A stretch of DNA of 45,967 bases from Cyclobacteriaceae bacterium (GTDB lineage: Bacteria; Bacteroidota; Bacteroidia; Cytophagales; Cyclobacteriaceae), in assembly GCA_947457095.1 (NCBI GenBank), contig CANGUK010000006.1:1-45967 (forward strand), written 5' to 3'. Shown piece after piece: positions 1-45,967 of this stretch. Below the pieces are notes generated by a model that saw only the letters and a list, made by a program, of their open reading frames with translations, had not been told where the DNA came from and did not search any database. A program made the position numbers and the translations under genes. Positions within the stretch are counted from its first letter, which is position 1. Every line of letters starts with the position of its first letter.

Positions 1-198
1 TATATCTATCAGGAAATGTCGGAGGTAGAACAAGAACTCTTAATGCAAGCCTTGCACAGCGATGACGCCTTGATGCAAGAATACATTGAACTGCTGAGCA
101 CCGTGGAGTTTTTGGAGCAAGTAAAATTGCAGCCTTCCGAAAAAGTAGTGAAAGCCATCAAAAAAATGGCCGAGTCTACGGGACTTCAACAAGTCTGA
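1..198 (+). CDS. small hypothetical protein, 5' end outside the window
   Basis: The reading frame is open from the first base, so the gene probably starts upstream. The ATG at 16 is only the first Met inside the window and may be internal. The visible 65 residues are acidic and probably helical, ending in a charged helix (LQPSEKVVKAIKKM) and a short polar tail. No catalytic motif or membrane segment is visible. Small helical proteins of this general look occur beside sigma-factor genes in Bacteroidota, but the upstream neighbour cannot be seen, so no function is assigned. A strong terminator follows about 10 bp after the stop, so this is the last gene of its transcript. Confidence 0.6.
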   Translation, partial: YIYQEMSEVEQELLMQALHSDDALMQEYIELLSTVEFLEQVKLQPSEKVVKAIKKMAESTGLQQV

Positions 199-206
199 CC
201 TAAGGT

Positions 207-235
207 AACCCCGCTGAAAAGCGGGGTTTTCTTTT
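207..235 (+). terminator. intrinsic terminator after the first gene
   Basis: A perfect 7-bp stem CCCCGCT/AGCGGGG with a GAAA tetraloop is followed by TTTTCTTTT. It lies just after the stop at 198 and is a classic Rho-independent terminator. Confidence 0.9.
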
Positions 236-303
236 GCCTTAGGCTTAGCTAGTTTTTTTACTAGAGGCCCAATTAATCAAGGTTGGTAATTTAGGTAAAC
301 TTG

Positions 304-344
304 CTGTAGACCGTGGACAGCCTGTAGACTGTCGTCTGTGGACC
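304..344. repeat. degenerate CTGTAGAC/CTGTGGAC repeat cluster
   Basis: The stretch is built from near-repeats of an 8-base unit: CTGTAGAC, CGTGGACAG, CTGTAGAC and CTGTGGAC, with partial complementarity (GTCTGTGG against CCGTGGAC). It lies 3 bp beyond the stop codon of the minus-strand aldehyde dehydrogenase gene, in a convergent gap. A related stretch lies 18 bp beyond the rodA stop near 38.3 kb. It has no T-tract. The function is unknown; it could be a dispersed intergenic repeat or a 3'-end element. Confidence 0.5.
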
Positions 345-346
345 AA

Positions 347-1768
347 TTAAAACCACTTCATCATCGTAGCAATCAACTTCTTGACCCGAATCCCATAAGG
401 CGGGCGTAGTAAGCTGACGTTATTGAAACCAATCCGTTGCTTCAATACTCCTTTTTCATTGCTGAAGGCCAAAAATCCATACTTGCCATGTGCTTTTCCA
501 ATCCCACTGTTGTTGACCCCGCCAAAAGGGAGTTCGCTGTGCAGGAAATGAAGCACGCAATCGTTGATCACCAGGTTGCCGGAACTAGTTTCCGCCATCA
601 CCCGCTTGGCACGCCCCTCATCCTTGCCAAAAAAGTACAGGGCCAAAGGCTTGGGCTGGGAATGGATCAGTGCAAGGGCATCATTGAGGTGACTGTAGGT
701 GAGTATCGGTAGGATTGGTCCAAAGATCTCTTCCTGGAAGACAAGCATGTCCTCACGAATATTCGAAATCAAGGTAGGGGCCACATACCGAGTTTCTTCA
801 TCCAGCTCTCCTCCTGCTTCTACCTGCGCACCTTTTTGAAGTGCGTCTTCCAATAACTGCCGAATTCGATCAAAATGTTTGGCATTGATCAAACGAGCAT
901 AGTCTGGACTTTGCATGATTCCATTTTCCTCTGGATCGTAGTAGCGAGTAAGCACTTCACGCGCATGTCCGATAAAGATTTCCTTCTTGTCTTCAGGAAC
1001 TAGGATGTAATCGGGGGCGATACAGGTTTGCCCGCAGTTGACGAACTTGCCCCAAATCAATTTTTCTGCAGCATCCTTTAGGTCAGCCGAAGCATCTAGA
1101 ATCACGGGGGACTTGCCTCCCAATTCTAGGGTCACCGAACTCAGATGTTGTGCTGCGGCACGCATCACAATTTTTCCAATCGCTGGGCTGCCGGTAAAGA
1201 AAATATGGTCAAAAGGCAAAGCCAGAAGTTCTGAAGCCACTTCTTTTTCGCCCAAACAAACGGCAACCTCATGGGGAGCAAATAAGTCACTCACCAGATC
1301 CTGAACTAGCTGTGCGGTATGCGGTGCATATTCGGAAGGTTTGAGAATAGCCGTACATCCTGCCGCAAGTGCAGATACCAAAGGTCCGATGGCGAGGTTG
1401 AAGGGAAAATTCCAAGGCGAAATCAAAAGCGCTCTCCCTTTGGGCTCAGCTACCACAAAGGCGGAAGTCCCGAGCATGGGGAGGGGAGTGGGCTGTGGCT
1501 GAGGACGCATCCAGTTGGACAAATTTTTCAGGCAATGCTTGATTTCAGAGGTGACCGGAAAAATTTCATTGAGATCTACTTCTATAGCTGGTTTATTGAA
1601 ATCCAGCCAAAGCGCGTTATGAATTGCTTCCTGATGCGTCGTGATCCAGTTCAATATTTTGAGTAATCGCTCCTTTCGCTCGACAAGCGTGGAAGATCTC
1701 CAAGCAATGGAGGTGGGCAACTGGCTAGCAAAAAGTTCGGAAGGACTGGGTCGAAGGTCAGAAAGCAT
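347..1768 (-). CDS. NAD(P)-dependent aldehyde dehydrogenase, class 3 (fatty aldehyde) type
   Basis: This enzyme of 473 residues oxidises aldehydes to carboxylic acids with NAD(P). The oxyanion Asn lies in SPWNFPFN (about N120), a glycine-rich cofactor loop is FTGSPAIGK (about 191-199), the general base is E215 in LELGGKSP, and the catalytic Cys is C249 in NCGQTC. The length and the hydrophobic C-terminal tail (PPYG followed by a basic helix) fit the class 3 group of long-chain and fatty aldehyde dehydrogenases rather than the roughly 500-residue class 1/2 enzymes. The substrate cannot be read from sequence; medium- or long-chain aldehydes from lipid turnover are likely. It is the last of a minus-strand run, 60 bp after rluF, and is followed by the CTGTAGAC repeat rather than an obvious terminator. 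Confidence 0.9.
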   Translation of the reverse strand: MLSDLRPSPSELFASQLPTSIAWRSSTLVERKERLLKILNWITTHQEAIHNALWLDFNKPAIEVDLNEIFPVTSEIKHCLKNLSNWMRPQPQPTPLPMLGTSAFVVAEPKGRALLISPWNFPFNLAIGPLVSALAAGCTAILKPSEYAPHTAQLVQDLVSDLFAPHEVAVCLGEKEVASELLALPFDHIFFTGSPAIGKIVMRAAAQHLSSVTLELGGKSPVILDASADLKDAAEKLIWGKFVNCGQTCIAPDYILVPEDKKEIFIGHAREVLTRYYDPEENGIMQSPDYARLINAKHFDRIRQLLEDALQKGAQVEAGGELDEETRYVAPTLISNIREDMLVFQEEIFGPILPILTYSHLNDALALIHSQPKPLALYFFGKDEGRAKRVMAETSSGNLVINDCVLHFLHSELPFGGVNNSGIGKAHGKYGFLAFSNEKGVLKQRIGFNNVSLLRPPYGIRVKKLIATMMKWF

Positions 1769-1828
1769 GGGAGCAGTGTTATTGAGAAAATGTCAGTTTC
1801 AAGTTAGCCAATTTTGTAGAAAACTTGG

Positions 1829-2557
1829 CTAGGTAGTTTTGGAACTATCCTGAATAAGGAGATTGAGTTGAGCCAGTTCCTTTTCACTGAGATCTCTCCA
1901 TTTGCCAACGGCGAGATCAAGTTGGATGTGCATGATTCGAATCCGTTTCAGTTGCGTGACCTGGTAGCCCAAGTGCGCGCACATGCGGCGAATCTGCCGA
2001 TTTAATCCTTGGGTGAGGATGATGCGGAATTTAAACCGGTTGATGGCCACTACGGTGCAGGGAGCTGTAACGGTATCTAAGATGGGAACTCCGGCACTCA
2101 TTTTTTGAACGAAACTCGGATGGAGTGGCTTGTCTACAGTGACCACGTACTCTTTTTCGTGGTTGTTTTTTGAACGGAGGATTTTATTGACCAGATCTCC
2201 CTCGCTCGTCAAAAGAATGAGCCCTTCACTGTCTTTATCCAGTCTGCCGATAGGAAAGATGCGTTCGGGATGGCCGATAAAATCGATGATGTTGTCTTTT
2301 TCCCCTTGGGTATCCGTCGTAGATACGATCCCTACAGGCTTGTTGAAGGCAATGTAAACGTGCTGCTGCTTGGGTTTTCCAATCAACTGCCCATCTACCC
2401 GAACTTCATCTTGGGGAAAAACTTGAGTGCCTAGCTCTGGGATTTTGCCATTGATGGTGATTCGTTTTTGTTCCAATAGTCCATCGGCAGCCCTGCGGGA
2501 GCAAAAGCCTACTTCGCTGAGGTATTTATTGATCCGAATGGAGGGCTCTTGACTCAT
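1829..2557 (-). CDS. rluF: 23S rRNA pseudouridine synthase, RluF type
   Basis: The 242-residue protein has an S4 RNA-binding domain (about 7-55, INKYLSEVGFCSRRAAD) and an RsuA/RluB/E/F catalytic domain. The catalytic Asp is D107 in GRLDKDSEGL. Several stretches follow E. coli RluF closely: HEKEYVVTVDKP, SAGVPILDTV and GLNRQIRRMCAHLGY. RluF modifies U2604 of 23S rRNA and, in E. coli, a tRNA-Tyr position. The close RluF-like motifs set it apart from RsuA and RluB. It lies 47 bp downstream of the M23 peptidase gene on the same strand and may be co-transcribed with it. Confidence 0.9.
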   Translation of the reverse strand: MSQEPSIRINKYLSEVGFCSRRAADGLLEQKRITINGKIPELGTQVFPQDEVRVDGQLIGKPKQQHVYIAFNKPVGIVSTTDTQGEKDNIIDFIGHPERIFPIGRLDKDSEGLILLTSEGDLVNKILRSKNNHEKEYVVTVDKPLHPSFVQKMSAGVPILDTVTAPCTVVAINRFKFRIILTQGLNRQIRRMCAHLGYQVTQLKRIRIMHIQLDLAVGKWRDLSEKELAQLNLLIQDSSKTT

Positions 2558-2604
2558 AACCTAGGCTTTCTAATCAAACTACTTGGGCACCCAAGTGTTC
2601 CGAT

Positions 2605-3894
2605 TTACTTCGGACTTTTAGTGGCAGTAGCCAACAAGCGATCGTCAATCGCGGGATCAATCGTTGTCAATTGCTTCATGCCCGCTATCTTTTTTTGATT
2701 GAATGCTTGCAGATTGGCTGCTGAAATAGGCTCGGACGGAGGGATTACTTCTTGCAACCAGTCTTCTTGCTTGCCATTTTTCCAGAAACGGAAACAGAGG
2801 TGAGGCCCTGTAGCCAAACCTGTACTCCCCACATATCCGATAACTTGACCTTGTCTGACACGTGTTCCTCTCCTCACCCCACTTCCGATTTTGGAGAGGT
2901 GTAGGTATTGGGTGGTGTAGGTCTCGTTGTGTTTGATTTTCACATAATTTCCGTTGGCAGATGAGTAGGTTGCTTCTACTACAGTGCCTTCGCCTACCGA
3001 GCGGATTTCGGTTCCGGTAGGAGCTGCATAGTCCGTGCCCAAATGTGCTTTGTATCGCTTTTGGACCGGATGAAACCGGTTTAAATTGTAGCGCGAACTG
3101 ATCCGTGTGTATTTAAGGGGATCGCGGAGAAAGGCTTTTTTGAAACTTTTGCCCTCCTGATCGAAGAATGTGAGTTGTCCATTTTGTTCAAATGGAATGG
3201 CATGCATCTCCACACCTTTGTGGTTGAAAAAAGCGAGATGGATTCCCGAGATGGACACCACCTGCTCCTCAATCACTTTTTCATCAAAGACCACTTTATA
3301 TACATCGCCTTTTTGCAGGGCTTGAAAATCTACCGACCAGCCGTAAAGATCTGCAAACTCATCGATCAACTCCGGAGAGATCCCTTTATCCACCATGGCA
3401 TTGTACAAGGAAGTTTCGATGACGCCTCCTACTTCTCTTTTTCGAGTCACTGCTGGCTTTTCCGCTTTGTGGATGGTGGCAGAATCTAGGTTAAACACCA
3501 CATATTCTGCGGGATTGGGCTCATAGATTAAAAAATGTGCCTTGGAAGAGTTGGGAGGGGTAATGACAGTGAATTTTTTATCTGCCGCTATTCTGCGTAC
3601 ATCAAAAACTTCAGCAGATTTTTTGGCGATTTCATCAATGATCTGGTAGGGCACATTGAAGGGAGTTAGAATGGTGGCAAGGGTTTGATTCTTTGCTACC
3701 GTTCCTTCGACAATATTTAGCCCGGTGACATTGATGCCATAGAGAAACTGTTCCTTGGGAGCGGAAAGGCTGTCTGCATTGGATTCCTTTTGCGCTGAAA
3801 ACCAGTTAGGAAATAGCCCCAAATCGGTTTGGTACACTCCGATAAGAAGTATAGACAACAGCAAAGTAATCGAACCAATCCAATTTTTTTTCAT
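2605..3894 (-). CDS. M23-family (LytM/MepM-like) murein endopeptidase
   Basis: A membrane-anchored periplasmic cell-wall peptidase. I chose the ATG at 3894 because it gives a normal N-terminus (MKKNWIGS followed by a transmembrane segment or signal anchor). The ORF track's ATG at 3945 adds 17 residues without a signal-like character. A long middle region with an OapA/LysM-like beta fold leads to a C-terminal M23 domain. In ORF-track numbering, H301 and D305 (HLGTD) are the first two zinc ligands. The usual H-x-H motif reads GPHLC, so the third ligand is Cys384 instead of His. Bacteroidota M23 proteins with GPHxC are familiar, so it may still bind metal, but activity is not certain. It is divergent from aspS; a TACTTTG element on the minus strand near 3980-3986 could be its promoter. 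Confidence 0.85.
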   Translation of the reverse strand: MKKNWIGSITLLLSILLIGVYQTDLGLFPNWFSAQKESNADSLSAPKEQFLYGINVTGLNIVEGTVAKNQTLATILTPFNVPYQIIDEIAKKSAEVFDVRRIAADKKFTVITPPNSSKAHFLIYEPNPAEYVVFNLDSATIHKAEKPAVTRKREVGGVIETSLYNAMVDKGISPELIDEFADLYGWSVDFQALQKGDVYKVVFDEKVIEEQVVSISGIHLAFFNHKGVEMHAIPFEQNGQLTFFDQEGKSFKKAFLRDPLKYTRISSRYNLNRFHPVQKRYKAHLGTDYAAPTGTEIRSVGEGTVVEATYSSANGNYVKIKHNETYTTQYLHLSKIGSGVRRGTRVRQGQVIGYVGSTGLATGPHLCFRFWKNGKQEDWLQEVIPPSEPISAANLQAFNQKKIAGMKQLTTIDPAIDDRLLATATKSPK

Positions 3895-4040
3895 CTGCAA
3901 ATCACCAAGCCCATCAGGCCACAATTTTTTTGGGCCTCCAAACAAGCCAAAAGATGGCTTTTTTCCAAAGGAAAGTGGACAAAGTAATCGAGATAGCCCC
4001 GATTTTAACGTTTATTGACTTTTTTGGAGGGGCCAAAAGC

Positions 4041-4138
4041 ATAGCGCTCCAGTAGATTTCTAGGCAACACGTTAAGTCATCAAGATAAAAAAGTGAAGAA
4101 AAACAGGTTTAAACGGGGGAATCTTAATAGAGCGCTAT
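4041..4138. repeat. spaced 9-bp inverted repeat ATAGCGCTC / GAGCGCTAT
   Basis: The two arms (4041-4049 and 4130-4138) are perfect reverse complements 80 bp apart, and each contains the palindrome AGCGCT. They lie in the gap of about 300 bp between the divergent M23 peptidase and aspS genes, just upstream of the aspS promoter. They could be two copies of an operator, or a long-range stem. No regulator is identified. Confidence 0.35.
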
Positions 4139-4158
4139 CGTTCTGTGTAGCATTTATT

Positions 4159-4166
4159 TATCTTTG
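4159..4166 (+). promoter_or_regulatory. aspS promoter, -7 element TATCTTTG
   Basis: TATCTTTG matches the Bacteroidota -7 consensus TAnnTTTG exactly and lies 26 bp before the aspS ATG. No clear TTTG -33 box is present. Transcription would start near 4172, leaving a leader of about 20 nt. Confidence 0.65.
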
Positions 4167-4191
4167 ACCTCCCAAAAATTAGGAAATAGTC

Positions 4192-5946
4192 ATGTTAAGA
4201 ACGCATACCTGCGGCGAACTTCGCCTTCAACACGTCAATCAACAGATCACCTTGGCCGGCTGGGTACAGCGTGTCAGAAATAAAGGAGGCCTGATTTGGG
4301 TGGATTTGAGGGACCGCTATGGGGTTACCCAACTGATTTTTGAAGAAGGATCTACCGATAAAGCCTTGTTGGAAAAGGCCGCTCAACTTGGACGGGAATT
4401 TGTGGTTCAAGCTACCGGAAAGGTATTGGAGCGAACTTCCAAGAATGATAAAATGGCTACCGGAGACATTGAAATCAAGGTGGAGGATTTGTCTGTTTTG
4501 AATCCAGCAAAGGTTCCTCCATTCATTATTGAAGACGAGACCGATGGTGGGGATGAACTTCGGATGCGCTACCGTTACCTGGATCTTCGCAGAAATGTAA
4601 TCCGTGAAAAACTCCAGCTCCGTCATCGCATGATGCAGGAAACCCGGACCTACATGGACAAGCAGCAGTTTATCGAAGTGGAGACGCCAGTACTGATCAA
4701 GTCTACTCCGGAAGGGGCGCGAGATTTTGTGGTGCCTAGCCGTGTAAATCCAGGGGAGTTTTATGCCTTACCTCAATCTCCACAGACTTTCAAGCAACTC
4801 TTGATGGTCAGTGGATTTGACCGCTACTTTCAAATCGTCAAATGCTTTCGAGACGAGGACTTGCGCGCCGACAGGCAGCCTGAGTTTACCCAAATTGACT
4901 GTGAGATGGCCTTTGTCAACCAAGAGGACATTCTCAACACTTTTGAAGGACTCATCAAGCACTTATTTTTATCAGTAAAAGGGGTGAACCTAGGCCATGT
5001 ACCCCACATGACTTATGCCGATGCCATGAAATTCTATGGCAATGATAAGCCAGATTTGCGCTTCGACATGAAATTTGTGGACCTGACTACCCTTGCCAAA
5101 GGAACTGGGTTTGCTGTGATCGATCAGGCGGAAATAGTTCTAGGTATCTGTGCCAAAGGAGCAGGGGAATACACGCGCAAGCAATTGGATGAGTTGACGG
5201 ATTGGGTCAAGCGACCACAAATCGGCGCTAAAGGTTTGATTTATGTGCGCTACCAAGAAGATGGACTACTTAAGTCCAGCGTAGACAAGTTTTACTCTCA
5301 AGAACAATTGAAGACCTGGGCAGATGCCTGTGGTGCTGTTCCTGGAGATTTGATTCTAGTGCTTAGTGGAGATGAAAAAACCACCCGCAAGCAACTTTCA
5401 GAACTTCGCTTGAAGATGGGTGAAGACCTGGGCTTGCGCGATCGATCTGTATTTGTGCCGCTATGGGTGGTAGACTTTCCGCTACTGGAGTGGGATGAGG
5501 AATCTCAGCGCTTCCATGCCATGCACCACCCATTTACCTCTCCCAAGCGAGAAGACATACCGTTGCTGGAATCAGATCCAGGTTCTGTGCGAGCCAATGC
5601 CTACGACTTGGTGATCAACGGGGTAGAAGTGGGCGGAGGGTCGATTCGTATCCACGACCGCGCCACCCAGCAACTGATGTTTACACACCTAGGGTTTTCG
5701 GATGAGGAGGCACAGAAGCAGTTTGGATTTTTGATGGAAGCCTTTGAATACGGAGCTCCACCACACGGAGGAATTGCCTTTGGATTCGATCGATTGTGTG
5801 CCATTTTTGGTGGCTCCGACTCTATTCGCGATTACATTGCCTTCCCTAAGAATAACTCAGGTAGAGATGTCATGATTGATTCTCCGAGTACGCTTGCCGA
5901 TGCGCAATTGGAAGAGTTGTCTATTCGGGTGGCCTTGAAAAAGTAA
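4192..5946 (+). CDS. aspS: aspartate--tRNA ligase
   Basis: Class II aminoacyl-tRNA synthetase, 584 residues, the usual size for the bacterial enzyme. It has an N-terminal anticodon-binding OB fold ([21 protein letters not shown]), then the catalytic domain: motif 1 near [16 protein letters not shown], motif 2 with [16 protein letters not shown], and motif 3 [11 protein letters not shown]. The bacterial GAD insert lies between motifs 2 and 3. It charges tRNA-Asp; whether it is also active on tRNA-Asn depends on residues I cannot judge here. It has its own TAnnTTTG promoter and is monocistronic, ending at a two-way terminator shared with the converging YhhN-family gene. Confidence 0.97.
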
Positions 5947-5997
5947 AGAGAAGCCGAATAGGGATTTTCAAATGGCAACGAAAATTTAGGATTAATT

Positions 5998-6030
5998 GAA
6001 AAGAGTGGCTCAGGCCGCTCTTTTTTATTT
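5998..6030. terminator. bidirectional terminator between aspS and the YhhN-family gene
   Basis: The stem GAGTGGC/GCCGCTC (one G-U pair) with loop TCAG is flanked by AAAA on the left and TTTTTT on the right, so it can act on both strands. The T-run overlaps the stop codon of the minus-strand gene. Confidence 0.85.
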
Positions 6031-6810
6031 GGCTCCGACCAGGTAGGAGCGGATTCCCATGACCAGCAAGAGTTGCGCTGTAGCGTAGGTTCCCATGATG
6101 AGAATGCCTGCTTCAGGAAAATCTTTATAAAATCGGGCGAGCGCCAAGATCCCATCAGACACCAAGAAAAATAGGGCTCCAATAAAAACTTGCCAGAAGG
6201 AGGCTGCATTTACCTTTTTGAAACGAGCCCGTGCAGTGGTTACCATGCCCACAATGACGAGGATGTAGGCGATGACTGGGATTTTCAAACCTCCTAGATT
6301 GGGATAGATAAAATAGAAAACCAATCCTGCCAAAAAATAGATGGGAAGGTTGTAAAAAAAGCTGCGGATAGTATACCAGGAATCTAGACGTCCTTCGGGT
6401 AGCTGTGCTAATCGAAAGCCAAAAATATAGCAAACATGAGCCATCAAAAACGCTCCTAATCCATAGATAAATAGGTCTGACCAGAGGAGTAAAATGTCAC
6501 CTAGCCAGGAAAATAAAAGTGCTGCCAAGATGGTTTTGGCCAGAAGGGTGGAGGCAATGGGCTTGCTGATGAAATAGAAATACAGAATCAAGCCCAGTAG
6601 AATTACTGGTTTGGAATATACGCGCATGGAATCATTTTGCTCAGTTAAGAAGCTTAAATCCACGATAGTAGCGATCAAAAACAGGTAAAGCCAGATGATA
6701 TTTTTGTCTCTCAAGGCAGGGATTGATTTTTTGCTAAAACTAAGGTTAAAATTTAATCCAATATCAATTCCATTGAAAATAGGGACATACTTGAAACAAT
6801 ATTTTGTCAA
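6025..6810 (-). CDS. YhhN/TMEM86 family membrane protein, probable lysoplasmalogenase
   Basis: A polytopic inner-membrane protein with about seven to eight hydrophobic segments. YhhN/TMEM86 features are visible: GDILLLW in the second or third helix, the ALFFLVSDGILALARF block, and a final TYATAQLLLVMG helix. TMEM86 hydrolyses the vinyl ether bond of lysoplasmalogens; the bacterial proteins are assigned by homology, and the real substrate here is unknown. The annotated ATG leaves about 32 non-hydrophobic residues before the first helix, which is longer than usual. A TTG near 6714 would start just before the first helix and is a plausible alternative. The gene converges on aspS. Confidence 0.75.
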   Translation of the reverse strand: MTKYCFKYVPIFNGIDIGLNFNLSFSKKSIPALRDKNIIWLYLFLIATIVDLSFLTEQNDSMRVYSKPVILLGLILYFYFISKPIASTLLAKTILAALLFSWLGDILLLWSDLFIYGLGAFLMAHVCYIFGFRLAQLPEGRLDSWYTIRSFFYNLPIYFLAGLVFYFIYPNLGGLKIPVIAYILVIVGMVTTARARFKKVNAASFWQVFIGALFFLVSDGILALARFYKDFPEAGILIMGTYATAQLLLVMGIRSYLVGAK

Positions 6811-6999
6811 AACAATTTCAGGCGATTTATGGTTTCGTTTGAGAATCAGTGATAGTGAACCGAAAAAGCATTAAAAATGTAGATTTTTTGCCAAAAACAT
6901 AAAAAATATTTGGCGGGAGTGTTAAGCTTTCGTTAAAAAATGTGAAATTTGGCAAGCAAAATTTAACCCACATTCTTAGTACCCCTTTCAATTCGAGTT

Positions 7000-7007
7000 T
7001 AACTTTG
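7000..7007 (+). promoter_or_regulatory. promoter of the TonB-dependent receptor, -7 element TAACTTTG
   Basis: An exact TAnnTTTG match 44 bp before the ATG at 7052. No convincing -33 box was found at the expected distance. The expected start is near 7013, with a leader of about 40 nt. Confidence 0.6.
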
Positions 7008-7051
7008 CAAAGATTTATAATCAAAAACCAACTTTACCTAAAACCAAACTT

Positions 7052-10000
7052 ATGAGGCAAAATTTACTGAAGAATTTGCTGGCCGTATTTCTACTCGTGA
7101 TGAGTACGGGGCTAGCAATGTCACAGGGAGTTACGACTTCTGGTATCACCGGAACAGTAACAGAAGCCAACGGACAGGCCCTTCCAGGAGCCAACGTGGT
7201 TGCTACGCACCTTCCTTCAGGTACTCGCTATGGCGCTGTATCTAACGTAGAAGGTAAATATTCTATTCCAGGGATGCGTATTGGAGGACCATACAGAGTT
7301 TCTGTATCCTTCATCGGATTTTCTACGCAAGATGTAGAGGGTTTGATCCTTTCTTTGGGTACATTCTCCAATGTAAACATCACCTTGAAAGAAGATGGCC
7401 AGGAACTTTCTGAAGTGTTGATCACTGCAGATCAAAACAGCCTTTTCTCTAGCGAGCGTACAGGTGCTAACACTGCGATCGACAACAGAGCATTGAACAA
7501 GCTTCCTACCATCTCTAGAAGTATCAACGACTTCACAAGATTGTCTCCACAGTCAAATGGTCAGTCTTTTGCTGGTCAGGATTCTCGATTGAACAACATT
7601 ACTGTCGATGGATCTTACTTCAACAACTCATTTGGTTTGGGTTCTGGTTCTAACCCAGGTGGTAGAACAGGTGTATCTCCAATCTCTTTGGATGCGATCG
7701 AACAGATCTCTGTAAACGTGGCTCCTTATGACGTGAGACAAGGTAACTTTACTGGTGCTGGTGTAAATACAGTAACCCGTTCAGGTACCAACGAATTTTC
7801 AGGATCTGCTTACTATTTCACTAGAAATAACAACAACGTAGGTAAAGAGGCAGGATTAAACGCGTTTAACCCTGGTGATTTCAGCTACAAGCAGATGGGA
7901 TTCCGCGTAGGCGGTCCAATCATCAAAGACAAATTGTTCTTCTTCGCTTCTTTTGAAGATGAAGCAGAAGCAAGACCAGGTACCACTTGGACTGCAAATA
8001 AAGGTAGTGAGCCAATTACTGGTAACGTAACTCGCGTATTGGCTTCTGACCTTGATGGATTGAGCTCTTACTTGAAAAGCAAGTTTAACTACGAAACTGG
8101 CCCTTACCAAGGATACGACAACGAAACCTTAGGTAAGAAGTTTTTGATCAAGTTGGACTACAACATCAATGAAAAGAACAAGCTTAGCTTGAGATACAAC
8201 CAATTGGATTCTTCTACTGACGTGTTGATGTCTGGTTCTTCTTCTCTAGGTTTCGGTAACCGTAACTTCAGACCAGAAGCTTTGAACTTCCAGAATTCTA
8301 ACTACAGCATTATGGAGAACATCAAATCTGTAGTTGCAGAATTGAATACACGTATCAATGCCAACATGTCAAATAACTTGATCGTTGGTTACACCTATCA
8401 GGACGAAAGCCGTGGTTACAAGGGTGAATTCTTCCCAATGGTGGATATCTTGAACAACGGTGCTACCTATACTTCTTTTGGATTTGAGCCTTTCACTCCA
8501 AACAACGAATTGCGTTACAAGACTTTCCAAATCCAGGAAAACTTGCAAATCTTTAAGGGTAACCATACCATCACTACTGGTTTCAGCTACGAAAACTACC
8601 AGTCTGAAAACGTATTCTTCCCAGGTTCTCAGTCAGTATATGTATACAACTCTTTGGCAGACTTCTACAAGGATGCGGATAACTTCCTTGCCAATGGCAA
8701 CTCCGTTGCCTCAGGTGTAACTCAGAGAAGATTCCAGGTTCGTTGGAACAATATCCCTGGATCTGAGAAGCCAATCCAGCCTTTGGAAGTAAACTACGGT
8801 GGTGTCTTCATTCAGGACGAATGGCAGGCTAGAACCAACTTGAAATTGACAGCTGGTTTGAGAGTAGACGTGCCTTACTTTGAGCAGACTGCGCTTAGAA
8901 ATACAGAAATGGAGACCATGTACTTCAGAAATCCAGCTGGCGCATTTGTAAACTTTAGAACGGATGCTCTTCCTGATGCCAACCTATTGTGGTCTCCACG
9001 TGTAGGTTTCAACTGGGATGTGTTTAACAACCAGAAGACTCAAATTAGAGGTGGTTCAGGTGTATTCACCGGTCGTCCAGCTTACGTATGGATTTCCAAC
9101 CAAGTTGGTAATAACGGTATCTTGACTGGTTTTGCTCAGTTGGATAACACCACTACAAGACCATTCAATCCAGATCCTAATAAGTACAAGCCAACTGAAG
9201 TTTCTGGTACACCAGCATCTTCTTACGAGCTTGCCTTGACTGAGACCAATTTCAAGTTTCCTCAGGTATGGAGAACCAACATCGCAGTAGATCAGCAGTT
9301 GCCTGAAGGAATTATTGCTACAGGTGAATTTATCTACAACCAGGACGTGAACGGGGTAGCATACTACAACGCGAACTTGCCAGTTCAATTCTCTCAATTC
9401 GCTGGAAATGATACCCGTGCAAGATGGAATGCGCCTTCTAACCCCAACCGACTAAATGCTAAAATTCCAAATGCAGTAACCTTGTCTAACCAGGCGATAG
9501 GTTACTCATGGGTAGCTTCTTTCTCTTTGGAAAGACCATTCACAAACGGTCTATTCTTGAAAGCTGCTTATAGCTACGGTGAGTCTAAAAACACAGTCGA
9601 TCCAGGATCTATTGCTTCAGGTACTTGGTTTGGTAATCCAATTACTTCCGATCCAAACAACCCTGGTTTAGCAATGTCTTCCAACTTTATGGGTCACAGA
9701 GTTTTCGCTACCGCGTCTTACTCTAAAGATATCTTCAAGTTTGGAAACACCTCCATCTCAATCTTCTGGGAAGGTAGAACAATCGGTAACGCCAGCTACG
9801 TGGTTGGTGGTGACTTGAATGGTGATGGTGGTACCGCTAACGACTTGATCTACATCCCTGCTACTAAGGCAGAAATGAACTTCCAATCTTTTACGGCAAG
9901 TGGTAAGACCTTTACTGCTGCAGAGCAAGCAGATGCATGGGAAGCGTATATCCTTCAGGACAAGTACTTGAGCGCCAACAGAGGTGGATATGCTCAAAGA

Positions 10001-10330
10001 GGTGCCGTGATCATGCCAATGGTATACCGTGCTGACCTTTCTTTTGCGCAGCAGTTGTTTACCAACATCGGAGGAAAGAGAAATACTTTGGAATTCCGTA
10101 TGGATATCTTGAACGTGGGCAACTTGCTTGATTCTGATTATGGTGTAGGCAAGACCTTCAACTCTACGCAGCCTATTGTTGTAGGAACGCCTGTTGCTAG
10201 TGCAGATGGCAGACCTCAGTACAGAATGAGAAACTTTGGAACAAGCTTAGTTTCTGAAACGTACAGAGCCACCGCTGGTGTAGCTGACGTTTGGAGAATG
10301 CAGTTTGGTTTGAGATATATCTTCAACTAA
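7052..10330 (+). CDS. Oar-like TonB-dependent outer-membrane receptor
   Basis: The 1,092-residue protein has a signal peptide (basic start, hydrophobic core, cleavage after about AMS-Q), a carboxypeptidase-regulatory-like domain (about 28-115, GITGTVTEANGQALPGANV), a plug domain (about 120-245, with DNRALNKLPTISRS and NNITVDG) and a large beta-barrel ending in an aromatic residue and Asn (FGLRYIFN). The order and the plug sequence match Oar of Myxococcus and its many Bacteroidota relatives. It takes up an unknown ligand, energised by TonB-ExbBD encoded elsewhere. No SusD-like lipoprotein gene is next to it, so it is not a typical SusCD pair. Codon use is strongly biased (AAC, TCT, GGT, CGT, TTG) compared with its neighbours, suggesting high expression. 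It has its own promoter and terminator. Confidence 0.9.
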   Translation: MRQNLLKNLLAVFLLVMSTGLAMSQGVTTSGITGTVTEANGQALPGANVVATHLPSGTRYGAVSNVEGKYSIPGMRIGGPYRVSVSFIGFSTQDVEGLILSLGTFSNVNITLKEDGQELSEVLITADQNSLFSSERTGANTAIDNRALNKLPTISRSINDFTRLSPQSNGQSFAGQDSRLNNITVDGSYFNNSFGLGSGSNPGGRTGVSPISLDAIEQISVNVAPYDVRQGNFTGAGVNTVTRSGTNEFSGSAYYFTRNNNNVGKEAGLNAFNPGDFSYKQMGFRVGGPIIKDKLFFFASFEDEAEARPGTTWTANKGSEPITGNVTRVLASDLDGLSSYLKSKFNYETGPYQGYDNETLGKKFLIKLDYNINEKNKLSLRYNQLDSSTDVLMSGSSSLGFGNRNFRPEALNFQNSNYSIMENIKSVVAELNTRINANMSNNLIVGYTYQDESRGYKGEFFPMVDILNNGATYTSFGFEPFTPNNELRYKTFQIQENLQIFKGNHTITTGFSYENYQSENVFFPGSQSVYVYNSLADFYKDADNFLANGNSVASGVTQRRFQVRWNNIPGSEKPIQPLEVNYGGVFIQDEWQARTNLKLTAGLRVDVPYFEQTALRNTEMETMYFRNPAGAFVNFRTDALPDANLLWSPRVGFNWDVFNNQKTQIRGGSGVFTGRPAYVWISNQVGNNGILTGFAQLDNTTTRPFNPDPNKYKPTEVSGTPASSYELALTETNFKFPQVWRTNIAVDQQLPEGIIATGEFIYNQDVNGVAYYNANLPVQFSQFAGNDTRARWNAPSNPNRLNAKIPNAVTLSNQAIGYSWVASFSLERPFTNGLFLKAAYSYGESKNTVDPGSIASGTWFGNPITSDPNNPGLAMSSNFMGHRVFATASYSKDIFKFGNTSISIFWEGRTIGNASYVVGGDLNGDGGTANDLIYIPATKAEMNFQSFTASGKTFTAAEQADAWEAYILQDKYLSANRGGYAQRGAVIMPMVYRADLSFAQQLFTNIGGKRNTLEFRMDILNVGNLLDSDYGVGKTFNSTQPIVVGTPVASADGRPQYRMRNFGTSLVSETYRATAGVADVWRMQFGLRYIFN

Positions 10331-10350
10331 TCCTCATTTCGAATAACTTG

Positions 10351-10385
10351 AAAGCGCCCCGAACTTCGGGGCGCTTTTTTTGTTT
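10351..10385 (+). terminator. terminator of the TonB-dependent receptor gene
   Basis: The strong stem GCGCCCCG/CGGGGCGC, extended by AAA/TTT pairs, is followed by a long T-run (TTTTTTTG). It lies 20 bp after the stop codon. Confidence 0.95.
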
Positions 10386-10508
10386 TAATCTATAGAGATT
10401 TTAAAAACCTAATTGAATCAGTCTTTTCGGGAATATCCCGCTTATTTTCCATTGATGGCGAGGATTTGCCATCCTTATGTTTTCTAAAGAACTGCAAAAA
10501 AACTATGG

Positions 10509-10516
10509 TATATTTG
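10509..10516 (+). promoter_or_regulatory. promoter of the alpha/beta hydrolase, -7 element TATATTTG
   Basis: An exact TAnnTTTG match. It lies inside the N-terminal part of the longest ORF (start 10477) and 38 bp before the ATG at 10555, so a transcript from here could only use the later start. Confidence 0.6.
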
Positions 10517-10554
10517 TAGTTCTGTGGAAAGTTATCTCCATTTCGTCTTACCTC

Positions 10555-11337
10555 ATGTTATACTTTAAGCAATTTCTTCATCCTAAAAGCAGCGAGTGGG
10601 TCGTCTTTATCCACGGCGCAGGGGGAAGTTCTGCGGTATGGCACAAGCAGTTGCGAGATTTTCAAAAGGACTTCAATCTGCTCTTGATCGATCTTAGAGG
10701 CCATGGGAAGTCTGCAGAAATGCCTCAGGCTATATGGGATAAGCAGTATACATTTGAGGCGGTCACTCGGGATATTTTGGAAGTATTGGATCACCTTCAG
10801 ATCCCCCCGGCTCATTTTATGGGAGTATCCCTAGGTACGATTTTGGCTAGGCAGCTGGCAGAGATGGCTCCTTCTCGGGTCAAGTCATTGATCATGGCAG
10901 GCGCAGTCACTCGGTTGACTGTTCAAAGTAGGGTATTGGTTTTTCTTGGGAATACCTTCAAGCGTATCATTCCTTACATGTGGCTGTACAGACTTTTTGC
11001 TTTTGTGATCATGCCTCGAAAGCAGCATGCCGAATCTCGAAGCCTATTTATTCATGAGGCTCAAAAATTGTGTCAAAAGGAGTTTATCCGCTGGTTCAAA
11101 TTAACCAAGGACATCAATCCGCTATTGCGCTATTTCAAAGAAAAGGACTTGGGAATTCCTACACTCTATGTGATGGGGGATCAGGATGTGATGTTTTTAG
11201 AGCCGGTCCGAAATTTAATTCAGTTCCATAAAAATTCCCTCCTTGAGGTTTTGGATCACTGCGGCCATGTGGTCAATGTGGAAAGACCAGAGGAGTTCAA
11301 CCAACTGTCATTGGCCTTTATAAAAAACCAACTGTAA
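10555..11337 (+). CDS. alpha/beta-fold hydrolase
   Basis: A serine hydrolase of 260 residues from the chosen start. Motifs: HGAGGSSAVWH (oxyanion loop), DLRGHGKS after strand 4, nucleophile S92 in GVSLG, an acid Asp in GDQDVMF, and the catalytic His in HCGHVVN. This is the general esterase/lipase/haloperoxidase-like fold; no substrate can be assigned. The ORF track starts at 10477, but the extra 26 residues are unlike the family and span a good promoter, so the ATG at 10555 is preferred. The gene ends 15 bp before the RND adaptor and may be co-transcribed with it. Confidence 0.8.
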   Translation: MLYFKQFLHPKSSEWVVFIHGAGGSSAVWHKQLRDFQKDFNLLLIDLRGHGKSAEMPQAIWDKQYTFEAVTRDILEVLDHLQIPPAHFMGVSLGTILARQLAEMAPSRVKSLIMAGAVTRLTVQSRVLVFLGNTFKRIIPYMWLYRLFAFVIMPRKQHAESRSLFIHEAQKLCQKEFIRWFKLTKDINPLLRYFKEKDLGIPTLYVMGDQDVMFLEPVRNLIQFHKNSLLEVLDHCGHVVNVERPEEFNQLSLAFIKNQL

Positions 11338-11352
11338 CTGCTCAATTTTGCG

Positions 11353-12435
11353 ATGAAAAAACAAACCAAAATCTTTCTAGTTCTTGGCATTCTGCTGCTT
11401 ATTGCCTTAGCCTTTTTTTATCCAAGACTTGGAAATCAAGGACCGGGAAATGCCCCTGAATCATCAGGTCAAAAAGGCGGTAATGGGGGTGAACCTTTGG
11501 CTGTCAATGTGATCAAACTTAAAATGGAGACCCTAAACAATCAGTTGCAGGTTTCTGGAACTATTCTCCCCAATGAATCGGTAGACATCAAGCCTGAAAT
11601 TAGTGGTTTGGTGACCAAGGTAAATTTTAAGGAAGGACAGTATGTCACTAAAGGGACCCCAATTTTGTACCTCAATGACAACGAACTACAAGCCCAGTAC
11701 CAGCGCCTGCAGTATACTCAAAAGTTGTTTCAAACTCAGGAATCGAGACAAAAGCAGCTCTTAGCCAGAGAGGCGATTAGCCAGGAAGAATACGATATTG
11801 TGCTCAACCAATACAATACAGCCCTTTCAGACATCAAGTTGGTACAGGCACAATTGGAAAAAACAGTGATTCGCGCCCCCTTCAATGGGAGATTAGGTCT
11901 GAGACAAGTTTCCGAAGGAGCAGTAATCAATGCGTCCAATATCATTGTAAGTATAGTCAATATTGATCCCATCAAATTGGAGTTTTCCATCCCAGAGCGC
12001 TATGCGGGTATGGTCACCGAAGGGTCTCCTATATTTTTCAGTAGTGAATCTTCTAAAGAAGAAGTGGAGGGTAAAGTTTATGCCTATGAACCTCAAGTAG
12101 ATGCGGCCACCCGTACCATCAAATTGCGTGCACAAAGCCCCAACAAAAGTGGAAAATACCTCCCAGGGATGTTTGTGAAGATTAGATTTGTATTGGAGGT
12201 TAAAGAAGATGCCTTACTGGTTCCTGCTGAAGCAGTCATTCCCGAGTTGTCTGGATACAAGGTATTCGTCGTAGGGGCTGATGGAAATGCTGAGCAGCGG
12301 ATGATTGAGATTGGTACGCGAACAGACACGCAAGTGCAGGTGCTTTCAGGATTGGCTGAAGGAGATTTGGTGCTCATCACTGGAGTGATGCAAGTACGTA
12401 AAGGAATGCCGATCAAGCCCACACCAGTAAATTAA
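11353..12435 (+). CDS. RND efflux periplasmic adaptor (membrane fusion protein)
   Basis: This 360-residue adaptor has one N-terminal membrane anchor (about 6-24) and no lipobox Cys at the anchor end. A biotinyl-lipoyl-like half follows (about 65-100, SVDIKPEISGLVTKVNFKEGQYV), then a short coiled-coil hairpin (about 105-165, NELQAQYQRL to NTALSDIKLVQAQLEK), the second lipoyl half (VIRAPFNGRLGLRQVSEG), a beta-barrel and a membrane-proximal domain. It links the inner-membrane pump to the outer-membrane channel of the same operon (AcrA/MexA/MdtA role). Nine bp separate it from the pump gene. Confidence 0.93.
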   Translation: MKKQTKIFLVLGILLLIALAFFYPRLGNQGPGNAPESSGQKGGNGGEPLAVNVIKLKMETLNNQLQVSGTILPNESVDIKPEISGLVTKVNFKEGQYVTKGTPILYLNDNELQAQYQRLQYTQKLFQTQESRQKQLLAREAISQEEYDIVLNQYNTALSDIKLVQAQLEKTVIRAPFNGRLGLRQVSEGAVINASNIIVSIVNIDPIKLEFSIPERYAGMVTEGSPIFFSSESSKEEVEGKVYAYEPQVDAATRTIKLRAQSPNKSGKYLPGMFVKIRFVLEVKEDALLVPAEAVIPELSGYKVFVVGADGNAEQRMIEIGTRTDTQVQVLSGLAEGDLVLITGVMQVRKGMPIKPTPVN

Positions 12436-12443
12436 GCCATTCT

Positions 12444-15400
12444 ATGTCTAGTCTTTCAAGTATCAGTATCAAGCGGCCAGTATTGGCCATCGTGATGTCT
12501 CTGGTCATCCTGCTTTTTGGCGGGATAGGCATTTCTCTTTTGGGAGTACGGGAATATCCTTCTGTAGATCCGCCTGTCATCAATGTGAGTACCTCTTATG
12601 TGGGTGCAAATGCGGATGTAATTCTGGCCCAAATCACCGAACCTCTGGAAGAACAAATCAATGGAATCCAGGGAATCAAGTCACTGACCTCAACCAGTGC
12701 TGATGGACGTAGCAATATCACGGTAGAGTTTGAAGTGGGCGCAGACCTAGAAGCTGCTGCCAACGATGTGCGTGATAAGGTTTCTGGTGCGCAACGAAGC
12801 CTTCCTCCTGATGCCGATCCTCCTGTAGTATCGAAGGCAGATGCTGATTCACAGCCTATCGTAGGGGTCAATGTAAAAAGTGATCAGCGGGACTTGCTTG
12901 AGCTTACAGAAATCGCCGATAACGTATTTAAAGAGCGTCTTCAAACTATCCCTGGTGTAAGCCGGGTTCAGATTTGGGGAGAGAAAGAATATGCGATTCG
13001 ATTGCGCATGGATCCGCTGAAAATGGCATCCTATGGAATTACTCCTATGGATGTACTCAGCAAAATTCAAACAGAAAATGTGGAACTTCCTTCGGGTCGA
13101 ATTGAAGGGCAAAATATTGAGCTTTCTGTACGAACCAAAAGCCGCTTGAGCTCTCCTCAAGAGTTTGATCAATTGATCATTAAAGAAAGTGAAACCAACA
13201 TTGTTCGCTTTCAGGATATCGGGACGGCTGAGCTCTCTGCCTTGAATGAGAAAACTTTACTCCGTAGAGATGGGATCCCGATGGTTGCGGTGGTTTTGGT
13301 TCCTCTGCCTGGATCCAACAACATTGAAATTGCAGATGAGTTTTACAAGCGTTTGGAGTTTATCAAAAAGGACTTGCCAGCAGATGTTGGGGTAGAAGTA
13401 GGCTTTGATGGAACTGAATACATTCGCCAGTCGATTTCCGAGGTGGAAGAGACAATCATTACCGCATTTATCCTCGTAGTTGCCATTATCTTCCTCTTTT
13501 TGCGAGATTGGCGCACCACCTTTATTCCGGTAGTGACGATTCCTATTTCGCTCATCGGGGTATTTTTTATCATGTATTTGATGGATTTTTCCATCAATGT
13601 CCTTACGCTCCTTGGTATTGTACTCTCGATTGGTTTGGTGGTCGATGACGCCATTGTGGTATTGGAGAATATCTATGCCCGAATAGAGAAAGGCGAAAAA
13701 CCCATGGAAGCTGCAGCTAAGGGATCTGAAGAGATTTTCTTTGCTGTAATTGCAACTACCATCGCCCTTGCGGCGGTATTCTTACCAGTAATTTTCTTGA
13801 CAGGAACCACGGGAAGATTGTTTCGAGAGTTTGGAATCGTAGTGGCAGGATCTGTACTGATTTCCGCATTTGTAGCACTTACGATGACTCCCATGCTGAG
13901 TGCACGCATGCTGAAAAACCGTGAAAAGCAGAATGCTTTTTATCGATTTACTGAACCCTTCTTTGTCCAAATGAACCTGTTCTATGAACGAACACTGACT
14001 CAATTCATGAAGATAAAATGGGTTTCTTTCCCCATTATCGGAATCATGGGCCTTGGGATTTATTGGTTTTTTACTAACCTGCAAACTGAGTTGATCCCTA
14101 TGGAGGACAGATCAGAATTGCGGATCAACATGACTGGCCCAGAGGGAGCTACCTTCTCCTTTATGGATCAGGTCATTACCGACTTGAACTCACAGCTTCA
14201 GAAGGAACTTCCGGCGTCGGAACTTGCTAGCATTACTAGTATGACCTCACCAGGTTGGGGTACAGCAAATACCAACTCTGGATTTATTCGTCTCTTTTTG
14301 ACGGATGCTTCCCAGCGTTCTCGCACCCAGCAGGAGATTTTTACGCAAGTCAACGGCTCTCTGAAAGGGGTGACTGCAGTACGTGCCTTTGCGCAGCAGC
14401 CCGCCTCCATTGGAGATCGTCGTGGAGGCCTTCCCGTTCAGTATGTCATTCAAGCGCCAACCTTGGAAAAACTCAAGGAAGTAATTCCTCCTTTCTTGGA
14501 AAAGGCTTCCCAGAATCCAGCCTTTATTTTCACGGATATCAACTTGAAATTTACCAAGCCCGAACTTGAGATTGAGATAGATCGTGAGCGAGCAAGGAAT
14601 ATGGGCGTGTCGGTACAGGAAATTGCCCGTACCTTGCAGCTTTCCTACTCAGGACAGCGCTTTGCCTATTTCATTCGGGGTGGCAAGCAGTACCAGGTGA
14701 TTGGAGAGATGCAGCTTCAAGACCGAAATGAACCAGTCAACTTGAGAATGCTCTACGTGAGAGGAGATAATGGTCAGCTTATTCAATTGGATAACTTGGT
14801 GCGCGTGGTAGAAAAGAGTACGCCGCCACAGCTCTATCGATTCAATCGATTTGTGAGTGCAACTATCTCTGCAAACTTAGCCGATGGCGTGACTATTGGT
14901 GCCGGTTTGGATGAAATGGACAAAATCGCTGCGGAAGTCTTGGATGATTCCTATTCCACGGATGTGACTGGGCCTTCCAAAGAATTTAGAGAGAGCTCCA
15001 ACAGCTTGTTGTTTGCCTTTATTTTTGCTTTGGTCTTGATCTACTTGGTGCTTTCTGCACAGTTCGAAAGTTTTGCCGATCCATTGACCATCATGTTTAC
15101 AGTGCCTTTGGCCATTTTTGGTGCTTTGGCCACGCTGTGGGCATTTGACTTTACCTTGAATATCTTCAGTCAAATCGGCATCATCATGCTCATTGGTTTG
15201 GTAACCAAGAACGGCATTTTGATTGTTGAATTTGCCAATCAACGGAAAGAGGAAGGGATGAATGTGGATGAGGCGATTTTTGGGGCAGCTATATCTCGCC
15301 TTCGACCTATTTTGATGACCAGTTTATCCACCATTTTGGGGATTTTACCAATCGCCTTGGCCCTAGGGGCAGGTGCAGAAAGTAGAGTACCTATGGGTGC

Positions 15401-15509
15401 TGCGGTGATTGGGGGTCTTGCCTTTTCTACCATATTGACCCTATTCATTATCCCTGGTGTGTATACCTACCTTACTTCTAAAAAAGGAGTTTTAGCAAAA
15501 ACCGCATGA
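12444..15509 (+). CDS. RND-family multidrug efflux transporter (AcrB/MdtB class)
   Basis: The 1,021-residue inner-membrane proton antiporter has the usual two-fold repeat: one helix, a large periplasmic loop, six helices, and the same again. The proton-relay Asp pair of helix 4 is present (GLVVDDAIVVLENIY, equivalent to AcrB D407/D408), and so is the helix-10 Lys (GLVTKNGILIVEFANQ). This marks an HAE-1 family drug exporter rather than a metal exporter. The substrate range is not predictable. It is the middle gene of a three-gene efflux operon, and its stop overlaps the next start by 4 bp (ATGA). No TetR-type regulator is encoded beside it. Confidence 0.96.
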   Translation: MSSLSSISIKRPVLAIVMSLVILLFGGIGISLLGVREYPSVDPPVINVSTSYVGANADVILAQITEPLEEQINGIQGIKSLTSTSADGRSNITVEFEVGADLEAAANDVRDKVSGAQRSLPPDADPPVVSKADADSQPIVGVNVKSDQRDLLELTEIADNVFKERLQTIPGVSRVQIWGEKEYAIRLRMDPLKMASYGITPMDVLSKIQTENVELPSGRIEGQNIELSVRTKSRLSSPQEFDQLIIKESETNIVRFQDIGTAELSALNEKTLLRRDGIPMVAVVLVPLPGSNNIEIADEFYKRLEFIKKDLPADVGVEVGFDGTEYIRQSISEVEETIITAFILVVAIIFLFLRDWRTTFIPVVTIPISLIGVFFIMYLMDFSINVLTLLGIVLSIGLVVDDAIVVLENIYARIEKGEKPMEAAAKGSEEIFFAVIATTIALAAVFLPVIFLTGTTGRLFREFGIVVAGSVLISAFVALTMTPMLSARMLKNREKQNAFYRFTEPFFVQMNLFYERTLTQFMKIKWVSFPIIGIMGLGIYWFFTNLQTELIPMEDRSELRINMTGPEGATFSFMDQVITDLNSQLQKELPASELASITSMTSPGWGTANTNSGFIRLFLTDASQRSRTQQEIFTQVNGSLKGVTAVRAFAQQPASIGDRRGGLPVQYVIQAPTLEKLKEVIPPFLEKASQNPAFIFTDINLKFTKPELEIEIDRERARNMGVSVQEIARTLQLSYSGQRFAYFIRGGKQYQVIGEMQLQDRNEPVNLRMLYVRGDNGQLIQLDNLVRVVEKSTPPQLYRFNRFVSATISANLADGVTIGAGLDEMDKIAAEVLDDSYSTDVTGPSKEFRESSNSLLFAFIFALVLIYLVLSAQFESFADPLTIMFTVPLAIFGALATLWAFDFTLNIFSQIGIIMLIGLVTKNGILIVEFANQRKEEGMNVDEAIFGAAISRLRPILMTSLSTILGILPIALALGAGAESRVPMGAAVIGGLAFSTILTLFIIPGVYTYLTSKKGVLAKTA

Positions 15510-16855
15510 AAAAAGGAACACTTTTGCTTTTAGCCATTCTGTGCATGACTGGGGTTTGGGCTCAAGCTCAGGAAGCACTTGACCTAGAAAAGGCACTTCA
15601 ATTGGGCTTGGAGAATAACCTTCAGGTAAAAATTGGTGTCGAAAATCGAAACCTACGCGAGCTGGACACGAAGATAGCCGCAGGAAACTTGTTTATGCCT
15701 ACGCTCAATGCCAACTACCTACGTACTTTTTCTACGGAGGATGTGACGCAGACCTTTGTCAGTGACCCCAATAATCCTCGGGAGATTGATGCCGCAAAAT
15801 CCAAAAACAAAGCCTATAGTGTGGTTGGAATTTATGGATTTCGCCCAGAGTCAGTGGTGACCCTGCGTAGGCTTGGGATGTTGGAGGAAATCAGCGATCT
15901 GGATGCAAAGGTTATTGTGGAGAATACGGTAGCTGGGATTTCCACTGCCTATTACCGCTTGATTTTAGAATTGCAGCGCTACAAGGTGCTCCAACAAACC
16001 TTGCAATTGAGTAAGGCTCGATTGGAAATTGCTGAAGCCCAGTACGATTTGGGAGGAGCAGGAAAAAGAGACTTTCTTGCCGCACAAGTTGACTACAATG
16101 GAGATTCCAGCTTGTTGATGACGCAAATTCAAGTCATCCAAAATGCTCGGGTCAACCTGAATGAGTTACTCGCTGCGGATCCAGATACGGATTATTCTAT
16201 CCAGGATAGCACGATTGCTATTGGGGAAACTTTGTCCCTCGAAACGCTTTATGAAAGTGCCTTCTTAGAAAATAAGCTTTTATTGGTCAATCAACGAAGA
16301 AATAACGAGGCATTTCTACGAGTTAAGGAATTGCAAGCATCCCGGCTTCCTGGAATCAACCTGAATTCAAGTTATACCAATTCTGTTTTCAACTCAGACG
16401 CAGGGTTTTTGATTCAAAATGAGCGACAAGGGCTCAATTATGGAGGAACCATCACCTTCAATCTATTTAGTGGACTCTCACTCAATCGACGGATTCAAGG
16501 TGCTAAGGTGAATCAACGTATACAGGATTACTCCTTGGAGCAGTATGAAATCCAGTTGAAATCGGATATTCAAAGAGCCTATAATACCTACGACACCAAC
16601 CTAGGGTTACTCTCAATTGAAGAAAAAAACTACCAGGTAGCCAAAGAAAACTCAGAAATTGCTCTGGAACGTTTTCGATTGGGGATTGCTTCCTATCTCG
16701 AATTTAGAGATGCTCAGGTCAACCTGCTTTCAGCAGAAAATCGACTGATTACTTCCATTTTTCAGATCAAACAGCAGGAGATCGAATTACTTCGCTTGTC
16801 TGGAAAGATCTTCTTTAGCAACAGCATGGAGGACTTTGAGATCCCAGAAAATTAA
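15506..16855 (+). CDS. TolC-family outer-membrane efflux protein
   Basis: The 449-residue channel has a signal peptide (MKKGTLLLLAILCMTGVWAQA) and two repeated coiled-coil/beta-strand halves typical of TolC. These include AQYDLGGAGKRDFLAAQVDYN in the first half and ERFRLGIASYLEFRDAQVNLL in the second, both standard OEP signatures. It forms the outer-membrane exit duct for the preceding adaptor and pump. Translation is probably coupled to the pump gene through the ATGA overlap. A terminator follows 6 bp after the stop. Confidence 0.95.
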   Translation: MKKGTLLLLAILCMTGVWAQAQEALDLEKALQLGLENNLQVKIGVENRNLRELDTKIAAGNLFMPTLNANYLRTFSTEDVTQTFVSDPNNPREIDAAKSKNKAYSVVGIYGFRPESVVTLRRLGMLEEISDLDAKVIVENTVAGISTAYYRLILELQRYKVLQQTLQLSKARLEIAEAQYDLGGAGKRDFLAAQVDYNGDSSLLMTQIQVIQNARVNLNELLAADPDTDYSIQDSTIAIGETLSLETLYESAFLENKLLLVNQRRNNEAFLRVKELQASRLPGINLNSSYTNSVFNSDAGFLIQNERQGLNYGGTITFNLFSGLSLNRRIQGAKVNQRIQDYSLEQYEIQLKSDIQRAYNTYDTNLGLLSIEEKNYQVAKENSEIALERFRLGIASYLEFRDAQVNLLSAENRLITSIFQIKQQEIELLRLSGKIFFSNSMEDFEIPEN

Positions 16856-16860
16856 ATTTT

Positions 16861-16890
16861 AAGGAGGTTTTTACCTCCTTTTTTTATTTT
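16861..16890 (+). terminator. terminator of the RND efflux operon
   Basis: The stem AAGGAGG/CCTCCTT with a 6-nt loop is followed by TTTTTTTATTTT. It closes the hydrolase/efflux transcript. Confidence 0.9.
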
Positions 16891-16967
16891 TATCAAAATC
16901 ACAGAATTTAATTTGGCATAGGCTTTGCCAAGGTTACTCAAACTAAGCGGAGTTAAGCTCCACTAGA

Positions 16968-18347
16968 ATGGAAAAAAAGAAAGTAATACTACTTGTTGTT
17001 GTAGTAGGGATTTTTTTGGGAATAGGAGCCATAGGGTACCTGAATAATTGGTTTAACAAGTCTTCAGCATCAGAATTTATCCTCGACAAAGAAGGGGTTC
17101 AGGCCCGTGGAACCCTACGCGTGGCCGTAGATAACAATTCCAGCAGCTACTACATCTATCGAGGGAGAAGAATGGGTTTTGAATACGAACTTCTTCTAGA
17201 TCTCGGGAAGCGGCTGGGCGTTCAGGTTGAATTTATTGTTGCCGCAGACATTGACGATGCATTTGCTCAGTTAGAAGATGGCCGAGTTGATTTGATCGCG
17301 ATGAATCTCCAGCAAAATACAGGTACGAATGTGTCCTATACGGAAGCGATTGGTTCAATGAGCACCGTCCTTGTGGGAAGAGAAAAATTGCTCTCTTGGG
17401 ACAGCTTGGGAAAAGATACAGTAGTAGTGCGAAAAGGGGCAGTGTACACCAGCCAGCTCGCACGGCTTAAGGATTCCCTAGATCTCGATTTTAGTATCCT
17501 AGAGGTTCCGGATCACGAAGAAACACTGTTGGATCGACTAGTGGAAAAGGAGATAAATTGGACTGTAGCTGAAAAGACGGTGGCCCAAACCAACGCAACT
17601 TACTACGACGATCTTCGCTTAGGTTTGGATGTGTCCAAGGAAGGAACTGTTACTTGGGCTTTGCGGAATACCTCCACCGATTTGCTGCAAGTAGTCAATA
17701 CTTGGCTTCTAGAGAAAAAGAAACGCTTAATCCCCGATCTCTACACGAAGTATTTTCTCAATTCAAAAAATCAACATTTTCGAACGACCAGTACCTATTC
17801 CTCTTTGGGAGGAAATCGGATTTCGGTCTACGATGAACTGATACAAGAAAATGCAAAAACCTTGGGCTGGGATTGGCGCCTTCTTGCAGCTGTGGTTTAC
17901 AAGGAATCTGCCTTTGATACCACTGCCCTCTCCTATGCGGGAGCGCAAGGTCTGTTGCAGTTGATGCCCGTGACGCTCGAGCGATTTGGGGTTACCAACC
18001 CGAGCGACCCAGCAGAGTCACTTCGTGGTGGGGTTAAATACCTGCAGTACTTGGATAAGTTTTGGCTGGAACGAGTCCCTGAAACCAACGAACGAATCAA
18101 GTTCATTTTGGCTTCCTACAACATTGGCCAAGGACATGTGGAAGATGCCTGGAAATTGACCTTGAAGTACAGAAAGAATACCCAAAGCTGGCAGGAGGTG
18201 TCTAACTTTCTGAACCTAAAAAGTGATCCAAAATACTACCGCGATCCTGTGGTGAAAAGCGGGTATGCCAAAGGGCACATTGCCGTGAACTATGTCCGCG
18301 ATGTGCTTGGATTGTTTCAATCCTACAAGGCCTTAGTAGATCCTTAA
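16968..18347 (+). CDS. mltF: MltF-like membrane-bound lytic transglycosylase
   Basis: The 459-residue protein has an N-terminal signal anchor (about 6-24), a periplasmic solute-binding domain of SBP_bac_3 type (about 48-265, GTLRVAVDNNSSSYY and GFEYELLLDLGKRLG) and a C-terminal SLT domain (about 295-430). The catalytic Glu is E313 in YKESAFD, followed by GAQGLLQLMP and ASYNIGQGHV, the usual family-1 SLT motifs. It cleaves peptidoglycan glycan strands with formation of 1,6-anhydroMurNAc; the binding domain may sense muropeptides, as in MltF. A short inverted repeat TTGGCA/TGCCAA (16913-16931) lies upstream and could be an operator. It converges with the RidA gene with only 4 bp between the stops. 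Confidence 0.92.
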   Translation: MEKKKVILLVVVVGIFLGIGAIGYLNNWFNKSSASEFILDKEGVQARGTLRVAVDNNSSSYYIYRGRRMGFEYELLLDLGKRLGVQVEFIVAADIDDAFAQLEDGRVDLIAMNLQQNTGTNVSYTEAIGSMSTVLVGREKLLSWDSLGKDTVVVRKGAVYTSQLARLKDSLDLDFSILEVPDHEETLLDRLVEKEINWTVAEKTVAQTNATYYDDLRLGLDVSKEGTVTWALRNTSTDLLQVVNTWLLEKKKRLIPDLYTKYFLNSKNQHFRTTSTYSSLGGNRISVYDELIQENAKTLGWDWRLLAAVVYKESAFDTTALSYAGAQGLLQLMPVTLERFGVTNPSDPAESLRGGVKYLQYLDKFWLERVPETNERIKFILASYNIGQGHVEDAWKLTLKYRKNTQSWQEVSNFLNLKSDPKYYRDPVVKSGYAKGHIAVNYVRDVLGLFQSYKALVDP

Positions 18348-18351
18348 GAAA

Positions 18352-18816
18352 TTAATGGAGTTCAAATAGTCCCTCTATTTCTACGGGGATATTGTCTGGT
18401 AGAGATCCCATGCCTACTGCAGACCGCACTCCTATGCCCATCTCTTGCCCCCAAACAGCTGCAAAGAGTTCGCTGCACCCGTTCATGACATAGGGGTGTC
18501 TTTCAAAAGAGGGAACACAATTGACCATTCCAAGAACCTTGATGACACGCTTTACTTTGTCCAAAGAGCCGAGTGAGGATTTGATAGTGGCCAGCATCGC
18601 GAGCCCTACTTGCCGTGCAGCAAGTTTTCCTTGTTCGATATCCAAGTCTTCCCCAATTCGTCCTACAATAAGGCTTCCATCGATTTTTACTGTTCCATGG
18701 CCGGATAAGTAAAGAAAATTACCCACCACTAAGCTGGGTGTATACACGCCCAAAGGCTTGGGTGCTGGTGGAAGGATTAAGCCAAGTTTTTCAAAATTCT
18801 GCTCAGGACTTTGCAT
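18352..18816 (-). CDS. RidA (YjgF/YER057c/UK114) family protein
   Basis: A small cytosolic protein of 154 residues with the chorismate-mutase-like RidA fold. The Arg that binds the substrate carboxylate in active family members is present (R131 in GVRSAVGMGSLP), and GHGTVKIDG and the IPVEIEGLFEL C-terminus also fit. RidA deaminates reactive 2-aminoacrylate and related enamines/imines released by PLP enzymes. It lies 101 bp downstream of a GntP-type permease on the same strand, which may hint at a shared role in amino-acid or sugar-acid use. It belongs to a longer YjgF subgroup rather than the compact 125-residue archetype. Confidence 0.85.
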   Translation of the reverse strand: MQSPEQNFEKLGLILPPAPKPLGVYTPSLVVGNFLYLSGHGTVKIDGSLIVGRIGEDLDIEQGKLAARQVGLAMLATIKSSLGSLDKVKRVIKVLGMVNCVPSFERHPYVMNGCSELFAAVWGQEMGIGVRSAVGMGSLPDNIPVEIEGLFELH

Positions 18817-18917
18817 AGGATTTGGGATGGATGACTGGTAAGTAAACGAGTTTTAAAGGGATTGGAGTAAAATTAAAGGTAGTATTTTTCTCTGGTTTGG
18901 TGGAATTGAAAGTTGCC

Positions 18918-20240
18918 TTAAAGGACTTTTAGAAGTAGATCCAAAAGCAATACCCCACCCAATCCAGCCACTGCTACGATCGTTTCCATTAGTGTCCAAG
19001 ATTTCAGGGTATCCTTGATACTTAGGTTGAAGTATTCTTTACACATCCAGAAGCCACCATCGTTGAAGTGGGAAAATACCAAACTTCCTGCACCAATTGA
19101 TAGTACCAGCAAATTAGGATCTACGTCAAGTGTGGGTACCAAGGGAGCAAGGATACCTGCTGTGGTCAATCCGGCTACAGTGGCCGAACCCACAGCAATA
19201 CGAATCACTGCAGTAATCAACCAAGCCAAAATCAGCGGATGCATATCCCAAGATTGAATCCCTTCGGCTAGTGCCAAGCTTACCCCTGAATCTGTAAATA
19301 TCTGCTTCAATGCGCCTGCCCCCGCCACAATCAATAGGATCATGGAAATGTCCTTGGTGGCAACCGTGTAAATGTCCATCAGCTGAGCCATGGTCTGCTT
19401 TCTCCGTAGGCCTAAGGAATAAGTAGCATAGGCTACCGATACCAGCATGACAACACTTGGGTTGGCTAGAAAGTTGAGTAGTGGTCGCTGGGGATTATCT
19501 GGGGAAACGGACAAGGATAAAACTGTCGTTGCCACAAGAAGTACCACAGGGAGTAAGGCGGTAAACACGCTATTTCCAATACTTGGGAGCTCGGACTCGG
19601 GCTTTGGTTCTGCTTGAAAGGTTTTCAAGGGTTGCGAGGAAATGCCTTTGAGAAAAGGAGCGAGTAAGGGACCGGCGAGGATGATGGTAGGAATAGCAAC
19701 AATGCCTCCATAGAGTAGGGTAAGGCCCATGTTGGCACCAAACTGACCTACTAAAGCTGCTGGTGAGGGATGAGGAGGAAGAAAGCCGTGTGTAACCGAC
19801 AAAGCAGCGAGTAGGGGTATTCCTACATACACCGCAGGCAATTTGTATTGATAGGAAAGGGTGAAAGCAAGTGGGACGAGTAAGACAAAACCTACATTGT
19901 AGAATAGGGGAATGCCCACTACCAAGCCGGTTAATGCCATGGCCCAGGTGATGTATTTTTCACCAAACACCCCCATCAAGAAACCAGCAATTCGCTGGGC
20001 AGCCCCACTCTCTGCTACTAATTTACCGAGCATGGCTCCCGTAACAATTACAATGACCAAGTCACCCAAAAGCGCACCCATTCCTTTTTGAATAGAGCTT
20101 GCTACTTGGTCTGCTGGTAAGCCCAATAGAAAGCCTGCCGCGATGGCGGAAATGAGAAAGGATAGAAAAGGATTGAGCTTGGCCCAGACGATCAGAATGA
20201 CCAACAGGGCAATGGTAAGTAATACAAAGAGTAAGGTCAT
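18918..20240 (-). CDS. GntP-family permease (gluconate/D-serine type)
   Basis: The 440-residue membrane transporter has about 12-14 hydrophobic helices and GntP hallmarks such as LPPHPSPAAL near the middle, VGSATVAGLTTAGILAP, and SHFNDGGFWMCKEYF near the C-terminus. Known members carry gluconate and other aldonates (GntT/GntP) or D-serine (DsdX) with protons. No gluconate kinase or dehydratase gene is next to it, and a RidA gene follows directly. An amino-acid-type substrate is therefore conceivable but not shown. Confidence 0.88.
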   Translation of the reverse strand: MTLLFVLLTIALLVILIVWAKLNPFLSFLISAIAAGFLLGLPADQVASSIQKGMGALLGDLVIVIVTGAMLGKLVAESGAAQRIAGFLMGVFGEKYITWAMALTGLVVGIPLFYNVGFVLLVPLAFTLSYQYKLPAVYVGIPLLAALSVTHGFLPPHPSPAALVGQFGANMGLTLLYGGIVAIPTIILAGPLLAPFLKGISSQPLKTFQAEPKPESELPSIGNSVFTALLPVVLLVATTVLSLSVSPDNPQRPLLNFLANPSVVMLVSVAYATYSLGLRRKQTMAQLMDIYTVATKDISMILLIVAGAGALKQIFTDSGVSLALAEGIQSWDMHPLILAWLITAVIRIAVGSATVAGLTTAGILAPLVPTLDVDPNLLVLSIGAGSLVFSHFNDGGFWMCKEYFNLSIKDTLKSWTLMETIVAVAGLGGVLLLDLLLKVL

Positions 20241-20305
20241 GGGTTTATTCAGGCTGCTCGTCTTTGAAAGTTAGGGAAATCTTCGAAAATCCCTCCGATC
20301 CCCTT

Positions 20306-22114
20306 TCAAAATCTTACCCTACTTTCTTTATCAATTTTTCTACGAAGGGGGAGAACAGTTGCCTCCCGGTAGCTCCCAATTGTAAGCTCAGTGTCAAAGA
20401 GATCAGCCCACCTTAGCTTTCTTTTTGCCCAAGGGTATTTCTCCAATACTCCAGGAATTGAGATCCCTGGTGCAGCTTGGCCCCTGCTTACTACGCGCAA
20501 GTCAACGACCTGGTCCAGCAAGAGACTATCCGCTGAGATTCGAAGTTCTAGCTCCTCTTGCCCTAGATGCGGATTGGCCGACACCTTAAAATGACTGTTG
20601 AGTTGATATAGGATTTCTTTTCCGTCCACATCCTGAAAATTAGCATCGTGGTTGGCCCCGCCCTGCTCGATAAACTGGATGTTCAAGTTTCCTCCAACTG
20701 GGGTTGGCCCAAGGATTTGTAGTCCTCGAAAACCTCCATTGGCAAGGTCTTCAAAAGGGAAGGTTCCTGAGGTAGGTGTAAGGAGGCTGGGAAGCCCAAA
20801 AAAGCTGAATTGCCCCAATTTGTGCCAGCTCCCACCTTGGTAGTCGAATGTGCCGAGGCTGGAGGTATTGATTGCAAGGTCATGTCCTTGAAAGTCCAAA
20901 ACCCCTTCCACCATTGTCAGGCTCCGGTAAATACTAAGATCGGCCCCTAGACTTACCTTCCCTGCAGGTTTTTGGAGAATTAGGGAGCCTATCAGCAAGG
21001 TTTGAGCCTGGAGGGATTGGTCTTCGCCTCCACTCAGGGTAAGTTGGGTAGGTGCAAGTTGGAATCCACCCTGCCCCATTTGGAGAAGATTACCCTGAAG
21101 AACTAGGTTGGTAGGCATAATTACATCCGCATCCCCGTCCACTACCAGATGCTTTACCAAATTAGGCTTAGAAGAGGAAAATAAGCTGCTCGCAAGAAAG
21201 TTCATTGTGCCTTGATTACCTCTAAAAATCAGGGTTCCTTCAAGGCTGAAGTTGGCAGCTTCCATCTTGGGGTCTTGCCCTTCTAGGAGCAATGTAGCAT
21301 CTCGATGCACCTCCACCAGAAAGGCAGGGGTGGATCCTCCACGGTGGATCAGTAGGCCATTGCATACCGAACGAAAGGTAGCCCCTGACTCCACCGTAAA
21401 AGTTCCGAATGGACCAGATCCATAAATGGAGTTTTCGGTATTGAAGGATAGGGTATAGCAGGGGGAGGAGCTACTGGAAACGTCATTTTTTTGGTGAAGA
21501 GTTCCCGAGCGCACCCGAATGGAAAGGGCCTTGAAGGGAGCTTGGAGTGTCAATTCCTGACCTGTACCCGGATCAAAAATCACCCCAAATCGGCTTTGAG
21601 TGGTTTGGGCACTCCAACTGGCCTTATCGACAATCACTCGGCTCTCTCCCTTGAAGGTTAGCGTGCTGTTTGGGGAATTTCCAATCCAGTTTTGACTGTT
21701 CCAAGCACCGCGAGACTGTCCAGGAGCTGGGCCTGAAAAGGCAGCCAAGACTCCGTACACATCTAAATTGAAACTGTTTAGGTTTAGTTTTTGACCTGCG
21801 CCAGCACCTGCGTGGAGGTACAGGCTTTTCACAGATTCGGGACCGAGAAGTCTCAGCGTATGTCCTTGGTCAATGTAGATGTCCGTTGTACTTCCTGGTT
21901 TTTGACTAGTACTCTCCCAGGCGCTTCCGTTCCAAACTTCCCAAATGGAGACCTGGTTAAAATCACCGGATGCCCGGGTTTTGTAAGCACCGATTTCTTG
22001 ACCCAAACAGGGAATTAGGAAAGAAAGTAGAGATACAACTGCGAGGAATATCCTGTATATTGTACGCTGAAAATGGAACCTAGATTGAGGCGGTTGGCGA
22101 AGAAAAACTTCCAT
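20306..22114 (-). CDS. secreted hypothetical protein with beta-helix-like repeats
   Basis: I do not recognise a named family. From the Met at 22114 (the ORF-track start at 22141 would leave only 8 bp to the divergent gene) the protein begins with a basic stretch, a hydrophobic signal segment (IFLAVVSLLSFLIPCLGQ) and a region often seen at the start of Bacteroidota surface proteins (GDFNQVSIWEVWNGSAW, followed by IYIDQGHTLRL). The rest is rich in short beta-strand units of the kind LTLKG, LNLNSFNL, LVLQGNLLQ and DLAIN, suggesting a right-handed beta-helix. Such proteins usually end in a type IX secretion sorting domain, but this one stops after ATVLPLRRKI and a basic tail, so the C-terminal domain appears to be missing. 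Confidence 0.65.
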   Translation of the reverse strand: MEVFLRQPPQSRFHFQRTIYRIFLAVVSLLSFLIPCLGQEIGAYKTRASGDFNQVSIWEVWNGSAWESTSQKPGSTTDIYIDQGHTLRLLGPESVKSLYLHAGAGAGQKLNLNSFNLDVYGVLAAFSGPAPGQSRGAWNSQNWIGNSPNSTLTFKGESRVIVDKASWSAQTTQSRFGVIFDPGTGQELTLQAPFKALSIRVRSGTLHQKNDVSSSSSPCYTLSFNTENSIYGSGPFGTFTVESGATFRSVCNGLLIHRGGSTPAFLVEVHRDATLLLEGQDPKMEAANFSLEGTLIFRGNQGTMNFLASSLFSSSKPNLVKHLVVDGDADVIMPTNLVLQGNLLQMGQGGFQLAPTQLTLSGGEDQSLQAQTLLIGSLILQKPAGKVSLGADLSIYRSLTMVEGVLDFQGHDLAINTSSLGTFDYQGGSWHKLGQFSFFGLPSLLTPTSGTFPFEDLANGGFRGLQILGPTPVGGNLNIQFIEQGGANHDANFQDVDGKEILYQLNSHFKVSANPHLGQEELELRISADSLLLDQVVDLRVVSRGQAAPGISIPGVLEKYPWAKRKLRWADLFDTELTIGSYREATVLPLRRKIDKESRVRF

Positions 22115-22149
22115 TGTAAAGTAGTTTAAAAAGTAGATCAAGTTAAAAA

Positions 22150-23328
22150 ATGATGGCTAAATACAAACTAGGTTTTCTCCTAATTCTTTTAACCTTCGTC
22201 AGCTTCATACCTGCCAAAGCCCAATTTTGGGAAGTGAGTTTGCTGACTGCAGATCCTGGAACTGAGCTTTATTCTTCATTTGGACATAGTGCCATCCGCC
22301 TTCGAGAAATCAATCCTGAAGGAGGGAAAGATTTGGTCTTCAACTTCGGCACCTTTGACTTTGATACGCCTAATTTCTACGGAAAATTTGCCACAGGTAA
22401 GCTCAACTACATGTTGAGCATGACTACCTACGATCGCTTTATTGTCGAATACGATTATTACAAGCGGGGGCTTCGAGAACAGGTTCTGAACCTGAATGAG
22501 GAGCAGAAAGACTTCCTACTGCAGCACTTAGATGCGCAATACGCTCCCGAAAGACGGTTTTACAAGTATGATTTTTTCTTCAACAACTGTGCTACCAAGA
22601 TTCGAGATGCCTTTGAAATCTCCATGGGAGATAAATTGGTATGGAATGACTCAACTGCCGCAGAAGAAAAGACCTTTAGAAATCTCCTCGATGAATTTTT
22701 AGTACCGCTTCCTTGGGCAGATTTTGGAATTGACCTGGCCTTGGGCGCGGTCATTGATCGTCCAGCAACCTCACGCGAACAGCAGTTTTTGCCGACGTAT
22801 ATGGAACAAGCATTTGCTAATGCAACAGTTGTAGAAAATGGAGTATCTCGGCCCTTGGTTAGAGAAAGCAGAGTTGTTTTGGAGTACCCCAAAGAGGAGA
22901 GCCAACCTTCCCTGTTCAATCCATTTGTTGTATTCTGGATTTTAGTCTTGATTTTTGTGGGCTTGACCGGCTATGGGTTCAAAAAAGGCAAATTGATGAA
23001 AGGCTTGGATCTCCTACTATTTGGAGGCCTAGGCACTCTCGGTTTGGTAGTGGCGTTCCTTTGGTTTTTTACAGATCATACTGCGACGCTATGGAATTGG
23101 AATCTCCTATGGGCGTTTCCTGGGCACTTGGTTTTGGTATGGGGATTATTCTACCGCCCCAATGCCACTTGGCTTTCTCCCTACCTCATCTTTGTGACGG
23201 GAGCGACAGTGGTGGCCTTATTGCTTTGGATGTTTGGCCTGCAATCCTTTGCCCCTGCACTGATTCCAATTCTCTTGCTAATCCTGTTGCGCGCTAATTT
23301 TCTGTACTACAACAGGAGAAATGCCTGA
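22150..23328 (+). CDS. DUF4105 (Lnb N-terminal domain) membrane protein
   Basis: The protein has a signal peptide (to about residue 25, AKAQF), a periplasmic DUF4105 domain (about 27-210) and four or five C-terminal membrane helices (about 255-385). Two conserved residues of the family stand out: H46 in SSFGHSAIRL and C147 in FFNNCATKIRD, a possible Cys-His active pair. DUF4105 is the domain of Lnb, an enzyme that remodels lipoprotein N-termini in some Gram-positive bacteria. A role in lipoprotein N-acylation is a family-based inference. The start may be the second Met (22153). Its promoter must lie in, or overlap, the neighbouring divergent gene. Confidence 0.8.
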   Translation: MMAKYKLGFLLILLTFVSFIPAKAQFWEVSLLTADPGTELYSSFGHSAIRLREINPEGGKDLVFNFGTFDFDTPNFYGKFATGKLNYMLSMTTYDRFIVEYDYYKRGLREQVLNLNEEQKDFLLQHLDAQYAPERRFYKYDFFFNNCATKIRDAFEISMGDKLVWNDSTAAEEKTFRNLLDEFLVPLPWADFGIDLALGAVIDRPATSREQQFLPTYMEQAFANATVVENGVSRPLVRESRVVLEYPKEESQPSLFNPFVVFWILVLIFVGLTGYGFKKGKLMKGLDLLLFGGLGTLGLVVAFLWFFTDHTATLWNWNLLWAFPGHLVLVWGLFYRPNATWLSPYLIFVTGATVVALLLWMFGLQSFAPALIPILLLILLRANFLYYNRRNA

Positions 23329-23394
23329 GATCCCGACAACTAGTTTGAACGGGAACTAAACCTTTTTACCCTAAATCTGTGTTGGAGATACGCT

Positions 23395-25431
23395 ATGGAA
23401 TTTAAACTTACCTCAGATTATCAGCCAACAGGAGATCAGCCAGAGGCCATAAAGCAGCTGGTATCCGGCTTGCAATCAGGCGACACGGCGCAGGTCTTGC
23501 TTGGAGTGACTGGATCTGGTAAAACCTTTACCATTGCGAATGTCATCCAACAAACCCAGCGACCCACGCTTGTCTTGAGCCACAATAAAACATTGGCGGC
23601 TCAACTCTATGGGGAGTTCAAGCAGTTTTTTCCAGAGAATGCGGTAGAATACTTCATTTCCTACTACGACTATTACCAACCCGAGGCGTTTATTCCCAGT
23701 TCGGGCACCTATATAGAAAAGGACCTCAGCATCAATGAGGAAATCGAAAAGCTTCGTCTGAGCGCCACTTCTGCCCTCCTTTCTGGAAGAAGAGATGTCA
23801 TCGTGGTGGCTTCGGTGTCCTGCATCTATGGAATCGGCAATCCTGAGGAGTTTGGAAAAAATGTCTTGCGTCTTCAAGAAGGCGATCGGATTCCTAGGAA
23901 TCAACTCTTATTCAAGTTGGTGGACATCCTGTACAGCCGCACCCAGCAAGACCTGGGTCGAGGCACTTTTCGGGTCAAGGGGGACACGGTCGATGTATAT
24001 GTAGCCTATGCAGATTTTGCGTACCGCATTGTTTTTTGGGGAGATGAAATTGAGGCTATCCAGCGGATTGAACCCAGCACGGGTAAAAAACTTTCGGACG
24101 AGAAGATCATTTCTATTTTTCCCGCCAATCTTTTCGTTACCGGTAGAGACACCATCGATACGGCCATTCATGAAATCCAAGATGACTTGATGGCACAGTT
24201 GACCTTTTTTGAAAAAGAGGGCAAATTTTTGGAAGCAAAACGACTGCAGGAGCGCACCGAATTTGACTTAGAGATGATTCGAGAATTGGGCTATTGCTCT
24301 GGGGTGGAAAATTACTCCCGCTATTTTGATCGTAGAAAGCCCGGTACGCGCCCATTCTGTCTGTTGGACTATTTTCCGGAGGATTACCTACTGGTGATCG
24401 ATGAAAGTCACGTGACCGTACCGCAAGTAAGGGCGATGTGGGGAGGAGACCGATCTCGAAAAGTCAACTTGGTGGACTATGGCTTTCGCTTGCCTTCAGC
24501 TTTGGACAATAGACCCCTCAAATTTGAGGAGTTTGAGCAATTGATCAACCAGATTGTCTACGTGTCGGCTACTCCCGCAGACTATGAACTGAACCTGACT
24601 GAAGGGGTAGTGGTGGAACAGATTATCCGTCCAACCGGTCTTTTGGATCCTACGATAGAAGTGCGGCCTAGTTTGAATCAATTGGATGACCTCCTAGAAG
24701 AAATAGATCAAACAATCAAAAAAGAGGCTCGAATCCTAGTGACTACACTGACCAAGCGCATGGCCGAGGAGCTTCAAAAGTACTTGGAGCGGGCTGGCAT
24801 CAAGTCACGCTACATCCATTCGGAGGTGAAAACCTTGGATCGAGTGGAGATTTTACGTGAGCTTCGCTTGGGGATTTTTGACGTGTTGGTTGGGGTCAAC
24901 TTGCTTCGGGAAGGCTTGGATTTGCCAGAAGTTGCTCTAGTCGCCATTTTGGATGCTGACAAGGAAGGGTTTTTGAGAAATGAACGTTCTTTGGTACAGA
25001 CCATTGGCCGTGCTGCACGAAATTCCGAAGGAAGGGTGATTATGTACGCAGATCAGGTGACCCATTCCATGCAGGCAGCAATTGACGAAACAAAGCGTCG
25101 ACGAGCGCTTCAGATTGCCTACAACCTCGAACACGACATTACTCCCACCACCGTCATCAAGTCCCGAGACAAGATTATGGGTCAAACTAAGGTGGCCGAT
25201 TCCAAGAAGAATCCAAAAATGTATGCTGAGCCCATGCCAGGAGAGACTTTATTGGTTGCCGACCCTGTGGTGCAGTACCTCAGCAAGGATAAATTGGAAA
25301 AATTGATTCAGCAAACGCAAAAAGGAATGGAAAAAGCCGCCAAAGAATTGAACTTCATGGAGGCTGCGCGGTTGAGAGATGAATGGATGGCGCAAAAGAA
25401 ACGATTGGAAGAATTGAACCGAGGAATTTAA
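23395..25431 (+). CDS. uvrB: excinuclease ABC subunit B
   Basis: The 678-residue UvrB is the damage-verifying helicase-like subunit of nucleotide excision repair, working with UvrA and UvrC. Walker A is GVTGSGKT (about 38-45), the beta-hairpin that pads DNA is around YYDYYQPEAFIPSSGTYIEKD, and the Walker B/DEAD-like motif is VIDESHVT. Helicase motifs V/VI are in VGVNLLREGLDLPE and QTIGRAARN. The C-terminal UVR motif, which contacts UvrC, is present (KAAKELNFMEAARLRDEW). The length is normal. A TAAATCTG sequence at 23372-23379 is a 7/8 match to the -7 consensus. The AlbA_2 gene follows after 19 bp. Confidence 0.97.
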   Translation: MEFKLTSDYQPTGDQPEAIKQLVSGLQSGDTAQVLLGVTGSGKTFTIANVIQQTQRPTLVLSHNKTLAAQLYGEFKQFFPENAVEYFISYYDYYQPEAFIPSSGTYIEKDLSINEEIEKLRLSATSALLSGRRDVIVVASVSCIYGIGNPEEFGKNVLRLQEGDRIPRNQLLFKLVDILYSRTQQDLGRGTFRVKGDTVDVYVAYADFAYRIVFWGDEIEAIQRIEPSTGKKLSDEKIISIFPANLFVTGRDTIDTAIHEIQDDLMAQLTFFEKEGKFLEAKRLQERTEFDLEMIRELGYCSGVENYSRYFDRRKPGTRPFCLLDYFPEDYLLVIDESHVTVPQVRAMWGGDRSRKVNLVDYGFRLPSALDNRPLKFEEFEQLINQIVYVSATPADYELNLTEGVVVEQIIRPTGLLDPTIEVRPSLNQLDDLLEEIDQTIKKEARILVTTLTKRMAEELQKYLERAGIKSRYIHSEVKTLDRVEILRELRLGIFDVLVGVNLLREGLDLPEVALVAILDADKEGFLRNERSLVQTIGRAARNSEGRVIMYADQVTHSMQAAIDETKRRRALQIAYNLEHDITPTTVIKSRDKIMGQTKVADSKKNPKMYAEPMPGETLLVADPVVQYLSKDKLEKLIQQTQKGMEKAAKELNFMEAARLRDEWMAQKKRLEELNRGI

Positions 25432-25450
25432 CCGACTCGACCCGAGCAGC

Positions 25451-26086
25451 ATGACGCTTCAGGAAGTAAAAGAATTAGCAGGTAAGGGTGAAGGACTCCA
25501 AATTGAATTCAAAAAAAAGGCTTCCTTCCCCGAGAAGATTGTTCGCGAGGTCATTGCCCTGGCCAACACTCAAGGGGGCTATCTATTGATAGGAGTAGAC
25601 GATGACGGCACAGTAAGTGGGCAGCGATTTATTGAGGAGGAGATTTTTGTGATGGAAAAAGCCATTCGAGAATTCATTTTCCCCGCTCTCGAGGTGGAGG
25701 TATCAACCGTGAAGCTCTCAGAGAAGAAAGGTGTAGCCGTATTTCGAATCCAGCATAGTCCAAATCGCCCCCATTACTTGTTTATCCAGGACAAGAAAAC
25801 CTCCTACATCCGAGTGCAGGATCGAACTGTGCAGGCCAGCCGGGAGGTGTGGGAAGTGCTGCGCAAAAGCAGAGTGCCTCGAGACACGGTGTTTACCTAT
25901 GGAAAAAAGGAAGAGGTGTTGATGAGATATTTAGCGGATCGTGAAAAAATCACCCTCAAGGAGTATGCGAAGGTGGCCGGTATCCCCATGTATATGGCGT
26001 CTAAAACCTTGGTTCGTCTGACAGTTGCCAATGTATTGCAACTTCATCCCCAAGAGGTAGAAGACTACTTTACGATTAAGGACTAG
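25451..26086 (+). CDS. AlbA_2 (Schlafen-type) DNA/RNA-binding domain protein
   Basis: The 211-residue protein has an N-terminal AlbA_2 domain (about 10-125): GLQIEFKKKASFPEKIVREVIALANTQGG, then LIGVDDDGTVSG, and a later YIRVQDRTVQAS strand. The C-terminal part (about 140-205) looks like a winged helix (REKITLKEYAKVAGIPMYMASKTLVRLTVANVL). This layout is common in putative ATP-binding or transcription-regulator proteins of Bacteroidota; the biochemical role is unclear. It follows uvrB by 19 bp and is probably co-transcribed, which might suggest a stress or repair link. Its 3' end overlaps the converging PLP-enzyme gene by 11 bp. Confidence 0.82.
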   Translation: MTLQEVKELAGKGEGLQIEFKKKASFPEKIVREVIALANTQGGYLLIGVDDDGTVSGQRFIEEEIFVMEKAIREFIFPALEVEVSTVKLSEKKGVAVFRIQHSPNRPHYLFIQDKKTSYIRVQDRTVQASREVWEVLRKSRVPRDTVFTYGKKEEVLMRYLADREKITLKEYAKVAGIPMYMASKTLVRLTVANVLQLHPQEVEDYFTIKD

Positions 26087-26993
26087 GGAGTGCGATTCCT
26101 GTTCGCTGGGTAAATCCACGAATTCCTTGAAGACCTCCTGTGTGAATCAAACCAATGCGGGAGCCTGGAGGAAAGTGGTTTCGCTGCAGTAAATCCCAGC
26201 ATGCAAAGGCCATTTTTCCGGTGTAAATGGGATCTAATGGGATAGCAAACTCATCCCAAAACCAGTGGATAAAGTCGATCAATTCAGGAGTCCATTTGGC
26301 ATAGCCGCCCTGGTGGTACTGGGTCAGTACAGTTAAATTTCCAGGGGATTGAATCCCTTCTATATTTAGAAGATCGGTCAATTCCTCGCGTATTCCCTCA
26401 CCTTTTAAGGCCGAGATACCCAGCAATTGTTGGTGAGGAAGAAGAGAGGTCGCAATCCCTGCAAAAGTGCCTCCTGTACCAATAGGAGTCAGGAAATGTG
26501 AGAAGCTGGAATGACTAGCACTTAAAATTTCACGCGTACCTTGTATGGCCAAGGCATTGGTGCCTCCTTCTGGGATCAGGTAAAAATCTCCAAATTGTTT
26601 TCGTAGGTTTTCAAGAAAATCAGCTTGGCTTTTTTGTCGGTAACTCTCCCGCGATATACCCAGAAGAGTCATGCCTGCAGCTCGAGCAAAACTGAGGGTA
26701 GGATTCTGCGCATCAAGTTCTTCCCCTCGGATGATCCCCACGGAAGCAAGTCCTACTTCTCTTGCGGCAGCTGCGGTAGCAAAAATATGGTTGGAATAGG
26801 CTCCACCAAAAGTCAGTACTTGGCGATGGTTTTGGCTGAGGGCTTCATGTAAGTTGTACTGGAGTTTATAGAATTTATTCCCAGTAACTTCCGGATGCAC
26901 TTTGTCCAGGCGGAGAACCTGTAGTTCTACTTGCTTTTGATCCAGTAGTGGATGTGAGAGCAGGTCGCAGGGGATGGACTGGGGGAGAAGCAT
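26076..26993 (-). CDS. PLP-dependent D-cysteine desulfhydrase / ACC deaminase family enzyme
   Basis: The 305-residue fold-type II PLP enzyme carries the family motif GNKFYKLQ, with the PLP-binding Lys at about K43, and the substrate-binding SNH (about 67-69, GGAYSNHIFATAAAARE). The phosphate-binding loop is IGTGGTFAGI. Relatives include D-cysteine desulfhydrase (DcyD) and 1-aminocyclopropane-1-carboxylate deaminase; the sequence alone does not decide between them, and plain desulfhydrase activity is more usual for such short Bacteroidota members. The gene is divergent from rluD with 47 bp between the starts, and has a TAACTTTG box on its strand. Confidence 0.82.
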   Translation of the reverse strand: MLLPQSIPCDLLSHPLLDQKQVELQVLRLDKVHPEVTGNKFYKLQYNLHEALSQNHRQVLTFGGAYSNHIFATAAAAREVGLASVGIIRGEELDAQNPTLSFARAAGMTLLGISRESYRQKSQADFLENLRKQFGDFYLIPEGGTNALAIQGTREILSASHSSFSHFLTPIGTGGTFAGIATSLLPHQQLLGISALKGEGIREELTDLLNIEGIQSPGNLTVLTQYHQGGYAKWTPELIDFIHWFWDEFAIPLDPIYTGKMAFACWDLLQRNHFPPGSRIGLIHTGGLQGIRGFTQRTGIALPSP

Positions 26994-27002
26994 CTAAACT
27001 AT

Positions 27003-27036
27003 TTTGACAAAGTTACGGGACATCCTCCTATTTTTG
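27003..27036 (+). promoter_or_regulatory. rluD promoter (TTTG ... TATTTTTG), near-leaderless
   Basis: A -33-like TTTG (27003-27006) and an exact -7 match TATTTTTG (27029-27036) are separated by 22 bp. The -7 box ends only 4 bp before the rluD ATG at 27041, so the transcript would have almost no leader. Confidence 0.6.
27008..27015 (-). promoter_or_regulatory. promoter of the DcyD-like gene, -7 element TAACTTTG (minus strand)
   Basis: The forward-strand CAAAGTTA reads TAACTTTG on the minus strand, an exact TAnnTTTG match, 14 bp before the ATG at 26993. The expected start site gives a leader under 10 nt. It interleaves with the rluD promoter. Confidence 0.55.
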
Positions 27037-27040
27037 TGTC

Positions 27041-28078
27041 ATGAGCGAACAGCACCTGGAAGAAGACTTTGAAGAAGATGAGTTAGCCTTGTATGAGCAC
27101 CATCGAATCGTGGTGGACAAGGGGCAATCTCCCGTTCGGATTGATAAGTTTTTAACGGAACGGATTGCAAATTCCACGCGCAACAAGGTGCAGCAAACCA
27201 TCGACTCTGGAGGAGTACAGGTCAATGGCCATTCCGTCAAGTCCAATTACCGGATCAAGGGATTAGATGATATTCGGGTGCTTCTGGAGAAGCCTCCCCG
27301 TGATACAGAAGTGATTTCGGAAAATATTCCCCTAGATATTGTCTATGAGGATGCGGATTTATTGGTGGTCAATAAGCCTCCTGGCATGGTGGTTCACCCG
27401 GCCCATGGCAATTGGTCCGGCACTTTGGTGAATGGATTGGTGTACCATTTTGAAAATTTGCCTGAGATGAAAGGAAATGTGGGAAGGCCTGGCCTTGTAC
27501 ACCGAATCGATAAAGATACTTCCGGTCTTCTGGTGATTGCCAAGACGGAAGAAACGATGGCGCCTTTGGCCGCTCAATTTTTTCATCATACCATTCAGCG
27601 CACGTACCTAGCCTTAGTTTGGGGAGAGCCAGAGGCGGATGAAGGTACTATTGTAGGCAATGTGGGGCGTAGTGCCAAAGATCGCAAGGTAATGGATGTT
27701 TTTCCGGATGGAAGTCAAGGCAAGCATGCAGTCACGCATTGGAAAGTATTGAAACGCCTGCGCTATGTGTCACTCGTTCAGTGCACCTTGGAAACGGGCA
27801 GAACACACCAAATCCGAGCACATTTTAAATTTTTGGGACATCCCTTATTCAATGATGCGATGTATGGTGGAGATAAGATTCGAAAAGGGACTCAATTTGC
27901 CAAGTACAAAAGTTTTATCAGCAATTGCTTTGATGCAATGCCACGACAGGCACTACATGCGCAGAGTTTGGGGTTTGTTCACCCTATCACGAAGGCAAAC
28001 CTCTATTTTGAAGCTCCTATTCCAACCGATTTTGCTACAGTGTTGGAGAAATGGGAGCAGTATGTGCAGTTAGATTGA
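27041..28078 (+). CDS. rluD: RluD-family 23S rRNA pseudouridine synthase
   Basis: The 345-residue enzyme has an S4 domain (about 32-90, RIDKFLTERIANSTRNKVQ) and an RluA/C/D catalytic domain. The catalytic Asp is D157 in HRIDKDTSGLLV. Other family blocks are VVNKPPGMVVHP, TGRTHQIRAH and GHPLFNDAMYGG. RluD makes the pseudouridines of 23S rRNA helix 69 (1911, 1915, 1917). RluD is favoured over RluA/RluC because of the S4 domain, the acidic N-terminal extension and the full length, but Bacteroidota carry several related paralogues. No GC-rich terminator follows; the AT-rich tRNA-like RNA region begins after it. Confidence 0.88.
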   Translation: MSEQHLEEDFEEDELALYEHHRIVVDKGQSPVRIDKFLTERIANSTRNKVQQTIDSGGVQVNGHSVKSNYRIKGLDDIRVLLEKPPRDTEVISENIPLDIVYEDADLLVVNKPPGMVVHPAHGNWSGTLVNGLVYHFENLPEMKGNVGRPGLVHRIDKDTSGLLVIAKTEETMAPLAAQFFHHTIQRTYLALVWGEPEADEGTIVGNVGRSAKDRKVMDVFPDGSQGKHAVTHWKVLKRLRYVSLVQCTLETGRTHQIRAHFKFLGHPLFNDAMYGGDKIRKGTQFAKYKSFISNCFDAMPRQALHAQSLGFVHPITKANLYFEAPIPTDFATVLEKWEQYVQLD

Positions 28079-28286
28079 CTTTATTTTTTTGATAAAAAGA
28101 GAAAAAGAAGGGTTCAAAAACTTGCTTATTTAACAATCAGACGGATTTTTTATGCCAATTCCTCAATTTTAATTGTTCAAACAAGTTGATAATTGACAAA
28201 TTGGTATATTTCAATCGATTTCCTTAAAAATAATGTAAATTTTTGGAATAATTGTTGAAATTTATGTAATACACGTGCCCATTCTG
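28079..28286. other. AT-rich spacer after rluD, no gene seen
   Basis: About 200 bp of A/T-rich DNA between rluD and the first tRNA-like RNA promoter. It contains small imperfect inverted repeats (CAATTTTAATTG, TTGATAATTGACAA) but no ORF with coding character and no clear terminator for rluD. Confidence 0.5.
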
Positions 28287-28294
28287 TATCTTTG
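28287..28294 (+). promoter_or_regulatory. promoter of tRNA-like RNA 1, -7 element TATCTTTG
   Basis: An exact TAnnTTTG match, the same octamer as at aspS. A loose -33-like TTTATG lies 20 bp upstream (28261-28266). Transcription would begin about 28300, some 25 nt before the tRNA-like fold. Confidence 0.6.
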
Positions 28295-28325
28295 TCCTGT
28301 TGAAATGATTTAAACATCTCAATTG

Positions 28326-28430
28326 TGTAAGAAAAAAATTTGGTGTTTTTTGCCAAATTTCAGGGAAAGAAAACAAAAGCAGTGATTATCTGTTAGTTAT
28401 CTTGAAGGTTCGATTCCTTCTCTTACAACA
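28326..28430 (+). ncRNA. tRNA-like RNA 1 with a non-canonical interior
   Basis: The ends are tRNA-like. The acceptor stem TGTAAGA (28326-28332) pairs perfectly with TCTTACA (28421-28427). Directly before the latter is a T arm GAAGG-TTCGATT-CCTTC (28404-28420) with a canonical T-loop. The interior is abnormal. In place of a D arm there is an 8-bp hairpin AAATTTGG/CCAAATTT (28336-28360) with a 9-nt loop, then a purine-rich linker. An anticodon-arm-like 5-bp stem with 7-nt loop (AGCAG-TGATTAT-CTGTT, 28378-28394) follows, then a 9-nt variable region. The loop has G rather than U at position 33, so ordinary decoding is unlikely. It has its own promoter and terminator. Alternatives are a decayed tRNA gene or a Y-RNA-like molecule. 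The fold is seen directly; the function is unknown. Confidence 0.6.
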
Positions 28431-28460
28431 GGTTATTTTGGGTTTATTGTTAATTGACTA

Positions 28461-28490
28461 AAACCATGAAAATTATTTCATGGTTTTTTT
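28461..28490 (+). terminator. terminator of tRNA-like RNA 1
   Basis: A perfect 11-bp stem AAACCATGAAA/TTTCATGGTTT with a 4-nt loop ATTA and a following T-run, 30 bp after the tRNA-like fold. Confidence 0.85.
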
Positions 28491-28685
28491 ATTTGCCTTT
28501 TTCGGCCTAGGCTAGCGAGCTTTTTTTAATTTTTTCTCGCAAGAACCCATTTTTAAATCCGCAATTTTCTCCCAATTCTTCGCCATCTTAGTTTTCAAAA
28601 AAGCAATGAAAAGCCTTTTAAAATAAAAAAACAATAAAAAAATAAACAAAACATTAAATAAATTTTAAATAAACAACCTTTTTAA
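28491..28685. other. AT-rich spacer between the two tRNA-like RNA genes
   Basis: No ORF with coding character. It holds a weak hairpin GCGAG/CTCGC across a T-rich loop (28515-28540) and a nearly pure A/T stretch (28615-28690) leading into the next promoter. The 10-mer AGGCTAGCGA occurs at 28509 and again exactly 200 bp later at 28709. Confidence 0.5.
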
Positions 28686-28693
28686 TACATTTG
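28663..28693 (+). promoter_or_regulatory. promoter of tRNA-like RNA 2, -7 element TACATTTG
   Basis: TACATTTG (28686-28693) fits TAnnTTTG exactly. A TTTT at 28663-28666 lies 19 bp upstream at the -33 position, within a very AT-rich stretch. Transcription would begin about 28700. The roughly 50-nt leader contains a GAAGC/GCTTC hairpin (28722-28742). Confidence 0.6.
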
Positions 28694-28750
28694 CTCTTGT
28701 TGGCATTAAGGCTAGCGAAAAGAAGCGAAAAATACGTGCTTCATCCATCT

Positions 28751-28888
28751 TGTAGGGTGTTGAAATTGGCAGACAAGCCCTCCTGTCTCGGGGGTGGGGA
28801 TCCTGGTCATTAGATCGGAACGGGATAAAGCGTGTTTCAAAAGTTCATGCCTAACTGCCGCGTGGAGGTTCGAATCCTTCCCCTACAG
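28751..28888 (+). ncRNA. tRNA-like RNA 2 with a 69-nt variable region
   Basis: The acceptor stem TGTAGGG (28751-28757) pairs perfectly with CCCTACA (28881-28887). The T arm is GGAGG-TTCGAAT-CCTTC (28864-28880). The 5' half resembles tRNA-Leu: TG at positions 8-9, D stem TTG/CAA, D loop AAATTGGCAGA, G26 and a 5-bp anticodon stem CCCTC/GGGGG. The anticodon loop is CTGTCTC: U33 and a nominal GUC, but a pyrimidine at position 37 and Leu-type architecture, so decoding is doubtful. Between anticodon arm and T arm lie 69 nt instead of 4-20, with a hairpin ATCCT/GGGAT (28800-28826, with an inner GGTC-ATTA-GATC stem), a second hairpin GCGTG/CATGC (28830-28850), and CTGCC (28855-28859), which could pair with GGCAG of the D loop. 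No CCA is encoded. It is not an ordinary tRNA; its function is unknown. Confidence 0.65.
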
Positions 28889-28892
28889 CAAC

Positions 28893-28920
28893 AAAAAAGC
28901 AGCCATTTGGCTGCTTTTTT
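28893..28920 (+). terminator. terminator of tRNA-like RNA 2
   Basis: AAAAAGCAGCC and GGCTGCTTTTTT form a perfect hairpin with loop ATTT and a T-run, starting 5 bp after the tRNA-like fold. Confidence 0.95.
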
Positions 28921-28940
28921 CGTATACGGGATTTAGTAGG

Positions 28941-28948
28941 TATATTTC
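28941..28948 (+). promoter_or_regulatory. possible promoter of the AsmA-like gene, TATATTTC
   Basis: A 7/8 match to TAnnTTTG located 17 bp before the ATG at 28966 and right after the tRNA-like RNA 2 terminator. It would give a very short leader. Confidence 0.35.
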
Positions 28949-28965
28949 ACAGTTATTACTTTTCT

Positions 28966-31900
28966 ATGGTACCCAAGTCTACTGCACAGGAAAAACCCAA
29001 AAGGTCTGCTTCCAGAAAAAAATGGCTTAGGATCCTCGGGGTAAGTTTACTTTCTCTACTTACCCTAGAATTTGCGCTTTATTTTGGCTCAAACCTGTTT
29101 TTAGGGAACTTACTCAGAAAAAAGCTGAATGATTCATTCAATGGAGTCTATGAACTAGATTTCAATCGCGTACACCTTTCCCTAATTCGTCGAGGAATTT
29201 TTTTAGACGGCATTGTCATGAAGCCCGTGCATCCAGAAAAGGCTTCTGCCAAACAGGTCTTATTTGAATTGACCTTAGATCAATTAGCATTTAAAGGACT
29301 TTGGTATGGGCTTTGGGATCAAGAACTCGATGTTCGAGAGATCAGTCTTGATCGTCCTAATTTCCAAGTATTAGCATCCACCCCTCCATCTTCTCTGGAT
29401 AAAGATGCCGGTAGCAGAACCACCACCAGGTCTCCTGTTTTTCTTTTGGAAAATGAATTGAAGAAGAGCATTGCAAATCTTCCTTTTTCCGGTGTAAAGG
29501 TGAGCACTCTAGTTGTTGATCATGCCCAAGTATTTTTTCTAAATTTTTTGAGTAAAAATGAACTCCTCGCAAAAAATGCCTCATTTAGAGCAGTGGATAT
29601 GCATTGGCTGCCAAATAGAACTTGGAATACTCCCTTCAACGCCCGTGGTTTTGAGTTTGAATTGGAGGATGTCAGCTTCCCACTTCCCGATGGAGTTCAC
29701 AGAATCACCTCGGACTTGGTTTTACTTTCTTCCTTGGAAGGTACCATGGACCTGCAGAAATTCAGAATAATTCCTGAGCGTACACAAACAAGTGATTCCT
29801 ACTATTCTCTAGAATTGGAAGAACTTCATGTGCAGCATGTCAATCTGAACCAGGCATTTAGAACTTCCACACTTGACCTCGAAGAGCTTATTCTCGAGGC
29901 CCCGCGAATTGAAGTGATTCAATCTGCTTCAAGGCCTTCTTCTTCATCCACCATCGAAGGGGACTTGCATGCATTTATTCGCGGAAAACTCAAACGCTTT
30001 TCAATCAAAGAATTAACCATCCGAGACGCAAGCTTCTTGCGAAAAGAAAAGGAGGATTCGCTTCGAAATCGAATTCAATTGGAGCAGCTTGACCTAAAAA
30101 TGGTGGATTTTTACCTGGGCGATGATTCCCTTCGAAAGCGGGATCAATTTTTTTATGGATCAGATGCCTCCCTAGAAATAGGACGAGCGGAACTCTTTTT
30201 GGGGGATGGAGTTCACGTCTTGAAAGGGGAAAAACTGGAAGCCTCGACCTTTAAAAACGAATTAGCTGGAACCAATATTCAATTAATTCCGAGAGATTAT
30301 GAAACACTAAAAGCCCGCAATCATCCTAGCTATCAAATCGATCTACAGGAATTGACCTTTGAAAATGTAGACCTAAAAAAGTGGTATCGCCAAGGGGAAC
30401 TAGAGATTGAAACCTTGACCATGCAAAAGCCCCAGCTAGCGATTAGACAAACCAAAACCCCCGCAGCCAATCAAGAAAACGAGACCTTCATTTCTCTACT
30501 CGCAGGCCTTGTCAATGAAGTAGCCATTCAAACCTTCCAAGTTGAGGAGGGAACCTTAGTTTTGAATGAGGAGTCTGGGGCAAAAAGCACCGACTTGGAC
30601 TTGGGTAAGTTTAGTCTAGAGTTGGAAAAGTTTCGTCTGCTACCCAATCGTTACCTTCCTGTTCAAGAGCAATTTCAGTTTGAGGAAGTCTTGCTCACGC
30701 TATTCGATTACCGCTTAAAGCTCCGAGACAACCTGCATGAATTTTTGGCTCAGGAGCTTTCTATCGATTCCAAAAAGGAGATTCTCAAAATAAAGAATCT
30801 GAGTATTCATCCTGCAGAATCGGCCCAAGTGCGAGAGCAGTTGCAAACTCTTGGTAAAACTACTGCAGTAGATTTTTCAATTCCCAATTTTCAAGCCAAG
30901 GGAATTGGCTTGAAAGAAGCCTTGTTTGATCAAAAATTGAGACTGAATCATCTTGAATTAGATGCTCCCACGTTCCATTGGTCTACCTACCGATCCAAGG
31001 AAAGTAAAGCCTCTGAAAATGCATTACGCTCTGCTGAGGATTTAAAAGTCCTTTTACTTGGATATTTTGAGGACATTCAGGTAGACTCAGTTACCATTTC
31101 TAATGCCAAAATTCACTATGAAAATAAAGTGAAGGAAGCGGTAACTCAATTTGAGGAGAACCAACTGTTTTTTAAGCTCAAGAATTTTGCTCTTCACAAA
31201 AATGACACGCTCAACGAGGGACGAGCACTGTTTTCTGATGAAGTCAATTTGACCTTCAATTCGTACTCATTTAGCCTCGCTGGAGGAAAATATGTAGTGG
31301 ATACAGATTACCTCAACTACAACTCCCGAACGCGCACCTTGGATTTTGAAAACTTAAGGTTACAGCCTGGAAAAGTAGGAAATCAGCGCCTAGCCTTGGG
31401 CTTTAACTTTCCCAAAGTGGCCCTTCGTGGAGTCAATGTGGAGCAATTCATTTTTGACAATGTTCTCAACCTTCAGAAGCTTGAAATCAATGGGGGAGAA
31501 ATTGCCCTAGGTGTAGATCGACAGGTACAAGCGTCGAGCAAGAGTGCCTTGCGCTCAAGAAATTTAGCTCTACAACGTACCGTGGAACGGGTACATATTG
31601 ACACCATTTCCACATCCAATGCGACCTTGCAACTCAACTATTTGGATCAAACCCAGTCTAAAAAAGCCATAAAAACAGGCTTTGGTCTCAACCTCACCCA
31701 GTTTGATTTGGATAGCCTTCGCGTACGGACTCAAGACCTTTCCAAGACCTATCAAGGAGTCAATTTAGGCTTAAGTAACTTTGAATTTGCCCTTCCGGAC
31801 AGTGTGCATACGCTAAAGTTTGATGCATTTGGCTTTGGGGATGAGGAGGACGTGGTCTTTTCAGGATTAAGCATCCATCCTAAAAATCAGATTGGAACGA

Positions 31901-33327
31901 ATGGAAAGCCTGTATTCGATGGAAAAATTGAGCGGGTAGTTTTCAAGAAGAATAGTCTGTTGGATATTTTCACCAGCAAAAAGGTGGACCTACGGGAAGT
32001 GCGCGTTCAAAATCCCATTTTTTCCATTCACTTGGATAGTTTGCCTACCCCTATAACGTCCCGATCCGGAAGTTTCAAAAAAAACCCAGAGCGGGTAATT
32101 CACTCCATTCTCGTAGAGGATTTGATTTTGGAAAACGGGAAGTTTGATTTCTTTAGAAAAGGAGGAGCAGCTATTTCCAATCTAAGTTTTCCAAAAGTAG
32201 ATGGGCGACTGGAAGAATTGGGAATTGACCTTTTGGGGATGGAAAAGCTTCCTACTTGGAAGGATTTGCTCACCAAAACTAAATCCCTGAGTTTGGCGAA
32301 CTACCAGGCCTACGTTCAAGACAGTGCCTACCTTTTACAGGTAGACAGTCTTCAGTTTTTGGACAAAAGACTGCGGGTGAGTGGCATCCAATATGCTCCC
32401 CTCTTTGGGACTTATGGATATTTGAATAGCTTGCCATTTCAGCAGGAGGCGGTAAGTGCTCGTGTGGACAAACTCGACATTCGTGAAATTGAAACCCAAG
32501 AATTAGTCCAAAATGGATTGTTCAAAGGAGAATCTCTGCAAGTAGATGGGGCTAAGGTTACGCTATTCCGAGATAAGCGAAAGCCAATGGATCCGCTTGG
32601 CTACAAGCCTCTTCCACAGTTCTTGATGGAGCATGCGCCGGTCAATCTTGACCTTGCATCCCTCCAATTTAGTGATAGTCGTTTGCAGTATTGGGAATTT
32701 GGAGAAAAGTCCGCCCTGCCAGGAAGCATCGCTTTTCAGAAGATTCAACTAGATGCGAGCCCATTTTACCTTCGTAAACAAGGGGAACATTATCCAGTAT
32801 CCTCCTTTAAGTTGGGAATCTCCGGACAAGTAAGCGATAGCAGTCAGCTGAATGTAACTAGTCAGCTCTACTTTGAGAAAGACTATCCCATGGATGTAGA
32901 AGTAAGCTTCGTGCGTTTTGCCTTTGCAGAAGCGGAAGATTTACTTTCCAAGACTGCCTTTGTGAGACCCTTAGGAGGTGGAGTGACGCAGGGTACTTGG
33001 CAGTTTCGCTTGGATGAGCAGGAGGCCCGGGGAAGCATGGCCTTGGGCTATACGGGCTTAAAGATCCAGTTTTTGGATAGTTTGACTCTTGGCCCAGGCA
33101 AAGGGAAATTGAAGTTCTATACCTATTTTGCCAACCTTTGGGCCAAAAAATCCAATCCAGGTGCAGGTTCTAATTCTTTACGCAAACGGGAAATCTACCG
33201 CTTGCGAGACACCCAAAGATCCATGGTCAATGCCTGGTGGAAAGCGACCTATGTAGGGCTAAAAAGTTCTATTGGATTTGGAAAGGTTAAGGCACCAAAA
33301 AATCTTCGAAAAGAAGATGAGTACTAG
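28966..33327 (+). CDS. large AsmA-like envelope protein with internal repeats
   Basis: The 1,453-residue protein has a basic N-terminus, one membrane helix (about 24-45, LGVSLLSLLTLEFALYFGSNLF) and a very long periplasmic part rich in beta strands. It opens like AsmA/YhdP proteins: a short post-helix linker, then strands such as LSLIRRGIFLDGIVMKP. At least five or six related blocks of roughly 100 conserved residues recur at 170-200-residue spacing, each with a pattern like LPDGVHRI, later LxLxxLxIxP, and ending LELxxPxI (near residues 235, 405, 590, 765, 945 and 1120). AsmA/TamB-type proteins are thought to move phospholipids between the membranes; that function is inferred here from architecture. 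The C-terminus ends in a basic amphipathic stretch. The start is uncertain by a few residues. Confidence 0.75.
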   Translation: MVPKSTAQEKPKRSASRKKWLRILGVSLLSLLTLEFALYFGSNLFLGNLLRKKLNDSFNGVYELDFNRVHLSLIRRGIFLDGIVMKPVHPEKASAKQVLFELTLDQLAFKGLWYGLWDQELDVREISLDRPNFQVLASTPPSSLDKDAGSRTTTRSPVFLLENELKKSIANLPFSGVKVSTLVVDHAQVFFLNFLSKNELLAKNASFRAVDMHWLPNRTWNTPFNARGFEFELEDVSFPLPDGVHRITSDLVLLSSLEGTMDLQKFRIIPERTQTSDSYYSLELEELHVQHVNLNQAFRTSTLDLEELILEAPRIEVIQSASRPSSSSTIEGDLHAFIRGKLKRFSIKELTIRDASFLRKEKEDSLRNRIQLEQLDLKMVDFYLGDDSLRKRDQFFYGSDASLEIGRAELFLGDGVHVLKGEKLEASTFKNELAGTNIQLIPRDYETLKARNHPSYQIDLQELTFENVDLKKWYRQGELEIETLTMQKPQLAIRQTKTPAANQENETFISLLAGLVNEVAIQTFQVEEGTLVLNEESGAKSTDLDLGKFSLELEKFRLLPNRYLPVQEQFQFEEVLLTLFDYRLKLRDNLHEFLAQELSIDSKKEILKIKNLSIHPAESAQVREQLQTLGKTTAVDFSIPNFQAKGIGLKEALFDQKLRLNHLELDAPTFHWSTYRSKESKASENALRSAEDLKVLLLGYFEDIQVDSVTISNAKIHYENKVKEAVTQFEENQLFFKLKNFALHKNDTLNEGRALFSDEVNLTFNSYSFSLAGGKYVVDTDYLNYNSRTRTLDFENLRLQPGKVGNQRLALGFNFPKVALRGVNVEQFIFDNVLNLQKLEINGGEIALGVDRQVQASSKSALRSRNLALQRTVERVHIDTISTSNATLQLNYLDQTQSKKAIKTGFGLNLTQFDLDSLRVRTQDLSKTYQGVNLGLSNFEFALPDSVHTLKFDAFGFGDEEDVVFSGLSIHPKNQIGTNGKPVFDGKIERVVFKKNSLLDIFTSKKVDLREVRVQNPIFSIHLDSLPTPITSRSGSFKKNPERVIHSILVEDLILENGKFDFFRKGGAAISNLSFPKVDGRLEELGIDLLGMEKLPTWKDLLTKTKSLSLANYQAYVQDSAYLLQVDSLQFLDKRLRVSGIQYAPLFGTYGYLNSLPFQQEAVSARVDKLDIREIETQELVQNGLFKGESLQVDGAKVTLFRDKRKPMDPLGYKPLPQFLMEHAPVNLDLASLQFSDSRLQYWEFGEKSALPGSIAFQKIQLDASPFYLRKQGEHYPVSSFKLGISGQVSDSSQLNVTSQLYFEKDYPMDVEVSFVRFAFAEAEDLLSKTAFVRPLGGGVTQGTWQFRLDEQEARGSMALGYTGLKIQFLDSLTLGPGKGKLKFYTYFANLWAKKSNPGAGSNSLRKREIYRLRDTQRSMVNAWWKATYVGLKSSIGFGKVKAPKNLRKEDEY

Positions 33328-33356
33328 AGACTCTTGCTAGACCATAGAATTTAGAA

Positions 33357-33390
33357 TAAAAAAGGGGCCTCCATTCGAAGGCCCCTTTTT
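33357..33390. terminator. bidirectional terminator between the AsmA-like gene and rho
   Basis: AAAGGGGCCT and AGGCCCCTTT form a perfect 10-bp stem with an 8-nt loop, flanked by A-runs and T-runs, so it can serve both converging genes. Confidence 0.92.
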
Positions 33391-33411
33391 AGTAGCTAGC
33401 GTTGAGCTGGC

Positions 33412-35202
33412 TTAGCTATTCATGCTGATCAAGAACTCCGCATTGTCGCGGGTGCCTTTCATACGTTGAAGTAGGAATTCCATGGATTCTTGAGAGGTCA
33501 TGTCGCTCATCAATTTTCTCAAAATCCAGACACGCTGCATTTCTTCCTTATCCATCAAAAGGTCTTCTCTACGTGTTCCAGAGCTGAGGACATCGATAGC
33601 AGGATAGATTCTACGGTTGGCCAACTTACGATCAAGGGCCAATTCCATGTTGCCCGTACCTTTGAATTCTTCAAAGATTACTTCGTCCATTTTTGAACCG
33701 GTTTCTACCAAGGCAGTTGCGATGATTGTCAATGAGCCGCCATTTTCCACATTACGAGCCGCACCGAAGAAGCGCTTCGGTTTGTGTAGCGCATTGGCGT
33801 CCACACCTCCGGAGAGGATTTTACCGGAGCTAGGAACTACAGTATTGTGTGCTCTTGCAAGTCGAGTGATGGAGTCCAAGAGGATCACGACATCATGCCC
33901 TACTTCCACCATGCGCTTTGCTTTTTCAAGGACAATATTGGCCACTTTTACGTGGCGTTCGGCTTGCTCATCAAAGGTTGAGGAGATCACCTCTGCATTG
34001 ACAGATCTAGCCATATCGGTCACTTCCTCTGGGCGTTCATCGATCAACAAGATCATGAGGTGCACCTCGGGGTGATTTTGGGTAATGGCATTTGCGATTT
34101 GTTGCAAGAGTACGGTCTTACCCGTTTTAGGCTGAGCTACGATCATCCCGCGTTGGCCTTTTCCAATTGGGGCAAACAAATCTAGGATTCGGGTGGAATA
34201 GCCATCCGCTTTTGTAGATAGGTTTAAGCGCTCTTCTGGGAAAAGTGGCGTCAGGTATTCAAAAGGAACTCGGTCTCTGATTTCGTCTGTGGTTTTGCCA
34301 TTCACCGTGTTGATTTTGAGAAGGGCAAAGTATTTTTCCCCTTCTTTTGGAGGGCGAATGGATCCCTTGATATGGTCACCTGTCTTCAAACCAAAGTGTT
34401 TGATTTGACTTGGGGAAACGTATATATCGTCGGGAGAAGCGAGGTAGTTGTAGTCTAGGGAGCGCAAGAAAGCATAGCCATCTTGAACGATTTCTAATAC
34501 CCCTTCATTTTCGATGACTCCATCAAATTCTCTAGGGCTGATAAAGGGCTTTTTTCTAGTGTTGCCTGGAACTGTTTCTGCTGCAGGAATGTGCGCGTCT
34601 TCTGGAGATTTGAAATTTTTGCGTCTCGGCAGTTCAGCTTCTCCTCGATACGAATTTTCATCCTCTTGAGAAGCAGGTACTGTTCCTTCTACGCTTCCTT
34701 CCTGAACACTTGGAGCAGATGGGTCCTCGTCAAATACGCGTTTGCGGGGCTTGAAGGATTTAGGTTCCTCCGAAGACTCAACTTGAGGTCTCCGCTCTGG
34801 TCTAGGTGTAAATTCCTTGGCAGGCTTTGCATGAGGTTTTGGGGCTCTTTCTTCTCTTGGAGCGGGCTGTGTTTCCTCTGAAGTGGAGGCGGAAGTAGCC
34901 TCTGGGGTTTCAGTGACGTTTTGTCTTCTGAATTTGGGTTTGAATTCTTGAGGTTCTTCGGTAGTGGCTGCAGCAGCGGCAGGAGTAGGAGCGTCGTTTT
35001 TCGCTTCTCCATCGGTTCCTGTTTCTACTACTAAAGGTTTTTTCTTGGGGAGTGCTTGTTCTGGGATGATTGCTTGTTGGTCAAGAATCGCATACACCAG
35101 TTCGTCTTTTTTCAAAGATTTGGAATTCTTCACTCCAAGTTCCTCAGCAATCTCCTTTAATTCAGATAAAGGTCTGATTCTGAGTTCTTCTATGTTGTAC
35201 AT
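33412..35202 (-). CDS. rho: transcription termination factor Rho with a long disordered insert
   Basis: This 596-residue Rho is far longer than E. coli Rho (419). The N-terminal helical domain (about 1-47, [23 protein letters not shown]) is followed by a low-complexity insert rich in Pro, Glu, Lys, Arg and Ala (about 48-225). Then come the cold-shock RNA-binding domain (about 228-300, [15 protein letters not shown]) and the hexameric ATPase. Walker A is QPKTGKT (about 357-363), Walker B lies in [14 protein letters not shown], and the [10 protein letters not shown] block is intact. It unwinds RNA from RNA polymerase at Rho-dependent terminators. Such inserts are known in Bacteroidota, and in Bacteroides thetaiotaomicron the disordered region has been linked to phase separation. 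A leader of roughly 100 bp or more precedes the gene. Confidence 0.97.
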
Positions 35203-35402
35203 AAAGAGGGGATGAAATAATTAGATCGGTAAAATGTGGTTTTGGGAAGGTGAATAATTTTCTGAGCGAAAAAGGTCTGCAGGAAAAGTTCAAGCCAAAG
35301 TGGGCCGAATGCTTTATTCACTTATTGAATACAATATTACTTGTTGAAGTTGGATTAAACAAATTTTTCTTTTTTGCCGATTTTCCATCACTTTGGTCTC
35401 AA

Positions 35403-36092
35403 TCATCCGATTAACTGCCGAATGATGGGAAGTGATTTGAGTGGATGGGGATGGGCAAGGTGTTGGGCGTGAAATGCAACCAAGTGGTCTAGGAGTTTTC
35501 GCCGAAGTGGTAAGGATAAGCTGGAGGTAGGATGGTATCCTTGATCTTGTAAATTTTTCAAATAGGGAAGTACAAGGTTAATTTCTTCTGAACTAAAGGG
35601 ATGGTGAAGGCTTTCTACCAAAAACCCTTCGGCCTCCTCAGGAGCGAATCCCAGGTGCTTGGCATTTTCAAGTAGGAAGACGAGTGGAAAATGGGCCAGG
35701 CTAGTCTTCGGGTCGTCTAAGGTGGAGATACTTGTAGATAAAAAATCAAAGAGTTCCTCATTTTGGTAGCCTTCCAGAATACTTCTGCTGATCACCTCTG
35801 TGGCAAAAAGGGCCAGACTGGTGCGTGCCATATCAAAGGGGATTAGCCGTTGAGGAGTATTGATTTTTGCTTCGGAGATTCGTTGCAATCCGGAATTTTC
35901 TTTGTCATAGACGACCAGGTCAAGCAATGTCAGTGGTTGGTAAAGCGCAATCTTGCTCCCTTTACTCATGCTTCTTACCCCATTGACGAGGTAGGCTTTC
36001 AACCCGAGGTCTCGGGTAAAAATACGGACAATGATACTCGTTTCCTGGTATTTGATATGGCTTAATACGATCCCGCTCGTTTTTTTAAGCAT
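35403..36092 (-). CDS. recO: DNA repair protein RecO
   Basis: The 229-residue protein has an N-terminal OB fold (about 1-80, GIVLSHIKYQETSIIVRIFTRDLG, then LVNGVRS and LYQPLTLLDLVVY) and a helical C-terminal domain, the usual RecO plan. The zinc-finger cysteines of some RecO proteins are absent, as is common in Bacteroidota. With RecR it loads RecA onto SSB-coated single-stranded DNA and also anneals strands. It lies 12 bp downstream of tdk on the minus strand, in a run ferredoxin-tdk-recO, and 200 bp upstream of rho. Confidence 0.92.
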   Translation of the reverse strand: MLKKTSGIVLSHIKYQETSIIVRIFTRDLGLKAYLVNGVRSMSKGSKIALYQPLTLLDLVVYDKENSGLQRISEAKINTPQRLIPFDMARTSLALFATEVISRSILEGYQNEELFDFLSTSISTLDDPKTSLAHFPLVFLLENAKHLGFAPEEAEGFLVESLHHPFSSEEINLVLPYLKNLQDQGYHPTSSLSLPLRRKLLDHLVAFHAQHLAHPHPLKSLPIIRQLIG

Positions 36093-36104
36093 GGCTAATT
36101 TCGA

Positions 36105-36689
36105 TTAAACCTGATCTTCAAGGAAGCACTTTCTGCATCGGGCTTCGTAGCTGTCTTTTTCACCCAGCATTACTTTTTCCTTAGCTGCGGAAAGGCGGAA
36201 AGAGTATGCGGCCAAATCCCCGCATTTCATGCAAATGGCATGTACCTTGGTTACGTATTCGGCAATGGCCATGAGATCGGGCATGGGATCAAAGGGTTTG
36301 CCTTCAAAATCCATATCCAATCCAGCTAGGATTACTCGCTTCCCCTGGTTGGCAAGGAGCTGTACTACTCGAACAATCTCTCCATCAAAAAACTGTGCCT
36401 CATCGATTCCTACGACATCGCAGGTGCCGCTTAGCAGAAGGATGTCCCCAGCAAAACTAACAGGTGTCGAACGGATGCTTGTTTCGTTATGCGACACCAC
36501 ATGGGTATCGTGGTACCGTGTATCAACACTGGGTTTAAAAATCTCAACGTGCTGTTTGGCTAAACGTGCCCTTGTGAGTCGCCGGATCAATTCTTCAGTT
36601 TTGCCTGAAAACATGGATCCGCAGATCACTTCAATCTGACCTTTCTGCTCGGCATGTTTCCTACTGATGGGTGAGGGTTCAATAAACAT
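36105..36689 (-). CDS. tdk: thymidine kinase
   Basis: A type II thymidine kinase of 194 residues that phosphorylates thymidine with ATP in pyrimidine salvage. Walker A is GSMFSGKTEELIRRL (from about residue 24), the Asp-Glu motif is GIDEAQFF, and the C-terminal structural zinc site has two Cys pairs: CMKC and CRKC. The thymidine-binding lasso region with YEARC is present. It is 2 bp from the upstream ferredoxin gene and 12 bp from recO, so the three genes form one transcript. Confidence 0.95.
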   Translation of the reverse strand: MFIEPSPISRKHAEQKGQIEVICGSMFSGKTEELIRRLTRARLAKQHVEIFKPSVDTRYHDTHVVSHNETSIRSTPVSFAGDILLLSGTCDVVGIDEAQFFDGEIVRVVQLLANQGKRVILAGLDMDFEGKPFDPMPDLMAIAEYVTKVHAICMKCGDLAAYSFRLSAAKEKVMLGEKDSYEARCRKCFLEDQV

Positions 36690-36691
36690 AC

Positions 36692-37018
36692 TTATTCGGT
36701 GTAGGTCAAGTGGGAAAGTTTACTAGTTTCAGGTACGCGCAGGATCAATTCTCCTTGCAAGATATTCGCTTGACAAGCCAATCGCTCGTCGGGAAGAAGT
36801 CTCCCCAGGGTTCTAAAGTTGAGCTCTTCTGGTGTTTCTGGACTTAAATGCTCTTGGCCTGCTAAGATATGCATTTTGCAGGTGGTACATCTTCCTTTTT
36901 TACCGCAAGCATGCATCCAATCTATTCCATTTTCATGAATTAATTCGATAACTTTACGTTCCGTATTTTCCGTTTCAATTGATCGGTTTCCGAGATTTTG
37001 AATCCGTATTCGGACCAT
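36692..37018 (-). CDS. 2Fe-2S ferredoxin
   Basis: From the Met at 37018 (MVRIRIQNLGNRS) the protein has 108 residues and begins at the first strand of the fold. The ORF-track start at 37063 adds 15 odd residues and would overlap the divergent gene. Four cysteines have the plant/adrenodoxin-type spacing C-x5-C-x2-C (ACGKKGRCTTC) and a distant Cys in RLACQANI, which together bind the 2Fe-2S cluster. It is a soluble electron carrier with an unknown partner. It heads the tdk-recO run and is divergent from the hypothetical gene at 37052. Confidence 0.88.
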   Translation of the reverse strand: MVRIRIQNLGNRSIETENTERKVIELIHENGIDWMHACGKKGRCTTCKMHILAGQEHLSPETPEELNFRTLGRLLPDERLACQANILQGELILRVPETSKLSHLTYTE

Positions 37019-37051
37019 GCCTTTGTTTGTTTTTGAAAACAATATCCACTT

Positions 37052-38179
37052 ATGACCGCTCAAATTAACGGCAATTATTTAGAAAATTATGCCAGATCCT
37101 ATGCAGAATTGGTTTGTGATCAATTTTTCAGCACAAGACAGTTTATTACAGGACAGGAAATCATTCAGTTGACTCCAAGCGCTCAAGTTAATTTTTTCAT
37201 CATCAAACGCTTATTTGAGTTGTGGCAGGAAGAATTGGGCAAGTTGAAATCCAGTCCCTATTTCGATTACCGAGATATTGCAGTCCATGAGGCCCTCACG
37301 CAGTTTATGAATGTCCTTTCTCGTCGGATCAAGGTGGAGCGACGCTATTTTGAAGGCACGGTACAAGAGGCAGTTCAAGAAGCCATTCAATTAGCCACAA
37401 ATCCAGTTCATTTTTATCAAGCGGAACTGGAAAAAGCGCCCGCAGGAAAAATCAACGAGTACCTCAAGGAGAACAAGAAGTACTTCAAATGGAATGAAAA
37501 GTTAGTCACTTCTTTAATTGATAAGGCGGGAATTATTCAGGATTTGGCAAGTTACCAGCAAGCGATTGCTTCCAATTTTCAGTCCCTTGGAGGGAGTTTG
37601 GATTCTCCAAAAGAACTCCTGGCTACAGTAAGTGCTACGCTTTTCTTTGATTTGGATCTGTACATAGGTAAAGAAGATGCAGCTCTACCCGAAAGCGAAG
37701 ATGAGGAAGTGATTTTTGTATCGAGCGAAAGCGAAGTTGTAATTGAGTCGAATGACGATTACTACGAAGCCCCGGCGCCTGAATTTGACGAACAAGAAGA
37801 ATCCGATGAAGAACCTGTAGAAATGCCGCAGGTAGAGCGGCCTGTTTCTACTGCAGGAAGTGCTCCTTCAGGGAAGGGCTTGGATGCAGCCCATTTAAAG
37901 GCTGTATTTGCTACAGAAACCTACAAAGGAATGAAGGGGATTTTGGGAGAATTGGCAGATAGTCTTGCGCTCAACCAGCGCTTTATGTTCACCAAGGAAT
38001 TATTTGATGGAAATGCGGATTTGCTTCGACTTGCCCTCAAGTCGGTGGATGAGGTCAGTACTTTTGAAGAAGCAGTGGAACTCATCAATGCCCGTTTTGT
38101 ATTTGAACTAGGTTGGGATATCGAATCTGAGGTGGTGCATGAGTTTATGCAGCAGGTCTATCGGAAGTTTGTTCGTTAG
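37052..38179 (+). CDS. hypothetical protein with an acidic linker and two helical domains
   Basis: I do not recognise a named family. The 375 residues divide into an alpha-helical N-terminal domain (about 1-205), a strongly acidic, probably disordered linker (about 208-270, with EDEEV, DEQEESDEEP and Ser/Thr/Pro), and a C-terminal helical domain (about 275-375) with LNQRFMFTKELFDGN and a closing ELGWDIESEVVHEFMQQVYRKFV block. Similar C-terminal blocks occur in uncharacterised Bacteroidota proteins. There is no signal peptide, so it should be cytosolic. It is divergent from the ferredoxin gene (33 bp between starts) and ends at a strong terminator. Confidence 0.7.
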   Translation: MTAQINGNYLENYARSYAELVCDQFFSTRQFITGQEIIQLTPSAQVNFFIIKRLFELWQEELGKLKSSPYFDYRDIAVHEALTQFMNVLSRRIKVERRYFEGTVQEAVQEAIQLATNPVHFYQAELEKAPAGKINEYLKENKKYFKWNEKLVTSLIDKAGIIQDLASYQQAIASNFQSLGGSLDSPKELLATVSATLFFDLDLYIGKEDAALPESEDEEVIFVSSESEVVIESNDDYYEAPAPEFDEQEESDEEPVEMPQVERPVSTAGSAPSGKGLDAAHLKAVFATETYKGMKGILGELADSLALNQRFMFTKELFDGNADLLRLALKSVDEVSTFEEAVELINARFVFELGWDIESEVVHEFMQQVYRKFVR

Positions 38180-38198
38180 CATACCAAAAAATCATGCA

Positions 38199-38238
38199 AA
38201 GGGCGGCAAGGTTTATTCCTTGCCGCCCTTTTTTTTAA
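38199..38238 (+). terminator. terminator of the hypothetical gene at 37.1 kb
   Basis: A perfect 13-bp stem AAGGGCGGCAAGG/CCTTGCCGCCCTT with a 6-nt loop and an eight-T tract, 19 bp after the stop codon. Confidence 0.95.
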
Positions 38239-38313
38239 TTGGGTAAAGATGTTAGCTGGGCATTCGCTTTTTTTACCTGTATCCAAAGGAAATCTCTTAT
38301 GAGGTTCAATGAA

Positions 38314-38346
38314 CTGTGCTGTGGTCTGTGGAAAGTCGACTGGTCG
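38314..38346. repeat. CTGTGGTC-type repeat cluster, related to the one at 304
   Basis: Near-repeats of CTGTGCTG, CTGTGGTC, CTGTGGA and GTCGACTGGTCG. Like the copy at 304-344, it lies within 20 bp beyond the stop of a minus-strand gene (rodA) in a convergent gap, and has no T-tract. The similarity between the copies is clear in word content but degenerate in alignment. Confidence 0.4.
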
Positions 38347-38363
38347 ATTATCCGCAGGTGCAC

Positions 38364-39638
38364 TTAACTCATTCTTCCCAATTGGCTTGCTCTGGAAGAG
38401 TCTAGCTTGATGAAGATAAAAAGCAAGACGGTAAAGGACCAGAGTGAGGATCCTCCGTAACTGAAAAAGGGAAGTGGGATACCGACCACGGGAAAGAGGC
38501 CGATGGTCATGGCAATGTTGACCATGAAATGGAAGAGCAGGATGGATATTACCCCATAGCCATAGATTCTTGAGAAGCGTGTTTTTTGTCGTTCGGCCAT
38601 GATGACCAAGCGGTAGAGTAGTCCAGCAAAAAGGCTGATCACTACGAAGCTTCCTAGCCAGCCAAACTCCTCACCTAGCGTACAGAAAATAAAGTCAGTG
38701 TCTTGTTCAGGGACAAAGTCAAACTTAGTTTGGGTCCCTTCTAGGTATCCCTTTCCAAGCAAGCCTCCTGATCCGATTGCAATTTTGGATTGGGTCACAT
38801 TCCAGCCCACCCCAAGTGGATCAATGTCTGGATTGAAGAGTACCATGATTCGATTTTGTTGGTGGGACGGGAGCTTGGATACCACAAAATCAATGGAATA
38901 GATGTAGGCAATGAGTCCTATACCGATCAGGGAGAAGGCCAGAATGCGCTGCCAGGATTTTTTTCCCAGGTAAATCAATCCGCCAATGACCAAAACAATG
39001 ATTGCCGCTAGGTAAAGGTTGTTGTCCACGCCCAAGGCGAGTAGGGTGATGCTGACTGCTCCGATGCCCAATACATAGTACCATTGAGGAAGGCCTTCTC
39101 GGTAAAACATGATCAACAGGGAAAAATACACCATGGCGGTTCCTGTATCGGGTTGGAGTAGGATTAGGGCTACAGGAATCAGTAATACTCCGAAAGCAAT
39201 GAATTGGTAGTTTCGTTTAGAAAGGTCAAAGGTGGGTCGCTCCATAACCTTGGCTAAAGCCAGAGCAGTGGCAAATTTTGCAAATTCACCCGGTTGAATT
39301 CGGAACTCTCCAACACCTATCGAAAGGATTTGTCCATTTACCTCCTTCCCGAAAATTGGCGTGACGATGAGGATGAGCAGAAAAATGAGGTAGATTACTA
39401 AGGAAAGATTTTCAAAAAAGCGGTAATCCGCCACCATAATCAAGGTAATCAGTCCGATGGCTGTACCTATCCACACCAATTGCTTCCCTGAGCTGATGGT
39501 TAAATCAAAAATGCTTTTCTCTACTTGGCTATCGTAAACTACGGCGTAGATGTTAAACCAGCCGATCATCACCAAGGCAAAATAGATGGATACTGCGATC
39601 CAGTCAACCCGATTGATTTGAACTTCTGATTCTTTCAT
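38364..39638 (-). CDS. rodA: RodA, SEDS peptidoglycan glycosyltransferase
   Basis: A SEDS-family membrane protein of 424 residues with about ten helices. It polymerises lipid II into glycan strands during side-wall growth, paired with PBP2. Family marks include FRIQPGEFAKFATALALAK, LLQPDTGTAMVY (the catalytic Asp region), GLLGKGYLEGTQTKFDFVPEQDTDFIFCTLGEEFGWLG and a final GIPLPFFSYGGSSL. The start codon follows the mrdA stop directly with no spacing. RodA rather than FtsW is supported by its place at the end of the mre-mrdA operon. Confidence 0.95.
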   Translation of the reverse strand: MKESEVQINRVDWIAVSIYFALVMIGWFNIYAVVYDSQVEKSIFDLTISSGKQLVWIGTAIGLITLIMVADYRFFENLSLVIYLIFLLILIVTPIFGKEVNGQILSIGVGEFRIQPGEFAKFATALALAKVMERPTFDLSKRNYQFIAFGVLLIPVALILLQPDTGTAMVYFSLLIMFYREGLPQWYYVLGIGAVSITLLALGVDNNLYLAAIIVLVIGGLIYLGKKSWQRILAFSLIGIGLIAYIYSIDFVVSKLPSHQQNRIMVLFNPDIDPLGVGWNVTQSKIAIGSGGLLGKGYLEGTQTKFDFVPEQDTDFIFCTLGEEFGWLGSFVVISLFAGLLYRLVIMAERQKTRFSRIYGYGVISILLFHFMVNIAMTIGLFPVVGIPLPFFSYGGSSLWSFTVLLFIFIKLDSSRASQLGRMS

Positions 39639-41441
39639 TTAATTAATAAAATTGCCCGCAATCACATAGTCTTGAAGCTCGGGTCGGGAAATGGTTCTTC
39701 GAATGTACTTTTCAATCATCAGGGAGGCTGTACTTGCAGCAGCTCTTCCTCCCCAGCCTGCATTTTCTACGTAGACGGCGATGGCTATTTTTGGATTCTC
39801 TTTGGGAGCAAATGCGATAAATACAGAGTGATCTTCCCCATGTGGGTTTTGTGCGGTCCCTGTTTTTCCAGCAATCACCAAATCCTTCATTACTGCACGG
39901 TTGGCGGTACCATAAAGTGCTTCTGCCATCGCATCTTGAATCAGGTCAAAATGACGGGCATCAATCCCTACCGAATGTTTTTCCTGGAATTTGGCAGGAA
40001 TTTTCTTTGGATTTCCATCGATGGCTTTCACCAAATGAGGGGTGAAATAGTAGCCTTTGTTTGCGAAAATTGCCGCAAGGTTTGCCATCTGAAGTGGGGT
40101 CACTTGCATTTCTCCTTGGCCAATGGACAAGGAATAAATGGTCGAGTATTTCCAGTGACCGGAACCATAGATGCGGTCGTAAAGCTTGCTCGAAGGAATA
40201 TCTCCCCCCTTTTCGCCGCTCATGTCCATGCCAAGGGGACCTCCTAGACCAAACTTCAACACTTTTTCCCTCCAGGCATTTAACCCGATTTCGGTGTCCT
40301 TGAAGGTGTTTGAAGAAACTTCCCGGTTGATGATCTGCCGAAAAGCCTGGTGGTAATAGGGGTTACACGAATTACGGATAGCCCCAAATAAATTCACAGG
40401 ATTTGGATGGTTGTGGCAGGCCACCAAAGATCGATTACAAGCAAAAGTCGTGTTCGGGGTCAATATTCCCTCCTGCAAACCAATCAAGCTCTGCACGATC
40501 TTAAAGATGGAACCAGGAGGGTAGGTTGCCATAATCGGTCGATTGAAAAGAGGCTTGGAACCATCCCTGTTCAACTTACTGTAGGTTTTGCCAAACTCAG
40601 CCCCTGTCAGTTGGTTGGGGTCATAAAAAGGAGCAGAAATCATGGCTAAAATCTCTCCCGTTTTGGGTTCAATTGCCACAACCGAACCGGTTTTTCCATT
40701 CATGAGTAGTTCACCATACCGCTGCAGATCCAAATCAATGGTGGAGGTCAGGTTTTTGCCAGCAATAGAAATGGTGTCGTATTCTCCTTCCTTGAAGGGA
40801 CCTTTGTCCACGCCTCGGACATTCACCATTTTGTATTTTACCCCTTTTTGACCGCGCAACTCATTTTCATAGTATTTTTCTAAGCCGCTCAGTCCGATGT
40901 AGTCGCCTTGGGAATAGTACTTGACAGTATCTCTTTCCAATTGCCCCGCATTAATTTCTCCGATATAGCCCAAAGCATGTGCCGCCGTAGGGGTAGGGTA
41001 GGATCTGACCGATCGGGTAAGGATAAATAAGCCTGGGTAGTCCACCAAGAAGTCTTGAATTCGTGCAAAGTCTTTGGTGGATAGCTGTTTGATTAATGGG
41101 GAGGGCTTTACTCTAGAGTAGCTTTTTGCGGCATTGTATCCCTCGATCAACTCCTCTTTGCTGATGCGGAAAAGTTCGCAAAATCGTGCCGTATCTCCCA
41201 CTTGAAATTCCCGAGGCACCACCATCAAGTCAAAGATTGGGTTATTGAACACCATCAATTTACCTGTGCGGTCATATACTAGACCCCGGTAGGGGTGGTC
41301 GACGACACGTTGAATGGCATTACTCTCTGCACGTTTCAAGAAGCTGTCGTCCAAAACCTGGATAGCAAAAAGCTTAACCAGTAAGACTCCACTTACTAAA
41401 AAAATCAACAAGAGAATGACTGCAGGACGTTGGTCTCTCAT
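39639..41441 (-). CDS. mrdA: penicillin-binding protein 2 (elongasome transpeptidase)
   Basis: A class B PBP of 600 residues with one N-terminal membrane helix (about 7-28), a pedestal/dimerisation domain (about 40-230) and a transpeptidase domain. The active-site motifs are S311-x-x-K (GSIFK), S358-C-N and K526-TG (AGKTGTAQ). It cross-links new wall peptides for rod-shape growth together with RodA and the Mre proteins. Its start overlaps the mreD stop by 4 bp, and its stop abuts rodA, so translation is tightly coupled. Confidence 0.96.
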   Translation of the reverse strand: MRDQRPAVILLLIFLVSGVLLVKLFAIQVLDDSFLKRAESNAIQRVVDHPYRGLVYDRTGKLMVFNNPIFDLMVVPREFQVGDTARFCELFRISKEELIEGYNAAKSYSRVKPSPLIKQLSTKDFARIQDFLVDYPGLFILTRSVRSYPTPTAAHALGYIGEINAGQLERDTVKYYSQGDYIGLSGLEKYYENELRGQKGVKYKMVNVRGVDKGPFKEGEYDTISIAGKNLTSTIDLDLQRYGELLMNGKTGSVVAIEPKTGEILAMISAPFYDPNQLTGAEFGKTYSKLNRDGSKPLFNRPIMATYPPGSIFKIVQSLIGLQEGILTPNTTFACNRSLVACHNHPNPVNLFGAIRNSCNPYYHQAFRQIINREVSSNTFKDTEIGLNAWREKVLKFGLGGPLGMDMSGEKGGDIPSSKLYDRIYGSGHWKYSTIYSLSIGQGEMQVTPLQMANLAAIFANKGYYFTPHLVKAIDGNPKKIPAKFQEKHSVGIDARHFDLIQDAMAEALYGTANRAVMKDLVIAGKTGTAQNPHGEDHSVFIAFAPKENPKIAIAVYVENAGWGGRAAASTASLMIEKYIRRTISRPELQDYVIAGNFIN

Positions 41442-41962
41442 GAGATGCCTCGTTTACGTCTGAAGAAAAGCAATTGCACCAAAATGGTGAGCAGGAGTGT
41501 AAACAGAGCAGAAAAGAAGCTTTTGCTCAATACACCAATTACTCCTCCTGTACCCCATTGATCGGCAGTAAAAAACGCAAGAGAATACACAAAAAGTAGC
41601 GGAAAGGCATAGCTCACATAGCGACCTAAACCAATTTGGGGAAGGCTAGGTTCTTCTGCCTCATCAAAACCTCCGGTAGGGCTTGCAGTTTTCAGCCAAA
41701 AGGGCTTTAAAAATGCAAACAAGGTAGCAGCTGCGGCATGCATGCCGATTGTTTCAAAGAACACATCCAAGATAAAACCAAGAACAAATGCCAGCAACAT
41801 CAAAGGAATGGTTCGTAGCGTGCTTGGTAAAATTAATAAGCCAAGCAGGTACAAAAATCCAAACGCATGTCCAAAAAGGGCCAGATTTTTTAGAAATAGA
41901 ATCTGAACCAATCCCAAAATCAGGATCACTAAGGAATAGGAGATCAAGTTTCTAATATTCAT
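41438..41962 (-). CDS. mreD: rod shape-determining protein MreD
   Basis: A small hydrophobic membrane protein of 174 residues with five or six helices. Sequence conservation in MreD is low, so the call rests mainly on size, topology and position between mreC and mrdA; the FVLGFILDVFFETIGMHAAAATLFAFL stretch is typical. It is part of the membrane complex linking MreB filaments to the wall synthases. It overlaps mreC by 11 bp and mrdA by 4 bp. Confidence 0.9.
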   Translation of the reverse strand: MNIRNLISYSLVILILGLVQILFLKNLALFGHAFGFLYLLGLLILPSTLRTIPLMLLAFVLGFILDVFFETIGMHAAAATLFAFLKPFWLKTASPTGGFDEAEEPSLPQIGLGRYVSYAFPLLFVYSLAFFTADQWGTGGVIGVLSKSFFSALFTLLLTILVQLLFFRRKRGIS

Positions 41963-42791
41963 TGGGCAAATCGGATTGGCGGTAAAGCGAATCTATCTCT
42001 TGGTACTGGGTGTTTTCCACCAAGTACACGTAGGTTAATTTACTAAAATCAGTGCTCAGTTTTACTGTAATTGCCAAGTAATTGGGATCTTTTTTATTGA
42101 CCTCCACCTTTGAGATTTGTCCAATAAGGATCCCCTCCGGAAATACAGCGTTAAATCCTGAAGTGATTACTGTGTCCCCTTTGGTAGCTTTTACGTGTCG
42201 AGGCACATAGAGCAGCTGTACTTCAGAAGTATTCCCGCCGTCCCATTGTACCGAACCAAAGACTTCTGAAGACTTGATTTTGGCAGAAATGAGCAAGCTG
42301 GTATTCAAAACAGAAAATGCAACAGAATAATTATCCGATACGGATTTGACCCTGCCCACAATTCCTTGGGAGTTAAACACGCCCATTCCCGGTTTAATTC
42401 CATCTTTAGAACCTTTATGTAGGGTCAGATAATTTTGTGAAAACCGCAAAGAGTAGGCCACTACTCGGGCTCCTTTCAGTTTAAAGTTTGCTTCTAAGGT
42501 GGAATCAATTGCCAAAGGCATGCTATCTGGCTTGACTTGAAATTTTAAAAGCTCCTGCTTCAGTTTTGCATTTTCGTCTACCAACGCGGAATTAGCATCC
42601 GCAAGCGAGAAAAATTGAACTACATCCGCTTGTTTTTTGAGCGCGTTGCCTACCAATTCATTCGAACTATTAAAGAATGCGGCTCCTTGTGGGGAATTGT
42701 TGGAGACAATCATCCAGATCGCCAAAAACTCAAGAAATGCGAATAGTAAAAATGCTCTTACACGGTAAAGGAACTGAAGGATGCGTAGCAT
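41952..42791 (-). CDS. mreC: rod shape-determining protein MreC
   Basis: The 279-residue protein has one N-terminal membrane helix (about 10-30), a coiled coil (about 55-85, SLADANSALVDENAKLKQELLKF) and a periplasmic double beta-barrel domain with LTLHKGSKDGIKPGMGVFNSQGIVGRV and DTVITSGFNAVFPEGILIGQI, both MreC signatures. It activates PBP2-RodA and links it to MreB. It is 6 bp from mreB and overlaps mreD. Confidence 0.95.
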   Translation of the reverse strand: MLRILQFLYRVRAFLLFAFLEFLAIWMIVSNNSPQGAAFFNSSNELVGNALKKQADVVQFFSLADANSALVDENAKLKQELLKFQVKPDSMPLAIDSTLEANFKLKGARVVAYSLRFSQNYLTLHKGSKDGIKPGMGVFNSQGIVGRVKSVSDNYSVAFSVLNTSLLISAKIKSSEVFGSVQWDGGNTSEVQLLYVPRHVKATKGDTVITSGFNAVFPEGILIGQISKVEVNKKDPNYLAITVKLSTDFSKLTYVYLVENTQYQEIDSLYRQSDLPNEY

Positions 42792-42797
42792 TCAGAA

Positions 42798-43826
42798 TTA
42801 GGTCATCAGAACGGTTCGGAAGTGTTGAATGTTTTTCAATGCAGTCCCTGTGCCGCGAACAACAGCTCTTAATGGATCTTCTGCAATGTGAATGGGAAGC
42901 TTTGTTTTTTGGTGCAGACGCTTGTCCAGCCCTTTCAATAAGGCCCCGCCACCAGTAAGGTGAATACCATTGTCGTAAATATCTGCAGACAATTCAGGCG
43001 GAGCTATTTCCAAAGCTTTTAGTACTGCTTCCTCGATTTTTGAAACTGACTTGTCCAATGCAAAGGCAATTTCAGAGTAGGATACCTTGATTACTTTTGG
43101 GATACCTGTCATCAAATCTCTACCTCTGATTTCGTAATCTTCTGGCGCGTCATCTAGTTCAGTCATGGCAGAACCGATCGCAATTTTTACCTTTTCTGCA
43201 GAACGCTCCCCAATCAGCAAGTTGTGCTGTCTTCTCATGTAATCCAAGATGTCCTTAGTAAAGGTATCTCCAGCAATTCGGATAGATTGGTCAGCTACGA
43301 TTCCAGACAAGGCGATAAGCGCAATCTCAGTTGTACCCCCTCCAATATCGACGATCATAGAGCCCATGGGCTTTTCAATATCAATGCCAATACCGATGGC
43401 TGCAGCGATGGGCTCATAGATCATGTATACTTCCTTCGCTCCTGCATGTTCGGCAGAGTCACGAACCGCTCTTTTTTCCACTTCTGTAATGCCAGAAGGG
43501 ATACAAATCACCATTTTGTGGGATTGGGGAAACATGCCCTTTTTCTGACCTGGAATCATTTTGATCAAGCCACGGATCATTTGTTCTGCAGCGTAGAAGT
43601 CTGCGATCACACCATCCTTAAGAGGACGTATCGTTTTAATATTTTCATGGGTCTTCTCATGCATGTTCATCGCTTCTCTCCCTACAGCCAATACCCGGTT
43701 GTTGGTTTTGTCGATCGCGATAATCGAAGGCTCGTCCACCACAATTTTGTCTTTATGGATAATTAAGGTATTTGCAGTACCCAAATCAATGGCGATATCA
43801 CTTGAAAAAAAGTCAAATAGTCCCAT
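42798..43826 (-). CDS. mreB: rod shape-determining protein MreB
   Basis: A bacterial actin homologue of 342 residues. It begins with the amphipathic membrane-binding helix MGLFDFFSSD, then phosphate-1 (IDLGTANTLI), connect-1 (YMIYEPIAAAIG), phosphate-2 (IVDIGGGTTEIALI) and the adenosine motif (LTGGGALLKGL). It forms ATP-dependent membrane filaments that guide the elongasome (RodA-PBP2). It is the first gene of the operon, so its promoter near 43910 probably drives all five genes. Confidence 0.97.
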   Translation of the reverse strand: MGLFDFFSSDIAIDLGTANTLIIHKDKIVVDEPSIIAIDKTNNRVLAVGREAMNMHEKTHENIKTIRPLKDGVIADFYAAEQMIRGLIKMIPGQKKGMFPQSHKMVICIPSGITEVEKRAVRDSAEHAGAKEVYMIYEPIAAAIGIGIDIEKPMGSMIVDIGGGTTEIALIALSGIVADQSIRIAGDTFTKDILDYMRRQHNLLIGERSAEKVKIAIGSAMTELDDAPEDYEIRGRDLMTGIPKVIKVSYSEIAFALDKSVSKIEEAVLKALEIAPPELSADIYDNGIHLTGGGALLKGLDKRLHQKTKLPIHIAEDPLRAVVRGTGTALKNIQHFRTVLMT

Positions 43827-43905
43827 TTTTAAATTTTTTTGGCTTTGAACTTGGTAATGAACGATTGTGCTAGTCCTTGCAGTCTAGTAGTTGCCCAAGA
43901 ATCGA

Positions 43906-43913
43906 CAAAATTA
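43906..43913 (-). promoter_or_regulatory. mreB operon promoter, -7 element TAATTTTG (minus strand)
   Basis: CAAAATTA on the plus strand reads TAATTTTG on the minus strand, an exact TAnnTTTG match. The expected leader is about 70-75 nt. No clear -33 box is present. Confidence 0.55.
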
Positions 43914-44053
43914 TGACCTTAAATCGATAAAACAGAGAAAAAGCAGAATTTTTGTTTTTGAAGAAAAGAATTAAATCTCAGTAGATCTCCAAAATAATTT
44001 TCCAGGGCAACGGATTAAAATTACAGAAAATTTGGCAGCATTCGATGTGCTAT

Positions 44054-44085
44054 TTTGCATTTCCTCAATCTTTCTATTACTTTTG
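44054..44085 (+). promoter_or_regulatory. rimP-nusA-infB promoter, TTTG ... TACTTTTG
   Basis: The best promoter of the window: a -33 TTTG (44054-44057), a 20-bp spacer, and an exact -7 match TACTTTTG (44078-44085). The start should be near 44091, about 50 nt before rimP. The rest of the 43827-44143 gap holds the divergent mreB promoter and nothing else that I can identify. Confidence 0.75.
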
Positions 44086-44105
44086 TGGGGTATTCTAAAA
44101 TTTCT

Positions 44106-44127
44106 AGAGGGGACAACAGTCCCCTCT
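44106..44127 (+). promoter_or_regulatory. hairpin in the rimP-nusA-infB leader, possible attenuator
   Basis: A perfect 9-bp hairpin AGAGGGGAC/GTCCCCTCT with loop AACA, about 15 nt after the predicted transcription start and followed by TTCATT. The short T-tract makes it a weak terminator at best. In a nusA operon it could be an attenuator, or a protective 5' hairpin. Confidence 0.5.
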
Positions 44128-44143
44128 TTCATTATCCTCCTGT

Positions 44144-44617
44144 ATGAGTGACCTAAAGCATGTGATCGTTGACCTTGTGGAAAAGCACCTTCCTGATGCG
44201 GAGCATTTTATCGTGGAGGTGAAAATTGAGCGTGTAGCGGACAAAACAAAAGTGCTGGTTTTAGTCGATGCAGATCAAGGAATGACGATAGCCTCTTGTG
44301 CACTCCTGAGTAGAGCTCTTTCGGGGGAACTCGAGACCAGCGACCTCTTGGAGGAAGCCTACACCTTGGAGGTATCTTCACCAGGTTTGGATTATCCGCT
44401 GACGGAAAAAAGGCAGTACCTCAAAAACCTAGGGCGATTGCTCAAGGTGTATTTGGTAACAGGCGAAGAGGTTTTAGGAAAATTGAAGGAAGTTGAAGAT
44501 TTGGGAATTAAGCTTGGAGTAACCAAGAAAGAAAAAGGAAAAAAAAGTATCGAAGAGGAGCGTATTGTTTCCTTCACTGAAATAAAAAAATCTATCGTAC
44601 AAGTATCTTTTAACTAA
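44144..44617 (+). CDS. rimP: ribosome maturation factor RimP
   Basis: The 157-residue protein acts in 30S subunit maturation. The N-terminal KH-like/alpha-beta part (about 1-85) contains VLVDADQGMTIASCALLSRAL and the family signature LEVSSPGLDYPLTEKRQYLKNLGR; the C-terminal part is a small SH3-like barrel. The place directly before nusA is the normal bacterial arrangement and supports the call. It is 5 bp from nusA. Confidence 0.94.
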   Translation: MSDLKHVIVDLVEKHLPDAEHFIVEVKIERVADKTKVLVLVDADQGMTIASCALLSRALSGELETSDLLEEAYTLEVSSPGLDYPLTEKRQYLKNLGRLLKVYLVTGEEVLGKLKEVEDLGIKLGVTKKEKGKKSIEEERIVSFTEIKKSIVQVSFN

Positions 44618-44622
44618 TACCA

Positions 44623-45867
44623 ATGGATGCAAAAATCTTAATTGAATCCTTCGCAGAATTTGCGAGATCTAAAAATGTGGATCGCCCTACCATGATCCGT
44701 ATTCTGGAAGATGTATTTAGAGCGATGATTCGCAAGAAGTTCGAAACGGACGAAAATTTTGATGTAACTATCAATGCCGATAAGGGGGATTTGGAAATTT
44801 TCCGCATCCGTGAAATTGTCGATGACAATTCTGAAGATATTTGGGATTTTGACAAAATCAGCCTTACCGATGCTCAGAAAATTGAGCCCGACTTTGAGGT
44901 TGGAGAAGAGGTTTATGAAAAAATTGAGCTAGAAGAATTTGGAAGACGTGCGGTACAGATGGCACGTCAAACCTTGATTCAACGTATCAAAGACCTGGAG
45001 AAGGATATCCTATTCAGCAAGTACGAGGAGCAGGTTGGAGAAATTATTTCTGCTGAAGTATACCAGATTCTCGGACGCGAGATTCTCCTTATTGATGGAG
45101 AAGGCAATGAATTGATTTTGCCGAAAGGCGAACAAATTTCCAAGGATCGATTTAGAAAAGGAGATTCTGTAAAAGCCATTGTCCATCGCGTAGACATGAT
45201 CAATGGAAATCCCAAGGTGATTTTGTCTCGTACGTCACCGGTGTTCTTGGAAAGACTTTTTGAAAACGAAGTTCCTGAGGTGTACGATGGCCTAATCACG
45301 ATTGTGAAGGTAGTTCGTGAACCAGGTGAGCGAGCCAAAGTGGCCGTTGAATCTTACGATGACCGTATTGATCCTGTAGGTGCTTGTGTGGGGATGAAAG
45401 GTTCCCGTATCCATGCAGTCGTACGTGAACTACAGAATGAAAATATTGATGTGATCAATTTCACTGAAAATTTGGATCTCTATGTATCGCGTGCCTTGAG
45501 CCCAGCAAAAGTTTCTTCCCTATCTATCAATAAGGAATCCAAGCGAATTTCAGTGTTTTTGAAGCCTGATCAGGTTTCTTTAGCCATTGGAAAAGGTGGA
45601 TTCAACATCAAATTGGCTAGCCGATTGGTGGGTTATGAAATCGACGTATTCCGTGAATTGAATGAATACGAAGAGGAAGATGTGGACTTGAACGAGTTCT
45701 CAGATGAGATCGATCAGTGGATCATTGACGAACTCAAAAAGACCGGTTTGGATACCGCAAAAAGTGTGTTGGTGCTGAGCAAAGAAGATTTGATCCGCAG
45801 AACAGAGTTGGAGGAAGTCACAATCGATGAGATTTTCCGCATACTTAGAACAGAATTTGACCAATAA
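44623..45867 (+). CDS. nusA: transcription termination/antitermination factor NusA
   Basis: The 414-residue NusA has an N-terminal RNA-polymerase-binding domain (about 1-125), an S1 domain (about 135-200, VGEIISAEVYQILGREILLID), then KH1 and KH2 (about 205-345, with VGACVGMKGSRIHAVVRELQNENIDVI and SLAIGKGGFNIKLASRLVGYEIDVF). The end is an acidic stretch with a short helical segment. It lacks the second long acidic repeat of E. coli NusA, normal for this phylum. It regulates pausing and termination and works with Rho, which is also encoded in this window. Confidence 0.97.
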   Translation: MDAKILIESFAEFARSKNVDRPTMIRILEDVFRAMIRKKFETDENFDVTINADKGDLEIFRIREIVDDNSEDIWDFDKISLTDAQKIEPDFEVGEEVYEKIELEEFGRRAVQMARQTLIQRIKDLEKDILFSKYEEQVGEIISAEVYQILGREILLIDGEGNELILPKGEQISKDRFRKGDSVKAIVHRVDMINGNPKVILSRTSPVFLERLFENEVPEVYDGLITIVKVVREPGERAKVAVESYDDRIDPVGACVGMKGSRIHAVVRELQNENIDVINFTENLDLYVSRALSPAKVSSLSINKESKRISVFLKPDQVSLAIGKGGFNIKLASRLVGYEIDVFRELNEYEEEDVDLNEFSDEIDQWIIDELKKTGLDTAKSVLVLSKEDLIRRTELEEVTIDEIFRILRTEFDQ

Positions 45868-45927
45868 GGGGCTTAACCCCAAAGATTACCCTAATTTTAC
45901 TTAAGATTTCGAAAGAGGTTTTTGCTT

Positions 45928-45967
45928 ATGTCAGAAGAAAAAATGATGCGATTAGGCCAAATAGCCA
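45928..45967 (+). CDS. infB: translation initiation factor IF-2, start only
   Basis: Only 13 codons are inside the window: MSEEKMMRLGQIA. This fits the start of the IF-2 N-terminal domain of cytophagal IF-2 (a short acidic start, then an MRL-type helix), and infB is the expected gene after rimP-nusA. It lies 60 bp after nusA; a short GGGG/CCCC hairpin sits in the gap without a T-tract. The call depends mostly on gene order. Confidence 0.7.
   Translation, partial: MSEEKMMRLGQIA

Follow-up and report, generated by a model that had tools for sequence, protein, structure and literature searches.

Introduction

Transfer of an amino acid outside translation is carried out by the staphylococcal non-proteinogenic tRNA-Gly, which have ordinary tRNA size and serve cell-wall bridges. 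RNAs of the 3'ETS-leuZ type come from a conserved piece 3' of a tRNA-Leu-type gene. In tmRNA, a tRNA's acceptor and T arm are combined with a tag reading frame and pseudoknots.

In bacteria, the Asp identity elements are G73, G10, G34, U35, C36 and C38, with G2-C71 as a minor one (PMC9976931). GatCAB recognises U1-A72, and in bacteria that keep it beside AsnRS and GlnRS its proposed use is to make Asn on tRNA-Asn (PMC4206432). GlnRS is reported to be present in nearly all Bacteroidetes surveyed (PMC3927822). The E. coli AsnC activates asnA except when Asn is present (PMC4482635).

The window studied here is the whole stretch of 45,967 nucleotides, which belongs to a 2.47-Mb draft genome of a Cyclobacteriaceae bacterium. 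Our analysis showed that its first tRNA-like RNA, RNA1, arose by remodelling of a tandem copy within an RNA family conserved in Bacteroidia, and that an ordinary member of the family, RNA2, lies about 320 nt downstream.

Two tRNA-like RNA genes in the window

The features of both genes are listed in Table 1. A preliminary description had placed RNA1 at 28326-28430; the 5' end stood, but the discriminator base is A28428. The intact 7-bp acceptor stem and canonical T arm that it had claimed were both found, with all seven pairs formed and the T arm in every member of the clade. The minimum free energy of RNA1 was −26.5 kcal/mol, where dinucleotide shuffles gave −16.4 ± 3.0 (z −3.3; 1/200), and the hairpin in the place of the D arm had 10 bp in this structure. 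RNA1 scored 34.9 bits against R1, a covariance model of the family built from 25 sequences. RNA2 has U1-A72, G2-C71, G73, the loop CTGTCTC and a long branched variable domain. ARAGORN reported no tRNA in the window, and no Rfam 15 family exceeded its gathering threshold there.

Table 1. Features of the RNA1 and RNA2 genes and of their upstream neighbour in the window.
Feature	Position	Strand	Basis
rluD (23S pseudouridine synthase), upstream neighbour	27041-28078	+	orthologues in 59/59 relatives
RNA1 promoter, TTGAAATTTATGTAA (−33 region) and TATCTTTG (−7 box)	28255-28294	+	conserved spacing
RNA1 TAnnTTTG promoter box	28287-28294	+	read from sequence
RNA1, diverged tRNA-like RNA	28326-28428	+	fold, clade conservation, family covariance model match
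RNA1 acceptor stem TGTAAGA/TCTTACA, 7/7 paired	28326-28332/28421-28427	+	read from sequence
RNA1 hairpin replacing the D arm, AAATTTGG/CCAAATTT	28336-28360	+	compensatory changes, 8 clade genomes
RNA1 5/7 stem-loop AGCAG-TGATTAT-CTGTT, G where U33 belongs	28378-28394	+	read from sequence
RNA1 T arm GAAGG-TTCGATT-CCTTC	28404-28420	+	arm present in all clade members
RNA1 discriminator base A	28428	+	read from sequence
RNA1 31-nt trailer GGTTATTTTGGGTTTATTGTTAATTGACTAA	28431-28461	+	near-invariant in Cyclobacteriaceae
RNA1 intrinsic terminator hairpin AAAACCATGAAA..TTTCATGGTTTTTTT	28460-28490	+	stem covaries between genera
RNA2 −7 promoter box TACATTTG	28686-28693	+	similar box precedes the RNA in other families
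RNA2, intact family member	28751-28889	+	R1 114.7 bits, E 8.4e-29
RNA2 anticodon-like arm CCCTC-CTGTCTC-GGGGG; GUC at 34-36, U37	28778-28794	+	read from sequence
RNA2 T arm	28864-28880	+	structure alignment
RNA2 terminator AAGCAGCCATTTGGCTGCTTTTTT	28894-28921	+	read from sequence

The RNA family in Bacteroidia

Members of the family scored above about 65 bits with R1, against a tRNA-Leu background of about 50-60 bits, and occur in many Bacteroidia families. A blastn search with one copy as query gave matches in 282 of 391 genomes of the order, though the weakest matches may come from tRNA-Leu; multi-copy arrays reached 10 matches per genome. In the alignment A2 (87 distinct rows, RNA1 included), which was fitted to the structure, 97.9% of the cells were paired and 22 of 26 pairs had changes on both sides. 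The both-side cells numbered 248; shuffles gave 67.6 and slid controls no more than 50. The unfitted alignment A1 had 44 both-side cells against 12.9 in shuffles.

The family has a class-II tRNA fold with an enlarged variable domain and is derived from tRNA-Leu, as seen from its Leu-type D arm and from the false hits of the covariance model, those read being mostly tRNA-Leu(gag). Weak hits in genomes that lack the RNA were considered as short forms of it, and this was rejected, those read being ordinary tRNAs, again mostly tRNA-Leu(gag). Two other proposals were also rejected. Anti-Shine-Dalgarno mimicry by CCUCCUNUCU does not fit an anticodon-like stem that covaries away from it (CCCGC/GCGGG, CCAGC/GCTGG, CCACC/GGTGG), and pairing of a D-loop AGAC with the loop GUCU does not fit the change of AGAC to AGCC, which lacks a matching change.

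Typical members were not reported by Rfam 15, RF00005 or ARAGORN. RF00005 reported neither the two RNAs of the window genome nor the copies in two others (G033, G021), and Rfam 15 gave only sub-threshold matches to unrelated families at six member loci. One minimal member of 77 nt was called tRNA-Asp(atc) by ARAGORN; such a member (L129/L325, genome G048) has no variable domain and the loop CTATCTC, in a genome with asnA. No earlier description of the family was found in the literature, and a search for phage carriage gave no match. The family appears to be new to the literature and is absent from Rfam 15.

At four loci (L049, L051, L032, L047) a palindromic repeat similar to ATCCCGATAGCTATCGGGAT interrupts the variable domain or replaces the D and anticodon arms of some copies. 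Many Cyclobacteriaceae members have the palindrome GAGCTC as apical loop of the variable-domain hairpin, and other families have TGGGTTGACCAC; this loop is a possible dimerisation or binding site.

Identity elements for AspRS and GatCAB

U1-A72, G2-C71, G73 and C74 were invariant in all 63 non-redundant members, and U1-A72 was present in every one of the 87 rows of A2, including RNA1. In the loop, U35 and C36 were each found in 62 members, C38 in 60 and G34 in 55, the other eight lacking G34. Positions used in decoding were not kept: U33 was present in 49/63 and a purine at 37 in 7/63. Among the own tRNAs of a complete relative, U1-A72 occurs only in those for Asn and Gln, and G73 combined with U35, C36 and C38 only in that for Asp. 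RNA2 has all five AspRS marks (G73, G34, U35, C36, C38). RNA1 lacks this set, having A73 and no GUC loop, and retains U1-A72. Judged from these positions, the family looks like an Asp acceptor with an amidation signal and with its decoding positions freed. The helper elements G10 and G1-C72 are absent (pair 10-25 is mostly A-U or U-A and pair 1-72 is U-A), which would be a mark against AspRS as the charging enzyme. The members with C34 (L061, L065, L068, L134) cluster in family f13, and asnA was present in both f13 genomes tested.

A different charging state was considered, in which the family would be a class-II tRNA-like RNA, serine-charged or uncharged, that acts as regulatory RNA or decoy under AsnC control. 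The class-II shape, G73 and G2-C71 also suit SerRS (PMC9976931), and linkage to AsnC does not require Asp charging. However, SerRS ignores the anticodon, so that serine charging would not account for conserved U35, C36 and C38 or for the invariant U1-A72, and an association with GatB (see below) would not be expected. We regard this explanation as unlikely.

AsnC-type neighbour and phyletic distribution

Beyond the family of the window genome, the RNA gene frequently lies divergent from one that encodes an AsnC-type regulator of the Lrp group. Such a gene was present at 49 of 119 named loci (Chitinophaga, Dyadobacter, Emticicia, Parachryseolinea, Saprospiraceae and others), divergent in all 49; at 34 loci from many families its start lay 113-266 nt upstream of the nearest RNA. 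Its closest NCBIfam model is AsnC, at 174-188 bits, which is under the equivalog cut-off. In the genus of the window, the AsnC-type orthologue is encoded elsewhere in the genome. What we take to be a SufB-like gene adjoins the AsnC-type gene at six loci (L066, L067, L069-L072).

For the phyletic test, 80 genomes (48 RNA-positive and 32 RNA-negative) were chosen from earlier search results ahead of any protein search, their RNA state being known at that point. AsnRS was found in all 80. GatB, by which alone the presence of GatCAB was scored, was found in 47 of 48 RNA-positive genomes, that of the window included, and in 19 of 32 RNA-negative ones (Fisher p 1e-5 with genomes as units, and 0.013 when grouped by family and RNA state). 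The genome-level p values are inflated by shared ancestry, and the phyletic results are associations. The exception (G131), an RNA-positive genome with no GatB match, is a fragmented assembly. One genome each of families f61 and f56 lacked both the RNA and GatB. TIGR01536 could not be used as an AsnB test, as it matches EPS-type paralogues in nearly all genomes, and orthologues were searched instead (>950 bits). These were found in 0/48 RNA-positive and 7/32 RNA-negative genomes, and all seven were GatB-negative. The EPS-type AsnB paralogues (about 590-670 aa), which may be active, do occur in RNA-positive genomes, and this is a point against the carrier role proposed below.

AsnA was found in 3 of 76 genomes: two from f13, with C34 or A34 in their RNA loops, and one from f61 that lacks the RNA. 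The presence of AsnA beside the RNA in two genomes is a point against an asparagine-supplying role, and in both the loops are altered. Nineteen RNA-negative genomes had GatB but no AsnB orthologue, and AsnA was also absent where searched. This indicates that the RNA is not the sole solution and that GatCAB can be retained in its absence; a non-discriminating AspRS acting on tRNA-Asn would suffice.

These data also bear on the proposal that the Asp- or Asn-charged RNA is a sensor or competitor, which titrates AspRS or GatCAB or reports Asn supply, thereby tuning Asn metabolism with no biosynthetic carriage. Its identity marks would be identical to those of a carrier, and both the AsnC neighbour and the multi-copy arrays agree with it. 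Taken alone, it does not account for AsnB orthologues missing in every RNA-positive genome, and we consider it improbable.

Remodelling of RNA1

The preliminary description had proposed that conservation and covariation be sought downstream of rluD, and both were found in eight close relatives. Genus loci that extend far enough downstream of rluD hold two tRNA-like RNAs, or three in one genome. In most genomes of Algoriphagus, to which the named members among these loci belong, both positions are occupied by ordinary family members (class-II-like, with Leu-type D arm and CTGTCTC). The altered copy 1 is confined to the small-genome clade of the window, and in a second pair of genomes (L013, L015) copy 1 has yet another interior. 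RNA1 is therefore a derived paralogue of the family to which RNA2 belongs.

The acceptor stem, D-side hairpin, middle hairpin and T arm were retained in the eight clade genomes (z −1.3 to −3.5). Pair 7 of the acceptor stem is A-U or G-C among them. The hairpin that was said to replace the D arm is present and has compensatory changes, its variants, changed on both sides, being AAATTTGG/CCAAATTT, AAATTGAG/CTCAATTT and AATTGAC/GTCAATT. The 5/7 stem-loop with G33 does exist in the window, but the middle hairpin differs from genome to genome and the stem and loop sequence is unique to this one; because sister genomes fold another middle hairpin, G33 carries no weight.

A decaying pseudogene of a tandem copy would explain why the interior is replaced, why the identity bases are gone and why the change is seen in one small-genome clade only. 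However, the eight genomes retain the trailer and, with compensatory changes, the D-side hairpin, acceptor stem and T arm, and we think decay quite improbable. The view that RNA1 is not mere decay was thus borne out, with fold, ends, promoter and terminator all maintained in close relatives. A Y-RNA-like (YrlA) tRNA mimic, also suggested earlier on account of tRNA-like ends on a non-tRNA body, is very improbable, as no TROVE/Ro60 gene occurs in any of 25 genomes of the genus and RNA1 clearly descends from the tRNA-Leu-like family.

Promoter, trailer and terminator of RNA1

The promoter and terminator claimed for RNA1 were both located (Table 1) and are maintained in close relatives. The spacing of the promoter elements, 32-34 nt, is constant through the genus and in other families. 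We considered TTGAAnnATTTGCAA as independent evidence of an AsnC operator and rejected it, as part of it coincides with the −33 box, whose spacing is fixed; because this region holds the Bacteroidota −33/−7 promoter, it gives no independent evidence for such an operator. A boxA-like GTTCTTT, as in stable RNA operons, was seen in the 5' leader of the RNA at three loci (L113, L123, L133).

The most conserved segment of the RNA1 gene is the trailer, which lies outside the drawn RNA. It was exact in 87 of 94 occurrences in Cyclobacteriaceae (91 loci, partly overlapping), and its only antisense match within the window was its own complement. RNA1 thus has a conserved 3' trailer ending in a terminator, as expected for a trailer sRNA. 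In Cyclobacteriaceae loci the trailer stands 3' of the last or the first RNA copy. Other families, for example Marinoscillum, have related yet different U-rich trailers (GGGTTAATGTTGTTTATT) 3' of the RNA.

Proposed role

Because the intact copies are unfit for decoding yet have the marks for Asp loading and conversion to Asn, they may be a dedicated asparagine-making carrier. RNA2-like copies would most likely be aspartylated by AspRS through G73, G2-C71, G34-U35-C36 and C38, and the Asp could be amidated to Asn by GatCAB through U1-A72. The lost U33 and purine-37, with the bulky variable domain, would exclude these copies from decoding, so that they would carry Asp to Asn outside translation. 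Under AsnC control, the RNA would supply or report asparagine in bacteria without AsnA and AsnB. Asp charging, Asn amidation and the asparagine-supply role each have, in our estimate, an even chance or slightly less. A point against the carrier is that the scheme has no step for release of Asn from the RNA.

The earlier suggestion of a charged RNA suits the family well, but the charging marks have been lost from RNA1. From its bases, RNA1 is best seen as a reused copy, whose AspRS elements are gone and whose U1-A72 is kept. The acceptor/T-arm minihelix is the part needed by RNase P and 3'-end nucleases and may be kept as a processing signal. Since both this minihelix and the 31-nt trailer are kept, the likeliest selected product is a processed RNA. 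We suggest, with less confidence than for the family, that this product could be a trailer sRNA, a tRNA-like RNA that has lost amino-acid carrying, or both, and that the trailer may be at least part of it.

The whole explanation, an Asp/Asn-carrier family under AsnC with RNA1 as a remodelled copy now giving a processed RNA, seems to us evenly balanced. Somewhat under an even chance is the proposal that Bacteroidia without asparagine synthetases keep an Asp-charged, GatCAB-amidated and AsnC-switched RNA cofactor that does not decode, from which RNA1 was released and reused. By analogy, the AsnC-type/RNA pairing of Bacteroidia would then stand where E. coli has its asnC-asnA pair. If true, a separate non-decoding carrier would explain GatCAB beside AsnRS and GlnRS in much of Bacteroidia, and it would be an RNA cofactor that works in metabolism and not in translation. 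The family is in addition a source of many natural tRNA variants with charging and decoding elements uncoupled, and it accounts for tRNA-like loci missed by annotation tools.

Comparison with known systems

The amino-acid transfer proposed here shares its place outside translation with the staphylococcal tRNA-Gly. RNA1 resembles RNAs of the 3'ETS-leuZ type in its conserved 3' piece, but the module upstream of its trailer is not a functional tRNA. It has the acceptor and T arm of tmRNA and, with 103 nt, is too short for the tag reading frame and pseudoknots. With bacterial Y RNA (YrlA) it has a tRNA-mimicking part in common, but its ancestry differs and the genus lacks the Ro60 partner.

The family shares with tRNA-Leu (GAG) of the same bacteria the D arm (GAAACTGGTAGAC vs GAAAYTGGCAGAC), the class-II layout and the T arm. 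It differs in having G73 rather than A73, U1-A72 rather than G1-C72, the loop CTGTCTC with U37, and a variable domain that is about 50-75 nt long and contains the conserved internal loop GGATAAA/CTAAC. Unlike tRNA-Asp and tRNA-Asn, it has no conserved U33 or purine-37 and no G1-C72 or G10, is class II and is often linked to a regulator; like these substrates of AspRS and GatCAB, it has G73, G34, U35, C36, C38, G2-C71 and U1-A72.
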